Source: Myxococcota bacterium (GTDB lineage Bacteria > Myxococcota_A > UBA9160 > SMWR01). From it: a DNA stretch of 64,000 nucleotides. Shown here piece by piece: positions 1 to 64,000 of the stretch. The first letter of the stretch is position 1. Every line of letters starts with the position of its first letter. The notes below the pieces were generated by a model, which ran no database searches, had not been told where the DNA came from, and worked only from the letters and a program-made list of their open reading frames with translations. Where the stretch lies: positions 1-64,000 of the forward strand of contig JBCCEW010000029.1 of assembly GCA_039030075.1 (NCBI GenBank). The letters run 5' to 3'. A program made the position numbers and the translations under genes.

Positions 1-74
1 CCGCGGGGGGGGCGTGTGGTTGGGGCGGGCGGCGGGGGGGGGGGGCCGGCCGGGCGGGGCCCCCCCCCCCGGCT
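1..74. other. G/C homopolymer tract at window edge
   Basis: The first 74 bases are almost only G and C, with a run of about 12 G followed by a run of about 11 C, directly after the stop codon of the haloperoxidase gene. The two runs could pair as a hairpin and might act as a terminator, but homopolymers of this kind at a sequence edge are often assembly or base-calling artefacts. No gene is supported here. Confidence 0.4.
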
Positions 75-1901
75 CTACTTCCGCCCGATGCGCACCGTCT
101 CACCATCGAAGGTCGGCACCGACAACACGAAGTCGTCGGTCGGGTATCCGATCGCCTGCTCTTCGAGGATGCCGATCGCGATCTCCTCCCCCATCCGCAA
201 ACTGTCGTAGTAGTCCGAGTAGTAGTGCACGCCGGCCATGTTGCGACCGATCGAGATGTTGGCTGCCAGCTTGTTCAGCTCGCCCTCGAGGGTCAGCGGG
301 CACTCGTGCGGCTTCGGCGTCCGGGAGTCGATCGGAACCTTCTTCTTGCCACCGTTCCTGGTCGGTTCGAAGACCAGCGCCCTCGAGACGTTCCGATAGA
401 AGCCCGCCTTCCCGCGGTTGCAGCCCGGGTCGCCGTTGAGACCGAGGACCGTTCCCGTATCGAAGAAGGCCTTCACGATCGTGGTGCACGCACCCGCGAC
501 CGTCGCGTGTCCAGCACCGTAGGTGGGGTGCATCGGCGAGCCCTCGGCAAAGGCCATCGGCAGCAGCGCCGAGGCCTGACGGACCGTGTTCCGGTTGAAG
601 TCGCAAACCGCCTCGACCGTGGCCCCGATGCCGTCGCGCAGCTCGCCGAAGCCGCCGCAGAGCGCCGGGAACTTGCGATCGAGCTCGCGCGCCTTCTCGA
701 TGCGCGCGGCCAGGGCCTCGGGGCGCAGCCGGAGGTGGTTGTTGAACTTCTGGAAACGCACGGCCTTGAGCGCCCGCGTCGCGACCTCGGTGACCAGGGT
801 CAGGATGTGCGGGCCGCCCCAGAGCGCGAATCCACCCGCGTTCTGCGGAATCTCGTCCTTCGAGAGCGGGTGGAACACGTCGCGCATGCCCGACAGCTTC
901 GCGAAACCCGGATCGAAGGGCGTCTTCATCGCCAGCAGGATCAGCGTCGCGTTCAGGTAAGCCTGGTAGAGCGCGTCGAAGTGCACGTAGGTGGCGAGAT
1001 CGCGGGGTGTACAGATGAGCCGTCGCTCGCCCGCGAAGCTCTGGCCGGGACCGCACTTCGCGTTCCTCCGGCCGCGTCCGCAGTCGTTGACGTCGAAGCC
1101 GTCCTGGACGTCGAGCCAGTCCTTCCAGAGCTGCATGTAGTCGACGTGTTCGTCGGCCACCGGCACCTTCTGGTCGATCAGCTGCGCGCCGTAGGGGATC
1201 TTGCCGTGCTCCAGATCGAGCTCCCCGGTCTGGTTGCGTCCGCCGATATGCAGGAACTGGGACAGATAGGGCCCGTTCTCGACCCCCGGGCTCGAGCCGC
1301 GGAAGAGGGTCTGCCGATCGAGAAGGCCGCTCGCGTCCGTCGTGCGCGGCCGCTCCGGGAAGCCGTCCTGGGCGTAGTCGAGGGCGTTGAGTCGCGCGAT
1401 TGCGTCGTTCAGAGCGGGTCCGCCCCCGGTCTCGAAGGCGCTGAAGGGCACGTCTCGCAGCAGGGCGAGTTCGTAGACCTCGGCCATCTCGAAGGCGAGT
1501 TCGTCCGAGCCCAGCTCGGGGGCGGGCGGCATCGTCACCGCCTGGGCATCCGGCCCCTCCAGGTCGAACACGAGCCCCGCGGTCGGCGCCTCCCACTGGC
1601 GGCGACGACACCCGCGCTTCGGCGGGGTCTGCGGCGCAGTGGGCACCGGCACGCGGGTGGAAAAGGGCTCCACGAAGCCGTCGTCGATGGCGGCCCGGAA
1701 GGCTTCGAAATGGGCCGCGTCGGACACGACGCCGAGGTTCGCATCGTGGGCCAGGCCCTTCGTGAAGCTCATCGGGTAGCGCGCGAACGCGTAGCGCTGC
1801 TCGTCGGGGTTCGCGGTATGGGTCGGGTGCTCTCGGTTGCGCGCCCGCTCGGCGGCTTCGATCCGGACACGGCGGGCGGCTTCGGCGCGATCTTCGGGCA
1901 T
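75..1901 (-). CDS. vanadium-dependent haloperoxidase
   Basis: A 608-residue protein of the vanadium haloperoxidase family, which uses vanadate and hydrogen peroxide to oxidise halides. The vanadate-site elements are visible. Lys385 sits in a K-x5-R-x-R-P segment (KFNNHLRLRP). The proposed acid-base His465 lies in PTYGAGHA. Arg553 and the vanadate-ligand His559 lie in GRNMAGVH. Length and the early SFTKGL segment resemble the algal bromoperoxidase-like branch rather than fungal chloroperoxidases. The ATG at 1901 is chosen because GAGGAG lies about eight bases upstream; the frame continues upstream without protein-like sequence. No clear signal peptide is seen. The gene stands alone, 166 bases downstream of the next minus-strand gene. 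Halide specificity cannot be read from the sequence. Confidence 0.92.
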   Translation of the reverse strand: MPEDRAEAARRVRIEAAERARNREHPTHTANPDEQRYAFARYPMSFTKGLAHDANLGVVSDAAHFEAFRAAIDDGFVEPFSTRVPVPTAPQTPPKRGCRRRQWEAPTAGLVFDLEGPDAQAVTMPPAPELGSDELAFEMAEVYELALLRDVPFSAFETGGGPALNDAIARLNALDYAQDGFPERPRTTDASGLLDRQTLFRGSSPGVENGPYLSQFLHIGGRNQTGELDLEHGKIPYGAQLIDQKVPVADEHVDYMQLWKDWLDVQDGFDVNDCGRGRRNAKCGPGQSFAGERRLICTPRDLATYVHFDALYQAYLNATLILLAMKTPFDPGFAKLSGMRDVFHPLSKDEIPQNAGGFALWGGPHILTLVTEVATRALKAVRFQKFNNHLRLRPEALAARIEKARELDRKFPALCGGFGELRDGIGATVEAVCDFNRNTVRQASALLPMAFAEGSPMHPTYGAGHATVAGACTTIVKAFFDTGTVLGLNGDPGCNRGKAGFYRNVSRALVFEPTRNGGKKKVPIDSRTPKPHECPLTLEGELNKLAANISIGRNMAGVHYYSDYYDSLRMGEEIAIGILEEQAIGYPTDDFVLSVPTFDGETVRIGRK

Positions 1902-2067
1902 GGGAGACTCTCCTCGGTGGGTTGGGTGGGAGGAGAGCGTGTCCGAAACGCGAGGGTTTCGATGTAAACCAGGTTGCTTTCGGCGAGCCTCCACAACGCC
2001 CGCGAACGAGTACGCCCGACACCCGTCACCGGGGGGGCGCGACCTCGGAAACGCGCGGAACGGCGCC

Positions 2068-2271
2068 TCAGTCGATCGGGCGGTCCCAGTCGTCCGGGTG
2101 GTCGAGCTCGGGGTCGGCCTCCACCGAGCCGCCGGCCTGCTTGCCGAGCATCTTCTTCGCGAGCCCATCGAGGCCGGTCGTCCGGGTACTCAAGGCGCGG
2201 CGCGCCAAGCGGGTGAGCATCGATTGCTTGAGCTCGCGGAGACGCTGATCGCGTTCGGTGCGGATCGTCAT
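2068..2271 (-). CDS. small acidic-tailed protein coupled to molybdoenzyme
   Basis: A 67-residue protein with no recognised family. The N-terminal half is basic and helix-prone (RLRELKQSMLTRLARR); the C-terminus is acidic (DPELDHPDDWDRPID). Its ATG lies four bases after the stop of the molybdopterin enzyme, so it is probably translated by coupling and belongs to that operon. Position and size suggest an accessory or maturation factor for the enzyme, but nothing in the sequence proves this. It could also be a chance reading frame, although the tight spacing argues against that. Confidence 0.6.
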   Translation of the reverse strand: MTIRTERDQRLRELKQSMLTRLARRALSTRTTGLDGLAKKMLGKQAGGSVEADPELDHPDDWDRPID

Positions 2272-2275
2272 GGCG

Positions 2276-4498
2276 CTAGGCCAGGGTCGTCTGCGACATG
2301 CCATCCGGCGGGTCGCATGGGACCAGGCGTCCCGGGTAGCCCTTGAAGTTCGGGATGCCCTGCTCGTAGTCGAGAAGGTCGTCGGTGTCGGTGGTCAGGA
2401 CGGCGTCGGACGACACGAACGCGCCCGCGAGGTCGAGGTCGCCGCGGGTCTCGGGGTACCACCAGCCATGGGGCACGCGCAGATGGCCCGGGCGCATGCC
2501 CGACTCGATGCTCACCCGCGCGTAGACGTGGCCGTGCTCGGTTTCGAGCCGCGCCCACTGGTCGTCGACCAACCCATCGCGCGCCGCGTCTTCCGGGTGC
2601 ACGTAGAAGTAGGGAGCGGGCGAGCGCCGCCGCAGCACGCCGATGTTTCGCTGACCGGTCTGGAAGAAGGGATCCTCGCGAACGCCCGAGAACACCCGGT
2701 AGGGATACGCGTCGGTCGGCTCCGGCGCGGGGCGGTGGTAGGGCAGCGGGTCGAAGCCCAGGTCAGCGAGGATCGACGAGGCCAGCTCCACCTTCCCGGA
2801 CGGCGTCGCGAAGCCGGTCTTCCGGTACTTGCGATACTTCGGCACGGGCACGTCCATGAAGTTCGACGCGCGGAACTCCTCGAAGGTCCGTCCCGACGGC
2901 TCGAGCCGGTAGTCGATCAGCTCCTCGGCCGTCTTCCACGGGAAGTGCTCAGCGAGGTTCATGCGGTGGGCGAGATCCGTCCAGAACTGGAAGCTCGAAC
3001 TCGCCTGCTCGGGTGCATCGGCCACCGCTTCCGACAGCGTCAGCCGGTCGGTCCAGGCCCAGGAGTCGCTGATGTGATTGCGCTCGCTGAAGACGTCGCC
3101 CGGCATCACGTAGTCGGCCAGCATGGCGGTGGGCGTCATGAAGATCTCGTGGGCGACGATCAGGTCCTGATTCATCATCGCGCGACGGATCTGGTGCTGG
3201 TTCGGGTACGAGAGCAGCGTGTTGTTGCCGAGGGTGAAGAACGCCTTGATCGGATAGGGGTCTCCGTCGGCCATCGCGCGGAAGACTTCCGTCGGGTTGG
3301 CCATCTGGCAGCCCATCACCTGGTCGACCCAGGGCTGCCCCCAGACGCGCTCCATATGGGGCTTCAGCATCTCCGCGGTCCGGTAGGTGTACGCGGGGTG
3401 CCTCTCGTAGCCGAGCTGCTTCGCGCGCTGCTCGGGCAAGATCGAGTCGTGGAGCTGCAGCTCGGATTCGTAGCGCCAATCCGAACGCAGCCCATGCAGG
3501 ATCTCGCCGCCGACGACGTCGAGATTGCCGGTGATCGCACGCAGGATCGTCTGGATGCGGATCCCGGACGTGGAGTCGAGCTGCTGGTCGGTGATCGGCG
3601 TCCACGGAATCACCGCGCCGTCGGCGTTCGCGTAGATGCGCGCGGCCTCGGCGATCTGCTCGGCCGGGACGCCCGTGATCTCGGCCACGCGCTCGAGCGG
3701 ATACTCGGCGACGCGCTCACTCAGCTCCTGGAAGCCGACACACCAATCGCGCACGAAGTCCTTATCGTAGAGACCCTCGTCGATGATGACCTTCGTCCAG
3801 CCGAGGAGCAGCGCGGCGTCGGTGCCCGCGCGAATCTGCAGGTGCAGCGTGGCCCGCTCGGCCTGTTCGGACACGCGCGGGTCGACGACGATCGTCTTCG
3901 CGCCCCGCTTGCGGGCCCCCTCGATCGCGTTGTAGATCGGCGTCCACGAGTGCTTCCGCGGGTTGTGGCCTAGCAGCACGATGCAGTTCGCGTTGCCGAT
4001 GTCGGGCATCGGAAACCAGCCGTAGGTCAGTCGGTTCACCGCGGCCGTGTTCCCGGCACACAGGGCGACGCCCGAGATCCAGTTCGGGGCGCCCAGCAGG
4101 TTCATGAACCGGCGGTCGAGGCCGTAGGTGGTCTGGGTATTCCAGCCCGACGTCGAGGTGGCAAAGCCCTCCGGGCCGTACTCGTCCACGACCGCTCGGA
4201 GGCGCTCGGCGATCTCGTCCATCGCCTGTTCGTAGGAGATCTCTTCCCAGCGATCCTCACCGCGCGCGCCCACGCGCTTCAGCGGGACGCGCAGGCGTTC
4301 CTCATGGTTGTGGATGTGGGGTGCGGCCGTGCCCTTGTAACAGATGTTCCGCGCGAGGGCGGGCGAGTCGTGGGCGATGACACGGTCGACACGGCCATCG
4401 ACGGAGATGGTGCGGACCTGGCAACCGATGTCGCAGACCGAGCAGATGTTGTAGCCGGTGCGCCGGGTCGAATCCGTCGGTTGGTTCTGGGTCGTCAC
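2276..4498 (-). CDS. acetylene hydratase-like Mo/W-bis-MGD enzyme
   Basis: A 740-residue DMSO-reductase-superfamily protein. It starts at GTG, one base after the tetR stop; no ATG is available nearby. Cys19, Cys22, Cys26 and Cys53 form the N-terminal [4Fe-4S] site, and Cys147 (in ALCAGN) lies where the protein ligand to Mo or W is expected. Asp23 directly follows the second cluster cysteine, as the catalytic Asp13 does in Pelobacter acetylene hydratase. Recalled from memory, that enzyme also shares long collinear stretches such as LYDK-FV-WCVGF-EL. There is no Tat signal, ferredoxin-like subunit or membrane anchor nearby, which fits a soluble single-subunit enzyme. Alternatives are a hydratase for another substrate or an oxidoreductase using free electron carriers. 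The operon is tetR - enzyme - small protein. Confidence 0.8.
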   Translation of the reverse strand: MTTQNQPTDSTRRTGYNICSVCDIGCQVRTISVDGRVDRVIAHDSPALARNICYKGTAAPHIHNHEERLRVPLKRVGARGEDRWEEISYEQAMDEIAERLRAVVDEYGPEGFATSTSGWNTQTTYGLDRRFMNLLGAPNWISGVALCAGNTAAVNRLTYGWFPMPDIGNANCIVLLGHNPRKHSWTPIYNAIEGARKRGAKTIVVDPRVSEQAERATLHLQIRAGTDAALLLGWTKVIIDEGLYDKDFVRDWCVGFQELSERVAEYPLERVAEITGVPAEQIAEAARIYANADGAVIPWTPITDQQLDSTSGIRIQTILRAITGNLDVVGGEILHGLRSDWRYESELQLHDSILPEQRAKQLGYERHPAYTYRTAEMLKPHMERVWGQPWVDQVMGCQMANPTEVFRAMADGDPYPIKAFFTLGNNTLLSYPNQHQIRRAMMNQDLIVAHEIFMTPTAMLADYVMPGDVFSERNHISDSWAWTDRLTLSEAVADAPEQASSSFQFWTDLAHRMNLAEHFPWKTAEELIDYRLEPSGRTFEEFRASNFMDVPVPKYRKYRKTGFATPSGKVELASSILADLGFDPLPYHRPAPEPTDAYPYRVFSGVREDPFFQTGQRNIGVLRRRSPAPYFYVHPEDAARDGLVDDQWARLETEHGHVYARVSIESGMRPGHLRVPHGWWYPETRGDLDLAGAFVSSDAVLTTDTDDLLDYEQGIPNFKGYPGRLVPCDPPDGMSQTTLA

Positions 4499-4499
4499 G

Positions 4500-5090
4500 T
4501 CAGTCTCCCTCGCGCCCGATGCGGGCGTCGTGTTCGTCGGCCAGGCGGAGCAGCTGCTCGAGGACGCGATCCTCGTGGCGGAGCGGCTCGCCGTTCGTGG
4601 CGCGTCCGAGCAAGAGCCCGAACATGGTCTCTCGCGCCATCCAGAAGAAGGACTGGGCCGGCTCGTCGACGAGCAGCGCGGAACGCTGCTCGGGGTGCAC
4701 GAGCTTCGCGAAGCGCTCGACGACGGGCCCGATCGAGGCGCCGAGCGCCGGGTCGTTCGCCGCCGCAAGCCACGCTTCGATCACGACCTTGAAGTCGAAG
4801 CGCGTCATCGTCTCCCAGGTGCGCGCCACCAGGTCGGTGACCGAAGCCGGCGCCGCCGAGGTCGTCGCGACTTCGGCCAATGCGGTGTAGCGGTGCTCGA
4901 GGGCAGCCGCGAAGAGCTCCGGCAAACCGTCGAAGTGGTGCACGAAGGCACCGCGGGTGAGCCCCGCACGCGCGCAAACGGCCACCGAGGTCACCCCGGC
5001 CCAACCGTGCTCGACGAGCAGTTCGAGGGTGGCCCGGACCAGGGCCTCCCGGGTCGCCGCCGACCGCTCTGCCTGGGTGCGCTTTGCCAT
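4500..5090 (-). CDS. TetR family transcriptional regulator
   Basis: A 196-residue one-component repressor. The N-terminal helix-turn-helix spans roughly residues 10-55 (TREALVRATLELL, then TSVAVCARAGLTRGAFVHHF), followed by a variable ligand-binding helical domain. The stop codon is one base from the GTG of the molybdoenzyme, so the two are co-transcribed and the regulator probably controls its own operon. A near-perfect palindrome about 20 bases upstream of the start is a likely operator. The ligand is unknown; if the enzyme call is right, the substrate or a related hydrocarbon is a natural candidate. Confidence 0.9.
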   Translation of the reverse strand: MAKRTQAERSAATREALVRATLELLVEHGWAGVTSVAVCARAGLTRGAFVHHFDGLPELFAAALEHRYTALAEVATTSAAPASVTDLVARTWETMTRFDFKVVIEAWLAAANDPALGASIGPVVERFAKLVHPEQRSALLVDEPAQSFFWMARETMFGLLLGRATNGEPLRHEDRVLEQLLRLADEHDARIGREGD

Positions 5091-5110
5091 CGCCGCAGGT
5101 TAGCAGATAG

Positions 5111-5124
5111 ATGCATCGATGTAT
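5111..5124. promoter_or_regulatory. candidate TetR operator
   Basis: The sequence atgcatcgatgtat is palindromic at 12 of 14 positions around CATCGATG, sits in an unusually AT-rich stretch, and lies 21 bases upstream of the tetR start. It is the natural site for autoregulation of the tetR-molybdoenzyme operon. The remaining intergenic DNA up to 5361 shows no gene. Confidence 0.5.
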
Positions 5125-5361
5125 GTATATTTATGGAGTCGAAATTCACCAACTCTTTCGATGGCTTACGAAGCCCCTGGGTCGAGTCATGATCGGGAAG
5201 CCGAATCACCGGGCGCCCCCCCCCGCGCGAGCGGCGGGAGCCCGAGCGGTCGGGGCGCGACGGGGGCACCGCGCGCCACGCCTGGCGCCGAGCCGGCGCC
5301 CCGGCCGGCCGAGCCTTCGTCCTACACGTGTCGGCGTTGATGGCGGTAGGGTGGGCGAACC

Positions 5362-6048
5362 ATGCGCCGTACCACCGCGCTCCTCACCGCCTGGATCCTC
5401 GGCTCGGTCTTCGTCTCGACCACGACGTCCGCGACCACCTTCACCTACATCGCGTCGGGCACCACGTCCCCGACGCTGGGGGTGGAGACCTTCGGCCTTT
5501 CGCGGACCTTCACCCTGACCTTCGACCTCGACACCGACGCCATGCGAGACGGCGGCGACCCGCATTCCATCTACCCGGAGGGTGTGCAGAACTTCCATCT
5601 CCGTTTCGGGCACGGCCGGTTCGTCTTCGCCCCGACGGCAGTCTTCAATGCCGTGATCAACCGCTCGTCGCACGCCTGGAGCATCCCCATCGACCTGACG
5701 AGCCCGCAGATCACGACCAACCTCCCCCTGACCGGACGGAACCTGATCACCCTGCAGCCGCTCTTCCTGGAGCGCATCAGTTTCTCGGCGTCCGATCGCG
5801 AGGAGGGCTTCTACCTGGAGGTGCCGCCGGAGATCGCCGCGACGGACCCATTCCTGTACGACAGCGTCAACATGTCGATCCGCTGGAGCACGCCCGTCAG
5901 CCCGAACGGCGGATCGACTCTTCGCCTATCGCTCGACACCTTCGACGTGCTCCCGGAGCCAGACGGATTCGGAGCGCTCACCGCCGGGGCCGCAGGCCTC
6001 GTGGCACTGGCGCGTCGACGGCGCGGTCGCGGGGGGGTGCCGAAGTGA
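5362..6048 (+). CDS. exported PEP-CTERM-like protein
   Basis: A 228-residue protein with an N-terminal signal peptide (about residues 1-24) and a C-terminal tripartite tail: Pro-Glu-Pro at 198-200, a hydrophobic helix and an arginine cluster (RRRRGR). This is the PEP-CTERM pattern recognised by exosortase in Gram-negative bacteria. The central region is beta-rich and has no recognised domain. The last four bases overlap the GTG of the next gene, whose product has a similar tail, so the two are co-translated and probably act at the surface together. The start lacks a strong ribosome binding site. Confidence 0.75.
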   Translation: MRRTTALLTAWILGSVFVSTTTSATTFTYIASGTTSPTLGVETFGLSRTFTLTFDLDTDAMRDGGDPHSIYPEGVQNFHLRFGHGRFVFAPTAVFNAVINRSSHAWSIPIDLTSPQITTNLPLTGRNLITLQPLFLERISFSASDREEGFYLEVPPEIAATDPFLYDSVNMSIRWSTPVSPNGGSTLRLSLDTFDVLPEPDGFGALTAGAAGLVALARRRRGRGGVPK

Positions 6049-7208
6049 GCGGGCTCGCCCGACGACTCGGGTTCTCCCTCAGCCTCGTGGGAGCGCTCGT
6101 CTTCGTCTGTCCCGCGTTCGCGGCGATCGTCGAGTTCGACAGCACCTACCGGCACGGCTTCGGCGACGGCGGCGATCCGGGCACGGCCGACCTTGGCCTG
6201 AACGGTCTGCCGGCTTGCAATCAGGGCATTCGGCCACATCTGAACGCCTCGATTCCCGGACACGGCTTCGCCGAGCTCGGCTCGGGAAGCCCGGCTTCGC
6301 TGATGGCCCTCCGACCGCTCCGATACGGCTCCGCGGGTCCCACCACCGGGAACCTCACGGTCATGGCCAAGCCTGGCGTCGCGGGTATCAACGGGATGGC
6401 GCGCTACCACCCGAGCACCTGCCAGGCCGTCTTCACCCCCTCGGTGCTGACACCGCCCGTCACGAGAGAGACCTTGATCGATCGGTTCACGGGCCCCGCT
6501 CAGTACACGATCAGTACCAGCACCACGCCCCTCGGTGGAAAGCTCTTCATGACGGGGCCCGAGACGGAGATGCACACGCTCGCGCCCCTCCGAGGGCCCG
6601 GCAACTGGACCTTCATGGTCCCGACCACCTTCGCGACGAGCATGCAGACCGCGCGCATCGTCGGTGGCGCGAATCGCTTCGGCGGCGGATGGCGTGCGAG
6701 CGGCGGGGGAATGCGTCAGACGGACATTCTGGTCGCGCCCGGTTTCGTGATCCGTCTCGGATGGGCTTCGGGCCCCCACATGGCCGGCCACGGGAGAAGC
6801 GTTCCCACCCAGTTCGTGTCGCAGACCGGGATGTTCACGGCGCTGGCGTCGGGTGGGATGGCTCCCATGCGAGCGCGCTGGTGGTATGCGCCGTTTACGA
6901 CCGGCACCGTCTGGGCCGAGGATCGGGGCGGTCAGTTCGTCACGATCCGCTCCGAGATGGGCTTCGACAACCGCACGGGCCCCAACTCGAGCATGGGCTC
7001 GCTCCTGCTCGTGAGCCCGTGGGTGGCGAACATCGTCGGTTTCGGCGGATTCGCTGGCAACCCGGTCCACTTCGGCGGCACCGCGTCCCTCCGCTTCGAG
7101 TTCCTCCCCCAACCCGACGCCAGCGCCTCGCTCCTGGCGGGGGCGCTCGTCGTCCTGGCCCTGCACTTCGGGTTGCGCCGCCGGGATCGTGGGGGCGATC
7201 GGCGTTAG
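6045..7208 (+). CDS. exported protein with variant PEP-CTERM tail
   Basis: A 387-residue protein starting at GTG inside a GTGA overlap with the upstream gene. A signal peptide covers roughly residues 1-28 (LVGALVFVCPAFA). The body is rich in Gly, Thr and aromatic residues and resembles no family I recognise. The C-terminus has Pro-Gln-Pro at 355-357, a hydrophobic helix and RRRDRGG, a variant of the PEP-CTERM sorting signal. Together with its partner it is probably anchored or released at the cell surface. No exosortase gene is present in this window. Confidence 0.72.
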   Translation: MSGLARRLGFSLSLVGALVFVCPAFAAIVEFDSTYRHGFGDGGDPGTADLGLNGLPACNQGIRPHLNASIPGHGFAELGSGSPASLMALRPLRYGSAGPTTGNLTVMAKPGVAGINGMARYHPSTCQAVFTPSVLTPPVTRETLIDRFTGPAQYTISTSTTPLGGKLFMTGPETEMHTLAPLRGPGNWTFMVPTTFATSMQTARIVGGANRFGGGWRASGGGMRQTDILVAPGFVIRLGWASGPHMAGHGRSVPTQFVSQTGMFTALASGGMAPMRARWWYAPFTTGTVWAEDRGGQFVTIRSEMGFDNRTGPNSSMGSLLLVSPWVANIVGFGGFAGNPVHFGGTASLRFEFLPQPDASASLLAGALVVLALHFGLRRRDRGGDRR

Positions 7209-7226
7209 GAAGCGCCGCCGCTCCCA

Positions 7227-7997
7227 TCAGAGCGGCACGGGGAGCATCGCCTCGAGCCCGCCGTCGACGGGCAGCACCACGCCGTTGATGAAGCCGGCGT
7301 AGTCCGAGGCGAGGAACGCGGCGACGTGCGCGATGTCCTCGGGCGTGCCGAGCCTCCCCATCGGTTGCTTCTCGGCGAAGCCCTCCACACCCCCGGGTTG
7401 GGTCTTCAACCAGTGGAGGAAGTTGGGCGCGGCGGCCGAGGGAGCGATCGCGTTGGCCCGGATTCCGCGACGTCCATACTCGAGCGCGACGCTGCGCATC
7501 AGGCTGTTCACGCCCGCCTTCGCCGCGCCGTAGGTGGCCAGCCCACGCACCGCGCCGCTGCCGGCGCCCGAGGTCGTGGAGAGGATCACGCCGCCACCGC
7601 GCTCGACCATCACGGGCAACGCCGCCAGCGTCGCGTGATAGACGGCGTCGAAGTTGACGCCGCGCACGCGCGCGTGCTCTGCCCGATCGACCTCTTCCAT
7701 CGGCGTAGGGAGCGCGCCGCCCGCGTTGTTGTAGAGCACGTCGATTCCGCCGAAGTGCTCACACGTGGCGCTGACGACGCCCGCGGCCTGGTCGGGATCC
7801 GTGACGTCGCAAGCGATCGGCACCGCGACACCTCCCGCCCGCGCGATCGCATCGGTCGTCTCGTGGAGGGTCTGCTCGTGGATGTCGCTCGCGACGACCT
7901 TCGCGCCGAGCGCGGCGAAGAGCTGGGCGCTCGCGCGACCGATCGCTCCGCCGGCACCGGTCACCGCGATCGCTTTCCCCGAGTAGTCGATCCTCAT
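7227..7997 (-). CDS. SDR family oxidoreductase
   Basis: A 256-residue classical short-chain dehydrogenase. It has the nucleotide-binding TGAGGAIGR near the N-terminus, NNAGG, the catalytic Ser-Tyr-Lys set (STTSGAG followed by YGAAK) and a C-terminal substrate loop ending in a VDGGLE motif. An aspartate-containing segment after beta-2 (VVASDI) suggests NAD rather than NADP. The ATG at 7997 has AAGGAG seven bases upstream. It lies 34 bases downstream of a second SDR on the same strand, so the two are probably co-transcribed. The substrate is unknown. Confidence 0.9.
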   Translation of the reverse strand: MRIDYSGKAIAVTGAGGAIGRASAQLFAALGAKVVASDIHEQTLHETTDAIARAGGVAVPIACDVTDPDQAAGVVSATCEHFGGIDVLYNNAGGALPTPMEEVDRAEHARVRGVNFDAVYHATLAALPVMVERGGGVILSTTSGAGSGAVRGLATYGAAKAGVNSLMRSVALEYGRRGIRANAIAPSAAAPNFLHWLKTQPGGVEGFAEKQPMGRLGTPEDIAHVAAFLASDYAGFINGVVLPVDGGLEAMLPVPL

Positions 7998-8031
7998 GCC
8001 TTCTCCTTCCGCTGTCTCGCTCTGGGGCGGC

Positions 8032-8880
8032 CTAGGGCCAGCCCGGCAGCAACCGGTGCTTCTTGCAGAACGGTTGCGCATGGACATTCTCTCCGCTGAG
8101 CGGAAGCGCGTCCTCCGACGAACAGAGCCAGGCGATCACCGCCGCGGGCACTTCCACCGGCGCCGTCTTCACCCCCATCTTCTCGAGCTCGGTCACTTCC
8201 CCCAGCGACGCGATCGCCGATTCGCTGAGCACCAGGCCGGGCTCGAGGTTGTACGCGCAGATCCCGCGATCCCCGTATTCGAGGTGAAGAATGCCGGCCA
8301 TGCGGTGGAGCGCGGCCTTCGTCGCGCCGTGCGCGAACCCCCAGCCACCGTGGGCGAGCTTCAGCGGCGGGTCGTGCATTCCCGCCGCGGACGTCAGGTT
8401 CACGACGATTCCGCTGCCGCGCTCGAGCATCCCGTGCAAGACGAGTCGGGTGAGCCGCACCTGGGCGACGACGTTGCCCTCGAAGACCTTCTCGAGCTCC
8501 TCCATCGAGCCGTCGAGGAAATCCGCCATCAGGCCCGGCCCCTGGTAGATCGCGTTGTTGACCAGCACGTCGATCCGGCCCCAATCGGCGAGGGTGTCGT
8601 CGACCAGGGCCTGGATCGTGGCCGGCTCGAGCAGATCGAGGCGCTGCACCCGGGCGCGACGTCCCTTGGCCACGACCGCGTCGCGGGTCTCTTCCAGGCT
8701 TCCCGGCAGCGAAGACCCATCCGCGTTGCGCACCATGTCCGCGTGCTCGTCACCGGATTGGACGGTGCGCGCCGCCAGCACCAGATCGAAGCCCGCGTCC
8801 GCCAGGGCCAGTGCCGTGGCCTTCCCGATCCCGCGGCTGGCCCCGGTCACCACGGCCACCTGGCCTTCTGCTCCAGCCAT
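8032..8880 (-). CDS. SDR family protein with Tyr-to-His active site
   Basis: A 282-residue short-chain dehydrogenase-like protein with TGASRGIGK at the N-terminus and NNAI. The residue that should be the catalytic tyrosine of YxxxK is histidine (HGATK); the codon read on the coding strand is CAC. The serine is retained (LTSAAG). It may have altered chemistry, a non-catalytic role, or belong to a subfamily that uses another base. The ATG at 8880 has GGAGG about 9 bases upstream. First gene of a two-gene SDR operon reading toward 7227. Confidence 0.85.
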   Translation of the reverse strand: MAGAEGQVAVVTGASRGIGKATALALADAGFDLVLAARTVQSGDEHADMVRNADGSSLPGSLEETRDAVVAKGRRARVQRLDLLEPATIQALVDDTLADWGRIDVLVNNAIYQGPGLMADFLDGSMEELEKVFEGNVVAQVRLTRLVLHGMLERGSGIVVNLTSAAGMHDPPLKLAHGGWGFAHGATKAALHRMAGILHLEYGDRGICAYNLEPGLVLSESAIASLGEVTELEKMGVKTAPVEVPAAVIAWLCSSEDALPLSGENVHAQPFCKKHRLLPGWP

Positions 8881-9146
8881 CCTGTGTCCCTCCCACTGTC
8901 CCTGTGGCCAGTAGAGCCGGTTGCGATCGACGACGTGCTGCCGTCGGGCCGCGATCACGTCGGACCGCTCGCGCGCCGAGACCCGAAGAGAACCCGACGG
9001 CAGCGCCTCACTACACTCCGTCGCGTGGGGTGCCATCTCGTTCTTGGCCCCTGACCTTCCCACGATCCGGACTCTCCCCATGTATCGTCCTCGGGTCGCT
9101 TTTTCCAGGGCAATCAGCGCCAGCGCCAACCGCGCAGGAGGCAGAC

Positions 9147-9551
9147 ATGAAGACCGACAAGCTGCAGCTCGGCGTGGTCGTCGAAGACCTCGACCGTGCG
9201 ATCGCGCGGGCCGAGCAGGTCTTCGGAGCGGGTCCCTTCCGACGTTTGAGCGTCCCCGAAGCGGAGGTCGATGCCGCCGTGGCCGACTGGGCCGGTGTCG
9301 AGCTCGAGCTGATCGTGGCCGCAACCGACGACCTCCGTTCCCAACACCAGAAGCTCCTCAACGGGAAGTCGGCCCGACTCACCCACATCGGCGCCTACGT
9401 CCCGAGCAAGGACGCCGCCCTCGACCACTTCCGAGGGGTCGACGTGCCGGTCGTCTATGAGGACACGGGCGATGCAGACGTCCGCACCGGGATGGTCGAC
9501 CTCCGCAACGACGCCGGTTTCCTGCTCGAGCTGCTCGAGCGGGTGTCCTGA
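9147..9551 (+). CDS. VOC/glyoxalase-fold protein
   Basis: A 134-residue protein with two beta-alpha-beta-beta-beta modules of the vicinal oxygen chelate superfamily, opening with the typical LQLGVVVEDLDRAIA. The metal-ligand positions are hard to assign: an internal His is present in THIGAYV and a Glu near the end in FLLELLE, while the N-terminal ligand position appears to lack His. The start has an excellent site (AGGAGG, five bases). It is five bases upstream of the exported protein gene and so forms an operon with it. The reaction is unknown. Confidence 0.8.
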   Translation: MKTDKLQLGVVVEDLDRAIARAEQVFGAGPFRRLSVPEAEVDAAVADWAGVELELIVAATDDLRSQHQKLLNGKSARLTHIGAYVPSKDAALDHFRGVDVPVVYEDTGDADVRTGMVDLRNDAGFLLELLERVS

Positions 9552-9556
9552 CACCG

Positions 9557-11218
9557 ATGGCCGAACGAATCCCCATGACCGGCCGAACCCGAACGCACTG
9601 GCGCTTCGCGTGGTCTGCGCTGCTGGCAATCTTCGCCCTGACCCCAGTCGACGCGGCTGTCGCCGCGGAGCGCCAGGCCCGCAATCCCTTCCTTGCCGAC
9701 TCGGCCTACCCGATGGCCCACGGCGATCCGGCGCAACAGGACGGCCTCTGGGTGCCGGGACCCGAAGCTCCCGGCCCGCAGCTCTCGTCCGAAGAAGTGA
9801 AGTACGTGGCCACGGGCCCCGGGCACTTCGGCGCCTACACCTCGAGCGCCTACCCCGATGGGCGCCGGGTGCTCTGGAGCAACGGGATCGACCGCATCCT
9901 CAAGCTCGACTTCGACAGCTACGAGATCCTGACCACCTACTGGCTGCCGGGGGCTCGCCGCTGGACCGAGGAAGAAGCAGACGAAGCCATCGCGAGCTTC
10001 GACGCATCGAACGAGGGCTTCTTCGCCACCTGGCGCGCGCTGCGCGGCAGCGACAAGTTCCGCGACCTCTCTGGCGTCTACACGATCCTCGACATCGACA
10101 ACACCTACTACATCGGCAGTCGTGACGGCGCGATCACCGCCTACCGCGACGCCAACCCCGAAGACCCGGCGTCCGAGATCGTGGTCCGCGACTCGTTCCA
10201 GCTGCCCGACAGCGTCAGCGGTCACGCCGTCGGCATGAACCTCACCTGGGACGGCTGGCTCATCATTCCCACCGAGCACGGCGACGTCGTGGCCGTGTCC
10301 CGCGACTTCAGCGAGTACCGCGTCGGTCGCATGCGTCACAGCGAGGGCGCGGAGAACAAAGCGACGGGCGGGACCGGGCAGGGATGGGTGCGAAACGGAT
10401 TCGCGCTCGACGAACGCGGCGGGATCTACATCGCGTCGCAGGAGCACATGCACAAGCTGGTGTGGACCGGAGACCAGATCTCGACGGATCCGGCCGACGG
10501 CGCGTGGACCAGCCGTTACCTGAACGGCTGGGGGCGCGGAACCGGAGCCACCCCGAGCCTGATGGGCTTCGGAGACGAGGACCGCTTCGTCGTGATCACC
10601 GACGGGGAGCCGCTGATGAACGTCGTGCTCTTCTGGCGCGACGACATCCCCGCCGACTGGGACGGAGTCTCTGGCGCACCCAACCGGCGGATCGCCGGCA
10701 TGCTCCCCGCCGACATGGGCGACCCGGAGCTCGACGAGATCCAATCGGAACAATCGGTCATCGTCGCGGGCTACGGCGCACTCGTCGTCAACAACGTCCC
10801 GCGAAACTCGCCCTGGTACCTCCCCGCCCAGGCCGAGCGCTTGTTGATCGGGCTGCTCGGGAGCGCCCCGCTCTACCAACCCTTCGGCGTCCAGAAGTTC
10901 GCGTGGGATCCGGAGAAGCGCGCGCTTCTCGAGGCCTGGGTCAACCGCGAGGTGAGCTCGCCATCGTGCCTGCCGGTGGTCAGTTACGCGAGCGATCGGG
11001 TGTATCTGATCGGCGCCCGGGACAACGCGTGGACACTCGAAGCAATCGATTGGAGCACGGGCGAGAGCGCCTTCCACAGCGTGATCGGCAGCCAGCGCTT
11101 CAACCCGTTCTACTCGGGCACGCTGATCGATGAAGAAGCGCGCGTGCACTACGGGACGCATTGGGGCCGGGTGCGTCTCGACCCGAAGCCTTCCCCCCGA
11201 GCGGCAGCGAGCGAATAG
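9557..11218 (+). CDS. exported protein, possible beta-propeller
   Basis: A 553-residue protein with an N-terminal signal peptide (hydrophobic FAWSALLAIFALTPVDAAVAA, cut to 20 residues or fewer in any reading; cleavage near residue 37). The body has repeated short segments of the type DGWLIIPTEHGDVVAVS and GGIYIASQEHMHKLVW, as in periplasmic beta-propellers such as SMP-30 or PQQ-like folds. No catalytic motif is recognised. It follows the VOC gene by five bases and so is probably co-transcribed. A second in-frame ATG at 9575 is possible. Confidence 0.75.
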   Translation: MAERIPMTGRTRTHWRFAWSALLAIFALTPVDAAVAAERQARNPFLADSAYPMAHGDPAQQDGLWVPGPEAPGPQLSSEEVKYVATGPGHFGAYTSSAYPDGRRVLWSNGIDRILKLDFDSYEILTTYWLPGARRWTEEEADEAIASFDASNEGFFATWRALRGSDKFRDLSGVYTILDIDNTYYIGSRDGAITAYRDANPEDPASEIVVRDSFQLPDSVSGHAVGMNLTWDGWLIIPTEHGDVVAVSRDFSEYRVGRMRHSEGAENKATGGTGQGWVRNGFALDERGGIYIASQEHMHKLVWTGDQISTDPADGAWTSRYLNGWGRGTGATPSLMGFGDEDRFVVITDGEPLMNVVLFWRDDIPADWDGVSGAPNRRIAGMLPADMGDPELDEIQSEQSVIVAGYGALVVNNVPRNSPWYLPAQAERLLIGLLGSAPLYQPFGVQKFAWDPEKRALLEAWVNREVSSPSCLPVVSYASDRVYLIGARDNAWTLEAIDWSTGESAFHSVIGSQRFNPFYSGTLIDEEARVHYGTHWGRVRLDPKPSPRAAASE

Positions 11219-11228
11219 CCGAGCGCCT

Positions 11229-11786
11229 CTACCTTCCCGAGACGAGCGCGGCGAGGTCCAGCTCGTGGACGCGCGTCGTGTCGTCCGCGGCGTCGAGAAA
11301 GCCACGAATCCCGTCGAAGTACGGTCGCGTGAAGTCGTTCCACTCGATCACTTCGCACACGAGGCCGGGAATCGTCGTGGACTCGATGTACGACATGCGA
11401 GCGAAGCCCTTGGCGCCTGCATCGACGACGGCCTCGAATCCCGCTCCCATCGCCGTGTCGTAGGTGTGGTCGAAGTCCTCGACGCAGAAGCCGTAGTGGT
11501 GGTGACCGAAGCCGCGCCGCTCGATCGCCTCCCGGTACATCGACGGCCCATCGCTGACCTGCTCGATGAGCTCGAGCTGCAGGTCCCCGATGTAGGCGAA
11601 CGCCACGTGGATGGTCAGGTCGCCCGTCGGCTCGCCCCGATAACGAGAACCGGCCAGGGGCTGGATCCCGCGGCACACGGCGAACGGCCCCAGCTGGAGC
11701 TGACGCGCCCATTCCTCCATCGCCGCATCGATGTCGGAAACGATGTAGGCGGTCTGGCGCACGGGGCCGAAGAGCGGGCTCAGCAT
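11229..11786 (-). CDS. VOC/glyoxalase-fold protein
   Basis: A 185-residue vicinal oxygen chelate protein, opening with VRQTAYIVSDIDAAMEEW and containing HHHYGFCVEDFD in the second module, as in methylmalonyl-CoA epimerase and related lyases. Candidate metal ligands are His of the HHH cluster and Glu of VCEVIEW. ATG at 11786 is chosen because GGAG lies eight bases upstream; the frame continues upstream with non-protein-like sequence. It converges with the exported protein gene, with a gap of only ten bases, and is divergent from the SDR at 11896. Confidence 0.82.
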   Translation of the reverse strand: MLSPLFGPVRQTAYIVSDIDAAMEEWARQLQLGPFAVCRGIQPLAGSRYRGEPTGDLTIHVAFAYIGDLQLELIEQVSDGPSMYREAIERRGFGHHHYGFCVEDFDHTYDTAMGAGFEAVVDAGAKGFARMSYIESTTIPGLVCEVIEWNDFTRPYFDGIRGFLDAADDTTRVHELDLAALVSGR

Positions 11787-11895
11787 GGACGAACTCCGGT
11801 GGGTTCGAGACGTACTCGTGTGTGCGACGGTATATGGAACGGCTGTCGAGTTCTCAAGTCCGGCGCGCTCGCGCATGGGCTCCAGGAGTCGCCTC

Positions 11896-12660
11896 ATGCG
11901 CAACATCGTGATCAGTGGCAGCGCCAGCGGGATCGGTCTCGCCACGAAGACGAAGCTCGAAACTCAGGGCGATCGGGTCGTCGGCATCGACCTCCGCGAT
12001 GCCGACATCGAAGCGGACCTGTCGACGGCGAGCGGGCGCGGGGAAGCCGTTCGACAGGCGCTCGAGCTCACCTCGAACGAGATCGACGGCGTGGTGTTGT
12101 CGGCCGGCTTGAGCGGCGTGGACTCGCCGCCCGACACGACGCTGTCGGTCAACTACTTCGGTTCGGTCGAGCTCTTCGACGGCCTGCGCCCCGCCATGGA
12201 GGGTCGCCCGAACCCATGCGCGATCGGCCTGGTCTCCAACTCGTCCCAGTTTGGCATCGACTACGACGATCCGATGGTGCTCGCACTTCTCGAAGGCGAC
12301 GAGGCGAAGTGTCGGGCGATGGTGCGGGAGCTCGACCGCGGAGCCGCCTACCGCTACACGAAGCACGCCCTCGCGCGCGCGATTCGACGTCGCGCGATCG
12401 AATGGGGCCCGCTCGGCGTGCGGATCAACGGCATCGTGCCCGGCATGACCGAGACCCCGATGGTCCAGGCGATCAAGCAGGACCCGGAGATGGGCCCCTA
12501 CGTCGATCGGCTCCCCATCCCGCTGCAACGCCCGGGAACCGCCGAGGAAATGGCGGGCGTCATCGCCTTCCTGCTCAGCGACGCGGCCGCCTACATCCAC
12601 GGCATGATGCTCTGGGTCGACGGCGGCACGGATGCCGCGGTGCGCCCCGACCGCTTCTAG
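11896..12660 (+). CDS. SDR, 3-alpha-hydroxysteroid dehydrogenase-like
   Basis: A 254-residue short-chain dehydrogenase starting MRNIVISGSASGIG, with NAD-binding GSASGIG, a catalytic YxxxK (YRYTK) and a conserved C-terminal glycine-rich end. The shortened Rossmann part and the insertion containing FGIDYDDPMVLALLEGDE resemble 3-alpha-hydroxysteroid dehydrogenase/carbonyl reductase and coniferyl-alcohol dehydrogenase proteins. The start at 11896 has CAGGAG about nine bases upstream. It is divergent from the VOC gene, which may share its promoter. A steroid or aromatic alcohol substrate is an inference from family resemblance. Confidence 0.88.
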   Translation: MRNIVISGSASGIGLATKTKLETQGDRVVGIDLRDADIEADLSTASGRGEAVRQALELTSNEIDGVVLSAGLSGVDSPPDTTLSVNYFGSVELFDGLRPAMEGRPNPCAIGLVSNSSQFGIDYDDPMVLALLEGDEAKCRAMVRELDRGAAYRYTKHALARAIRRRAIEWGPLGVRINGIVPGMTETPMVQAIKQDPEMGPYVDRLPIPLQRPGTAEEMAGVIAFLLSDAAAYIHGMMLWVDGGTDAAVRPDRF

Positions 12661-12685
12661 CCGCGACCCATGCCACCGCCCGACC

Positions 12686-13585
12686 TCACGACAGGATCCC
12701 GTGGCGCGCCGCCTCGGCGATCGCCGCGACGGCCGGGGGGGTAATGCGGCGCTCGACCGTGATCGCGTAGAACTCTTCACGCACGTCGTCGGTGCTGCCG
12801 ACCAGCTGGACGCCGTGGGTCTCGCGAATCTCGTCGGCGACGACGATCGGCGCTGCAAAGATTCCCGTCCCGTGCTGGCCAAAGACCTTGAGCAGGGCCG
12901 AGTCTTCGATCTCGGCCACGATCTCGGGACGAACGTCGATCTCTTCGAACCAGAGCTCGAGGGAGTGCCCGAGGGTGGTGTTGCGCGTCGGGACGAGCAT
13001 CGGCGCGCCGTCCAGGCTCTGGGGGAAGCCCCGCCGGTGCCGACGAGCGAGCGAGGGCTCCCCGAAGAAGCCGATGCCGCAGTCGCCGAGTGAGTGGTTG
13101 AAGGCCTTGACGTGCACCTGCGGGCCCAGGGGTGCGTCGGTCAGCACCATGTCGTACTCCTGGACGGCCAGCGCCGCCATCAGGTCGTCGGTCTTCCCCT
13201 CGTGGAGCACGAGCTGCACGGGATCCTCCATCTCGAGGGCCGTCTGCAGGAGCCGGTGCGTGACGAGCTTCGGGACGACGTCCGCGATCCCGACGAGCAG
13301 CTTCGCCGGCCGTCTCGTCGGGCGCCCGCGCAGCGCGTCCTGCATCTCGCGGCCCAAAGAGAAGATCTCTTCCGCGTACTGGTAGGCGACGCGCCCGACG
13401 TCCGTGAGGACGAGCCGGCGCCCCTCCCGGACGAAGAGCTGCTCGTCCAGCGTGTCCTCGAGCTTGCGAATCTGGCCGCTGAGCGTGGGCTGTGCCAAAC
13501 GCAGCACATCGGATGCCCGGGTGACGCTCCCCTCCCGCGCAACGACGTAGAAGTAGTAGAGGTGGTGATAGTTCAGCCAATCCAA
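12686..13585 (-). CDS. NhaR-type LysR family regulator
   Basis: A 299-residue LysR-type regulator. The winged helix at residues 1-65 begins MDWLNYHHLYYFYVVAREGS, a hallmark of the NhaR branch, and a substrate-binding-like effector domain follows. NhaR in enterobacteria responds to sodium and controls sodium/proton antiport and exopolysaccharide genes. Here it is divergent from an ABC exporter operon, with an AT-rich shared element between them, so it probably controls that operon. The effector cannot be deduced. Confidence 0.9.
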   Translation of the reverse strand: MDWLNYHHLYYFYVVAREGSVTRASDVLRLAQPTLSGQIRKLEDTLDEQLFVREGRRLVLTDVGRVAYQYAEEIFSLGREMQDALRGRPTRRPAKLLVGIADVVPKLVTHRLLQTALEMEDPVQLVLHEGKTDDLMAALAVQEYDMVLTDAPLGPQVHVKAFNHSLGDCGIGFFGEPSLARRHRRGFPQSLDGAPMLVPTRNTTLGHSLELWFEEIDVRPEIVAEIEDSALLKVFGQHGTGIFAAPIVVADEIRETHGVQLVGSTDDVREEFYAITVERRITPPAVAAIAEAARHGILS

Positions 13586-13627
13586 GGGTCTACCTCCCCG
13601 GGCCGATCGGGTGCGGCCCGCCTCTCA

Positions 13628-13684
13628 GATATATCGGGATTATCGAACTAAATCTCGGATATTTTCTATTTTTCGAATCCAGAA
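13628..13684 (+). promoter_or_regulatory. shared promoter element, copy A
   Basis: A 57-base AT-rich block between the NhaR-type regulator and the ABC exporter. It begins gatatatcgg and contains attttctatttttcgaatc at 13661-13679. The same two blocks with identical internal spacing occur at 22140-22196, upstream of another plus-strand gene. Location and conservation suggest a regulator site plus core promoter; the adjacent NhaR-type protein is the obvious candidate binder. Confidence 0.6.
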
Positions 13685-13741
13685 GGAGACCCGATACTCC
13701 GCCGGACCCGAATCGAGAGGCTCGGGATCAGGAGGAGCGGG

Positions 13742-15874
13742 ATGGAGGCTCGAAAGAGCGCAGAGCTGCGGGGCGCGCCGGAGATCTCGGTACCGGGTGT
13801 CCTGGTCGGCCGCCTGCTCGAAGTGGTGCTCGGAGTCGCCACCGGCGAAGCGACCTCGCTCGACCGGATCGAGGCACCGCGGTCGGGCGCGAGCTGGCAG
13901 GAAGCGCTCGAGAACGCCCTGGATCGGCACCCGCTGCGGGCGCGCCCCACCTTCTTGTCGGCCCTCGAGGCGGCGGGCGCCGCCAGCGCCAGCACCCCAC
14001 TCGTGACCCACGGACGCAGCGGGGACCGGGGCTGGCTCGCGATCCTGGACCGCGCCCCGGGCCGCGTTCGAGCGGTCAGCGCCAGTGGCGAGGACCGTTG
14101 GCTGCGCCTCGAGGCCCTCGCCGAGGCCCTCGGACGCAACGACCCGGAAGAGCCGCACCCGTGGATGCTCGTCGAGCCGGAGCTCCCGGCCCTCGGCGCG
14201 GTGAAGCCGGCCTCGAAGGACTCGCGCAGCCTGCCCCCGCTGCGACGCCTCTTCGGACTGCTCAAACCCGATCGCAGCGATCTCTGGACGGTCGTCCTCT
14301 ATGCCGTGCTGATCGGAGCGCTCACCCTCGCGACGCCAATCGCGGTGCAGCAGCTCGTGAACACGGTGGCCTTCGGGGGCCTGGTGCAGCCCGTCGTCAT
14401 TCTCGCGCTGCTGCTCTTCGGCGTGTTGTCGTTCGCGGGCCTGCTCTCAGGCCTGCAGGCCTACACCGCCGAGATCATCCAGCGTCGCCTCTTCGTGCGC
14501 GTGGTGATGGACCTCGCCGAGCGCCTGCCGCGCGTCGAGATTCGTTCCTTCGACGGACGACACGGCCCCGAGCTCGTCAACCGGATCTTCGACCTGTTCA
14601 CGGTGCAGAAGCTGGGCGCCCTGCTGCTGCTGGACGGCACCTCGGTGCTGCTGCAGACCGCCGTGGGCCTGCTGATCCTCTCATTCTACCACCCGATCAT
14701 GCTCGCCTTCAGCATCCTGCTGGTGGGTGCGATTGCCGTCGTGGTGCTCGTCTTCGGCCGCGGCGCCGTGGACACGGCGATCGGCGAGTCGAACGCGAAG
14801 TACGCCGTCGTCCATTGGATGGAGGAGCTGGCCGCCCACCCCGTGACCTTCCGGGGGCCGGGCGGCCGCGCACACGCGGTCGGTCGCGCCGACCAGCTGG
14901 CAGCGAAGTACGTGCGCGCCCGACGCCGGCACTACCGCATCGTGCTGCGTCAGTTCTCGAGCGCCCTCGTCCTGCAGGTATTGGCGAGCAGCCTGCTGCT
15001 CGCGCTCGGCGGCTGGCTCGTCGTCGCCGGTCAGCTCACCCTGGGACAGCTCGTCGCCTCGGAGCTGATCATCACGGCGATCGTCGCCGCCGTCGCCAAG
15101 CTGGGCAAGCAGATGGAGAGTCTCTACGACCTGTTGGCCGCGACCGACAAGCTCGGCGTCCTCCTCGACCTGCCCCTCGAGCGCGAGGGCGGTTCGCCGG
15201 CAGCGCTCGGAAGTGGTCCTGCTCGCGTCCATCTTCGCGATGTCAGCTACGGCTACGAGGGTCGGTCGGTGCTCTCGAGCGTCTCCGAGGACATCGAAGC
15301 CGGCGAGCGCGTCGCGGTCCGCGGCGCGAACGGCTCGGGGAAGAGCACGCTGACCGAGCTGATGGCAGGCCTGCGCGCGCCGGAGAAGGGCTTCGTCGCC
15401 GTCGACGAATGCGACATCCGCGACCTCTCCCTCGACGAGCTGCGGGCTCAGGTCGTCCGGGTGGGCGAAGCCGAGATCTTCTCCGGGTCCATCCTCGACA
15501 ACCTGCGCGTCGCGCGGCCGAGCCTGTCGGTCGCCGAAGCGGGCGAAGTACTCGGGCGCGTCGGATTGCTCGACGCCGTGCGCGCCCTCCCGGACGGGCT
15601 CGGAACCCACCTGGCCACCGAGGGCTCGCCCCTCGCCCGCGGCCAGGTCGCGGCCTTGACCCTGGCGCGCGCGCTGGTCGCGAAGCCGCGCCTGCTCTTG
15701 CTCGACGAAGCGCTCATCCACATCGAGACCCACACGCGAAAGCAGGTGCTCGACACCCTCTTCGCAGCGGACGCGCCTTGGACGCTGGTGGCCGTCACGG
15801 ACAGCGCGGACGTGATCGAGCGCTGTTCGCGCGTGGTCGAACTGTCGGATCCGAATGCGAGGGCGGTGGCATGA
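13742..15874 (+). CDS. ABC exporter, permease-ATPase fusion
   Basis: A 710-residue fused ABC exporter subunit, type I secretion or peptide-export class. Residues 1-150 form an N-terminal domain that resembles a degenerate C39-peptidase-like domain without an obvious catalytic Cys. About residues 180-440 carry the membrane helices, and the ATPase follows from about 495. Walker A GANGSGKST (about 528-536) and Walker B LLLLDEA (651-657) are intact. The signature is LARGQ (631-635) instead of LSGGQ, the Q-loop glutamine appears to be Gly, and the H-loop His position holds Thr686. Such changes usually mean altered or absent ATP hydrolysis. AGGAGGAG precedes the ATG. The gene overlaps the HlyD gene by four bases. 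Confidence 0.9.
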   Translation: MEARKSAELRGAPEISVPGVLVGRLLEVVLGVATGEATSLDRIEAPRSGASWQEALENALDRHPLRARPTFLSALEAAGAASASTPLVTHGRSGDRGWLAILDRAPGRVRAVSASGEDRWLRLEALAEALGRNDPEEPHPWMLVEPELPALGAVKPASKDSRSLPPLRRLFGLLKPDRSDLWTVVLYAVLIGALTLATPIAVQQLVNTVAFGGLVQPVVILALLLFGVLSFAGLLSGLQAYTAEIIQRRLFVRVVMDLAERLPRVEIRSFDGRHGPELVNRIFDLFTVQKLGALLLLDGTSVLLQTAVGLLILSFYHPIMLAFSILLVGAIAVVVLVFGRGAVDTAIGESNAKYAVVHWMEELAAHPVTFRGPGGRAHAVGRADQLAAKYVRARRRHYRIVLRQFSSALVLQVLASSLLLALGGWLVVAGQLTLGQLVASELIITAIVAAVAKLGKQMESLYDLLAATDKLGVLLDLPLEREGGSPAALGSGPARVHLRDVSYGYEGRSVLSSVSEDIEAGERVAVRGANGSGKSTLTELMAGLRAPEKGFVAVDECDIRDLSLDELRAQVVRVGEAEIFSGSILDNLRVARPSLSVAEAGEVLGRVGLLDAVRALPDGLGTHLATEGSPLARGQVAALTLARALVAKPRLLLLDEALIHIETHTRKQVLDTLFAADAPWTLVAVTDSADVIERCSRVVELSDPNARAVA

Positions 15875-17196
15875 CGAAGGAAACCACGAGACAGCGGGCC
15901 GAGATCTCGGCGCTGCAGATGGTCCAGAGCCCGCGGGCACTGCGCATGTTCACCGTCCTGTTGCTGGTGCTCCTCGTCATCAGCCTGTTCGGCCTCGGCC
16001 TGGTTCCGTGGCAGCAGAACGTCCCCGGCGTAGGACGGGTGGTGGCCTTCGACCCCTTCGAGCGCATCCAGACCGTGGCCGCGCCCGTCGACGGTCGCGT
16101 GCAGCAGGCCTGGGTCATCGAGGGCTCCCGCGTCGAGCAGGGCGACCCGCTCCTCGAGATCGTCGACAACGATCCGTCGATCCTGCGGCGGCTCGAGGAA
16201 CAGCGCCTCGCACTGGAGTCCCAGGTCGGCGCAGCCCGCGAGAAGGTCCGGCTCTTCCAGTCTCAGGTGGAGGCCCTCAAGTCGGCCCAGGACCTCGCCA
16301 CCGATGCGGCGCGCAGCCAGGTCCAGGTCGCGCGCGCAGCGGTGCAGTCGGCCCGCCACGGGTTCAGCGCGGCACGCGCCGTGGAGGACCAGACTCGTTT
16401 GAACTTCGAGCGCCACCGCGAGCTCGTTCAGGACGGACTGGTCTCGGACCTCGAGTTCGAGATGACCGAGCGCGCCTTCAAGGAGGCCCGCGCCCGCGTG
16501 CAGCAGGGCCGGCAGGCGTTGGCGGCGGCCGAGTACGAGGAAGAGGCCGCGGTCGCCGAGCTCGGTCGCATCGAGACCGAGAATCAGGCGCGCATCGAGA
16601 CGTCGCGCACGAGCGAGCAGTCTTCCGAGCTGGAGACGGCCGCGCTGAAGGAGCGGCTCACCGCCCTCGACGTGCGCATCGCCCAGCAGAACACCCAGCT
16701 GCTCCGGGCGCCCCGCGCCGGCACGGTGTACCGGCTCTTCGCCAGCCCGGGGGCCGAGCTGGTCAAGGCAGGCGATCCCGTCCTGCAGCTGATCCCGGAC
16801 ACCGAGAGTCGCGCGGTCGAGCTCTGGCTCGACGGCAACCACGTCCCCCTCGTCTCTGCGGACCGCACGGTGCGGCTGCAGTTCGAGGGCTGGCCCGCCG
16901 TCCAGTTCTCGGGTTGGCCGTCGGTAGCGGTGGGCACCTTCGGTGGACGAGTGTCGCTGGTCGACCCAAGCGACGACGGTACGGGGCGCTTCCGCATCCT
17001 CGTCGTTCCGGACGCGGAAGACGAGCCCTGGCCCGAGTCGATGTACCTGCGGCAGGGCGTGCGGGCGAAGGGCTTCGTGCTGCTCGACCAGGTGAGCATC
17101 GGCTACGAGCTCTGGCGTCAGGCGAACGGCTTCCCGCCGACGGTGGCGATGCGCGGTTCGGGCGGCGGCCCGGTGCCGGTGGTCGAGCAGCCGTGA
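15871..17196 (+). CDS. HlyD family periplasmic adaptor
   Basis: A 441-residue membrane fusion protein. One N-terminal transmembrane helix (about residues 27-48) is followed by a beta-barrel/lipoyl half, a long coiled coil (about residues 105-270, rich in Ala, Glu, Arg and Gln), the second lipoyl half (LLRAPRAGTVYRLFASPGAE) and a C-terminal beta domain. It links the inner-membrane exporter to an outer-membrane channel. The ATG lies in an ATGA overlap with the exporter gene and its stop overlaps the next GTG, so the three are strictly coupled. Substrate unknown. Confidence 0.92.
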   Translation: MTKETTRQRAEISALQMVQSPRALRMFTVLLLVLLVISLFGLGLVPWQQNVPGVGRVVAFDPFERIQTVAAPVDGRVQQAWVIEGSRVEQGDPLLEIVDNDPSILRRLEEQRLALESQVGAAREKVRLFQSQVEALKSAQDLATDAARSQVQVARAAVQSARHGFSAARAVEDQTRLNFERHRELVQDGLVSDLEFEMTERAFKEARARVQQGRQALAAAEYEEEAAVAELGRIETENQARIETSRTSEQSSELETAALKERLTALDVRIAQQNTQLLRAPRAGTVYRLFASPGAELVKAGDPVLQLIPDTESRAVELWLDGNHVPLVSADRTVRLQFEGWPAVQFSGWPSVAVGTFGGRVSLVDPSDDGTGRFRILVVPDAEDEPWPESMYLRQGVRAKGFVLLDQVSIGYELWRQANGFPPTVAMRGSGGGPVPVVEQP

Positions 17197-18644
17197 CACG
17201 ACTTGCGCTCGCATTGTTGTGGCTCCTGGTGTCCGCGAACGCACAGGCGACGCGCACCGAGACGGCCGGCCCCGACGCACCGCGCTCTGCGCTGCAGCTC
17301 GAAGACGTGCTCGCCTCGGTCGACGCGCATTTCCCGCTCCTGGCGGCCGCCCGTCTGCAGCGAGACGTGGCCGCCGGATCCCTGCGCGAGGCAAGGGGCG
17401 GCTTCGACACGCGACTCATCGCCGAGGGCGAGCTCAATGAGGGCGGCTTCTACCAGAACCGCTCGGGCGACGCGCGCCTCGAACAGAACACCCGGCTCTG
17501 GGGCCTGCGCTTCTTCGGCGGCTACCGGGTCGGCCGCGGCGACTTCCCTTCCTATGACGGCGGGCGGCAGACGAACGAACGCGGTGAGATCCGGGGCGGC
17601 GTCGAGCTCCCACTGCTCCGCGGCGGCTGGATCGACCCGGAACGGGCGCGCCTGCGCACCGCCGAGATCGGTATGCGCCGCGTCACTCCGGAGATCGAGC
17701 TCGAGCGGATCGGTTTCCTGCGTCAGGCCGGCCTGGCCTACTGGGACTGGCTCGCCACTGCCCTCGAGGTCGGTGTCTCGCGGCAGCTCCTGTCGGAAGC
17801 GCAAGAGCGACAGCTACAGCTCAGCGGACGAGCTGCGCGCGGCGTCGTGCCCCGGATCGATCTGGTCGACAACGAACGCCTGATCCTGGACCGCGCGATG
17901 CGCCTACTCGGCGCCGAGCGCGATGCCGAGCAGGCCGCGATTGCCCTCTCGCTCTTCCTGCGGGATGGGAGCGGTGCGCCTTCCATTCCCGAACCCGAGC
18001 GACTCCCCACCGACTTCCCCGCAGAAGAGTCCCCCGACGCCCTCGACGTCGGCGGAGACCTCACGCGCGCCCTCGATCGTCACCCGTTGCTGCTCAGCCT
18101 CTCCTTCGAACGCGAGCGCCTCGACGTGGCGCTCTCGCTGGCCCGGAACGACCGGCTGCCCGGCGTCGACCTCGTGGTGGAGGGCTCGAACGACTCGGGC
18201 ACGGCGGCGCCGGGGATCTCGAGCGAGGGGACCCTGTCTCCCGATCCGCGCGGCGAGGCCGAGGTCAAAGCCAGGCTCCGCTTCACCTTCCCGGTGCAGC
18301 AGCGCGAGGCCCGGGGACGGATCGCGGTGGCGCGCGCCGAACTCTCGCGGCTCGAGCGACGCGAACGGTTCGCGCGCGAGCGGATCGAGGCGGAGATTCG
18401 GCGCACGATCGCCGCCGTCGAGGCCGCTTTCGCACAGACGGAGACCGCGCGGGAGAACCTCGTGCTCGCCGACCGACTGCGTCTCGCCGAGGAGCGGAAG
18501 CTATCCCTGGGCGCGAGCAACCTGATCGACGTGAACATCCGCGAAGTTCAGGCAGCGGACGCGGCCGTCGCGTTGATCCGCGCTCAGGCCGCCTACTTTC
18601 GCGCCCGCGTCGACTACCGGGCCGCCGTCGGCGTGGGTGTGTAG
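17193..18644 (+). CDS. TolC family outer membrane efflux protein
   Basis: A 483-residue protein with a short signal peptide (about residues 1-19) and two repeats of long amphipathic helices typical of TolC trimers; the GTG start sits in a GTGA overlap with the HlyD gene. It should form the outer-membrane channel of the exporter encoded upstream. The segment between the halves contains FDTRLIAEGELNEGG and beta-strand-like sequence. It could also serve the RND pumps at 24973-34671, which lack their own TolC gene. Confidence 0.9.
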   Translation: MTRLALALLWLLVSANAQATRTETAGPDAPRSALQLEDVLASVDAHFPLLAAARLQRDVAAGSLREARGGFDTRLIAEGELNEGGFYQNRSGDARLEQNTRLWGLRFFGGYRVGRGDFPSYDGGRQTNERGEIRGGVELPLLRGGWIDPERARLRTAEIGMRRVTPEIELERIGFLRQAGLAYWDWLATALEVGVSRQLLSEAQERQLQLSGRAARGVVPRIDLVDNERLILDRAMRLLGAERDAEQAAIALSLFLRDGSGAPSIPEPERLPTDFPAEESPDALDVGGDLTRALDRHPLLLSLSFERERLDVALSLARNDRLPGVDLVVEGSNDSGTAAPGISSEGTLSPDPRGEAEVKARLRFTFPVQQREARGRIAVARAELSRLERRERFARERIEAEIRRTIAAVEAAFAQTETARENLVLADRLRLAEERKLSLGASNLIDVNIREVQAADAAVALIRAQAAYFRARVDYRAAVGVGV

Positions 18645-18646
18645 CC

Positions 18647-18997
18647 GTGCAACTGCGCATCTTGTCTCAGGGCGTGGCCCTCGAAAGCGAAACGCGCCGC
18701 GCCGTCGAACGTCAGGTCCGGCTCGTCGTGGGTCGGTTCGCGGCGATCGTGGCGCGCGTACAGATCACGATGGGTCCCAGCCGCGACGATCCGGAACACG
18801 GCGCGCACCGCTGTCGGATCCGCGTCGATCTCGGACACGGGGAAATCCTGAGCTTCGTCGCAGACGATCCGGATCCGGTCGCTGCAGCCGCGGGCGCCGC
18901 CTGGCGCATCCAACGCCGCCTGCGCCAGCGCCCGGACCGCGCGCGACGCCAGCCGACGGACGCTCTGAACACGGAGGATCTGAAGGCGGACGGCTGA
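18647..18997 (+). CDS. HPF/RaiA-like ribosome-associated protein
   Basis: A 116-residue protein with the sigma-54 modulation/S30EA-type fold: an opening beta strand VQLRILSQGV, a helix containing ESETRRAVERQVRLVV, then ARVQITMGPS and HRCRIRVDLGHG strands, ending in a basic helix (AAWRIQRRLRQR). Family members bind the 30S decoding region during hibernation. It starts at GTG two bases after the tolC stop, so it is the fourth gene of the exporter operon. That link suggests a role in stress or a stationary-phase programme, but this is inference. Confidence 0.8.
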   Translation: MQLRILSQGVALESETRRAVERQVRLVVGRFAAIVARVQITMGPSRDDPEHGAHRCRIRVDLGHGEILSFVADDPDPVAAAAGAAWRIQRRLRQRPDRARRQPTDALNTEDLKADG

Positions 18998-19052
18998 ACT
19001 CGAGACCCCTCGCGCGGGGCGGCTTCAACGCCAGCGGGAGCCGGCGTTCGCG

Positions 19053-20243
19053 CTAGGACGCGGCGGTGGCGGAGGGCGCGTCGAAGCGCGTGCGGTCGGC
19101 CCTTGGCGGGTTCGCGGTCGACGGCTCCAGCGCGCTGAGTGCGCGACTCAGCTCCCGATCACCGATCGCACCCACCAGCGAACGCAGCCCTTCGTCCCGC
19201 GCCGCATCGTTCGTGCAGTTCAGGTTGATGTGGCCGAGCTTCCGGAGCGCGCGGGGGGATTTCTCGTAGTCGTAGAACCGCGCCCCCGTTACGGAGTGGA
19301 CCGCGGTCTCCGGGGCGAGGGCACCGATCAGGTTGACCATCGCGCTCGCGCCGCGAGAGGCGGTACTCCCGACAGGCTGTCCGAGCACGGCCCGCACGTG
19401 GTTCTCGAACTGACTGGTCTCCGCGCCGTCGAGAGTCCAATGGCCCGAGTTGTGGACGCGACACGCCATCTCGTTGACGAGCCAGCGCCCACCTACATCG
19501 AAGAGTTCGAGGGTGATCACCCCGCGGTAGTCGAGGGTGTCGCCGAGGCGCTCGAACCACGCGTCACCGGTGAGGAGTGGTTGCTCTGCCACGCCGCGCA
19601 GGGGGCTCCGCGACAGACGCAGGATGCCGCCGACGTGAACGTTCTCGGTGGGCGCCCAGGTCTGGATCGCGCCCGAGGCGTCGCGAACGGCGATCAGGGA
19701 GAGCTCGCGATCGAAGGGCACGAAGGCTTCGAGGATCGCCGGCGTCGTTCCGACCTCGCGAGCGGCTTGCTCTGCATCGGCCCGGTTCTGGATGCGCCAC
19801 TGACCCTTCCCGTCGTAGCCGTCCTGGCGGGTCTTCAAGATGGCCGGGAAGCCGAGCTCCACCAACGCGGCTTCGAGCTCGTCGGGTCCCGACACGGACC
19901 GGAACTCGGCGGTGGCGATTTCGAGATCGCGCAGGAAGCGCTTCTGGACCAGCCGATCCCGGACGACCTCGAGCGCCCGGGGATTCGGGAAGATCGGTAC
20001 GCGCGACTCGAGCTTTCGGCACACGTCGAGCGGCACGCCTTCGAACTCGTAGGTCACGGCGTCGCAGCCCGAGAGGGCGTCCTCGACGGCGGCCGAGTCG
20101 AACGACTCGCGGAGGACCGGCGCGACCGAAGCAGCAGAGCTTTCCTCGTTCGGGTCGATGACCAGGACTTCGACGCCCAGGTTCGAGGCGGCTTCTGCGA
20201 GCATCCGCCCGAGCTGTCCTCCTCCGAGGATCCCGAGCTTCAC
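19053..20243 (-). CDS. purK: 5-(carboxyamino)imidazole ribonucleotide synthase
   Basis: A 396-residue ATP-grasp enzyme that carboxylates AIR with bicarbonate and ATP to N5-CAIR in purine synthesis. The N-terminus [19 protein letters not shown] is diagnostic. The ATP-grasp core follows, with [18 protein letters not shown] and [10 protein letters not shown], then the family motif [14 protein letters not shown]. Its ATG overlaps the purE stop by four bases, and together the two convert AIR to CAIR. Length is normal for the family. Confidence 0.97.
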
Positions 20244-20788
20244 CGCGCGCCCTTCTCGTCTTCGGTCGTCGCCGCGAGGGGCGTACTCAGCACACGCTGG
20301 GTCTGGGCGTCCCGGCGACTGCGCAATCGTTCACGGAGCGCGGGGTTTCCGTGCGCCAGCATCTCCGCCGCCAGCAACCCGGCGTTGGCGGCTCCGGCCT
20401 CGCCGATCGCGAGCGTCCCGACGGCGACGCCGGCTGGCATCTGTGCGATCGAGAGCAGCGAATCGATGCCGCGAAGGGCGCGGCTCTGAACGGGCACCCC
20501 CAGGACGGGCAACACGGTCATCGACGAGAGCATGCCCGGGAGATGGGCCGCTCCCCCGGCCCCGGCGATCAAGACGGCCAGGCCCCGCTCTTCGGCGCGG
20601 CGTCCGTAGGCGTAGAGCAGGTCGGGAGTGCGGTGTGCCGAAACGATGCGGGCCTCGAAACCCACCTCGAGCTCGGTCAGCGTTTCCGCAGCGCGCTGCA
20701 TCGTGGGCCAGTCGGAAACCGACCCCATGACGATGCCCACCTCACCGGGCGCGGGCTCCTCGAGCCAGCCAACGCTTTCGTCTCCCAT
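20240..20788 (-). CDS. purE: N5-carboxyaminoimidazole ribonucleotide mutase
   Basis: A 182-residue class I PurE that moves the carboxylate of N5-CAIR to C4, giving CAIR. Diagnostic segments are [22 protein letters not shown] with the catalytic His, and [11 protein letters not shown]; the C-terminal helix is longer than in short PurE proteins. It is the first gene of the purE-purK pair and has a four-base overlap with purK. The upstream 239 bases (20789-21027) hold no gene I can recognise, only the probable purE promoter and the 3' side of the usp gene. Confidence 0.96.
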
Positions 20789-21027
20789 CCCGAGGCCCTC
20801 CCTGGAAAAGGTGCGAGCTCACGGCCCGCTCCGCGCTGCGCCCCATCTCTGCCGGGTCACACGAGTGCGACCCCTCGCATGTCGACCCCCGTGCGTGCAC
20901 AAGCGGAGGCGTCTCGTCCGGCTGTGCGCAACGGTAGCGAACTCGCTGTCGCGCCCGGAGCGAGTACGCCGCTCGATCGGAGCGGACCGTGGTGGGTTGT
21001 GGCGCTTCGCTTGCGCCCGAGACGTCC

Positions 21028-21924
21028 CTACTCGGTGTCGGGCGGGATCGTCAGGATCGAAGAGCGCACCTGCCGGATGATGGTCTCGGCCGTCTCGCCC
21101 AGCAGATCGCCGACGCGATCCTGGCGCCCTCGGGTTCCCATCACGATCAGGTCGACGTCTCGATCGTTGGCGACCCTCGGCAGCACCTCTTCCGCCGGCC
21201 CCTCGACCAGCTGGCCCGCGATCCCGCGGTGCGCATCCTGGGCGAGCAAGTCATCGAGGTCCGCCTGGACCCGGCCGCGGGTCGTCTCGACGTAGTCCTT
21301 GAGCTCGGCTTCGTCGAGGCTCTCCTGCAAGAGCTCGCCGCCGGCCGCGTGCCACGCCGAGACCACTTCGAGGTTCGCATCGGCCCAGTCGCGAACCCGC
21401 TCCGCCCAGCCGAGGATGCGGTCCGCGGAAGCGCGCGGACGCGGCGTACGCGTGGGATCCACCGCGGCCATGATGCTTGCGGGCAATCGTCCGTCGTCGC
21501 CGACGATCCAGACAGGACAGGGACAGCGGCGAAAGAGGTGAAGCGCCGTGGAGCCGAAGAAGACGGCGCCTTCGTGGCTCCAGCCGCTCGCGGGCTTGAT
21601 CACCAGGTCGAAGCCATCCCGCTCGACCAGGTCCAGGACGAGCTCCCAGGCGACCCCCCAACGCACTTCGACGGCCACCTCGAGCTGGGAGGCGCGCATG
21701 CGCTCGGCGACCTCTTCCATCCGGCTCGTCTCCGTCGCGAGGAGCAGCTCCCGGACCGTGCAACCCTTCACCTGCGTGTCGAGCGAAGCGTCTCCGCCCA
21801 CGCTCTCCTCGAGGACGCGGAGCAGGGTCAGGCTCGCGCCCGTGCGCTGAGCGAGTTGACCGGCCAGGGTCAGCGAACGTTCCGCGCGATCTTCGTGCGG
21901 GGCCAGCACCAGGATTCGTCTCAC
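21028..21924 (-). CDS. tandem universal stress protein
   Basis: A 298-residue protein with two UspA domains. Domain 1 starts VRRILVLAPHEDRAERS and domain 2 ends with GTRGRQDRVGDLLGETAETI, the G-x2-G-x9-G-[ST]-like nucleotide-binding motif. Cys and His residues near CPCPVWIV in domain 1 may influence binding. The GTG at 21924 is chosen because GAGGAG lies seven bases upstream and there is no ATG nearby. It is divergent from the small exported proteins, across a 351-base intergenic region. Confidence 0.9.
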   Translation of the reverse strand: MRRILVLAPHEDRAERSLTLAGQLAQRTGASLTLLRVLEESVGGDASLDTQVKGCTVRELLLATETSRMEEVAERMRASQLEVAVEVRWGVAWELVLDLVERDGFDLVIKPASGWSHEGAVFFGSTALHLFRRCPCPVWIVGDDGRLPASIMAAVDPTRTPRPRASADRILGWAERVRDWADANLEVVSAWHAAGGELLQESLDEAELKDYVETTRGRVQADLDDLLAQDAHRGIAGQLVEGPAEEVLPRVANDRDVDLIVMGTRGRQDRVGDLLGETAETIIRQVRSSILTIPPDTE

Positions 21925-22139
21925 GGCGGTTCTCCTCGAGGGAGGAATCGGCGTGCGAGGGACGAGCCTTGAGGGAGGTGTGTCGGTGCGTCGACTCCGG
22001 CGCACCGATCTGCCCTGTTGCCGATTCGCGCCCGCGGGGTCGCGGGACGCGGGGGCAGTTTGCCTCGACCGCGACGCGGGCCCCGCTCGGACGCGCGGTT
22101 GGCTCGCAGCTGCCGTTCTCCTGCCGGTCGGCGGTTCTC

Positions 22140-22196
22140 GATATATCGGTTTTGCCGATCATTTCTCACAACATTTTCTATTTTTCGAATCGAGAA
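22140..22196 (+). promoter_or_regulatory. shared promoter element, copy B
   Basis: Matches copy A at 13628: gatatatcgg at 22140-22149 and attttctatttttcgaatc at 22173-22191, with the same spacing. It is the only strongly AT-rich stretch in the 351-base region between the usp gene and the exported-protein gene at 22276; the rest of that region is GC-rich and shows no gene. It probably drives the plus-strand genes at 22276 and 22586 under the same regulator as the exporter operon. Confidence 0.6.
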
Positions 22197-22275
22197 TCGA
22201 GCCCTAGTTTCGAAGTGCGCCCGCAGGTTCGCCTGCCCCAGCCACGCAGCACGGCAGGCGGCGAAAGGCGAGATC

Positions 22276-22560
22276 ATGCGACTTCGAATCCTCATCGCCC
22301 TCTTCTCGATCCTGACTCCAGCGGTGGGTCACGCGAATGCGAGCATCCAGGAACCGCAGATCGGGAAGGACCCGCTCGTCCTCCGCGCGATCGAGTCGGA
22401 CGCGACACCGGCCCCCGCGCGCCAGACACGCAGCTACTCGATTCCGTTCCTCACGGACCAGCTCGGCATCGAATGGAAGCCGGTGCGCGACCTCGATGAG
22501 CGCGAGCTCCTGGCCGAGTGCCGGCACGCCCCGGTCACCCACGGGCTGGCGTGCCAATGA
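22276..22560 (+). CDS. small exported protein of unknown function
   Basis: A 94-residue protein with a signal peptide (MRLRILIALFSILTPAVGHA) followed by a short polar region with a Trp-containing segment (QLGIEWKPVRDLDEREL). No domain is recognised. The ATG at 22276 lies downstream of the shared promoter element B, which makes it a likely member of the same regulon as the ABC exporter operon. It could be an exported effector or envelope-stress protein; nothing stronger can be said. Confidence 0.65.
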   Translation: MRLRILIALFSILTPAVGHANASIQEPQIGKDPLVLRAIESDATPAPARQTRSYSIPFLTDQLGIEWKPVRDLDERELLAECRHAPVTHGLACQ

Positions 22561-22585
22561 CACACATCCCGCCACAGGAGAGCCC

Positions 22586-22948
22586 ATGCGATCCACTCTC
22601 GTGAACCGACTCGTCCCGGCCGCGCTCTGCGCAGTCGTGCTGGCCCTGCCGACCGCGGGGCTCGGGGTCGACTACCTGCCCGAGCCGGAGCAGGCCGCGT
22701 GGGCCGAGCGACTCGCCGAGGCCCACGAGGCGATCGACGAGGCGAATCGGCGCGTGGAGAAGGCGCGCGCTGCGTACACGGAAGCGCGCCACGAGCGCCA
22801 TCCGCGGGGAGCGGCCCTGAAGGAAATCGAGACCGAGTTCCGGGACGCGCAGCGCGACGCAGCGGAAGCCCAGCGCGAATTCGACGCGCTGCTCGAACGG
22901 GCGCGCCCGGCGGGCGTGTTGCCCGAGGTTCTGAGGCCCTACCTCTGA
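22586..22948 (+). CDS. small exported coiled-coil protein
   Basis: A 120-residue protein with a signal peptide (about residues 1-27) and a long charged helix rich in Ala, Glu and Arg (about residues 35-105), predicted to be a coiled coil. The ATG has CAGGAG six bases upstream and the gene follows the previous one by 25 bases, probably in the same transcript. No family is recognised. A hairpin beyond its stop probably terminates it. Confidence 0.7.
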   Translation: MRSTLVNRLVPAALCAVVLALPTAGLGVDYLPEPEQAAWAERLAEAHEAIDEANRRVEKARAAYTEARHERHPRGAALKEIETEFRDAQRDAAEAQREFDALLERARPAGVLPEVLRPYL

Positions 22949-23002
22949 GGGTTCGGGGCGGTCAGGGACGGCGCGCCCCGGCTCAGGCGTGTGGCCTGTC
23001 GC

Positions 23003-23028
23003 GGCCCGCCCGCCGAGGTGGGCGGGCC
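23003..23028. terminator. hairpin between convergent genes
   Basis: GGCCCGCCC and GGGCGGGCC form a perfect nine-base stem around an eight-base loop. It lies between the stop of the coiled-coil protein (22948, plus) and the stop of the MerP-like gene (23049, minus), as expected for a bidirectional terminator, although no T-run follows on either side. Confidence 0.55.
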
Positions 23029-23048
23029 ACGACGAAGACCGGCGATCG

Positions 23049-23336
23049 CTAGAGCTTCTCGTGTTCGGGGACCGTGTACCCCGCCTTGCCGAGCGCCCCG
23101 ATGATCGCGTCGAGGTTGGTCACCTCGTCATCGAAGGTGACAGTGAGCGTGTGTGCACTCATGTCGGTGCTCGCCGACTGCACTCCATCGACACCCTGTA
23201 CGGCCTCACGGGCCGCAGCAGAAGTGCTCCCTCACTTGACGCCAGGCGTCTCCAGTCGATACGACACGTCCCCGGCGAACGCCGGGCCTGCGAAGAGCAT
23301 CATCGCGAGGATGCTCATCGTGAATCGAGCCAGCAT
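23049..23336 (-). CDS. MerP-like heavy-metal protein, probable selenoprotein
   Basis: A 96-codon gene (95 residues if UGA is read as Sec). A signal peptide covers residues 1-21 and a heavy-metal-associated (HMA) domain follows. Codon 35 is UGA (23232-23234 on the plus strand). Against the MerP motif GMTCxxC the sequence reads G-V-K-U-G-S-T, so the UGA sits exactly at the first metal-binding Cys, and Thr38 replaces the second. The HMA sequence continues in frame to the end (AVQGVDGV, then HTLTVTFDDE and ALGKAGYTVP). A strong GAGGAGGG precedes the ATG. A hairpin 21 bases after the UGA resembles a bacterial SECIS. The gene lies 90 bases downstream of a hydrolase on the same strand. The alternative is a nonsense-mutated merP-like pseudogene, which the position and hairpin make less likely. 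Confidence 0.75.
23199..23217 (-). promoter_or_regulatory. bSECIS-like stem-loop in the MerP-like gene
   Basis: On the coding strand TGCGGCC-CGTGA-GGCCGTA folds into a seven-pair stem (one G-U pair) with a five-base loop. Beyond two mismatches, three further pairs extend it. The stem loop starts 21 bases after the UGA, and a G is the second loop base. Bacterial SECIS elements lie inside the gene directly after UGA, with a G at one of the first two loop positions. The geometry therefore fits Sec insertion by SelB. Confidence 0.65.
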
Positions 23337-23426
23337 GGTGACCCTCCTCGAGTGGATGTTGTCTCCAAGAGTATCGAACGCTGCAGCGATCGCCTTGAGA
23401 CCGCAGCCTGCGCTCGAACCGGCGCG

Positions 23427-24209
23427 CTAGTCGAAGCGCGCGCGCAGCCACGCCTCGACGGCCTCCGCTCCCGCGCGCCAGTCGGGGTCGAGCATCAGAT
23501 CGTGGGCTCCGGGCACGCAGAGCAGCGTCGCGTCGAGCCGTGCTCGGGGCTCCTCGTGGCTGCGTACCGGAATCGACACATCGTGCTCGGCGGCCACGAC
23601 CAGCGCTGGGCGCGCGTCCCCCTCCGCTCGCGCGATCGGCCCGCGTCGAAACAGCTCTCGGATCGCGACCGGCGACTCGAGGTCGAGGCGGGCGAGATGC
23701 GCTGCTCGCTCGCTCGCATCGAGGTCCGGTGACAGGAAGAACGGCGCCATCGCGCTGCGGAGCCGCCGCGGATCGCCTCTGAGCTGACCCCAGAGGAGCG
23801 AAAAAGGGGTGGCCAGCAGCATCTTCGCGACCACACCCAGGTCGGGACGAAGCGGCGAACCGGCAAGCAGCACGAGCCCGGCGATCTCCGGGTGAGCGGC
23901 CCAGCAGCGCTCGGCGATGGCGCCCCCCATCGAATGACCCAGCAATACGACGCGCTCGCCGAGTTCGCGACACGTCGCCATCACGTCCTGCGCGTAGTCC
24001 GCGAGCGACCAGCGACGAATCCGATCGTGGCCGTCGCTCTTACCGTGACCTCGCAGGCTCAGCGCGTGCGCGGCCCAGCCCCGCTCGGCGAAGAAGCCCA
24101 GGTAGTGCTCGTCCCAGCACCAGGCGCCGTGGAACCCCCCGTGCACGAAGAGCAGGGCCGGTCGGCCCGGCCGCGCGTCGCCCGCTCTCGTGAGTAGTTC
24201 GAGGTTCAC
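23427..24209 (-). CDS. alpha/beta hydrolase, lysophospholipase-like
   Basis: A 260-residue serine hydrolase. It has an oxyanion loop FVHGGFHGAWCWD near the N-terminus, a nucleophile elbow GHSMGG, a catalytic Asp in AAEHDVSIP and a His in PGAHDLML. The start is a GTG at 24209; the sequence upstream is not protein-like. The fold and the LSLRGHGKSDG loop are typical of monoacylglycerol lipase/lysophospholipase proteins. The MerP-like gene lies 90 bases downstream on the same strand. Substrate unknown. Confidence 0.88.
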   Translation of the reverse strand: MNLELLTRAGDARPGRPALLFVHGGFHGAWCWDEHYLGFFAERGWAAHALSLRGHGKSDGHDRIRRWSLADYAQDVMATCRELGERVVLLGHSMGGAIAERCWAAHPEIAGLVLLAGSPLRPDLGVVAKMLLATPFSLLWGQLRGDPRRLRSAMAPFFLSPDLDASERAAHLARLDLESPVAIRELFRRGPIARAEGDARPALVVAAEHDVSIPVRSHEEPRARLDATLLCVPGAHDLMLDPDWRAGAEAVEAWLRARFD

Positions 24210-24315
24210 GCCCGCGAATCCTACCCGACGGCGCCCACCGAGGGTTCCGGTCGCGCCGGGACGTGCAAGACTGTCGCCCCACCCCACCCATTCCGAGCCA
24301 GGAGGTCCCCCCGTC

Positions 24316-24930
24316 ATGAAGCTGCACGAAGCCGAGTCCCCGAATGCGCGCCGCGTCTGGATCTTCATGGCCGAGAAGGGGATCGACATCCCCCGCGTGA
24401 CGGTCGACATCCGCGGCGGCGAGAACCTGAAGCCCGACTACCTGAAGATGAACCCGATGGGTCGCGTCCCGGTTCTCGAGCTCGACGACGGCACCTGCAT
24501 TTCCGAGAGCGTCGCCATCTGTCGCTACCTCGAGGGCCAGCACCCCGACCCGTGCCTGTTCGGGGCACCGGGGGCCGAGGCCGCCCAGGTCGAAATGTGG
24601 AACCGCCGCGCCGAGCTCAACTTCGGACTGAACGCAGCCATGGCGTTCCGCAACATCACGGGCTTCTTCAAGGACCGGGAAGAGTGCATGCCCGAGTGGG
24701 GGAAGCTGTGCGCGGGCGAAGCGCGCAAGTTCCTCGGCGTCTTCGAGGAGCGCCTCGGCGAGAGCGAGTACGTCGTCGGCGACCAGTTCTCGATCGCCGA
24801 CATCTCGCTGGGCGTCTTCTACGGCTTCTCGTTCATGATCGAGCAGCTCGCGAAGATCGACCTCGAGCTGAAGCGTCCCAACCTCACGCGCTGGTACGGC
24901 ACGTTGAGCGAGCGCCCGAGCTTCGGGTAG
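24316..24930 (+). CDS. glutathione S-transferase family protein
   Basis: A 204-residue GST. The N-terminal thioredoxin-like domain ends with the glutathione-binding SESVAICRYLEG, and an all-helical domain follows with the N-capping VVGDQFSIADISLG. Because of the opening MKLHEAESPNARR, the catalytic residue is probably Ser or Asn near residues 8-10 rather than Tyr. AGGAGG precedes the ATG by ten bases. It converges with the RND gene, which begins the AT-richer block, with a 42-base gap. Confidence 0.9.
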   Translation: MKLHEAESPNARRVWIFMAEKGIDIPRVTVDIRGGENLKPDYLKMNPMGRVPVLELDDGTCISESVAICRYLEGQHPDPCLFGAPGAEAAQVEMWNRRAELNFGLNAAMAFRNITGFFKDREECMPEWGKLCAGEARKFLGVFEERLGESEYVVGDQFSIADISLGVFYGFSFMIEQLAKIDLELKRPNLTRWYGTLSERPSFG

Positions 24931-24972
24931 CCGGCCTCCTTCGAGGGCAATCTCGCGCCCAACCCGAAACGC

Positions 24973-27900
24973 CTAGCGACTTCTTCGTAGTTGCTCCCGA
25001 CTCCCAATGAGCGAGTAAAGGGACGGGACGAGAAAGAGCGTAACGGCAGTAGAGAACGTGAGGCCCCAGCCAAGCGCGAGCGACACCGGCGAGACGATGG
25101 TGTCGTACCCACCGAGACCGTACGCCGTTGGAAAGACGCCCGCGAGAGTCGACAAGCTCGTGACGACGACCGGGCGAAGTCGCCCAACACATGCTTCGAT
25201 AAGGATGTCCTTCGAGGCCACCCCCGAGGCCCGATCCTTGGCTCTTCGGACGGCGTCGATCAGTAGAATCGATGAGTTGACCACGACGCCCGAAAGGCCC
25301 ACGGCTCCAACTAGAGAGAGCATGGACACCGGCATCCCGTGCGCGAAGAACGTCATGATGACCGCGGCGACCGAGAAGGGCACTACCGCGAACACGACGA
25401 TCGAATCGCGTAGCGACCCCAGCATAAGGGTGATGACGCAGATCGTGAGGCCAATGCTGATGAGGAACGCGACTGCAAGTCCCTGCAAGCCCTCGATGCT
25501 CTCTGCGGCCTCGCCTCCAATCTCAATCAATACTCCGTCCGACTCGAGGCCGAGCTCCTCATCGACTGCGGCTGCGATACTGAGCGGCGTGGCCGCGCTT
25601 CGCGGGTCGATGCCTCCGGTGACCGTTGTCGAACGCATTCCATCCCTCCGAGTCACGCGAGGAGAGACCCGCCTCTCGATCGGCTCCAAGACGTCACGCA
25701 GCGGCACCAAGTCACCGCGTCGATTCCGGATCTCAGCGTCTAGAAGCGCATCGATATCACGCCGGTGAGAGGCTTCGTATAGGACCCGCACGTCCATCGA
25801 CCCGCTTGCACCGCGTATCTCTGTAGCAATGGTCCCTTCCAGCGCGGCTTGCAGCGTCTCAACGACGAGCTCGACATCGAGTTGTCGCATCGCGAGGCGT
25901 TCGTGCGAGGGGTTCAGGTCGAGTTCGGCGACGGCTGCCTCGTCGGTGAGCGCAACGTCCACGCCTCCGGCTTCCTCGGCTACGTGCCGCACCTCCTCCG
26001 CAACTCGAATCCGCGACGCGTCGTCGTTGCCGAGCACGTACACTTCAATCGGCTGGAGGATGGGCGGCCCATCGACAACGGCCGCATACTCAACGTCGAC
26101 TCCGTCAGGGACGACGATGCGATCTCGCACATGCTCAATCCACTCGGTGGCATTGAGGCGCCGCCGATCCAGGTCGAGGAATACCCCGACGAATCCCTGG
26201 TGCTGAGTGCCGCCGGTTGTTCTGGCAATCTCCCCAGACTCGATGTGGCCTGCTCGAGCCGTGACAGCGAGCAGGTCGGATCCCATGATGGTTGGCACCT
26301 GGTCCTGAATCGACGCCAGTATCGCCTCCGTGCGCGCAAGTGGTGTCCCCGCCGGGGCTCTAACTTTGATGTGGAAGCCCTTGCTTCCCTCCTGTGGGTA
26401 GAAGACGAATTGCATCGTCGGTGCGATCACAACTATCACCAAGCACCATCCCAAGATGAAGCTCGCAACGATCGCCAGCGGGCGGTTCAGCGACCGCTCC
26501 AAGAGCCCGCGATAGACCTGCTCCATTCGCACCAAGAACGCGCGCTTGCCCAAGCCGTCGGAACGCTCGCGCAGCCCGCCCATATGCGCGGGCAGAATCG
26601 TGAACGACTCGAGAAGCGAGAATACCAGCGCGATGCAGACCATTGCCGGTAGCGGCCAGACCATCTGCCCCGAACTTCCGCCGAGCGACAAGAGCGGCAC
26701 GAACGCGAGGATCGTTGTCACCGCGGCCGTCGCCACGGGGGCAGCGACTTCCGAAGCTCCCATTGCTGCGGCGTCTGCGGCCGAGTAGCCGCTTGCTCTC
26801 TTCGACAAGATGCGCTCTGCGACGACGACAGCGTCGTCCACAAGCATCCCAAGCACGATGACGAGTCCCAACGTGGAGACAATGTCGAAACCGAGGCCGG
26901 CTCTTGGCATCACCGTGACGACACCGGCTACAACAAGCGGCACCCCGACGCATACCCAGAGCGCTGCCCCGGGGGTGAGGAAGGTGAATACGATGATTCC
27001 GACCAGGAAGGTTCCGATGAGAGCGTTCTGCCCCATGATGCCCATCCGTTTTCGGATGTCGTAGCTTCCATCGTTCACGATCGAGATGCGTACCGAGTCC
27101 GGTACCGCGAGGTTCGACAACACGCGGTCGATGTCGCATCGAGCTTCGAGCAGGTCCGCGCTGGCTGTCTTCGTAGGGATAACGGACACACCGGATTCAC
27201 CATTGGTCCCGACCGCGAGGCCAACGTCCTTGCGTGACATCACAACGCGAGCGACGTCGCCAACCCGCACCAGGCCCGAGGATCCTCCGAAGCGAAGCGC
27301 AGTATTCTCGACATCCTTGGCACTCTCGAAGCGCCCCAAGATGACTACGTCCCGGCGATCAGTCGCTGACTTGATGCCGCTTCCAGCGCCGGACGCGTTT
27401 CTTCGTCGGAGTGCCGCAGTGACATCACCCGAGGTAACGCCAAGCCCCTTGGCAACGTGCGGCTGAAAGAGAACGTGTACCTCTCGGTCAGGCAGGCCGA
27501 CGACCGCTACGCGACCGATCGTTTCCAGGCGGCGGAGTTCATCTTCGAGGCGCTCAGCAAGCGGAGCGACCTCGCTTCCGGGGCCGGAGAGCGCGATCTC
27601 CAGCAGCGGATATTCGGCATCGACGACGCGAGTGATCGTCGGTTCGTCCCGCATCTCCACTGGAAGTCCGGAGATGTTGCCAACCGCCCAGCGGATGTCT
27701 CGTTCGATCCGGGCGGAGTCCTCGGCCTCGGTATCCGGGGAGAGCTCGACGTGCGTACTGCTCTGTCCTCTGATCGACACGGAGGAGTAGTGGCGGATTC
27801 CGTCGATTTCCTGCAGGGCCTCCTCAATGGGAACCGTTACGCGTCCTTCGACTTCTTGCGCCGACGCTCCGGGAAGAGAAGCAGCAACGATGAACTTGGG

Positions 27901-28032
27901 CACCTCTCCGGGTGCGAACGCATCCACGCGGACATTCGAGATCGAAGTCAGACCGAGCAGCGCCATCATGATGGTCAACAGGTGCACCACGAAGGGGCGG
28001 TCCAACAAGAATCGAACAACCCGTTCCACCAC
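24973..28032 (-). CDS. RND efflux pump inner-membrane protein
   Basis: A 1019-residue RND transporter with twelve expected membrane helices in two repeats and two large periplasmic loops. The helix-4 proton-relay motif appears as GMLVDDAVVVAERI. The sequence is AcrB-like in length, exporting small hydrophobic molecules with proton exchange. It starts at GTG, whose first base is the last base of the upstream adaptor stop, so the two are coupled. Codon use is clearly less GC-biased than in flanking genes, which suggests acquisition. No TolC gene accompanies it. Confidence 0.93.
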   Translation of the reverse strand: MVERVVRFLLDRPFVVHLLTIMMALLGLTSISNVRVDAFAPGEVPKFIVAASLPGASAQEVEGRVTVPIEEALQEIDGIRHYSSVSIRGQSSTHVELSPDTEAEDSARIERDIRWAVGNISGLPVEMRDEPTITRVVDAEYPLLEIALSGPGSEVAPLAERLEDELRRLETIGRVAVVGLPDREVHVLFQPHVAKGLGVTSGDVTAALRRRNASGAGSGIKSATDRRDVVILGRFESAKDVENTALRFGGSSGLVRVGDVARVVMSRKDVGLAVGTNGESGVSVIPTKTASADLLEARCDIDRVLSNLAVPDSVRISIVNDGSYDIRKRMGIMGQNALIGTFLVGIIVFTFLTPGAALWVCVGVPLVVAGVVTVMPRAGLGFDIVSTLGLVIVLGMLVDDAVVVAERILSKRASGYSAADAAAMGASEVAAPVATAAVTTILAFVPLLSLGGSSGQMVWPLPAMVCIALVFSLLESFTILPAHMGGLRERSDGLGKRAFLVRMEQVYRGLLERSLNRPLAIVASFILGWCLVIVVIAPTMQFVFYPQEGSKGFHIKVRAPAGTPLARTEAILASIQDQVPTIMGSDLLAVTARAGHIESGEIARTTGGTQHQGFVGVFLDLDRRRLNATEWIEHVRDRIVVPDGVDVEYAAVVDGPPILQPIEVYVLGNDDASRIRVAEEVRHVAEEAGGVDVALTDEAAVAELDLNPSHERLAMRQLDVELVVETLQAALEGTIATEIRGASGSMDVRVLYEASHRRDIDALLDAEIRNRRGDLVPLRDVLEPIERRVSPRVTRRDGMRSTTVTGGIDPRSAATPLSIAAAVDEELGLESDGVLIEIGGEAAESIEGLQGLAVAFLISIGLTICVITLMLGSLRDSIVVFAVVPFSVAAVIMTFFAHGMPVSMLSLVGAVGLSGVVVNSSILLIDAVRRAKDRASGVASKDILIEACVGRLRPVVVTSLSTLAGVFPTAYGLGGYDTIVSPVSLALGWGLTFSTAVTLFLVPSLYSLIGSREQLRRSR

Positions 28033-29174
28033 TAGAATTCGGTGCCCAGCGGCGAGACAGGCATTCCGTCCACGAGGGCGAACTGCCCGGACACGACAAC
28101 GACCTCTCCCTCCTCCATACCGTTCACCACTTCGACGTAACCGGCAGCCTCACGCCCAACTCGGAGACTTCGCTCTCTTGCAACCCACCCGTCCACCGCC
28201 CGCTCGACTATGAAGAGGGCGGCCTTGCCGTTGTCCTGAGTCAAGGCGGAGCGAGGGACGCTGAGGACGGCTGAGTTCGACGCCGGTAGCTCGACAACTG
28301 CCACGATCCCATCTCGCACTCCATCCACGGCGGCATTGGACCAAAGCTCCAGACCGAAGGTCCCCTCGAGCTCATCGGCCATCGCGCCGAGCTTTTGGAT
28401 CGCCATGATTTCCTCGATCCCCGGTAGGTCTGGGAATCGAACGACGAGCTGCGTGTGCGAGCGAATCCGGTGTAGATCACGAGCTGATACGCCGGCTACG
28501 ACTCGAACGCGAGCTAGGTCGACCACGGTTGCCACATGGTCACCGGTCTGGACCGAGTCTCCGGCATCCACGAGCAACTCTTCAACTGTTCCGGCGAACG
28601 GCGCGCGGATGAGGGCGTCTTGCGCCAAGCGTTGCGACTCCTTGAGCTGCACCTCCGTCAGGCGTAGACCTGCTGTCGCGATTTCAAGATTGTTCTCGAG
28701 CTCCGCTAGCCGCACGTCGCTGATCGCGTCCGCTTGCGCCAAGGGTTGCGCTCGCTCGAGCTCTCGCCTTGCATGAGCATTCGCGGCGCGCGCGCGCTGC
28801 CTCTCGGCCAGGGCGCGTTGCACCCTGATCTCCGTGCGACTCGGGTCCAACGCAATAAGCACGGCGTCCGGCAGGACAGGCTCGCCAGGCGCGACTTGAC
28901 GGTCGACAACGCGACCGGTCAACTCAGACTTGAGCTCCGCGACACGGAATGCACGGGCGCGGCCGGTGATTTGTCGGCTCTCGCCGATCACGCGAACCTG
29001 GGCTCGATCCACGGACACCCGCGCCGCGACGACGGGCCTCTTCGCTGCGGGCGATCGGTCCTCCTCCGCAGATTCCGAGGCAGAGCAGGACGCCAAGCCC
29101 AGCAACAGGGTCGCCGCCAAGACGGTTTCCGATCTCGGGTGGCCCAGCGGCCTTTTTTGCGACGGGTGACTCAC
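28032..29174 (-). CDS. RND periplasmic adaptor lipoprotein
   Basis: A 380-residue membrane fusion protein. The lipobox LASC at the end of the signal peptide predicts a lipid-anchored adaptor. The lipoyl and hairpin region contains VAPGEPVLPDAVLIALDPS, an alpha-hairpin rich in Arg and Ala (QRARAANAHARRELERAQ), then ALIRAPFAGTVEELLVDAG. A C-terminal beta-barrel follows. GTG at 29174 is chosen from the lipobox position and a GGAGAG five bases upstream. It is the first gene of the operon with the RND protein. Its promoter shares a repeat with the MipA-type gene at 36042. Confidence 0.88.
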   Translation of the reverse strand: MSHPSQKRPLGHPRSETVLAATLLLGLASCSASESAEEDRSPAAKRPVVAARVSVDRAQVRVIGESRQITGRARAFRVAELKSELTGRVVDRQVAPGEPVLPDAVLIALDPSRTEIRVQRALAERQRARAANAHARRELERAQPLAQADAISDVRLAELENNLEIATAGLRLTEVQLKESQRLAQDALIRAPFAGTVEELLVDAGDSVQTGDHVATVVDLARVRVVAGVSARDLHRIRSHTQLVVRFPDLPGIEEIMAIQKLGAMADELEGTFGLELWSNAAVDGVRDGIVAVVELPASNSAVLSVPRSALTQDNGKAALFIVERAVDGWVARERSLRVGREAAGYVEVVNGMEEGEVVVVSGQFALVDGMPVSPLGTEF

Positions 29175-29203
29175 CGTGCTCTCCGATGGCGATGCTCCCC
29201 ACA

Positions 29204-29254
29204 ACCATCGGCGCCGGACCTTGCTGCCCCTTTTGGGGCGTGTGAAGAAGTGTG
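29204..29254 (-). promoter_or_regulatory. OmpR-type box plus second motif, RND operon
   Basis: The plus strand shows GTGTGAAGAAGTGTG at 29240-29254, a direct repeat of GTGTG with a ten-base period, as OmpR/PhoB-type regulators bind. After 30 bases comes accatcggc (29204-29212). The promoter of the MipA-type gene carries the same two blocks with the same 30-base gap and nearly the same distance to the start codon (69 and 72 bases). It is a likely target of the response regulator at 37074. The rest of the 324-base region up to 29498 holds the tetR operators and no other gene. Confidence 0.6.
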
Positions 29255-29424
29255 TATTTCGTTGGGGAGAGGGTGTCGCAAACGGAAAGACCAGTGATTC
29301 CGGTCGACTGCGGCCAGCGTTAAGGGACCGCTTCGCCGCGCCGGCGGGCTCATGCATCCGCGAAACGGACGCTGGGCTAGGCAGAGCGCCTGGCGCTTAG
29401 CGTTCTTGATTTCCTCAGAGATCG

Positions 29425-29447
29425 AACGTACGTTTGAAACGATCGTT
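29425..29447. promoter_or_regulatory. twin palindromic TetR operators
   Basis: Two perfect ten-base palindromes, AACGTACGTT (29425-29434) and AACGATCGTT (29438-29447), have centres 13 bases apart and end 52 bases upstream of the tetR start. They are the obvious autoregulatory sites for the TetR protein at 29499 and its RND operon. Confidence 0.6.
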
Positions 29448-29498
29448 CGACCGCTTTGTTGATCCCACGGATCGAATCGCGCGCCCCGCGAGAGCCCT

Positions 29499-30179
29499 TT
29501 GACCTCCGCCCCTCGAGTCGACTCGGACCGGCCTTCCAGCCATGACCGGCCGCCGTCTGCCGCCAAGCTCCGACTGATCGATGCCGCCGAGCGAATCTTC
29601 GCGGAGCGAGGCTTCGAGGGTGCCTCGATGCGCGCGATCACCGCGGAAGCGGGCATGTCGGTCTCCGCCGCGAACTATCACTTCGGTTCCAAGGAAGCGC
29701 TGCTGGCGGCGACGATCCGCCGCCACGTCGAGCCGATCAACGAGCGGCGCTTGGCGGAGCTGGCGCGGACCGAGGCCGAGTCGGCTCCGGACCCTCCCGA
29801 CGTCGAGGCGATTCTGCGTGCCTTCCTCTTCCCGTCGTTCGAGGAGCCAAGCGAGCGGGACAGTCACCGAGAAGTCGTAAGCCGTCTTCATTCCGATCCG
29901 CCCGAACGCGTTGGCCGGCTCAAGAACGAGCTCTACACAGCAATGCGGGAGCGGTTCTGTGATGCGCTCGCGCGTGCCTTGCCGGGTGCCGACCGGGCCC
30001 AGATCGAGGTCGGTTACCAGTTCTGCATCGGCGTCATGGTGCACGTGATCGCTGGCCATCACATGCCGAGCGCTCCAACGAAGGAGCTCGATCCCGAAGA
30101 GACGACGCAGGCCATCGCGCGCTACACGAGCGCAGGGCTTCGCGCCCTTGTCGGCGATGGCGGTGGGGGTAACGGCTGA
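29499..30179 (+). CDS. TetR family efflux regulator
   Basis: A 226-residue TetR protein. The helix-turn-helix covers about residues 22-68 (LRLIDAAERIFAERGFEGAS, then VSAANYHFGSKEALLAA), and a C-terminal TetR ligand domain follows. No ATG exists near the N-terminus, so TTG at 29499 is the best start, with GAGAG upstream. The stop TGA shares its A with the ATG of the adaptor gene, giving a tetR-adaptor-RND operon, and twin palindromes precede it. It probably represses the pump until a pump substrate binds. Confidence 0.88.
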   Translation: MTSAPRVDSDRPSSHDRPPSAAKLRLIDAAERIFAERGFEGASMRAITAEAGMSVSAANYHFGSKEALLAATIRRHVEPINERRLAELARTEAESAPDPPDVEAILRAFLFPSFEEPSERDSHREVVSRLHSDPPERVGRLKNELYTAMRERFCDALARALPGADRAQIEVGYQFCIGVMVHVIAGHHMPSAPTKELDPEETTQAIARYTSAGLRALVGDGGGGNG

Positions 30180-31405
30180 TGGACGGGCGGCGGCGCAAGC
30201 ATATACTTCCCCTGTTGCTCCTCGGGGTTGGCGCGGTTCTGGTCGCGCTGCTTGTTGGCGTCCAGCCCAGTCCGAGTCGTACAGAGCCGGCGCCGATCTC
30301 TCCGCTCGTACGCGTTGTCGAGGCTATCCCCGAGACGATATCGCTACGCGTTCACGCACAGGGTACGGTCGTTCCGCGAACCGAAAGCGACCTGGTTCCC
30401 GAGGTGGCCGGGCGGGTCGAGTGGGTGTCTCCAGACCTCGTCTCCGGCGGCACCTTCGAGTCTGGCGAGCCGTTGGTTCGCATCGAGCGAGCCGACCATC
30501 AGGCAGAGCTCGAGAGTGCGCGCGCCGCGGTTGCCCGCACGCGCAGCGAGGCAAGCCGCGCCGCGAAGGAGCTGCGTCGCCAACGCACCCTCGCCGGTCG
30601 ATCCGTCACGAGTCAGGCGCGCATTGACGACGCCGAGAACGCAAGCCGAGTTGCCGACGCGCTGGCACTGGAGGCCAAGGCGAAGCTGGCGCGAGCCCAG
30701 CGCGATCTCGAGCGCACCGAGCTGCGTGCACCCTACACGGGGCGCGTGCGGGAAGAGAGCGTCGATCCCGGTCAGTTTGTGAATCGCGGCACCGCGATCG
30801 CGCGGCTGTACGCGGTCGACTATGCGGAGGTGCGCCTTCCGCTGCCCGACCGCGAGTTGGCCTACCTCGACGAGAGCGTTCTCCATGTCGTCCGTGGAGC
30901 CGATGGGCTTCGACCGCGCGCGACCCTCCGGGCGGAGTTTGCGGGTGGCTCGCACGAATGGCGTGGTGAGATCGTCCGTTCGGAGGGCGAGATCGACGCG
31001 CGCAGTCGGATGGTGCACATCGTCGCTCGGGTGGAGGACCCCTACGGTCTCGCCGCGGATCCCACGCTCGAGGCGCCGCCGCCGCTTGCAGTTGGGCTCT
31101 TCGTTGACGCAGAAATCGAGGGTCGCTCGATCGAGAACGCTTTCGTGTTGCCCCGTGAGGTGCTGCATGTCCACCGTGGCCAGGAAGGTCAGGTCTGGGT
31201 GGTCGACGCGGAAGATCGGATCCGAGTGCAAGATGTCGAGGTGCTGCGCACCGAACGAACCGACGTGGTGATCACGGCCGGTCTCGGCCGAGGCGACCGC
31301 GTACTGCGGACGCGCTTGCGAGCACCGATCGATGGGATGAGCGTGCGCGTCGCGAGCCCGGACACCGCTCCGAATCGAGAAGCGCTCGCGGAGCGGAAGC
31401 AATGA
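30179..31405 (+). CDS. RND periplasmic adaptor protein
   Basis: A 408-residue membrane fusion protein with one N-terminal membrane helix (about residues 9-27) instead of a lipobox. The lipoyl half VPEVAGRVEWVSPDLVSGG, an alpha hairpin, the second half RAPYTGRVREESVDPGQFV and a beta-barrel follow in order. The one-base overlap with tetR and the ATGA overlap with the RND gene show a tightly coupled operon. It bridges the RND protein at 31402 to a TolC channel encoded elsewhere. Confidence 0.92.
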   Translation: MDGRRRKHILPLLLLGVGAVLVALLVGVQPSPSRTEPAPISPLVRVVEAIPETISLRVHAQGTVVPRTESDLVPEVAGRVEWVSPDLVSGGTFESGEPLVRIERADHQAELESARAAVARTRSEASRAAKELRRQRTLAGRSVTSQARIDDAENASRVADALALEAKAKLARAQRDLERTELRAPYTGRVREESVDPGQFVNRGTAIARLYAVDYAEVRLPLPDRELAYLDESVLHVVRGADGLRPRATLRAEFAGGSHEWRGEIVRSEGEIDARSRMVHIVARVEDPYGLAADPTLEAPPPLAVGLFVDAEIEGRSIENAFVLPREVLHVHRGQEGQVWVVDAEDRIRVQDVEVLRTERTDVVITAGLGRGDRVLRTRLRAPIDGMSVRVASPDTAPNREALAERKQ

Positions 31406-34400
31406 CCCGGATCATCGCTTGGTGGGCGCGGAACCCTGTTGCGGCGAACCTGTTGATGTTCCTGATGCTGCTCGGAGGCCTCGCAAGCGTTCCAGCGATC
31501 GGCCAGAAATCCTTCCCTGACCTCGACCTCGAGCGCATCACGATCAGCGTGGAGTATCCAGGAGCGGCTCCCGAGGAGGTTGAGGAAGGCGTCTGCATCC
31601 GCATTGAGGAAGAGGTCCAGGGGCTCAACGGCGTCAAGAAGATCACATCGACGGCGACAGAGGGCCTCTGCGCCGTGACCGTCGAACTCTCTCGAGGATA
31701 TCCGGTCGATCGGGCGCTGAGCGACGTGAAGAACGCCGTTGACGGTATCGACGCCTTCCCCGACGAAACCGAGGAGCCGGTCATTCGCTACCTCGAGATC
31801 CAGAGGACTGCCGTGCAGATCGCGCTCTCCGGAGCGGCTTCGGAGCGATCGCTGAAGGTGTGGGGTGAGCGTCTACGCGATGGACTTTCTGCGCAGCCAG
31901 AGATCTCGCAGGTGGAGTTACAGAATGCCCGCGAGTACGAACTCGCCATCGAAGTCCCGGAGGCCTCGCTGCGCCGCCACGGCCTGAGCTTCGACCAGGT
32001 AGTGGCGGCGGTGCAGCGCGGGTCGCTCGATCTACCGGGGGGCGCGATCAAGACGGATTCTGGGGAAGTACTCCTACGCGCAAAAGGCCAGGCCTACACG
32101 GCCGAGGATTTCCAAGCGCTCGTGGTCATGACGCGCGCCGACGGAACGCGCCTTCGCCTGGGAGAAATCGCGAACGTGGTGGACGGGTTCGAGGACGAGG
32201 ACCGCTATGCCCGTTTCGATGGCGAGCCTTCTCTGATGATCCGCGTGGTACGGGTCGGCGACCAGAAGGTCATGGGCGTGGTCGAATCGGCCCAAAGCTT
32301 CCTCGGGCGCGAAGGTCCACGCCTACCGGAAGGCCTGAAAATGACGGTCTGGCGCGACGGGGCGAAGGAGCTCCGTGAGCGGCTCGACATCTTGTGGCGC
32401 AACGGACGCGCGGGCTTCGTCCTCGTGTTCCTGGTCTTGGCGCTCTTTCTGCAGTTTCGTTTGGCGATCTGGGTTTCGATCGGTGTTCCGGTCGCGATCG
32501 CCGGTTCACTCGTCCTCTTGCCGGCATCTGACATCTCCATCGACGTGATCTCGACCTTCGCCTTTATCATGGTGCTCGGCCTGTTGGTCGACGACGCGAT
32601 CGTCGTTGGTGAGAACGTCCACACCCATCAGGAGAACGAGGAAGATCCGTTGCAGGGCGCTGTAAGTGGCGCCCAGGAAGTGGCGGTCCCTGTGATCTTC
32701 GGCGTGTTGACGACGATGGTTGCATTCCTTCCGATGATTGCATCGCCCGGTTTGATGGGTCAGATCTTTGGGACGATCGGTATGGTGGTCATCTTCTGCC
32801 TGATCGGCTCCCTGGTCGAATCACAGTGGATTCTACCTGCGCACCTCGGTCACCACGGAGGGCGCGGCCTCTCCGACGCGCGATCTCGTCTCGGAATGCG
32901 CTGGAGGGGCATACAGCAGCGATTCTCGGGATGGCTCCGCAGGTTTACTCACGACCACTACGTGCCCGCACTCGATCGCGCGATCGAATGGCGCTACAGC
33001 GCAGCGGCGGGTGCGGCGGTTCTCCTGCTTCTCGCCTTTGCGCTTATCGGGACGGGGTGGGTCAAGTTCACTTTCTTCCCGGAGATCGAGTCCGACTACG
33101 TAACGGCCAGCGTCGCGATGCCGCAGGGGACTCCCGTCGACCTGACTGCTCGCGCGGTGGACTCGCTCGAGCGCTCGGCGATCGAGCTCAGCGAGCAACT
33201 GAACGCCGAATTCGGGGCGGACGAAAGCGATCCGCTGGTTCGGCATGTAATGGTCTCTGTCGGGGTGCAAAGTGCGGACGAGGGATCGCCTCGGGGAGCG
33301 AACGCGCCCACCGGCTCGCATCTCGGTGAGGTACAGATCGAGATCCTGAGCGGCGATCGCCGGCCGCTTTCCGCCAAGGAAATCGCGAATCGCTGGCGCG
33401 AGCTCACGCCGCCGATCCCCGGCGTCGAGGAGCTGTCCTACGCCGCCGATTACTTCGCGAAGGGCGACGAAATCGATGTCCAGTTGCAGTCGGAAAGCCT
33501 GGCGGACCTCCAGTCTGCCGCGACCTTACTCCGCCGCGAGTTGACCTCGTATCCGGGCGTCTACGACATCACCGATTCATTCAGGGCTGGCAAACAGGAG
33601 ATCAAGCTCAAAATTCTACCCTCCGCCGAGGCGCTCGGTCTGACGCTCGAGGACCTCGCTCGGCAGGTGAGACAGGCGTTCTATGGTCACGAGGCGCAGC
33701 GAGTTCAGCGGGGCCGTGACGACATCAAGGTCATGGTGCGATTTCCGAAGGATCAACGTCGCTCGTTGACCGATCTCTCGGAGCTTCGCATCCGAACGCC
33801 CGACGGCGCGGAGGTCCCGTTCGACAGCGTGGCGCGCGCCGAGATGGGCTCTGGCTTTGCCAGCATCAAGCGGGCCGATCGCAGTCGCGTGATCAACGTG
33901 ATGGCCGGTGTGAATGATCGGCTCGCCAACGCCAATGAGGTCCTTGCTTCACTCGAGGCCGAGTTCCTGCCGACGCTGGTCGGTGACTACCCCGGACTCT
34001 CGTTCTCCCTCGAGGGCGACGCAGCCGAACAAGGTGAGTCGGTGGCGGCGCTCGGACGCAACTACATCGTCGCCATGTTCGCGATCTACGCGTTGCTTGC
34101 CATCCCGCTCCGCTCGTACCTCCAGCCACTCATCATCATGGCGGTGATTCCTTTCGGTGTGGTGGGTGCCCTGCTCGGACATTTGCTAATGGGTGGCCTC
34201 GCGGGCGCACTGCCAGAGTGGATGACGGTGACGCGGGCCGTCGTCGGTTTCAGCATGATGTCGATCTTCGGAATCGTCGCCGCATCGGGTGTCGTCGTGA
34301 ACGCGAGCCTCGTCCTGACTCACTCGATCAATGGGCGACTCGGGGCAGGTTCCGCGCTTCGTGCCGCCGTGCGCGAGGCCGGCGTCACGCGCTTCCGGCC

Positions 34401-34671
34401 TGTGGTGCTGACGTCGATCACCACGTTCGTGGGTCTCGTACCGATGTTGCTTGAGGGAAGCTCGACCGCACAGTTCTTGATTCCGATGGCGTGCTCGCTT
34501 GCCTTCGGAACTCTGTTCTCTTCGGTGATCTCGCTGTTCCTTGTCCCCTGTGCCTACGTGATCGTCGATGACCTCCAAAAGGCCTACGCGACGACATGGG
34601 ACCGGCTTATGGGAATGGGGCCGCTTGGCCTGGCGGCAGGGGCGGACCCTCCTGAGGACCGGTTGCGCTAA
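31402..34671 (+). CDS. RND efflux pump inner-membrane protein
   Basis: A 1089-residue RND transporter, slightly longer than AcrB. The first helix follows RIIAWWARNPVAANLLMFLM, helix 4 has GLLVDDAIVVGENVH with the proton-relay aspartates, and the second half repeats the fold. It sits at the end of the tetR-adaptor-RND operon and is followed by a perfect hairpin. It is only distantly similar to the RND protein at 24973, so the two are not a recent duplication. Substrate range cannot be read from the sequence. Confidence 0.94.
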   Translation: MTRIIAWWARNPVAANLLMFLMLLGGLASVPAIGQKSFPDLDLERITISVEYPGAAPEEVEEGVCIRIEEEVQGLNGVKKITSTATEGLCAVTVELSRGYPVDRALSDVKNAVDGIDAFPDETEEPVIRYLEIQRTAVQIALSGAASERSLKVWGERLRDGLSAQPEISQVELQNAREYELAIEVPEASLRRHGLSFDQVVAAVQRGSLDLPGGAIKTDSGEVLLRAKGQAYTAEDFQALVVMTRADGTRLRLGEIANVVDGFEDEDRYARFDGEPSLMIRVVRVGDQKVMGVVESAQSFLGREGPRLPEGLKMTVWRDGAKELRERLDILWRNGRAGFVLVFLVLALFLQFRLAIWVSIGVPVAIAGSLVLLPASDISIDVISTFAFIMVLGLLVDDAIVVGENVHTHQENEEDPLQGAVSGAQEVAVPVIFGVLTTMVAFLPMIASPGLMGQIFGTIGMVVIFCLIGSLVESQWILPAHLGHHGGRGLSDARSRLGMRWRGIQQRFSGWLRRFTHDHYVPALDRAIEWRYSAAAGAAVLLLLAFALIGTGWVKFTFFPEIESDYVTASVAMPQGTPVDLTARAVDSLERSAIELSEQLNAEFGADESDPLVRHVMVSVGVQSADEGSPRGANAPTGSHLGEVQIEILSGDRRPLSAKEIANRWRELTPPIPGVEELSYAADYFAKGDEIDVQLQSESLADLQSAATLLRRELTSYPGVYDITDSFRAGKQEIKLKILPSAEALGLTLEDLARQVRQAFYGHEAQRVQRGRDDIKVMVRFPKDQRRSLTDLSELRIRTPDGAEVPFDSVARAEMGSGFASIKRADRSRVINVMAGVNDRLANANEVLASLEAEFLPTLVGDYPGLSFSLEGDAAEQGESVAALGRNYIVAMFAIYALLAIPLRSYLQPLIIMAVIPFGVVGALLGHLLMGGLAGALPEWMTVTRAVVGFSMMSIFGIVAASGVVVNASLVLTHSINGRLGAGSALRAAVREAGVTRFRPVVLTSITTFVGLVPMLLEGSSTAQFLIPMACSLAFGTLFSSVISLFLVPCAYVIVDDLQKAYATTWDRLMGMGPLGLAAGADPPEDRLR

Positions 34672-34723
34672 GGAGGGTTCGACACGTTCGCGTGCCTCGT
34701 CTTGCATTGATCAAGAAAGAAGA

Positions 34724-34752
34724 ACCCAGGGCCGCGTACGCCGGCCCTGGGT
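34724..34752 (+). terminator. terminator hairpin after RND operon
   Basis: ACCCAGGGCCG and CGGCCCTGGGT form a perfect eleven-pair stem around a seven-base loop, 52 bases after the RND stop; the tail is only weakly T-rich (ctct). The rest of the 361-base gap to 35032 contains no convincing gene, repeat or insertion-sequence end. Confidence 0.65.
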
Positions 34753-35032
34753 CTCTAGCCAGGTGCTGAGCTCGTCTCACTTGCTAGGCCGCCCACGATG
34801 CCCTCCCATCGTGCCGCTGTCGCTAGGCTCGCGAGTGGTCCCGCTGCACCCGTGGACTGATCAGCTTGATTCTGAGTTTACCTAGGACTTCGGGCCCCCT
34901 GACCGATGCCGTTGGTCCTTCGTCGCGTTGCATTGATCGTCACGTGGTACGTCTCATCCCCCCTCTGTCATTGACGCTGTGGCATTGTGGAAGCCTCTCG
35001 GTGCGAGCGCGCCTGCGTCTCCCGACGCCTTC

Positions 35033-35704
35033 TCAGAGAATCATGCCACTCTCTATCGGTGATCCCACTTCGCTAGAAATCTGGAGGAGCCGCTGCCTGT
35101 CTACTCGATCGTGCCACGCAGCCTTGGCATCGAGTTGAGCGCCGACGCTCTGAAGGAAGAAGACGCCGTTACGGTGAAGCAAGCAAGAAAGCGGGTCCGT
35201 CTCCGAGTACGCTTCGAAGTAGGTCACGCCCCGGTCGCCATCCGTCACGAGTATCTCATGGCGTGCTGCCACAACTGCTGCGAAGGCCGAGCGAGACGAG
35301 TCGTCGCTGGTCTCGAGCACGATGTCCTCGAGCAAAACGCTCTCGCACGTTCTGCGAGAGGACGCCGACCACCGCAGTGTGATGAGCGCGCGATTCTTGA
35401 GGCAGCAAAGGTTCTCCCTTGTGTCACCGGTGCGATGCATCGGGTTCTCGAGGAACGTGCCATACACAAGGAATCGAGATAGCTGGTCAGCTTGGCTCGG
35501 CTCACGAATCTTGAGGGACGCCAGATAGGCAGATTGGTCCCGACGCTCCATGTCAAGCACTTGCACGAGGCGCGGGTATTCGTCCGCGTCGACGAGTAAA
35601 TGGGTTCCGTTGTATTGAAACGTCGCGAATCGCGTTACGGATTCCCCGCGCCGCGAAGCTGCGTGACGTAGCGGTGGTCTTCGGAAGGCGATCTTCTCGT
35701 TCAT
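35033..35704 (-). CDS. hypothetical protein in the AT-richer block
   Basis: A 223-residue reading frame with no recognised family. Composition is protein-like (for example FATFQYNGTHLLVDADEYPR and GVTYFEAYSETDPLSCLL), with mixed alpha-beta character, five cysteines, and no signal or membrane segment. Codon use resembles the neighbouring efflux genes. A later start at the GTG before TRFATF is possible. Function unknown; it may be an orphan gene carried with the block. Confidence 0.5.
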   Translation of the reverse strand: MNEKIAFRRPPLRHAASRRGESVTRFATFQYNGTHLLVDADEYPRLVQVLDMERRDQSAYLASLKIREPSQADQLSRFLVYGTFLENPMHRTGDTRENLCCLKNRALITLRWSASSRRTCESVLLEDIVLETSDDSSRSAFAAVVAARHEILVTDGDRGVTYFEAYSETDPLSCLLHRNGVFFLQSVGAQLDAKAAWHDRVDRQRLLQISSEVGSPIESGMIL

Positions 35705-36030
35705 GATGGACTGCTAATCTGCAGCCGCGACCGTTCCGCCATCGCGATACTCGTCGCCGAGAGCGGGAGCGCTCTGGCGCAGGTTGAAGAGCGGTTCCTC
35801 CTGGAGACGACGCTGTGGAGCGCGTGCAGGAACGGCGTGCGGGGTTCACCGAACGGGCTTCGAGACATCTTCGGGCACTCAACCATCTCTCTCACCTGCA
35901 GCGGATCATTGGCCAAGCCTAGAGGGCGAGCGTTTCCGAAATCTTCGTTCTCTGTGTAGAAGAACGAACTTCGTGTTGGTCGTCGGGCTGGCTGCGGCCC
36001 TCCGCGGGACGAGTATCCTCCGGAGATCAC
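35701..36030 (-). CDS. doubtful ORF upstream of hypothetical protein
   Basis: A 109-residue frame whose stop overlaps the ATG of the gene at 35704 by four bases, which is the only argument for it. The sequence is Arg/Ser/Pro-rich and does not look like a folded protein. It fills most of the gap between the hypothetical gene and the MipA-type gene (35705-36041), which otherwise shows nothing. It may be a remnant or chance. Confidence 0.2.
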   Translation of the reverse strand: MISGGYSSRGGPQPARRPTRSSFFYTENEDFGNARPLGLANDPLQVREMVECPKMSRSPFGEPRTPFLHALHSVVSRRNRSSTCARALPLSATSIAMAERSRLQISSPS

Positions 36031-36041
36031 GCGAGAGCCTC

Positions 36042-36881
36042 CTAGAACGAGTAACTCAAGAAGGCGCCACCCATCCCCTGATCCCGCGATCCGCGTCGCC
36101 TCACAAGCGGTGATTCGGCTGCATCGCCGAGCAGCTGGTCATAGCCGCCGAATGTCGTTAGTGAGATGTGCCTCGTAAGCGGAATAGAAATGGTCGCGTG
36201 GAAACCAGCCGAGCGAAGCCCGCCATCCGCTTCGAACCGTGCAAGTCCCGAGCGACTCGATGCTCTCGGGGATACCCCAAAGAACGAGTCCATGTACTTC
36301 GAATCCGCGAAAGTCACCTCAGGTCCTAGGCTATAGAAGCCCATCTTCCCGAGAACCGGAAAGGCGCTCTGGTACTTGATCGTTCCGCTGCCGACGAGGC
36401 CGTGGTGACCATTCGTGCCTTGCACGAGCTCGATCTTCCCGACGAACCCATCTACCGAGTACTCGACGAATCCTCCCAGTTCGATCGTGAAGTCGACGTT
36501 GTCAAGTCCATCGAGATCGTCGGTCCTGCCCCCAACGATCTGAAGCGGGTTGCTGCCGTCTTCATTCCGGCCGAAGTCGAACGTGGCAAGGGGCCCCGCA
36601 CGGAAGCCATGAGAGTTGATGAGGTTCGCCCCAAGACCTTCGAATGAGAGGAAGATGGTCTGTTTGTAGTTGACACTCAGGCTAGGAACGACGCTCATGA
36701 TGTAGCTGTCGTCACCCAGATAGGTGGGCGAGGCGATTGTGCCTACTGCGAGACTCACGTCCCAGTCGCCTCGCTCAGGAGGGGGGCCGTTGCCGGGTGC
36801 ATCGCTCTCTTGCGCTGTCGCAGCGCCGGCGATGAGGTTCCAGGTGGCAACGATGAGAAGGGACCTCTTCACGCGGCTCAA
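36042..36881 (-). CDS. MipA/OmpV family outer membrane protein
   Basis: A 279-residue protein with a signal peptide (about residues 4-25, LLIVATWNLIAGAATA) and a beta-barrel made of alternating strands. It includes WDVSLAVGTIASPTYLGDD near the start and ends in Tyr-Ser-Phe, the usual outer-membrane C-terminal signature. The MipA/OmpV family includes scaffolding and porin-like proteins. TTG at 36881 is chosen because GAGGAG lies six bases upstream; GTG at 36872 is the alternative. It is divergent from the two-component genes and has the same promoter repeat as the RND operon at 28032. Confidence 0.85.
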   Translation of the reverse strand: MSRVKRSLLIVATWNLIAGAATAQESDAPGNGPPPERGDWDVSLAVGTIASPTYLGDDSYIMSVVPSLSVNYKQTIFLSFEGLGANLINSHGFRAGPLATFDFGRNEDGSNPLQIVGGRTDDLDGLDNVDFTIELGGFVEYSVDGFVGKIELVQGTNGHHGLVGSGTIKYQSAFPVLGKMGFYSLGPEVTFADSKYMDSFFGVSPRASSRSGLARFEADGGLRSAGFHATISIPLTRHISLTTFGGYDQLLGDAAESPLVRRRGSRDQGMGGAFLSYSF

Positions 36882-36913
36882 TGGCTTCTCCTCACGGTTT
36901 GGAGCACGCGGGG

Positions 36914-36964
36914 ACCATCGGCATGGAGGCTTTCCGCAATCTGTTCGCTGTATGAAGAAGTGTG
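36914..36964 (-). promoter_or_regulatory. OmpR-type box plus second motif, MipA gene
   Basis: GTATGAAGAAGTGTG at 36950-36964 and accatcggc at 36914-36922, separated by 30 bases, repeat the arrangement at 29204-29254. It lies between the MipA-type gene and the divergent response regulator gene, so it may also mediate autoregulation of the two-component operon. Confidence 0.6.
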
Positions 36965-37073
36965 AATTCTCCCCGCGGATCCTTCCGAACGGTCGTGAAC
37001 TGGCCGATTCTATTGGCGTTCCAGCCGGAAGGTCCCACCGTCGGATCGACTGAGAAGCAATGGGAGACCGGAC

Positions 37074-37775
37074 GTGGCAGCCGGGGTTTCGCGTCGTCGT
37101 GTGTTGCTCGTCGAGGACAATGAGCAACTAGCTGGGATGGTCCGTGACTACTTGGGCCGGTCAGAGTTCGACGTCACAGTTGCAGGCACCGGCTCCGAGG
37201 GCCTAGCGCTGCAGGGCGCGCGCACGTTCGACGCGATCATTCTCGATATCATGCTGCCAGATATCAGTGGCCTAGAGGTGTGCAGGAGCCTCCGCCCCTC
37301 CGACGACACACCGATACTGATGCTCACGGCGAAGGGAGACCCGAATGATCGAATCGTGGGTCTGGAGCTTGGCGCGGACGACTACCTACCAAAACCTTTC
37401 GAGCCCCGAGAGCTCCTAGCGCGCTTGCGAGCGATCTTGCGTCGTGGCCGGGCGAGCGGTCCGGACGACACCCTGCGATTCGGTCGCCTCGAAGTTGACC
37501 GGGCCGCGATGAAGGTGAGCGTGGATGGAGCTCCATGCGATCTCACGTCCCATCAGTTCCGCCTGCTCGAAGCGCTGGCGTGTGCACCTGGGCGAGTCCT
37601 AAGCCGTGAGCAGCTCGTCGCTGCTGCTCAGGGGACAGAGATGGTGGGAATGGACCGTTCCGTCGACGTACACATCTCGAGAATCCGGGCTGAGATCGAG
37701 GATGACCCACGCCATCCGAAACGCGTCCTCACCATTCGTGGTGCCGGCTACGTGTTCGCGCGGTCCCAGGATTGA
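37074..37775 (+). CDS. OmpR/PhoB-type response regulator
   Basis: A 233-residue response regulator. The receiver domain (residues 1-125) has the acidic pair Glu-Asp early (VEDN), the phosphoacceptor Asp58 in ILDIMLPD, Thr in MLTAKG and Lys in LPKPFEP. The C-terminal winged helix has RSVDVHISRIRAEIEDD and TIRGAGYVF. Start is GTG with GGGAG about eight bases upstream. The kinase gene starts two bases after the stop. Shared repeats suggest it controls the MipA-type gene and the RND operon at 28032. Confidence 0.93.
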   Translation: MAAGVSRRRVLLVEDNEQLAGMVRDYLGRSEFDVTVAGTGSEGLALQGARTFDAIILDIMLPDISGLEVCRSLRPSDDTPILMLTAKGDPNDRIVGLELGADDYLPKPFEPRELLARLRAILRRGRASGPDDTLRFGRLEVDRAAMKVSVDGAPCDLTSHQFRLLEALACAPGRVLSREQLVAAAQGTEMVGMDRSVDVHISRIRAEIEDDPRHPKRVLTIRGAGYVFARSQD

Positions 37776-37777
37776 CG

Positions 37778-39058
37778 ATGGCTAGGCGCCATCTCTTCGC
37801 CCAGTTCTGCCTGATCTTCGTCGTCGCGCTCTTGTTCTACGCGATCATGACCACAGCGCTCTGGAACGTCATCGGGCACAACGAGTTCGAAGCTGATCTG
37901 TTGAACCGAACCAGCAGGCTGGCCCAGCGACTCCTTCCGGGCGCAGATGCGCCCCTCAAGGTCCACCAGGCAGTCGCCCGCGATCTCGGAGCCGCGTTGG
38001 AGGTGGAAATCACAGTGTTCCGGGCCGACGGTTCCATCCTCGCGAGTCCCGACGTACCGTCGGCGTTCCCCGACTCGGTGCCGGCTCCGGGGAGCTGGAC
38101 GCTGAATGACGGAGACACCAGATGGACGACTTCGCTCACAGACGGCCGTGTGGTCGTCGTTCGACTGGATCGGCAGGGTGCGCTCAGTGAGAGAGCCACT
38201 GTCGGACTCTTGCTTGTCACGCTTGCCCTGTTCATCGCTGGGATTTCGTATCCACTGATCCGGGGAGTAACACGGCGCCTGGAGCGCCTTGAGGTTCAAG
38301 TCCGACGAGTAGGCTCCGGCGACTTGAACGCTCGCGTGGACGTGGAGGGGGACGACGAGATCGCGGCTCTCGCCCGGAGCTTTAACCACGCTGCGGCGGA
38401 GATCGAGACTCTCGTGACATCCCAACGCCTGCTCCTTGCGAACACGTCCCACGAGCTTCGCACTCCGTTGACGCGCATTCGGTTGGGCGTGGAGTTCTTG
38501 AAGAGTGGTGAGGACCCCGAACGAAGGGCAGGCCTCGAGAAGGACATCCGCGAGTTGGATGAGCTGATCGACGAGCTTCTGACCATCTCGCGGCTAGACA
38601 CCGATCCACTGAGTGTGCCCCTGGAGAAGGTGGACCTGCTGGGTCTAGTGGCGGAAGAGGCCTCACGATACCCGTTCAGCAGTCTCGGGGGTGAGCCCGG
38701 GCTCGTTCTAGGAAACGTCGGCTTGTTGCAACGGCTTGTGCGGAATCTTCTCGAGAACGGGATCAAGCATGGCGAGCCGCCCATCGACATCTCCGTGTAC
38801 GCGACACATGAGCACGTAACGCTGAACGTGTGCGATCGCGGGGACGGGTTCAGCGAGTACGATCTCGATCGCGTTCTGGAGCCCTTCTATCGGGGCAAGG
38901 GCTCCAAGCAGAACGACGGATATGGCCTTGGTCTCTCCTTGGTGCGTCGAATTGTCGACATGCATGGCGGCCAGCTGACGATCGCAAACCGTGAGGACAC
39001 CCACGGCGCGACGATCGAGGCTCGGTTCCCGAGGGTCTTCGAGGACTCTCCGAGATAG
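37778..39058 (+). CDS. HAMP-containing sensor histidine kinase
   Basis: A 426-residue kinase. A first membrane helix lies at about residues 8-30, a periplasmic sensor of about 100 residues follows, and a second helix at about 140-160 leads into a HAMP domain (RRLERLEVQVRRVGSGDLNA). The HisKA box has the phosphorylated His in NTSHELRTPLTRIR, followed by a HATPase domain with an N-box (RNLLENGIKHG), DRGDGF and GYGLGLSLV. It pairs with the preceding regulator. ATG at 37778 is preferred to TTG at 37772. The sensed signal is unknown; envelope or toxicant stress fits the linked efflux genes. Confidence 0.93.
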   Translation: MARRHLFAQFCLIFVVALLFYAIMTTALWNVIGHNEFEADLLNRTSRLAQRLLPGADAPLKVHQAVARDLGAALEVEITVFRADGSILASPDVPSAFPDSVPAPGSWTLNDGDTRWTTSLTDGRVVVVRLDRQGALSERATVGLLLVTLALFIAGISYPLIRGVTRRLERLEVQVRRVGSGDLNARVDVEGDDEIAALARSFNHAAAEIETLVTSQRLLLANTSHELRTPLTRIRLGVEFLKSGEDPERRAGLEKDIRELDELIDELLTISRLDTDPLSVPLEKVDLLGLVAEEASRYPFSSLGGEPGLVLGNVGLLQRLVRNLLENGIKHGEPPIDISVYATHEHVTLNVCDRGDGFSEYDLDRVLEPFYRGKGSKQNDGYGLGLSLVRRIVDMHGGQLTIANREDTHGATIEARFPRVFEDSPR

Positions 39059-39145
39059 CATCAATGAGTCTATGGGCTCAAACCGCAGACCCAGGCGCAC
39101 CCCGATGCGTCGGTTGCCCTCCGGCCCAAAAGCGTGACCTAGCGT

Positions 39146-39694
39146 CTACGACTCCCGCCCGGTCCGCGGGTACGGCGGCGGGCCCACGAAGGGTCGCGGG
39201 AACGGCCCGGTGTGCCACTGCTTCGAGGTGACGCGCCGGATGATCTTCCAGTCGTCGCCGGCGCGGATCAGATCGTCCTGGTAGCGCAGGCCGAGCACGA
39301 GGTGCTGGAGCGGACTGTCGGGCGCTTCCATGTGATACCCGACCACCCAGCTCTCGACGAATCCCTCGTCTCCGTCGATCTCGACGTACTGGTTCCCGAC
39401 GAAGTGCATCGTGGCATCCCAGGCGTGCAGCGCCTCTTCCAGACCGTTCAGATAGCCGTCGAGATCACCCTGCTCGGCGGTGCCGACGCAGACGCAGTCC
39501 GGGTGGAACACGCTGCGCACGAGATCGAAGTCGATGGAATCGACGCCGTAGGCGTAGCGTCGGTAGAGGTTCTTGATGACCTCGCGATCCCGCAGCCAAC
39601 GGACCGTCGCTTCGTGGTCGCCGATCGGAGGAGGCGCGCCCTCCCGAAACTTCATGATGCGACGCTTCTCGTTGCGGATGTCCGCTTCGGTCAT
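39146..39694 (-). CDS. NTF2/SnoaL-like protein
   Basis: A 182-residue protein with a cone-shaped NTF2-like fold. A helix holds RDREVIKNLYRRYAYGVDS, then come FDLVRSVFHPDCV, a core strand with MHFVGNQYVEIDG, and DDWKIIRRVTSKQW at the end. Members of the SnoaL-like group act as cyclases, dehydratases or isomerases in catabolism and polyketide routes. Its ATG overlaps the monooxygenase stop by four bases, so it works with or after that enzyme. Catalytic residues cannot be assigned. Confidence 0.85.
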   Translation of the reverse strand: MTEADIRNEKRRIMKFREGAPPPIGDHEATVRWLRDREVIKNLYRRYAYGVDSIDFDLVRSVFHPDCVCVGTAEQGDLDGYLNGLEEALHAWDATMHFVGNQYVEIDGDEGFVESWVVGYHMEAPDSPLQHLVLGLRYQDDLIRAGDDWKIIRRVTSKQWHTGPFPRPFVGPPPYPRTGRES

Positions 39695-41592
39695 CGTTCC
39701 CTCCTGGTGGACGCCCCGAACGCGAGCTCGTCGCGCTTCGGCTCCTTCATCATCGCGTAGAGCTCCGCGGTCTCGTAGGGCGTGTTCACGAGCAGCCGCC
39801 CGTGGGCGTCGACGTAGTAGTTCCGATCGACCGAACGCTTGTCCTTGACGAAGGCCAGCTCCGACGAGACCGCATCCGTCTCTTCGTTGTAGGTCTGGTA
39901 GGCGTCCTCGGTCACCGACACCTGCGCATGCCCCTCTTCGAACATCGTGTCCAGGCACTGGGCCACATAGGCGGCCCAGATCTGGAACCACGAGAGGAGC
40001 GAGATGCCACCCGAAACCGGTTGGGAGTTCGGGCCGTAGAGCATGAAGAAGTTCGGGAAGTGCGGGACCATCATGCCGAGGTACGCGCGCGGGCTCTCAG
40101 GAGCCCAGTAGTCGCGCAGACGCACTCCGCCCTCGCCGTGGTACTCGGCCGGCCACAGGAACTGATCGACTTCGAAGCCCGTCGCCGAGACGACGAGATC
40201 GAACTCGTGCTGCTTCCCGTCGGCGGTCTCGATCCCGCGCTTCGTGAAACGCTCGATCCCCGACGTGACGAGCTCGACGTTGTCGCGGGTCAGGGCCTGG
40301 TACCAGCCGTTGTCGACGACGGGGCGGCGCACCATCGGCGCATAGTCGGGGACGAGCTGCTCGAAGAGATCGGGCCGATCTCCGATCTGCTGCTGGATGT
40401 AGTCGACCATGAACTCGCGGAGCTGCTCGCTCTTCTCCGTGATGTACCCGCCCTTCGCCTCCCACTGCTCGTCCGGAATGAGGAAGTCCTCGTGCCAGGT
40501 CATCAAGCCGATGATCGAGGTGTAGCGACACCAGTTCCAGTAGCCCGGGACGTGGTCGAGGAGCCAGCGCACCTCGGGCTCGATCGGGCGGCCGTAGTTC
40601 GGCCGCGGCGCGATCCACTGCGGCGTGCGCTGGAAGACGTGGACCTGTGCGGCCTCGTTGGCGACCCGCGCGAGCAACTGCACCCCGGACGATCCGTTCC
40701 CGATCACCGCGACGCGCTTGCCGCGCACGTCGATGTCGTTCGTCCAGCGCGTCGGGTGGACGAGCCCGCCTTCGTAGGCGTCGATCCCTTCGATGTCGAG
40801 CCGCTTCGGCTTCGAGAAGAGCCCGGCGGCACTCACCACCACGTTCGCGCGACGCTCGACACGCTCGCCGTCGTTGCCGCGAAACACCAGCTGCCAGCTC
40901 GAGGTGGCCTCGTCGAAGCGCGCGTCCTCGAGGTCGTGACCGAGCCGCATGTGGGGACGCACCCCGTGCTTCTCGGCGATGTGCTCGAGATAGCCCCGCA
41001 CCTGCTCGCCCCGGGCGAAGTACTCGCGCCACCGATAGGGCTCGTCGAAGCTGAACTCGTAGTGAAGGCTGAGCGTGTCGACGCGGATGTCGGGGTACTT
41101 GTGGATGCTCCAGGTCCCGCCGATCTCGTCACGGCGATCGTAGAGCACGTAGGGAATGCCGAGACGACCGAGCTGCACCGCCATCGCGATCCCGGCCGGG
41201 CCGGCGCCGATGATCGCGACCTCGAAGCCCTCGGGCACGGGTGCGGCACCGTCGGGGCGCTCGTGCAGAAAGGGAAAGGGCGTGAAGGCGAGGAACTTCT
41301 TCCGCACTTCGAAGTGCGCGTCGCGGGTGGGAACGCCGAGCACGAGGTCCATCAGCTCGCGCACCTCGTCGTCGGAGGGAACGCGGCGCTCGAACCCCGA
41401 GGCGTGGGCCTCGAGCAGCTCGACGGCGCGCTCGGCGAGTCGCGCGGTACCGGCCTCGTCGAGCCCCGCCACCGGACCGAAGCTCGCGAGCTCCGGGTCT
41501 CGGGTCGCCTGGTAGAGCGCCGCGCGGAGCGCAGCCAGGTCGCAGGCCGCGACGGCGCGACGGAGAAAGGCAGCGTCGACGGTCTCGCTCAT
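39691..41592 (-). CDS. flavin monooxygenase, Baeyer-Villiger-like
   Basis: A 633-residue FAD- and NADPH-dependent monooxygenase. After an N-terminal extension of about 130 residues comes the FAD-binding IIGAGPAG, then a variant Baeyer-Villiger fingerprint (YEGGLVHPTRW, with Tyr for the usual Phe) and a second Rossmann motif VIGNGSSG. An ATG-type motif (VVSATGF) near the C-terminal part is also present. Extended N-termini occur in 4-hydroxyacetophonone-type monooxygenases. It is divergent from an IclR regulator and overlaps the NTF2-like gene. GAGGAG precedes the ATG. It probably turns a ketone into an ester. Confidence 0.92.
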   Translation of the reverse strand: MSETVDAAFLRRAVAACDLAALRAALYQATRDPELASFGPVAGLDEAGTARLAERAVELLEAHASGFERRVPSDDEVRELMDLVLGVPTRDAHFEVRKKFLAFTPFPFLHERPDGAAPVPEGFEVAIIGAGPAGIAMAVQLGRLGIPYVLYDRRDEIGGTWSIHKYPDIRVDTLSLHYEFSFDEPYRWREYFARGEQVRGYLEHIAEKHGVRPHMRLGHDLEDARFDEATSSWQLVFRGNDGERVERRANVVVSAAGLFSKPKRLDIEGIDAYEGGLVHPTRWTNDIDVRGKRVAVIGNGSSGVQLLARVANEAAQVHVFQRTPQWIAPRPNYGRPIEPEVRWLLDHVPGYWNWCRYTSIIGLMTWHEDFLIPDEQWEAKGGYITEKSEQLREFMVDYIQQQIGDRPDLFEQLVPDYAPMVRRPVVDNGWYQALTRDNVELVTSGIERFTKRGIETADGKQHEFDLVVSATGFEVDQFLWPAEYHGEGGVRLRDYWAPESPRAYLGMMVPHFPNFFMLYGPNSQPVSGGISLLSWFQIWAAYVAQCLDTMFEEGHAQVSVTEDAYQTYNEETDAVSSELAFVKDKRSVDRNYYVDAHGRLLVNTPYETAELYAMMKEPKRDELAFGASTRRER

Positions 41593-41670
41593 CAGCTCGC
41601 TCCTCGTGGCCGTGAAGCGGCCCCAGACTGCGAGAGTGCGGGTTCGGCGGTCGCTGCGTCTATTGCAATG

Positions 41671-41700
41671 GCGATAATCTCGTCGCATCCGTAATATCGC
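41671..41700. promoter_or_regulatory. candidate IclR operator
   Basis: Inverted arms GCGATAAT (41671-41678) and AATATCGC (41693-41700) match at seven of eight positions across a 14-base spacer. They lie in the 114-base region between the divergent monooxygenase and IclR genes, directly upstream of the IclR start. IclR proteins often bind such paired arms. Confidence 0.4.
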
Positions 41701-41706
41701 TGGATC

Positions 41707-42570
41707 GTGTCCAGACGCGCCCTCTCTGCGACCCGGGCCGCGGATCTCCTGAACTTCCTCGCGGCCCACCCCGACGAAGCGCTCACCTATTCCGAGCTCT
41801 CGAGCCGGCTCGGCATCAACCAGGCCTCCACCCACAATCTGCTGATGGCTCTCACCGAGTGCGGCTATCTCAGCCGCGACCCGAAGAACCGCACCTTCTC
41901 GCTGGGCGCGGCGCTGGTCGCGATCGGGGATGCCGCCCTCCGCGGAAACCCGATCGTCGACGAGGCTCGCGTCGGCATGGCGAAGCTCGCGAAGGAACTC
42001 GGGATGGGAGCGGTCGCCCTGGTGCGGGCCGGTGGCGATGCCCTGTGCATCTCGCGCGCCGGGCCGCGGCGCGCGCGGGTCGACCCACCGGAGGTCGGGC
42101 AGCGCATTCCCATCATCGCCCCGCTGGTCTCGGTCTTCGTGGCCTGGGCACGCCACGAGGCCGTCGACCAGTGGCTGCTGCGCGGCAGCACGTCGGCCCG
42201 CGACCAGCGCCGAGCGCGCGAGATCCTCGAACGCGTGCGTCAGCGCGGCTACAGCGTCGCCCTCGAGGTGCCGGGCCGGCGCCGGCTGGGCGCACTGATC
42301 GCGGACCTCGCCGAGGATCCGCACTCGGCAGAGCTGCGCCATCGGCTCCAGGCCACGATCGGAGAACTGGGCCGTGCGTCCTACCAGCTGCGCGAGGTCT
42401 CGGGTCAGAAGCAGAGCATCAGCACGATCACCGCGCCCGTCTTCGATCGCCACGGCGAGGTGAGTGTCGCCGTCTCGCTGCAGGTATTCGAGCAGGCCAT
42501 GGACCCGCGCGAAGTCGCGAACATCGGCGACCGCCTGCTCGCGCTCACCCGGTCGGTGTCGCGCAGCTAG
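41707..42570 (+). CDS. IclR family transcriptional regulator
   Basis: A 287-residue IclR protein: a winged helix at about residues 5-65 (LTYSELSSRLGINQASTHNL) and a C-terminal GAF-like effector domain (GKISTITAPVFDRHG-like end, here SISTITAPVFDRHGEVSVAV). GTG at 41707 is the start. It is divergent from the monooxygenase operon and probably controls it in response to an aromatic or ketone intermediate. Confidence 0.92.
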   Translation: MSRRALSATRAADLLNFLAAHPDEALTYSELSSRLGINQASTHNLLMALTECGYLSRDPKNRTFSLGAALVAIGDAALRGNPIVDEARVGMAKLAKELGMGAVALVRAGGDALCISRAGPRRARVDPPEVGQRIPIIAPLVSVFVAWARHEAVDQWLLRGSTSARDQRRAREILERVRQRGYSVALEVPGRRRLGALIADLAEDPHSAELRHRLQATIGELGRASYQLREVSGQKQSISTITAPVFDRHGEVSVAVSLQVFEQAMDPREVANIGDRLLALTRSVSRS

Positions 42571-42589
42571 CCCTGCGTGGGGTTCGCGC

Positions 42590-43624
42590 TCACGCTTCGC
42601 GGCAGAACTGGGCCAGGCTTGCGGCCGTCTCCCGACTGATGTCCGGACACGCCATCTGGAAGATCTCGGTGCCGTGGATCGTTCCCATCACCTGGCGACA
42701 GCGGGCGGGGACCCCGGCGCGCAGCAGCATCCGGTAGAACTCGATGCCTTCGTCGCACAGCGGGTCGCATTCGTTCACGCTGATCACCGTTGGCGGGAAC
42801 CCCTGCACGTCCTTCTCGGTGGCGAAGGAAGGCCAGGCGAGGGGGTTGCTCTTCTCGAGTTCCTCGATTCCGTAGGCCATCGCGGCGCGATTGCTGTGCA
42901 GGTCCAGCAACAGCCCGTTGTTCTCCACCGACGAGGGAAAGCGATCCTGGGGCCAGCGCCCGGCGATGTAGGGACAGAGCGCGTAGAGACCGCGCACCAG
43001 GCCGATGTCCCCGTCGCGCAGGAGCTGCATTCCGGTGGCGAGGGTGAGGTTGCCGCCTCCGCTCTCGCCCGCGACGATCAGCCGGCTCGGATCGATGCCG
43101 AGGTGGGCGGCGTGCTCCGCCACCCAACGCACACCCGAAACGCAATCGTCGAGGCCCGCCGGAAACGGCGCGACCTCGGGCGCCGAAGACGCGATCATGC
43201 AGTTGCGGAAGTCGACCATGGCGACGGCCACGCCCTGCGCGGCGATCGTTCGCCCCCAGGCGCGGTAGATGCCGTCGAAGCAGGACATCGTCTGCATGCC
43301 ACCGCCGTGGAGATACACGACCCCGGGCTGGGGCTCTGGGACGTCGGGACGGATCAGTTGCACCTGGATCGTGTTGCCGTCGGGTGCGGAGGTGAACGCG
43401 TGGGTCTCGGTGACGAGACCCTTCGAAGGCGCGATCTCCTCCGAATCCAGTTGGTCCATCGAGACCTTGATCGCCTCGGCCGCGGCGCGCGCCTCGGGGC
43501 TGTTCGCTTCCGCGATCAGCTCCTCCCGGCTCTTGGCGTCTGCACGCGCGATCGTCGGGAAAGACCCCATCGCGGCCTTGATCCGGGGATCGATTCGGGG
43601 GTCGGCTTCGATCTTCGAGGCCAT
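42590..43624 (-). CDS. alpha/beta hydrolase, hormone-sensitive lipase family
   Basis: A 344-residue esterase of the HSL/bacterial family IV group. It has an oxyanion motif LHGGGM, a nucleophile elbow GESGGG, an Asp near NECDPLCDEG and a His in GTIHGTEIF. The N-terminal cap is long (about 100 residues). Its ATG shares one base with the stop of the alcohol dehydrogenase, so both come from one transcript. An esterase next to Baeyer-Villiger enzymes fits hydrolysis of the ester they make. Confidence 0.92.
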   Translation of the reverse strand: MASKIEADPRIDPRIKAAMGSFPTIARADAKSREELIAEANSPEARAAAEAIKVSMDQLDSEEIAPSKGLVTETHAFTSAPDGNTIQVQLIRPDVPEPQPGVVYLHGGGMQTMSCFDGIYRAWGRTIAAQGVAVAMVDFRNCMIASSAPEVAPFPAGLDDCVSGVRWVAEHAAHLGIDPSRLIVAGESGGGNLTLATGMQLLRDGDIGLVRGLYALCPYIAGRWPQDRFPSSVENNGLLLDLHSNRAAMAYGIEELEKSNPLAWPSFATEKDVQGFPPTVISVNECDPLCDEGIEFYRMLLRAGVPARCRQVMGTIHGTEIFQMACPDISRETAASLAQFCREA

Positions 43625-44700
43625 CAGCGGCTTCCTCCAAATTCGAGGACGCCGCGGGCCAGGCGTCCGGCTTCCAGGTCTTCGATCACCTCGGCGATCG
43701 ACTCCATCGGGTAGACCTTCGTGATGAGTTCGTCGAGCAGCAGGTCTCCCGAGAGATAGAGCTCGGCGTAGCGCGGGATGTCGCGCTGAGGCCGGCTGGC
43801 ACCGTAGCGACAGCCCAGGATCGAGCGGTCGAGGAAGAGCGTTTCCGGCAGGAACTCGATGCCGGTCCCGAACGGGGTGACCCCCAAGAGAACGAGACTG
43901 CCGGACCAATCGAGATAGGCGAGCGCCTCCTCCATGACGGTCTTCTGGCCGACGCACTCGAAGGCCCAGTCGGCGCCGCCGCGCGTCAGATCGATGACGG
44001 CCTCGGCGACATTGCCCTGGCTCGCGTCGACGAAGTGGGTCGCGCCGAACTGGCGCGCCAGAGCCTCCTTCGCCGGGTTCGCGTCCACCGCGACGATGGT
44101 CCCCGCGCCGACGAGCCGCAGCGCCTGGATCGCGTTGAGTCCGATCCCGCCGACCCCGACCACGACGGCCCGATCCCCGGGCTCGACGCGCGCGCGGTTG
44201 AGCACGGCGCCGGCGCCGGTGAGCACGCCGCACCCGATCAGGCACGCGGACGCCAGCGGCACCTCCTTTGGAATCGGGACCGCTTGCGTCGCCTTCACGA
44301 CGGTGACCTCCGCGAAGGACGACACGTTCGCGAAGGCGTAGTGGGGCTTCCCGTCGAGGGTGAATGGTGTCGGGCGGTGGCCGAAGGTGTCGCGACACAT
44401 CGTGGGCCGACCCCGATCGCAGTGGGTGCAGGTCCCGCAGTTACCGAGGGTGGAAAGCACGACGTGGTCGCCGGGGGCGAGGTGGCCGACGCCCGGCCCG
44501 ACCTGCTCGACGACCCCGGCGCCTTCGTGCCCGAGCACTACGGGGGTCTCGAAGGGAATCGTGCCGTTCATGACGCTGAGGTCGCTGTGGCACACGCCCG
44601 AGTTCGCGATGCGGACCGTGACTTCCCCCGCGCCCGGCGCGCGCACCTCGAGCCCGTCCCGAACGCGCAGCGCGTTCCCGTCCCAGACGATGCCTTTCAT
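43624..44700 (-). CDS. zinc-dependent alcohol dehydrogenase
   Basis: A 358-residue medium-chain dehydrogenase. Catalytic zinc ligands are Cys37 and His58 (GHEGAG) plus a later Cys (ACLIGCGV); the structural zinc site has four cysteines in GNCGTCTHCDRGRPTMC. The Rossmann motif is GVGGIGL, followed by VAVDAN, which indicates NAD use. This is the class III-like/mycothiol or aryl-alcohol type. Start at 44700 has GGAAGG upstream. It is divergent from a TetR gene and coupled to the esterase downstream. Confidence 0.94.
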   Translation of the reverse strand: MKGIVWDGNALRVRDGLEVRAPGAGEVTVRIANSGVCHSDLSVMNGTIPFETPVVLGHEGAGVVEQVGPGVGHLAPGDHVVLSTLGNCGTCTHCDRGRPTMCRDTFGHRPTPFTLDGKPHYAFANVSSFAEVTVVKATQAVPIPKEVPLASACLIGCGVLTGAGAVLNRARVEPGDRAVVVGVGGIGLNAIQALRLVGAGTIVAVDANPAKEALARQFGATHFVDASQGNVAEAVIDLTRGGADWAFECVGQKTVMEEALAYLDWSGSLVLLGVTPFGTGIEFLPETLFLDRSILGCRYGASRPQRDIPRYAELYLSGDLLLDELITKVYPMESIAEVIEDLEAGRLARGVLEFGGSR

Positions 44701-44836
44701 GCGTGCGCTTCCTTCCGACTCGCCAGACCCGGAGCCTCGGATCGGGCTCTGGACAGAGATCCAGTCGCAGTCTGCCCGAGCCCCTGCGCCGAGGACACAC
44801 CCGAGAGGAGGACCGTGTTTACTATTTGTACCTGAA

Positions 44837-44846
44837 AAGTATACTT
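44837..44846. promoter_or_regulatory. candidate TetR operator
   Basis: AAGTATACTT is a perfect palindrome in the only AT-rich part of the region between the alcohol dehydrogenase and the divergent tetR gene, ending five bases before the tetR ATG. Binding there would block tetR-monooxygenase transcription and possibly that of the dehydrogenase operon. Confidence 0.5.
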
Positions 44847-44851
44847 CGACA

Positions 44852-45528
44852 ATGGCGGCCACCCCCGAGCTCTACCCGCCCCGCGACACCGCGGCCTACC
44901 GCCGCATCCTCGCCGCGGCCGAAGCGTCCTTCGGGACCCTCGGTTTCCAGAAGACGACCGTCGTCGAGATCGCGGCCGCCGCCCAGGTCTCGAAGCCCCT
45001 CGTCTACCGGTACTTCGAATCGAAGGAACACCTCTACGAGGTGGTCACCAGCCGCCTGATGCAGAGCTGGAACGAAGAGCTCGTCGGCGCATTGGCCCTC
45101 GCCCGCCAGCCGGGCGAAGGCGCCCCTCAGGGCAACGTGTCCGAAGCGCTGCGGCGCATGCACCGCGTCTCGCTCGAGTACGCGCGTCGCAGCCCGCTCC
45201 TCCGCGGGCTCCTCGCCAACGAGGGCCGCTTGCTGCTGGCGTCCTACGGCGATCTCATCGAGCGCACCATCGGCACCCTGCGCAACCAGATCGCCCAGTG
45301 CCTCCAGCAGGGGATCGACACTGGCCAGGTCCGGCTCGATCTGCCCCTCGATGCCATGGCCGATGCGGTCACCGAGATCCACCTCGCGTATGCGGAACGC
45401 GTCGTCTCGGGAACGGAGAGACCCAACGCCCAGCAGCTCTCGCTCGATGCGTTCGAGTGCCTGCTGTTCGGAATCTGCGTCAAGGAAGAGAACACCCCCA
45501 CCATGAACCGACGGAAGAAACGATCGCG

Positions 45529-45532
<4 letters not shown>
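44852..45532 (+). CDS. TetR family transcriptional regulator
   Basis: A 226-residue TetR protein with the DNA-binding domain at about residues 15-60 (RILAAAEASFGTLGFQKTTV and VSKPLVYRYFESKEHLYEVV). Its stop overlaps the ATG of the Baeyer-Villiger monooxygenase by four bases (ATGA), so the regulator leads that operon. A palindrome just upstream indicates autoregulation. It is divergent from the dehydrogenase-esterase operon, and a shared inducer for both directions is likely. Confidence 0.92.
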
Positions 45533-47337
<1,805 letters not shown>

Positions 47338-47472
47338 CTCGCGGGCCCCGGCGCGGATCGGCTGCCGCACGTTCGATTCGCTATGGGTTGCGCCAGGCGC
47401 TGCTGCGCCGCGTCGCACCGGCTTTCGAGCCCGCCGGGCTCCGAAGGGTTGCTTCAGAAGGGAGGCGCCGCG

Positions 47473-48693
47473 ATGTTCGAGACGAAGAACTCCCAGGAGC
47501 TGTACGCACGGGCGAAGCGGGTGATCCCGAAGGGCGTCTACGGTCACTACGGACATTCGGTCACGCCCGAGTCCCCCGTGTTCTTCGAGAGTTGTCGGGG
47601 GAGCCACTTCACCGACGTCGACGGCAACGACTACGTCGACTGGATGTGTGCCTACGGCCCGATGATCCTCGGCTACAACCACCCCAGGGTCGACGCGGCG
47701 GCCGCGAAGCAGCTGGCCGCGGGCAACACGGTGAGCCTCGCCGCACCGGTGATGGTCGATCTCGCAGAGCGTCTGGTCGACCGGGTCGAGGGCGCCGACT
47801 GGGCGCTCTTCGGCAAGAACGGTGCGGACGCGACGGCGCTCTCGGTGATGGTGGCGCGTGCCGCGACGGGTCGTCGATACGTCATCAAGGTGGACGGCGG
47901 ATATCACGGCTCGGCCCCGTGGATGCAGTCGCCCGGCAGCCCCGGAACTTCCGAGGACGATCAGTCCCTCGTGCTCAGCGTGCCCTGGAACGACGCGGCG
48001 GCCATTCAGGCAGCGATCGATCGGCATCCGAACGAAGTCGCGTGCTTCATCTCGTCGCCGTATCACCATCCCGTCTTCCAGGACAATGTCCTACCCGCCG
48101 AGGGCTACTGGTCCCAGGTGGAGAGTCTTTGCCGCAAGGCCGGCGTCGCCCTGATCGTCGACGACGTCCGCGCCGGCTTTCGCTTGAACCTCGCCGGCTC
48201 ACACGTGGCGTACGGCTTCCAACCGGACATGGTCTGTTTCGGCAAGGCACTCGCGAATGGGAGCCCGATTTCGGCGCTGACCGGGAGCGACGCGTTTCGG
48301 CAGGCAGCAATCGACACGTTCTATACGGGGACCCAGTTCTTCAACGCGGCGCCCATGGCGGCAGCCCTCGCCACGCTCGACGAACTCGAGAAGGCAGATG
48401 CCGCGAATCACATCACCGAACTCGGCAATCGCCTGAACGCGGGCCTGCTGGAAGTCGCAGCCTCCCACGGATACGAGCTCGTGGTATCGGGAATCCCGGG
48501 GATGCCGTACTACAGCAACGGCGGCGAAGGCGGCTTCCAACGTCACCACCGATGGATCTGCGAGTGCGTGAAGCGGGGCGCCTACCTGCTCAGCTATCAC
48601 AACAACTTCGTGTCTGCGGCGCACACCGAGGACGACATCCGTCGGACCTGCGAGATCGCCGATCAGGCGTTCCAGGCGCTCGCAGCGGGCTGA
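47473..48693 (+). CDS. class III PLP-dependent aminotransferase
   Basis: A 406-residue aminotransferase of the glutamate-1-semialdehyde aminomutase-like group. Visible are GSHFTDVDGNDYVDW, a phosphate-binding KNGADAT, GGYHGSAPW, the cofactor-binding Asp in VDDVRAGFR and the Schiff-base Lys in FGKALANG. GGGAGG lies about six bases upstream of the ATG. It follows the monooxygenase by 135 bases without overlap and may have its own promoter. It may aminate an aldehyde or ketone made by the local oxidases; hemL function is unlikely because conserved hemL context is absent. Confidence 0.9.
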   Translation: MFETKNSQELYARAKRVIPKGVYGHYGHSVTPESPVFFESCRGSHFTDVDGNDYVDWMCAYGPMILGYNHPRVDAAAAKQLAAGNTVSLAAPVMVDLAERLVDRVEGADWALFGKNGADATALSVMVARAATGRRYVIKVDGGYHGSAPWMQSPGSPGTSEDDQSLVLSVPWNDAAAIQAAIDRHPNEVACFISSPYHHPVFQDNVLPAEGYWSQVESLCRKAGVALIVDDVRAGFRLNLAGSHVAYGFQPDMVCFGKALANGSPISALTGSDAFRQAAIDTFYTGTQFFNAAPMAAALATLDELEKADAANHITELGNRLNAGLLEVAASHGYELVVSGIPGMPYYSNGGEGGFQRHHRWICECVKRGAYLLSYHNNFVSAAHTEDDIRRTCEIADQAFQALAAG

Positions 48694-48850
48694 TCGGGCT
48701 CGGAAGCACGCACGACCCAAACCTTCGCGTGGTGCGAGAACCCGACCACGAGGTCGCACGCCTGGAGCCCATTCAAAGGCACGTCAACGGTCCCCGGGTG
48801 TCGCCCGGCCCAGGTCGAGGCGAGCGGAGACACCCGAGAGGGCGTCGGGG

Positions 48851-49240
48851 CTAGGAGCGATGCGCCTCGAACCAGGCGGCTTCTTCGCCGGGCTCGGGAA
48901 GCAGCGAGCCGCCTTCCATGTTCCACTTCGCGGGAATGTCGACGGTGATCGCCCCGACCTCGGCTTCGGCGCACCCCAGCGCCGTCGCCACGCTCTTCCT
49001 CAGTTCGGAGACGATCTCGGTCTTCTGCGCGTCGGTGCGACCGGCCCGGATCGTCCCGAAGACGAAGGCCACCTGCCCGTCGGGCAGCTCGGCCGCCGGA
49101 CGCTCGGAGAAGAACGCGTGGACGAAGGAAGCGGGCGCACCGGTGACGCCGCAATGCACGCGCACGACCTCCTTCGCGATCTGAGCGCGCTGGGTCTCGT
49201 TGCTGCGACCCGGCGCAATGGCGCATCGATACAAGGGCAT
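48851..49240 (-). CDS. tautomerase superfamily protein with Pro-1
   Basis: A 129-residue protein of the 4-oxalocrotonate tautomerase/MIF superfamily. After Met removal the N-terminus is Pro (MPLYRCAIAPGR), the catalytic base of this fold, and two beta-alpha-beta units follow (EIVSELRKSVATALG). It lies 13 bases downstream of another small tautomerase-like gene and has GAGGAGG before the ATG. It probably isomerises an unsaturated keto acid or dehalogenates a small acid; the exact reaction is open. Confidence 0.82.
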   Translation of the reverse strand: MPLYRCAIAPGRSNETQRAQIAKEVVRVHCGVTGAPASFVHAFFSERPAAELPDGQVAFVFGTIRAGRTDAQKTEIVSELRKSVATALGCAEAEVGAITVDIPAKWNMEGGSLLPEPGEEAAWFEAHRS

Positions 49241-49253
49241 GAGGACCTCCTCG

Positions 49254-49586
49254 CTAGAGCGACAGCGGGCCGTCGAAGGCCGTCGCGACGATTTCGTTGA
49301 TGGAACAGCCGGTCGACTCGACCCAGAGATCGCAGACCGCGCGAAGGAACGCCTCGCGCTGGACGTCGTCGTACCCGACGGGCACCGAACGCACGACGAT
49401 CGAGGAGGTGCTGGGCTCCCCCGCCGTCCAGGCCCAGCCCGCCGCCTGGCGCGTCCAGCGAATGTTCACCTCGTCGGGGTCGTCGTCGAAGAACTCGCGG
49501 GCGAGACGCTTCAGACCCGCCTCGAGCACCTCGGTCTGCCGATCGGCGACCTGCCCTTCCTGGATGATGCAGGAGTAGTGGTCCAT
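49254..49586 (-). CDS. tautomerase-like protein lacking Pro-1
   Basis: A 110-residue protein with the same beta-alpha-beta pattern (VADRQTEVLEAGLKRLAREF, then SIVVRSVPVGYDDVQREAFL). It starts MDHYSC, so the N-terminal proline base is missing. It could be an inactive partner that forms hetero-oligomers with the Pro-1 protein encoded 13 bases downstream, or an enzyme with another base. The shared promoter region has an HxlR-type motif. Confidence 0.7.
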   Translation of the reverse strand: MDHYSCIIQEGQVADRQTEVLEAGLKRLAREFFDDDPDEVNIRWTRQAAGWAWTAGEPSTSSIVVRSVPVGYDDVQREAFLRAVCDLWVESTGCSINEIVATAFDGPLSL

Positions 49587-49618
49587 GGATTCTCCTCGGC
49601 GCGCCGTTGTGAGTTCAG

Positions 49619-49628
49619 AATCTAGACT
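49619..49628. promoter_or_regulatory. candidate HxlR site in tautomerase/GST promoter
   Basis: aatctagact lies between the divergent tautomerase-like gene (49586) and the GST gene (49673). The same ten bases occur at 51135-51144 in the promoter of the HxlR regulator and the divergent SDR. An adjacent actatagt palindrome may extend the site. Confidence 0.45.
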
Positions 49629-49672
49629 ATAGTGTCCAGGCCGGCAATACGACCTTAAAGGAGACGACGCGA

Positions 49673-50335
49673 ATGCTGAAAGTCATCGGCGCCCTGCTCT
49701 CGCCCTGGGTGCGGCGGGTGGTGGTCACGCTCGAGGAGAAGGGCATCGCCTACGAGCACGACGGGTTCTTCCCGACGGGCGAGCTTCCCGAGGACTTCAA
49801 GCGGAAGAGCCCGCTCGGGCTCGTGCCCGTCCTCGAGACCGACGAGGGCCCGATCGCCGACTCGGAGGCGATCGTCCAGTACCTGGAAGCGCGCTTTCCG
49901 GAAGTGCCGCTCCTCCCGAAGGAGCCCTACGCCCTGGCGCGGACCACCTGGTTCTCGGCGTTCGCAGCGGCCGTGTTCCGCCACGAGGGAACCCTCTTCT
50001 ATCAGCTCGCCCTGCGCGGACACCTGATGAAGCAAGAGCCCGACATGGTCGCCGTCGAAGTGGCCCGGAAGGCGGTGCCGCCGCTGCTCCGCTACCTGGA
50101 CGGCGAGCTCTCGGGGAAGACCTACCTGGTCGGCGACACGTTCTCGCTGGGCGACCTGACCGTCGCGAGCGTGCTGCTCAACTACCTGCACACCGGCGAG
50201 CGCATCGATGCCAGCGAGTACCCGGCCCTGCGCGCCTTCCTCGACCGCGTGTTCGCGCGCCCCACCTTCGCGCGCCGCATCGAAGCCGATCTCTCGATGC
50301 TCTCCGGGCTCTCGACCGCCAGCGTGCCGGACTAG
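49673..50335 (+). CDS. glutathione S-transferase family protein
   Basis: A 220-residue GST. The N-terminal domain starts MLKVIGALLSPWVRRVVVTL with a candidate catalytic Ser10, has SPLGLVPVLE and the glutathione-binding DSEAIVQYLE, and the helical domain has LVGDTFSLGDLTVAS. AAAGGAGA precedes the ATG. It converges with an SDR gene (21-base gap) and shares a promoter region with the tautomerase genes, so it is probably part of a small regulon under the HxlR protein at 51176. Confidence 0.92.
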   Translation: MLKVIGALLSPWVRRVVVTLEEKGIAYEHDGFFPTGELPEDFKRKSPLGLVPVLETDEGPIADSEAIVQYLEARFPEVPLLPKEPYALARTTWFSAFAAAVFRHEGTLFYQLALRGHLMKQEPDMVAVEVARKAVPPLLRYLDGELSGKTYLVGDTFSLGDLTVASVLLNYLHTGERIDASEYPALRAFLDRVFARPTFARRIEADLSMLSGLSTASVPD

Positions 50336-50356
50336 GAAATCGCGACCAGGAACGCG

Positions 50357-51085
50357 CTAGAAGGTCTCTTTGTAGGGACGGAGGTCCAGTTCGAGGGTCC
50401 AGGTGGTGCGGTCCTGGCCGTGGAGCATCCACATCGCGTCCGCAATGGCGTCCGTCGAGAGCATCCCGTCCTCGCCGAGGTGTTCGACCGCGCCGGGGAA
50501 GCGGCTCTTCACCTGGTCTCCCAGGATGACGCCGTCGATGATCAAGTGCGCCACGTGGAGCCCCTGCGCACCGAACTGGCGGGCGAGCCCGTGGGCCACG
50601 GCTCGCTCCGCGGCCTTCGCCGACGCGAACGCGATGAAGGGCGGACGTGAGCGCATCGAGGCGGTGGCCCCCGTGAAGATCAGCGTGCCCCCATCGTTCG
50701 CCGGCATCCGGCGCGCCGCTTCCTGGCCCGCAAGAAATGCGCCGAAACCGCAGACCCGCCATGACGCCTCGAACTCGTCGGGGGTCATCTCGAGCAGGTC
50801 CTTCGGGAAGTTGTTCCCAGCGTTGTAGACGACCAGCTTCGGAGGGGCGCTGGCGTCGGCCTCGACCCGGTCGAAGAGGCCCGTGACGTCGGCCGGCAAG
50901 GTGCAGTCGGTGACGACCGGCGTGGCCACGCCACCGTCGGCTTCGATCTGCTTGGCGACCGCCTCGAGCTTCGTGAGCGTCCGACCCGCGACGAATACGT
51001 GGAGCCCTTCGCGCGCGAAGCGGCGCGATGCTGCCGCCCCCACGCCTTCCAGTGCGCCGACCCCTGCGACGATTGCGCTTTCCAT
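50357..51085 (-). CDS. SDR family protein with Phe in place of Tyr
   Basis: A 242-residue short-chain dehydrogenase-like protein. The dinucleotide-binding region is variant (VAGVGALEGVGAAASRRF), NAG is kept (YNAGN), and the catalytic YxxxK position reads FASAK, so Phe replaces Tyr. A group of SDRs with this FxxxK arrangement exists, so the change may be family-typical. It is divergent from the HxlR gene. Function unknown; possibly a non-classical reductase or a binding protein. Confidence 0.85.
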   Translation of the reverse strand: MESAIVAGVGALEGVGAAASRRFAREGLHVFVAGRTLTKLEAVAKQIEADGGVATPVVTDCTLPADVTGLFDRVEADASAPPKLVVYNAGNNFPKDLLEMTPDEFEASWRVCGFGAFLAGQEAARRMPANDGGTLIFTGATASMRSRPPFIAFASAKAAERAVAHGLARQFGAQGLHVAHLIIDGVILGDQVKSRFPGAVEHLGEDGMLSTDAIADAMWMLHGQDRTTWTLELDLRPYKETF

Positions 51086-51122
51086 GCTCGGTCCCTCCTG
51101 GTCCTTCGGACGCGCGCGAGCC

Positions 51123-51144
51123 TCTAGAGTACGAAATCTAGACT
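51123..51144. promoter_or_regulatory. candidate HxlR operator
   Basis: Two TCTAGA copies (51123-51128 and 51137-51142) have their starts 14 bases apart, and the second lies within aatctagact, which is repeated at 49619. The site lies between the divergent SDR and HxlR genes and overlaps the alternative upstream start of the regulator. Confidence 0.45.
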
Positions 51145-51175
51145 GATGGCGGAGGTGTCGCTAGTCTGTTCCGCA

Positions 51176-51682
51176 ATGAAATGGAGCGAAGTCGGGACCC
51201 AGGTGTGTTCGCTGGCGCGGAGTCTCTCCGTCGTCGGGGATCCGTGGACCCTGCTCTTCCTGCGCGAAGCGTTCACCGGAACCACCCGGTTCGAGGATTT
51301 CCTGTCGGGAACCGGCGCCAGCCGGGCGATCGCCACCGAGCGCCTGGGCGACCTCGTCGCTCACGGTGTCCTCGAGCGCCGCGAGTACCTCGAAGCACCG
51401 CGACGCTACGAGTACCTCCTGACGCCGATGGGACGCGACCTCCTGCCGGTGATTCTGACGCTGGTGCAGTGGGGGGACGCATGGCTGAGCGACGGCGACC
51501 CGGCTCCCGCGCGCCTCACCCATGCGACCTGCGGTGCGTCGGACGGCTACGAGCTGCGCTGCAAGTCCTGCGACGAACCGGTCGGCACCGACGTCCGCGT
51601 CGACTACCGGCCCGGCGCCTGGGCGACCGGACGCAAGACGACGAAGAAGCGCCTGCGTCCCCGCGAGCGCGACGCGCGCTAG
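51176..51682 (+). CDS. HxlR family transcriptional regulator
   Basis: A 168-residue HxlR winged-helix protein. The core MKWSEVGTQVCSLARSLSVV is typical, with the conserved Cys11 after MKWSEVGTQV, followed by GDPWTLLFLREAF, the wing, and an extra C-terminal Cys pair (CKSCDEPV) that may bind metal. ATG at 51176 is preferred because it matches the family start; ATG at 51146 is possible but overlaps the presumed operator. It probably controls the SDR, GST and tautomerase genes nearby. Confidence 0.9.
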   Translation: MKWSEVGTQVCSLARSLSVVGDPWTLLFLREAFTGTTRFEDFLSGTGASRAIATERLGDLVAHGVLERREYLEAPRRYEYLLTPMGRDLLPVILTLVQWGDAWLSDGDPAPARLTHATCGASDGYELRCKSCDEPVGTDVRVDYRPGAWATGRKTTKKRLRPRERDAR

Positions 51683-51735
51683 CGCACGGCGCGTGCGACA
51701 TGGACTCGGTGTGCTGCCGCCCGAGTAAGCCCGCG

Positions 51736-54700
51736 CTACCGAACGGCGCTCCCCTCGCTGAGCGCCGCTGCCTGCGCCCGCGCCCGGGCGGCCCCCGCCG
51801 GATCGTCGAGGTCCGTCCGGAGCGCGGAGAGTCGACTCCAGAGAGCGGCATCGTTCGGCCTGCGGTCGAGAAACGCTGCGGCCATGCTCGCCGCACCTGC
51901 TCGCGACTCCGACTTCTCCGTCGCGTCGACCGCCCTCAAGGCCGCCGCGGCGATCTTGTCTTCCAGGTGAGCGCGCTCGCTTTCCGCCCAGTCGTCGTAG
52001 ACCTCCGGAGCGAAGGGCCCCCGGTAGAGCGCAAGGAGCGCCTCGGTATCGACCTCGCTCGCAATGGCCCGTTCGAGACGCGCCACGTCCCAGGCATCGC
52101 GAAACGCCGTCGACACCCCGACGCGATCGCCCTCCAGCGTCAGTGGGTCCTCACCGAGGCCACGCAGCGCCGAGCGCAGTCGCGAGAGCGCCACGCGCAG
52201 ACTATTGCCCGCTTGTCTGGACGAGCGATCCGGCCACAGCTCCACCTGAAGCTGCTCGCGCCGAACGCCGCGAGGCCCCGCGCAGAGGACCCGCAACAGC
52301 AGGCGCTTCGCGGTCGCACCCCGCCAGGCCGCATCGGGAAGGACGGTCCCGCTACGGGACACCTCGATCCCGCCAAAGCTCCGGATCGACCAGCCGAGTG
52401 CCGGATGCCCAGCTGGCGAGAGCGCTTGGGGAGCCACCCACCCGATGTCGAACTGCTGGGCGCGGTTCGCTGCCCACTCGAGGAGCTGCGGCTCGACCTC
52501 GGGCGCCAGATCGCGGAGCTGGGCACTGGCGGCGAGCTTGCTCGCCTTCGTGAGCCAGCGCATGCAACTGCGGGAGTCGGATGCCAAATCGGCAACCCGC
52601 GCACACTGGACTCCACTTCCCCACCCAGAGAGAGGCAGATCGGGGGCCTCCACCCTACGACCGAGCGTACGCACCGCCTGCAGCGCTTCTTTCGCGGCGC
52701 CGCACTCCGCTAGCACCCTTGCTGCCAACGCGGCTCGGAAATAGTGGAGGCTCCGGTGCCGCGTCTCGTTCATCTTCAGAAAGAGACCGAGCGAACTGCG
52801 TGCAGTTTCCGCCGCCAACGCGGGCTGGCCCGCCAGCCAGAGTTCGCGAGCGCACAGGGCCTGCATATGGGCCACGTGGTCGCGTTGCCGGGTCGTGCTC
52901 GTCAACCGCCCGGATCGCTCGAACTCGCGACGCGCCCCGTCGACGTCTCCGCCCTGGCGCAGCAAATGCCCGAGGATCTCCCCCGCGCGGGCCTCGTCGA
53001 AGGTCAGCCGAAAATCGGCGAACGCGTCGCGCGCGCGGGTCGCTACGGCTGCGTGAGCCTTTGCGCCGGCGCTGCGCATCCCGAGAATGAAGGCCCGCTC
53101 CATCTCCAGGACGAAATAGGTGGGGTTCTCGTCACCTTCCGTATCGCGAAGCGCCTTCTCGATCAGCTCCAAAGACTCATCCCAACGCCCTTGGAGGCGC
53201 AGGAGCACGAGGCGAAGCACCCGCACGGCGGAAGCGCGGGGGTCCAGCCGACGCAGGATGGTATCGGCGATTCCTACGCGTCCTGCGAGCAGCGCGGAGA
53301 CGGCAACCCCGACGAACCCCATGGTGCGCACCCGCGGTTCCGTGGCGAGACTCCGCAGCGACATCGCCCGCTTCGCAATGACCCGCATCCGATCCATGCG
53401 ATTTCGATTCGCGGCGATGACTCCCGCATCCGTGAGCGCGGAGATCTCCCGGACGCGATCGCGGGCCGCGCGAAACCGGTCGGCCACCTCCATCAAGGCG
53501 TCGAGCGCGGCGTCCATGTCGACGCGGCGCAGCTGCAGGGCGGCCAGGTAGTCGAGACCGGGGCGCCCCTGTCGAAGTCGCTCGGGAACCCGCGGCAGGA
53601 ACTCCTCGACCCACGAATCGCGGCCGTGGTTCAACCACTCGCGCCCCTCCCGCTCGAGAACATCCGCGAGCGCCTCCCAAGACTCGGACTCGACGTACAG
53701 GGCCGCGGCGCGCGATGGATCGGCGGCGTCCAGTAGTCGAGCCAGCCGCGCGTTTCGCGCGAGCCACGCCGCGCGACCCTGCTGCTCACGGACTCGGCTG
53801 AGCAACAGCTCGCGCCAGAGCTGGTGAACGAAGACCCGGCCGCCCTCGTGAAGCAACAGCCCTCGATCGATCGCGGTTTGGATTCCCGAAGCCGGAACCT
53901 CCTCGGGCAGCGCATCGGCGAGCCGTTCGCGCGGGACCGCACCGAGGATGGCCGCGGTTTCGGCGACGGCGACCGCCTCCGGGCCCTCCCCGCTCAGGAG
54001 CTCGCCCGCGACGAAATCAAAGAGGCTTCCCTGCCGGGCCAGATTGTCCACGAAATCGGGGCGCTCGTGGGCTTCCAACTGGGCGAGCGCGCGCGCCGCC
54101 AGCACGACGCCCGTCACCCAACCCCGGGTCTGCGTGAGCAGCCGGTCTGCGTCGTCTGGGGTGGCCGCGACTCCGGTCGCATCGAGAACGGCGCGCACCT
54201 GGTCACCACGCAACTCGAGATCGCCGGGGCCGACTTCCACCAGCCCGTCCGACGCCGACAGCCGCGCACTCACCAGCGGCGGCGCACCGCGTGTCGCCAC
54301 GACGAAGCGCAGCTGGCGCGGGGACTCGCGAAGCAGGGTTCCTACCAGCCGGTCCGTTCCCGAGTCGCGACCGATCAGGTGGTAGTTGTCGAGGAACAAG
54401 GTGACGGGTTCGGGCAAGCGCGCGACGTCGTCGCGCAGGTAGCGCCAGATCTCGGCCGGAGCGTGGCGCTCGAGATGCGGAATCGCTTTGAGCAGCCAGG
54501 TACCGAAGGGCGGATCAACCCCAGCCGGCCCCAGCGATTCCCGAATCGCCGGGATCAGGTCCTCGACGAAGAGCGCGGGGTTCGCGTGAAGCTCGTCGAG
54601 CTCCAACCACACCGAGGGCGCCGCGCCCAGTCGCGCGCGCCAGGCCCGCAGCAACGTCGTCTTCCCGCTGCCGCCCGGTGCCGTCACCAGCGTGAGAGGC

Positions 54701-54795
54701 GCTTCGAGCGCGCCGTCCCAGACTTCGAGCAAACCGGGACGGATCCCGAGGCCGAGGAGCGGCGCCCCTCGCCCGAAGTCGACTCGCGCGGACAT
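51736..54795 (-). CDS. MalT-like STAND ATPase with C-terminal SARP domain
   Basis: A 1019-residue regulator. The N-terminal P-loop ATPase has Walker A APGGSGKTT at 39-47 and Walker B TLFLDNYHL. It is followed by a winged-helix/arm region and a long helical-repeat (TPR-like) sensor, about residues 340-800. The C-terminal part carries an OmpR-like winged helix and bacterial activation domain (SFGGIEVSRSGTVL, then RREQLQVELWPDRSSRQAGN), as in SARP activators. AfsR proteins have this domain at the N-terminus, so the order is reversed. It ends upstream of the HxlR gene and lies downstream of the FG-GAP gene on the same strand, which it may regulate. Confidence 0.88.
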   Translation of the reverse strand: MSARVDFGRGAPLLGLGIRPGLLEVWDGALEAPLTLVTAPGGSGKTTLLRAWRARLGAAPSVWLELDELHANPALFVEDLIPAIRESLGPAGVDPPFGTWLLKAIPHLERHAPAEIWRYLRDDVARLPEPVTLFLDNYHLIGRDSGTDRLVGTLLRESPRQLRFVVATRGAPPLVSARLSASDGLVEVGPGDLELRGDQVRAVLDATGVAATPDDADRLLTQTRGWVTGVVLAARALAQLEAHERPDFVDNLARQGSLFDFVAGELLSGEGPEAVAVAETAAILGAVPRERLADALPEEVPASGIQTAIDRGLLLHEGGRVFVHQLWRELLLSRVREQQGRAAWLARNARLARLLDAADPSRAAALYVESESWEALADVLEREGREWLNHGRDSWVEEFLPRVPERLRQGRPGLDYLAALQLRRVDMDAALDALMEVADRFRAARDRVREISALTDAGVIAANRNRMDRMRVIAKRAMSLRSLATEPRVRTMGFVGVAVSALLAGRVGIADTILRRLDPRASAVRVLRLVLLRLQGRWDESLELIEKALRDTEGDENPTYFVLEMERAFILGMRSAGAKAHAAVATRARDAFADFRLTFDEARAGEILGHLLRQGGDVDGARREFERSGRLTSTTRQRDHVAHMQALCARELWLAGQPALAAETARSSLGLFLKMNETRHRSLHYFRAALAARVLAECGAAKEALQAVRTLGRRVEAPDLPLSGWGSGVQCARVADLASDSRSCMRWLTKASKLAASAQLRDLAPEVEPQLLEWAANRAQQFDIGWVAPQALSPAGHPALGWSIRSFGGIEVSRSGTVLPDAAWRGATAKRLLLRVLCAGPRGVRREQLQVELWPDRSSRQAGNSLRVALSRLRSALRGLGEDPLTLEGDRVGVSTAFRDAWDVARLERAIASEVDTEALLALYRGPFAPEVYDDWAESERAHLEDKIAAAALRAVDATEKSESRAGAASMAAAFLDRRPNDAALWSRLSALRTDLDDPAGAARARAQAAALSEGSAVR

Positions 54796-54888
54796 TGGTC
54801 CAGTCTACCCGGCACCCCTCCCCGCCCGAGGAAGTTCCTGGTTCGCGGCGTCCGACGTGCCGAAACCTGCTGGAACGCGCGCTTGGCA

Positions 54889-57800
54889 TTACATGTTGCC
54901 GGCTCCGGGTTGCGGTTCGCTTCCGCTGCGGCGCCGCCAGCGGTGGAGAATCCCCAGCCAACCGGCACCCGCGGCGAGCAGCGACACCGCCCCCGGTTCC
55001 GGAAGCACCCGGAGGTCGGCCTCCCGGGCCTGAGCCTGCGGCCGACGCCACGGCCCGTGCGGCGGGTTCGCCTTCTGGGTGATCCCCGGGGCATCGCCCG
55101 AGAACGGCGCGTGCAACACCCGGGCCCGCCAGCGGTAGAGCGTGTCGGCGCTCAACCCCAGGAGCGTCTCGGTGAGGGTGACACCGGTCGCCGTCGCGGT
55201 GACGTCGGTCCAGTTCGTGGAGACCTGGCTGCCACACACGACGTTCCCGAAGGGCGCGCCTGGCGGACACCACTCGACCTCGAGCTTCACGAGCCCGCGA
55301 CCGGCCGGATGCGTCGCCGGGAGTGTGACGTCGAAGCCGTTGAGGTTCGAAAGGCCCCACGGCGGGATTTCGTCGCCGCCGCCGGCCTGGTACTGCCGAG
55401 GCAACGCCGGCCGTCCGAACTCGGGCCCGGACAAGACGACGAAGGCGGCGCCCTCGTCCGTCTGGCCCGCGTCGTATTCGGGAGCGCCGACCACGAGGTC
55501 GGCGAAGCCGTCGTGGTTCACGTCACCTGCGGACGCGACCGCCCAGCCGAGTTCGGCGCCCGCCTGGTCGCTCTCGATCCACGCGGCCGCGGTCGAAACG
55601 TCACCACTCGCGATCCCCGTGGCGCTCCCGAGGTAGACGAACGCCACGCCCTCGTCGGTCTCACCGTTGTCGTAGCGCGGTGAGCCGATCACCACGTCGG
55701 GGAAGCCATCTCCGTTGACGTCGCCGGCCGCAGCCACGCTGGCCCCGAAGCTGGACGTCGCCTGCCCTGACGAGAACGTCGTGTCTGCCGCACCGACGGA
55801 CCCATTCGGGATCTTGGGGCTGCTCCCGTGGAACAGGAAGGCGCGCCCCTCGTTGTCGTTCCCTGGACCGGCGTCGTAGGACTGCGCGCCGACGATCACG
55901 TCCGCGAAACCGTCGCCGTTCACGTCTCCGGCCGAGGCCACGCTGAAGCCGAACGAGGACGACGCCTGGTCACTGTCCAGTTGTGTCGAGTCGTCGACGA
56001 ACACGCTGCTGTCTCCGTAGAAGACGAACGCGGAGCCCGCGTTGATGGCGGTGGTATCGGAGAGGTTCGCCCCCACGATGGCATCGGCGAACCCGTCGCC
56101 GTTGACGTCTCCCGCGCCGGCGATGGAGCTCCCCAACCGCGAGCCCACGGGGCCGAAGAAGTTCTGCGTCGCCGTGCCCGGGTTCCCGTTGCCCACGCCT
56201 CCGGGCCCCCCGGCGAAGAACAGGACCAGGCCGTTCGAGAACCCGATCCCGGGGTCGTCTTCCCAGAACGGCGCGCCCAACGCGACGTCGCCGTAGCCGT
56301 CTCCGTTCATGTCGCCGACGGACGCGACCATCGTGCCGAGGCCAATCGCCGCGCTCGCCTGGTCGACCTCGAGGGTGGCGTCGGCGGTTCCCGGGTTGCC
56401 GTCCGCGATGCCGCTGGCGCTGCCGTGGAAGACGAAAGCGACGCCCTCGTCGACCTGCCCGTTGTCGTAGCCGTCGGTCCCGACGATGACGTCGTCGAAG
56501 CCGTCGCCGTTGACGTCACCGGCGGTCGACACGCGGTTGCCGAGGCCTCCGCCTACCTGGTTGCTCTCGAGCTGAGCGTGGGCGGTCGCCGGGATCGCAT
56601 CCGGAAAGCCGCTCGCCGTTCCCAGGAACAGGAAGGCCGCGCCTTCGTCCGCCTCGCCGGCGTCATAGCCCTGGGCGCCGATGATCAGGTCACCGAAGCC
56701 GTCGCCGTTGATGTCCCCCGCCGACGCGACGGAGCGGCCCAGGTCGGCGTCGGCCTGGTTGCTCTCGAACCGGGTCGCGGCGTCGCCGACCGAGGAGTCC
56801 GCCAGACCGTCGCCGCCGCCGTGGTAGATGAACGCGGCGCCTTCGGAGTTCTCGCCGTCGTCGAACAGGGGCGCACCGATGATCACATCGGCGTATCCGT
56901 CACCATTGACGTCCCCTGCGCCGGCCACGCTATCTCCAGAATTTGCACCGCCCTGGTTCGGTTCGAGGACCGCGTAGGCGTTCGACGGGTCGCCGTCGCC
57001 CGTACCGCCCGGGCCGCCGAGGTAGACGAAGACAGCGCCCGCGTTCGACAGCGGCGCATCATAGAAATCCGCACCGATCGCCACGTCCGCATACCCATCG
57101 CCGTTCACGTCACCGAGCCCGGCCACTTCGGAACCCCAGAACGCGCCGGCTTGCCCGCCCACGAAGGTCGCGTCCGCAGATAGCGGCCCGGCGCTGGGGA
57201 TGCCTGCCGGACCTCCGTGAAAGAGGAGTGCGATCCCTTCGGTCGTGTTGCAAGCGCCGCTGCCAACCAGGACATCCGCATAGCCATCGCCGTTGACGTC
57301 GCCCGCGCTGTCGAGCGAGCGGCCGAGGTCGCAGTCGACGCTGTCGCCCTCGAGCTGGGTGGCGGCTTGGGCGGGGCCACCCGACGGAACGCCGGCGGCA
57401 CTGCCGTGGAACACGAAGACCGCCCCTTCGTCCGATTGCCCCGCGTCGTAGCCGATCGCGCCGACCATCACGTCGTCGTACCCGTCCCCATTGACATCGC
57501 CTGCAGACGACACGCTGAAACCCAGATTCGCGATGGTCTGATTGGAGTCGAGCTGGGTATCTGCAGTGCTCGGCCCCCCGCTCGAGATCCCGGTCGCGCT
57601 CCCGTGGAAGACCCACGCGGCCCCATCGTTGGCGCTCCCCGGAGCATCGTAGAAGTGGGCTCCCACGATCACGTCGCCGTACCCGTCCCCGTTCACATCG
57701 CCCGCCGAGTCAACGCTCACGCCGAAGAAGCCATCGACCTGGTTGCCCTGGAGCACGGCGTGGGCGGTCGACGGATCGCCATCCGGAACCCCAGCAGGGC

Positions 57801-58827
57801 CGCCGAGGAAGAGGAAGGCGGCACCCTCCTGAGACTCGCCATCGCTGTAGCGCTGACTGCCCACGATGACGTCGTCGTAACCATCACCGTTGATGTCACC
57901 GGCGCCCGCTGCACTGATGATCCGCACGCCCGCCTGGTCCGTCTCGAGCTGGGCCTGCGCACTCGCCGTGCCGGCGTCGGGAACCCCAGTCGGCCCGCCC
58001 AGGAAGACGAAAGCGGCCCCTTCGTCGACCTCTCCGGCGTCGAAGGCACCAGCGACCACGATGACATCGGCGTAGCCGTCTGCGTTCACGTCCCCGGCCG
58101 ACTCGACCCAGGTACCGAAGAACGCAGTCGCTTGATCACCTGTGAGCGTCGTATCGTCGATGGCCGCAAGGATCGGATCGATCACGACGGGATAGCGGGC
58201 GCCAGCGTCATCGACGCGCAGCTCGAAGCGCGTGCCGGAAACCCGCTGCATCCGCGACGGCAGCTCGCGCCCGTTCGCATCGAAGGCGACCAGCTTTCGA
58301 TAGGCGAGAGAGCGACCGGCTCGAGTTTCGAAGGCGAGGCTCTCGCCGCGCTTCGAGATCCGTGCGCCGTCGATGCCGAGCGCGACCACGAGTTCGCCCT
58401 CCCCCTGCGGAGCCTGCGCCAGCGTGAAGCCCTGCTCGAGCCCGCTCTCGCGGTTCTCGTACCACTCGACGAGCCCCGGGCGACGCAGCTCGACGCGCGA
58501 CGCCTCGTGGTGAACGGTCGCCGGCGGGACGGGCTTCAGGGACGCCGGGCGACCGAGCCCTTCGAGCCGGAGCGACAGCAGACTCGGCGCTCCCGGCGCC
58601 GTCCGATCGACCAGCTGGATCCCGTCCGGCCGAAAGTAGGTCCGGAAGTCGTGGCGGCGGTTCGGGGCCTGGAGCCCGCGCGGGTTGGGGCTCGCCCAGT
58701 ACTCGCGCTCGGCGATGTGTTGCTGCGCCCGGGTCGCGAAGCCATCGCCTACGACAGGTTCGGCCCAGGAAGGGAGGGCCAAACCCAGCAGGCAAGCCCC
58801 GATCGAGAGAAGTCGAAATACGGTCAC
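54889..58827 (-). CDS. FG-GAP repeat surface protein with PEP-CTERM tail
   Basis: A 1312-residue exported protein. A signal peptide (about residues 1-22) is followed by a beta-rich N-terminal domain of about 210 residues. Then come fourteen FG-GAP/calcium repeats of the form GDVNGDGYADVIVGA, each about 65 residues and each with a D-x-N-x-D-G-x2-D loop. A fibronectin-like domain follows. The C-terminus has PEP at about 1276-1278, a hydrophobic helix and RWRRR. Fourteen repeats would make two seven-bladed propellers. GTG at 58827 has AAGGA upstream. Probable adhesin or scaffold; ligand unknown. The 240-base region to 59067 shows no gene. Confidence 0.9.
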   Translation of the reverse strand: MTVFRLLSIGACLLGLALPSWAEPVVGDGFATRAQQHIAEREYWASPNPRGLQAPNRRHDFRTYFRPDGIQLVDRTAPGAPSLLSLRLEGLGRPASLKPVPPATVHHEASRVELRRPGLVEWYENRESGLEQGFTLAQAPQGEGELVVALGIDGARISKRGESLAFETRAGRSLAYRKLVAFDANGRELPSRMQRVSGTRFELRVDDAGARYPVVIDPILAAIDDTTLTGDQATAFFGTWVESAGDVNADGYADVIVVAGAFDAGEVDEGAAFVFLGGPTGVPDAGTASAQAQLETDQAGVRIISAAGAGDINGDGYDDVIVGSQRYSDGESQEGAAFLFLGGPAGVPDGDPSTAHAVLQGNQVDGFFGVSVDSAGDVNGDGYGDVIVGAHFYDAPGSANDGAAWVFHGSATGISSGGPSTADTQLDSNQTIANLGFSVSSAGDVNGDGYDDVMVGAIGYDAGQSDEGAVFVFHGSAAGVPSGGPAQAATQLEGDSVDCDLGRSLDSAGDVNGDGYADVLVGSGACNTTEGIALLFHGGPAGIPSAGPLSADATFVGGQAGAFWGSEVAGLGDVNGDGYADVAIGADFYDAPLSNAGAVFVYLGGPGGTGDGDPSNAYAVLEPNQGGANSGDSVAGAGDVNGDGYADVIIGAPLFDDGENSEGAAFIYHGGGDGLADSSVGDAATRFESNQADADLGRSVASAGDINGDGFGDLIIGAQGYDAGEADEGAAFLFLGTASGFPDAIPATAHAQLESNQVGGGLGNRVSTAGDVNGDGFDDVIVGTDGYDNGQVDEGVAFVFHGSASGIADGNPGTADATLEVDQASAAIGLGTMVASVGDMNGDGYGDVALGAPFWEDDPGIGFSNGLVLFFAGGPGGVGNGNPGTATQNFFGPVGSRLGSSIAGAGDVNGDGFADAIVGANLSDTTAINAGSAFVFYGDSSVFVDDSTQLDSDQASSSFGFSVASAGDVNGDGFADVIVGAQSYDAGPGNDNEGRAFLFHGSSPKIPNGSVGAADTTFSSGQATSSFGASVAAAGDVNGDGFPDVVIGSPRYDNGETDEGVAFVYLGSATGIASGDVSTAAAWIESDQAGAELGWAVASAGDVNHDGFADLVVGAPEYDAGQTDEGAAFVVLSGPEFGRPALPRQYQAGGGDEIPPWGLSNLNGFDVTLPATHPAGRGLVKLEVEWCPPGAPFGNVVCGSQVSTNWTDVTATATGVTLTETLLGLSADTLYRWRARVLHAPFSGDAPGITQKANPPHGPWRRPQAQAREADLRVLPEPGAVSLLAAGAGWLGILHRWRRRSGSEPQPGAGNM

Positions 58828-59067
58828 GTCGCGTCCTTCGTGGATTGCGCGAGCCCGGCGCAATCGGAACTCGGAAGGTGGGGTGGGGCGGACGACTCCC
58901 CGGGCTCCTCGGGCGAAGCGTGGCCGGGTCGCGTTACCCGCCCGTTAACGCGGTTTCATCTCCACCGCGGGGTCGAGTTTCCGCTGCAGCGAAGGCGGTT
59001 TGCGGCGCGCCGTGACGCTATCGTCGCGCGATCCCACCGACGACGCGCCCCGGCGCCGAGGAACCCC

Positions 59068-59820
59068 ATGCCCAAGCTCTTCGTGCACGGAAACCCGGAG
59101 ACCGCCGCGCTCTGGAACCCGCTCTTCGACGCGTTGCGCGCGAAGGGCGTCGACGACCTCGAAGCCCTGTCGCCGCCGGGATTCGGCGCGCCCGTCCCGG
59201 CCGATTTCGCGGCGACGCGCGAGGCCTACCGCGACTGGCTGATCGGAGAGATCGAGGCGCGCGGTGGCGCCGCCGACCTCGTCGGACACGACTGGGGCGC
59301 CGGCCACGTGCTCGGCACCCTGGCGGAACGCCCGGATCTCTTCCGCAGCTGGGCCACCGACTGCGCGGGCCTCGTTCACGAGGACTACGTCTGGCACGAC
59401 ATGGCTCTGGAATGGCAGAAGCCCGAGATCGGGGAGCAGGCCGTCGCCGGCATGCTCGAGTCACCCCTCGAAGACCGGCTCGGCGTGCTGGCCGCCTTCG
59501 GGATCCCGGATGCGGTCGCGCGGGAGATCGCCGCCGCACAGGGGCCCGAGATGTCGCGCTGTGTCCTCTCGCTCTACCGCTCCGCGGCGCAGCCGGCCAT
59601 GAAGGAGCTGGGCTTGCAGCTCGGGTCCAGCGAGCAGCGACCCGGCCGCATCTTCTACGCAACCGGGGATCCCTACGCGGGCACGCGCGAGATGTGCGAG
59701 AGCGTGGCCGGACGCCTCGGCGCCGGCTTCACCGTCCTCGAAGGTCGCACCCACTGGTGGATGTTCGGGGAGCTCGCCCCGGTGGCGGACGCGCTGATCG
59801 CCCACTGGGACGCGGCCTGA
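59068..59820 (+). CDS. alpha/beta hydrolase with Asp nucleophile
   Basis: A 250-residue hydrolase in which the nucleophile elbow reads GHDWGAG, as in haloalkane dehalogenases and epoxide hydrolases; the catalytic His is probably in GRTHWWMFGE. The oxyanion residue follows LFVHGNPET at the N-terminus, where dehalogenases have Asn or Trp-Glu. The ATG at 59068 has GCCGAGG upstream; the open frame before it is not coding. The MaoC-like gene follows after 61 bases. Substrate unknown; a halide or epoxide link to the haloperoxidase at 75 is speculative. Confidence 0.88.
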   Translation: MPKLFVHGNPETAALWNPLFDALRAKGVDDLEALSPPGFGAPVPADFAATREAYRDWLIGEIEARGGAADLVGHDWGAGHVLGTLAERPDLFRSWATDCAGLVHEDYVWHDMALEWQKPEIGEQAVAGMLESPLEDRLGVLAAFGIPDAVAREIAAAQGPEMSRCVLSLYRSAAQPAMKELGLQLGSSEQRPGRIFYATGDPYAGTREMCESVAGRLGAGFTVLEGRTHWWMFGELAPVADALIAHWDAA

Positions 59821-59881
59821 TCCCGAATCTGCGCCGCCACGTCTTCGCGCCCCACCTGGCAGCCCATTCTGGAGACTCTGG

Positions 59882-60349
59882 TTGAGCGACCGGTCCCCGC
59901 CGCCCGCGATCTACTACGAAGACTATGCGCCCGGCGTGGTCGAGACGATGGGTTCCTACACCGTCTCGAAGGAAGAGATCGTGGAGTTCGCGTCGCGCTA
60001 CGACCCGCAACCTTTTCACCTGGACGAAGCCGCCGCAAACGCCTCGATCTTCGGCGGTCTCACGGCCTCGTCGACCCACACCTTCGCGCTGATGGGTCTG
60101 ATCAATGCGAAGCGCGGCGTCCAGCCGGCGGTCGTGGCCAACCTCGGCGCCGACTCGCTGAAGTTCCCCGAGCCTGTGCGCCCCGGCGACACGTTGACGC
60201 TGACCGGGGAGTGCCTCACGAAGCGTGTCTCGAAGTCACGCCCCGGGCTCGGCATCGTGACCTCGCGCACCTGTCTCTGGAATCAGCGGGGCGAGCTCGT
60301 GATGGAAACCGACACGAAGTACATGGTGAAGCTGCGCGGCGCCCGGTGA
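59882..60349 (+). CDS. MaoC-like hotdog-fold dehydratase
   Basis: A 155-residue protein of the MaoC/R-specific enoyl-CoA hydratase type. YYEDYAPGVVETMGSYTVSK opens the fold, and the catalytic-loop segment FASRYDPQPFHLDEAAA has the Asp-x4-His arrangement seen in hydratase 2. It starts at TTG with GGAG seven bases upstream. It hydrates or dehydrates acyl-CoA thioesters and probably shares a transcript with the hydrolase. Confidence 0.9.
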   Translation: MSDRSPPPAIYYEDYAPGVVETMGSYTVSKEEIVEFASRYDPQPFHLDEAAANASIFGGLTASSTHTFALMGLINAKRGVQPAVVANLGADSLKFPEPVRPGDTLTLTGECLTKRVSKSRPGLGIVTSRTCLWNQRGELVMETDTKYMVKLRGAR

Positions 60350-60458
60350 GGGGAGGCGTGGTCGCGCCGAGCCGCCGGGGATCGCCGAAGTGACGTACTC
60401 CGCTGTAGGATTCCGGAACCCGGAGATCCCCGGGGCGGATGTCGGAGACAGGAACCTC

Positions 60459-60884
60459 GTGAGACCCTCCCCCACTCTTCCCTGGAAGGCATGCGTCGCG
60501 CTGCTCGTATGGGTCGGCGTGATCGTACTGGTCGGCTGTCAAGGCACCTCGGGAAACGAGCCTCCGCCGGATGCAGCGCTGGCCCCGAAAGGCGCGATCG
60601 GTGTCGGCGCGGTGTACGCCGAGTTGAGCGACCGCGCCGACCGCGAAGTCCTGGTCCACGGCGTCGTCACCAAGGTGAACAGCGCCATCGGCTGGTACTG
60701 GGTGCACCTCCGAGATGCGAGCGACGACGCTGCGGTGGCCGACTACGACCTCACGGTGCAGACGAAGGATTGGGTCAGCGAGGGTCAGCGCGTCGTCTAC
60801 CGTGGGCTCCTCCGTCAGGACGTCGACCTCGGCTTCGGCTACCACTACGACGCTCTGGTCGAAGAGGCGGAACTGCTTCCGTGA
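60459..60884 (+). CDS. lipoprotein with OB-fold-like domain
   Basis: A 141-residue lipoprotein. The signal peptide ends in the lipobox LVGC. The mature part has strands typical of small OB-fold proteins (EVLVHGVVTKVNSAIGWYWV, TVQTKDWVSEGQRVVYRG). GTG at 60459 gives a normal lipoprotein signal and follows AGGAA; an earlier GTG at 60390 is less likely. Function unknown; the domain resembles cytochrome- or nucleic-acid-linked OB lipoproteins. Confidence 0.7.
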   Translation: MRPSPTLPWKACVALLVWVGVIVLVGCQGTSGNEPPPDAALAPKGAIGVGAVYAELSDRADREVLVHGVVTKVNSAIGWYWVHLRDASDDAAVADYDLTVQTKDWVSEGQRVVYRGLLRQDVDLGFGYHYDALVEEAELLP

Positions 60885-60937
60885 GCTTCCGGCGCGGTGC
60901 GGGGATCGCGCTTGCGCGGCGCCGCCGCAGCCTGGCG

Positions 60938-61537
60938 TCAGCGCGCCAGCAACGCCGCAGCGACCGTCCGGCGCAGTACCGCCAACGCACGGCGCTCGCT
61001 CCAACCGCAGTCGTCGGTCAGCAAGCCATAGACCTGGACACTGACGGCGGCCCAGAGGTATTCGGCGGCCTCGCCCAGCCCCCACTCGGGCGCGAGCGCC
61101 CCGTCGCGACGAAGCGACTTCACGAGCTCGAGGAGCCACCCGCGGAGTTCGCTCATCCGGTCCTCCCAGGCGGCCGCTGCGTCGGCGTCGGTGGCCCGCA
61201 GCCGGACGAGGTCGGTCGCCACCGGGTGGATGAGCCTCACGAAGTCGATCCACACCCGGACCACCCGGTCGAGGCGCTCTCGCGGGTCGGCCGTCGCGAA
61301 CGCACCGAACATCCGCTCCCGGATCTCGAAACGGTCGTCGGCACGCCGCACCAATGCGAGCAGGAGGCCGCCGCGCGTGCCGAAATGGAGGTAGACCGAC
61401 TGTCGGCTGATCCCCGCCGCCTCGGCGATGCGTGCGAGGGAGACCTCGGCGCCCTCTTCGGAGACGAGGTCCCAGGCCGCGTCGAGGATCTCCGCGCGGG
61501 TCTGGTCGGGATCCGGCGTGCGCTTCGCACTTGACAC
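60938..61537 (-). CDS. TetR family transcriptional regulator
   Basis: A 199-residue TetR protein with the helix-turn-helix at about residues 14-58 (RAEILDAAWDLVSEEGAEVS, SRQSVYLHFGTRGG) and a helical effector domain. The start is a GTG at 61537 that lies inside a perfect palindrome, which is direct evidence for tight autoregulation. It is divergent from a DUF1330-like gene. The ligand is unknown. Confidence 0.92.
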   Translation of the reverse strand: MSSAKRTPDPDQTRAEILDAAWDLVSEEGAEVSLARIAEAAGISRQSVYLHFGTRGGLLLALVRRADDRFEIRERMFGAFATADPRERLDRVVRVWIDFVRLIHPVATDLVRLRATDADAAAAWEDRMSELRGWLLELVKSLRRDGALAPEWGLGEAAEYLWAAVSVQVYGLLTDDCGWSERRALAVLRRTVAAALLAR

Positions 61538-61576
61538 GTGTCAAGACTCCGATAGATTTCACTTTACGCGTGTAAA
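61531..61576. promoter_or_regulatory. two TetR operators of one pattern
   Basis: TTGAC-ACGT-GTCAA (61531-61544) is a perfect palindrome that overlaps the tetR start codon. TTTAC-GCGT-GTAAA (61563-61576) has the same arm-spacer-arm design with changed third arm base. The sites lie between the divergent tetR (61537) and DUF1330-like (61607) genes and would repress both. Confidence 0.7.
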
Positions 61577-61606
61577 GACGCTCCCCGAGCGTAGAGGAAG
61601 CGGCCC

Positions 61607-62062
61607 GTGGAAGCCAAGATCATTGCGAACCGATTCGTCGAGGCCTTCGGTGACGGCGCCGACGGGGCGGCCCCCTCCACCGCCCAATGGGAGCGCCTGC
61701 TCGCGCGCCCGGAGGACGCTCCCGTCACTCTCGTGAACCTCTTCAAGATGCGCGAAACAGCGCACTACCCGGCAGAAGATGGACACGCCGAGGAATCCCC
61801 GGCGTCGGGCGAGGCAGCCTTCGCCCGCTACGCGCAGGTGAGCATGCCCGCGATGGATCGCGTCGGAGGACGCTTCCTCGCGGTCGCCCCGCACCAGGGC
61901 GGTTTCCTCGGGGACGAGGAGGACTGGGATCTCGTCGCGATTGGTCAGTACCCCACGCTGCACGCCCTGATCGCCCTCTACGACGACACGGCCTACCAGG
62001 CGGCGTATCGACACCGGCGCGCCGCCTGCGCCCGGCAACGGGTCTTCGTCGTCGGCGCGTGA
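61607..62062 (+). CDS. DUF1330-like protein
   Basis: A 151-residue protein with a ferredoxin-like fold: VTLVNLFKMRETAHY, RVGGRFLAVAPHQG and WDLVAIGQYPTLHALIALYD as in DUF1330 and related small stress or catabolic proteins. It starts at GTG with GAGGAA upstream. It is divergent from tetR and probably under its operators. Function unknown; some family members act as monooxygenase-like or isomerase-like enzymes. Confidence 0.78.
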   Translation: MEAKIIANRFVEAFGDGADGAAPSTAQWERLLARPEDAPVTLVNLFKMRETAHYPAEDGHAEESPASGEAAFARYAQVSMPAMDRVGGRFLAVAPHQGGFLGDEEDWDLVAIGQYPTLHALIALYDDTAYQAAYRHRRAACARQRVFVVGA

Positions 62063-62118
62063 CACCCCGCCTGGCACGAGCCGAACGCGTCTGTGCAGAA
62101 GCGTGTAGGCTGGATCGC

Positions 62119-64000
62119 ATGGGACGCAGTCACCCTCGCCCGAGCTGCGGATCTGCGCGTTGGGCCCTCACCAGCGCCGTGATCCTCGCGCTCCTCGCTC
62201 CGGTTCCCGCCTTCTCCCAGGTGCCTGCGTTCCCGGGTGCCGAGGGCTTCGGCGCGACCTCGGTCGGGGGCCGCGGCGGACGCGTCTACACGGTGCGCAA
62301 TCTCTGTGACTACCGGCCCTTCGAGTTCGACGCCTGGCAGATCGATCCGGCGAATCTGCCGGCGCATTGTGCCAGCCTCGATCCGAACGCCCGCCTCGAT
62401 GAGTCGCTCCGCTACGCCGTCGAGGACGGCGCCTTCCCGGGCGGACCCGAAACGGCCCACGCGCGCACCGTCGTCTTCGCCGTCGGCGGCACCATCGCGC
62501 TCCAGCGCTCCCTCGAGATCGAGCTCCCCTACCTCACGATCGCAGGCCAGACGGCGCTCGGCGAAGGCGTCACCCTGCGCAACGCCGAAGGCAACAACTC
62601 GGACGCCCTTCGCATTGCGACCCACGATGTCATCGTCCGCCACCTGGCTATCCACCCGGGGCCCGGCTGCGCCGACGCCCTGGAAGGCAGCGGCGTTTCG
62701 ATCAACCTGGACCCGGCCCTCGCCACCGGCTCGAACTCCCCGCTCTTCCCCAATTGCGGCAACGGCTCCAACCTCGACGCGATCTCGATCATCGATGCCG
62801 AGCGGGTGATGCTCGACCACCTGTCTCTCGCCTGGGCCGTCGACGGCGTGATCGACATCTTCGACGATCCGAGCAACGCCACCCCCCCGCGCGACATCAC
62901 GTTCCAGAACAGCATCGTGGCGCAAGGGCTGGGACTCAGCGTGCACCTGAGCAGCGGGAGTGTCGTCGACGGGCAGACCGGCCTCATCGTCCCCCTCCCG
63001 CATTCCACCGGGAGCTTGCTCCAGGGAGGCGAGCGCATCTCGCTGCACCACAACCTCTACTACTACAACCTCGTGCGGAACCCCCAGATCAATGCCGATG
63101 GCCCGATCGAGTTCGTGAACAACATCGTCTACGGCTTCGATTTCTGGGGAACGATGGTGCAGTCGCAGCCGCGCAGCGGAATCCCGGTACAACCCCAGGT
63201 CGACCTGCGCGGCAACTACTACGACTCGGGGGATTTGTGTAGCGGCCTCCGCTGCGGCCCCCAGCCGAGCGAGACCGGCCACGGCTCGGCCACCCGCTTC
63301 GATCGCGCGCGCGTTCCGACGCCCTACGTCTCGCCTCACGTACCCATCTATCTGCGAGACGCCACCGAGTTCGGGACCGCCGACCCGCTCGATCCCGATT
63401 TCGAGATCCACTCGGCCGGAAACACCCACCGCAACCCGAACGGGGCGGCAGGCGCGACCGACATGGAAGGGTTCGATCTCGACGCCGACGCTCCTTACTG
63501 CGCCGACGACGAACGCAACGGACGCTCGGGGCTCGAGCGACCCCAATCCTACGCGGCCGCCGCGCCCTGGTGTCCCGACTACAGCGCCCCCTGGAACCCG
63601 GCCACCGAACCCCAGGGACCGACCTTTCCGTATGGAAACGTGGTGACGGCGGCCTCCCCCATCGTCAGCGGGCAGGCGCACCCGGTCACCCTCACCACCG
63701 CCACGCTGCACACGCTGCTCGACGACGTGGGCGCCAGTCGCCCCAGCCGTGGCGCGCCCGATGCCGCGATGGTCGCTTCGGTGCAGGCGGGCGATAGAAC
63801 CATTCGCCTCGAGCCGAACGGAGCCGGCCAGTTCGTGGACCGCCCGCCGCGGCTCTACGCCGGCGGAACCGACGCCTGGCCACCGCCCTCGAACGCGATG
63901 GCGCCCCTCGACGCGGACGCCGATGGAATGCGCGACTCGTGGGAGCTCGCGGTCGGTCTCGACCCGACCGTCGACGACAGCGCGGGCGATGCGAACTCCG
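62119..64000 (+). CDS. pectate lyase-like exported protein, partial
   Basis: The frame is open from ATG at 62119 to the window end (627 codons), so the C-terminus is missing. A signal peptide (about residues 17-34) precedes VPAFPGAEGFGATSVGGRGG, which is typical for the start of a pectate lyase-type right-handed beta helix. Short Asn-rich strands follow (NPQINADGPIEFVNNIVYGF). Near the end DADADGMRDSWELAVGLDPT is a calcium-binding type-3-repeat-like motif of 20 residues. Possible polysaccharide lyase, or an adhesin with this fold; catalytic residues cannot be assigned safely. Confidence 0.82.
   Translation, partial: MGRSHPRPSCGSARWALTSAVILALLAPVPAFSQVPAFPGAEGFGATSVGGRGGRVYTVRNLCDYRPFEFDAWQIDPANLPAHCASLDPNARLDESLRYAVEDGAFPGGPETAHARTVVFAVGGTIALQRSLEIELPYLTIAGQTALGEGVTLRNAEGNNSDALRIATHDVIVRHLAIHPGPGCADALEGSGVSINLDPALATGSNSPLFPNCGNGSNLDAISIIDAERVMLDHLSLAWAVDGVIDIFDDPSNATPPRDITFQNSIVAQGLGLSVHLSSGSVVDGQTGLIVPLPHSTGSLLQGGERISLHHNLYYYNLVRNPQINADGPIEFVNNIVYGFDFWGTMVQSQPRSGIPVQPQVDLRGNYYDSGDLCSGLRCGPQPSETGHGSATRFDRARVPTPYVSPHVPIYLRDATEFGTADPLDPDFEIHSAGNTHRNPNGAAGATDMEGFDLDADAPYCADDERNGRSGLERPQSYAAAAPWCPDYSAPWNPATEPQGPTFPYGNVVTAASPIVSGQAHPVTLTTATLHTLLDDVGASRPSRGAPDAAMVASVQAGDRTIRLEPNGAGQFVDRPPRLYAGGTDAWPPPSNAMAPLDADADGMRDSWELAVGLDPTVDDSAGDANS

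Follow-up and report, generated by a model that had tools for sequence, protein, structure and literature searches.

Does an in-frame UGA in a short reading frame for a heavy-metal-associated (HMA) protein mark a disabled gene or a site of selenocysteine (Sec) insertion, and, if Sec is inserted, what would it do there? We addressed this question for a locus in a stretch of 64,000 nucleotides (the window) that had been predicted to encode a selenocysteine heavy-metal protein. Our analysis points to a true Sec-containing HMA protein of a UxxT family, acting in the periplasm (probability about 0.82). The original prediction is thereby supported, and nothing that it had named as speaking against this reading was found.

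A UGA codon occupies the first metal-binding position of an HMA domain

The gene lies where it was predicted, at 23049–23336, on the minus strand, which the prediction had left unstated; the features of the gene described below are all on this strand. Translation of 23336–23049 with TGA read as U yields MLARFTMSILAMMLFAGPAFAGDVSYRLETPGVK-U-GSTSAAAREAVQGVDGVQSASTDMSAHTLTVTFDDEVTNLDAIIGALGKAGYTVPEHEKL, a protein of 95 residues including Sec that ends at a TAG stop (23051–23049). The strong ribosome binding site noted earlier is confirmed as AGGAGG (23343–23348), 6 nt upstream of the ATG. The protein begins with a putative signal peptide, MLARFTMSILAMMLFAGPAFA (23274–23336), with AxA-type cleavage judged by eye; homologues align with similar hydrophobic N-termini, and this signal would direct the protein to the periplasm. 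An HMA domain follows (Pfam PF00403, residues 31–88, 47.1 bits against a gathering cut-off of 24.8). As predicted, the sole interruption of signal peptide and domain is the UGA at codon 35 (23232–23234), the candidate Sec codon.

In a profile alignment to CopA HMA domains, U coincides with the first Cys of GMTCAAC and Thr with the second, in agreement with the claim, originally made by comparison with MerP, that UGA stands for the first Cys and Thr for the second. The Thr38 codon (23223–23225) is replaced by Ser in a minority of homologues. In place of the CxxC metal site of HMA domains (PF00403), the family has UxxT/S, or CxxT/S in its Cys forms, and alignments of UxxT family members show no Cys in the mature sequences except one that replaces Sec. 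Met59 and His62 are conserved across these alignments as well, within the segment Met59-Ser-Ala-His62 (23151–23162), which the structural model places in the β2–β3 turn. This AlphaFold model, built from the gene and 11 homologues (pLDDT 80.9), has the order β-α-β-β-α-β, and its best PDB match is MerP 1osd (TM 0.89 by target). Model and profiles together indicate an HMA fold, nearest to MerP, CopZ and CopA and not to thioredoxin.

The UGA is shared by a family and followed by a constrained reading frame

Searching 80 genomes of one order, we found 21 family members, counting the gene studied here. A single TGA occupies the identical column in 19 of them (19 genes in 19 genomes, its own included), and the other two have Cys there. 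The UGA forms mostly read TPGV[V/K/T]-U-GG[T/S], with single deviations (PGIV, U-QGT, U-GAS and, in the gene itself, U-GST). The original prediction had called a UxxT site chemically unusual; it does differ from CxxC, but it is no peculiarity of one copy, since UxxT is the normal state of the family. The two Cys homologues carry CGGT and CSGS rather than CxxC.

The predicted continuation of the HMA frame past UGA is borne out by purifying selection downstream of the codon: dN/dS is 0.16–0.20 for the three closest relatives (about 0.17 against homologue L040) and 0.16–0.32 over all six computable pairs, the closest homologue sharing ~81% identity with the protein. That UGA-35 arose in an otherwise ordinary MerP homologue by nonsense mutation or assembly error, for which one base change from UGU or UGC would suffice and which would fit the split that standard gene calling would make, is scarcely credible and refuted in practice, given 18 further UGA homologues in divergent genomes, the constraint that persists past UGA and the Sec machinery in the genome; the original prediction had held that a UGA confined to this copy would favour such a mutation.

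The family appears to be restricted in distribution. Neither a search of the whole class nor a sample of 379 genomes from the phylum returned a member beyond the order. One CxxC MerP-like protein from outside the order also came up in these searches; it is ordinary, and the TGA listed for it is its own stop codon. The viral contigs searched contained no relatives, and among the plasmid matches listed there were just ordinary MerP or cation-transporter proteins, at no more than about 35% identity. In a scan of named genomes the family occurred in metagenome-assembled genomes alone; most of these are labelled Deltaproteobacteria or Myxococcota, the exceptions being one Spirochaeta and one uncultured proteobacterium. 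The patchy distribution of the gene suggests transfer or repeated loss. We also observed that a genome of the same genus (G001) lacks the gene and that the closest homologues belong to another family of the order (G000, G001, G046, G062).

One Cys homologue (L035 in genome G005, C512:1676–1954) has TGT where the UGA forms have TGA, and it retains the GGCCCGTGAGGCC core of the hairpin described below; the G005 genome still encodes SelB. The other (L050 in G032), with CSGS, has no hairpin. The first is best read as an apparent recent Sec-to-Cys change with a relic hairpin, which would record the switch. Because the family tree is mostly unresolved, the direction of change rests on this relic.

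The genome encodes a complete Sec machinery

All four genes that the original prediction had singled out for a look-up are present in the genome: SelA (517 bits), SelB (322.6 bits), SelD (271 bits) and tRNA-Sec (selC, 69.7 bits, anticodon UCA). SelB also exceeded its cut-off in 18 of the 19 genomes with a UGA gene, the exception being an assembly that is 76% complete; SelB occurs in 63 of the 80 genomes of the order, so its co-occurrence with the UGA gene is not discriminating. To judge from the genome sequence, both a Sec machinery and a hairpin element are in place, and UGA-35 would be decoded by SelB and tRNA-Sec(UCA) with the hairpin 21 nt downstream as guide.

General recoding or suppression, by which UGA would be read as Trp or some other residue instead of Sec, is barely plausible: the frame would be open whatever sense residue UGA encodes, but the UGA column has Cys in homologues and never Trp, TGA terminates another reading frame of the window (22586–22948), tRNA-Sec(UCA) and SelB are encoded in the genome, and the hairpin core is kept in the UGA forms and the one recent Cys form and absent from the other Cys form.

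Elsewhere in the genome we observed 12 AhpC/TSA-type places and one SelW-like place, each with a single in-frame TGA (G000, L104–L128; C16:80649, C41:5283, C12:112134, C37:6570, C3:141025, C9:149983, C17:101761, C36:33926, C6:137145, C17:101091, C20:50659, C9:162423 and C8:159980). In most of these 13 places the TGA falls at an active-site position (Prx, UxxC Prx-like, GPX-like UGLT or CxxU SelW-like), and hairpins lie downstream of TGA in the AhpC/TSA and SelW-like places; one Prx gene (L105) has the identical CGUGA loop at an equal distance from its TGA. From the active-site TGAs in Prx, GPX-like and SelW-like genes, Sec use in this genome appears to be widespread.

Conservation across genomes marks the hairpin as a bSECIS element

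The hairpin reported in the original prediction, 21 nt past UGA with G as second loop base, is a putative bSECIS element, UGCGGCC-CGUGA-GGCCGUA (23199–23217), with a 7-bp stem and a 5-nt loop (23210–23206). Published bSECIS rules call for a loop of 3–9 nt with G in its first two bases, a stem of 4–16 bp, a distance of 16–37 nt from UGA and a minimum free energy of at most −7.5 (PMC13188914). With 7 bp, a CGUGA loop 21 nt after UGA and −10.7 kcal/mol, this hairpin conforms to all of them. The energy was rejected as proof of Sec, because 8–11% of random stretches from the G+C-rich window pass the same rules and the folding z-score of the hairpin is just −1.1. A single hairpin is weak evidence, and its significance, judging by the aligned genes, comes from conservation across genomes.

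This conservation is extensive. A core of GGCC-CGUG[A/C]-GGCC lies 3' of UGA in all 19 UGA genes, throughout which GGCCCGUG and GGCC are identical, and the free fold of the 21-nt hairpin in these forms ranges from −6.7 to −14.8 kcal/mol. At the codon level, Ala GCC (+7), Arg CGT (+8) and Ala GCC (+10) are invariant in 19/19, and codon +9 (pattern G[CA]G) is GCG in each of the 13 genes that have Ala there. Other four- or six-fold degenerate columns (n ≥ 10) reach a codon sharing of about 0.67 at most; since control and test share both sequences and tree, relatedness fails to explain the invariance. The stem is less uniform: one inner position is mismatched in 9 homologues, and about half of the homologues fail a strict perfect-stem test. 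Covariation, which the original prediction had asked of the hairpin, scored 0.142 against 0.071 in shuffles, with 0 of 500 shuffles as high; it is limited in extent and lies in flanking pairs outside the core (G-C, U-A and A-U at one pair), the core itself being invariant at synonymous sites. Three further exact GGCCCGTGNGGCC matches occur in the genome, none with a properly placed in-frame UGA in a gene.

It is very improbable that these patterns reflect protein or codon constraint, with Sec insertion relying on something else. Conservation of the AR[A/E]A motif extends to the protein level, but all 19 genes use identical Ala, Arg and Ala codons here while Ala codons elsewhere in those genes vary freely, and the Cys homologue L050 retains the Ala residues without the hairpin.

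The selenolate may serve as a soft-metal ligand

Because the second Cys position is Thr or Ser and no other Cys is present, Sec35, with its selenolate in the HMA metal loop, would provide the mature protein with its only thiol-like nucleophile. We favour soft-metal capture over selenol redox chemistry as its function; this is the most likely of the functions considered, with somewhat better than even odds, and a metal role taken by itself is roughly an even call. A soft metal ion, for example Hg(II), Ag(I) or Cu(I), would be captured or handed on, with one selenolate plus Met59 and His62 of the adjacent turn as ligands, or with two molecules sharing one metal. Known fold topology would put Met59 and His62 at the metal-loop end of the fold, and they are possible accessory ligands. 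We tentatively propose, at slightly less than even odds, a one-selenolate soft-metal chaperone, that is, a mature HMA protein free of thiols in which Sec together with Met/His or a second molecule replaces the two-cysteine site. None of the sources covered describes one-selenolate ligand chemistry in an HMA protein.

The main alternative is a real selenoprotein that acts as a periplasmic selenol redox enzyme, or as a peroxide or disulfide reductant, through a UxxT/S motif like that of GPX and OsmC-like proteins; we regard it as possible, though clearly the less probable function. UxxT is given as a redox motif in those selenoproteins (PMC1088965, PMC13188914), and the second Cys is lost family-wide, the CGGT and CSGS forms included. 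A metallochaperone would not usually lack its second ligand, and such a loss is equally compatible with redox chemistry. Against a redox enzyme, the fold is that of HMA proteins, closest to MerP, CopZ and CopA rather than thioredoxin, and the conserved Met59 and His62, placed by topology at the metal-loop end, could serve as soft ligands.

Gene context does not decide between metal and redox roles. The genes examined around the locus encode Usp, alpha/beta hydrolase, GST and RND/HlyD proteins; the lack of metal-resistance or mer genes among them agrees with a redox role, and homologues share no neighbourhood beyond close relatives. Within the window, a tRNA-Arg(CCT) (34618–34698) overlaps the 3' end of an RND pump frame (31402–34671) on the same strand.

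If Sec does bind metal here, selenium would coordinate a soft metal directly in a carrier protein, a task unlike its usual part in redox catalysis. Selenium binds mercury very tightly, and a metal-binding Sec would therefore bear on mercury handling by bacteria of the Myxococcota/Deltaproteobacteria type. Selenoprotein genes are prone to mis-annotation.

Comparison with known systems

MerP (TIGR02052; PDB 1osd, 1afi) is likewise exported and comparable in length, shares the HMA fold and has its first Cys aligned with U; the protein described here, however, has UxxT for CxxC, lacks mer genes among the neighbours examined and scores 49.6 bits against the model's cut-off of 92.55. It falls below the cut-off of every NCBIfam model that it matched, MerP included. 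The UxxU metal-binding (seleno)protein of NF041115, a type called 'putative mercuric reductase' in PMC13188914, also has Sec in the metal motif of an HMA-type domain, but with two Sec rather than one Sec and Thr (32.9 bits against 95). The MerT/CopZ fusion-like selenoprotein of NF045683 has a CopZ/HMA-type part that our protein matches at E 6e-8, in a 235-position MerT fusion, whereas ours stands free as a single domain (32.4 bits against a cut-off of 375). GPX and OsmC-like UxxT selenoproteins have equal Sec-x-x-Thr spacing in unrelated folds (PMC13188914).

The GOS ocean metagenome yielded two sequences of a 'Mercuric transport protein MerP' selenoprotein and no Cys homologues (PMC2398784, Table 2). 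Compared by its description, in which the Sec motif is not given, it is a Sec-containing MerP as well and might belong to the same family as the UxxT protein. With these published proteins (PMC2398784, PMC13188914; NF041115, NF045683), an HMA/MerP selenoprotein as such is not unprecedented. A 2026 inventory recognizes 119 prokaryotic selenoprotein families and subfamilies, counts distinct Sec motifs as separate subfamilies, and does not include a UxxT HMA form among its entries (PMC13188914). To the HMA selenoproteins already known as UxxU, MerT/CopZ fusion and ocean MerP forms, the UxxT/S protein apparently adds an unlisted variant.
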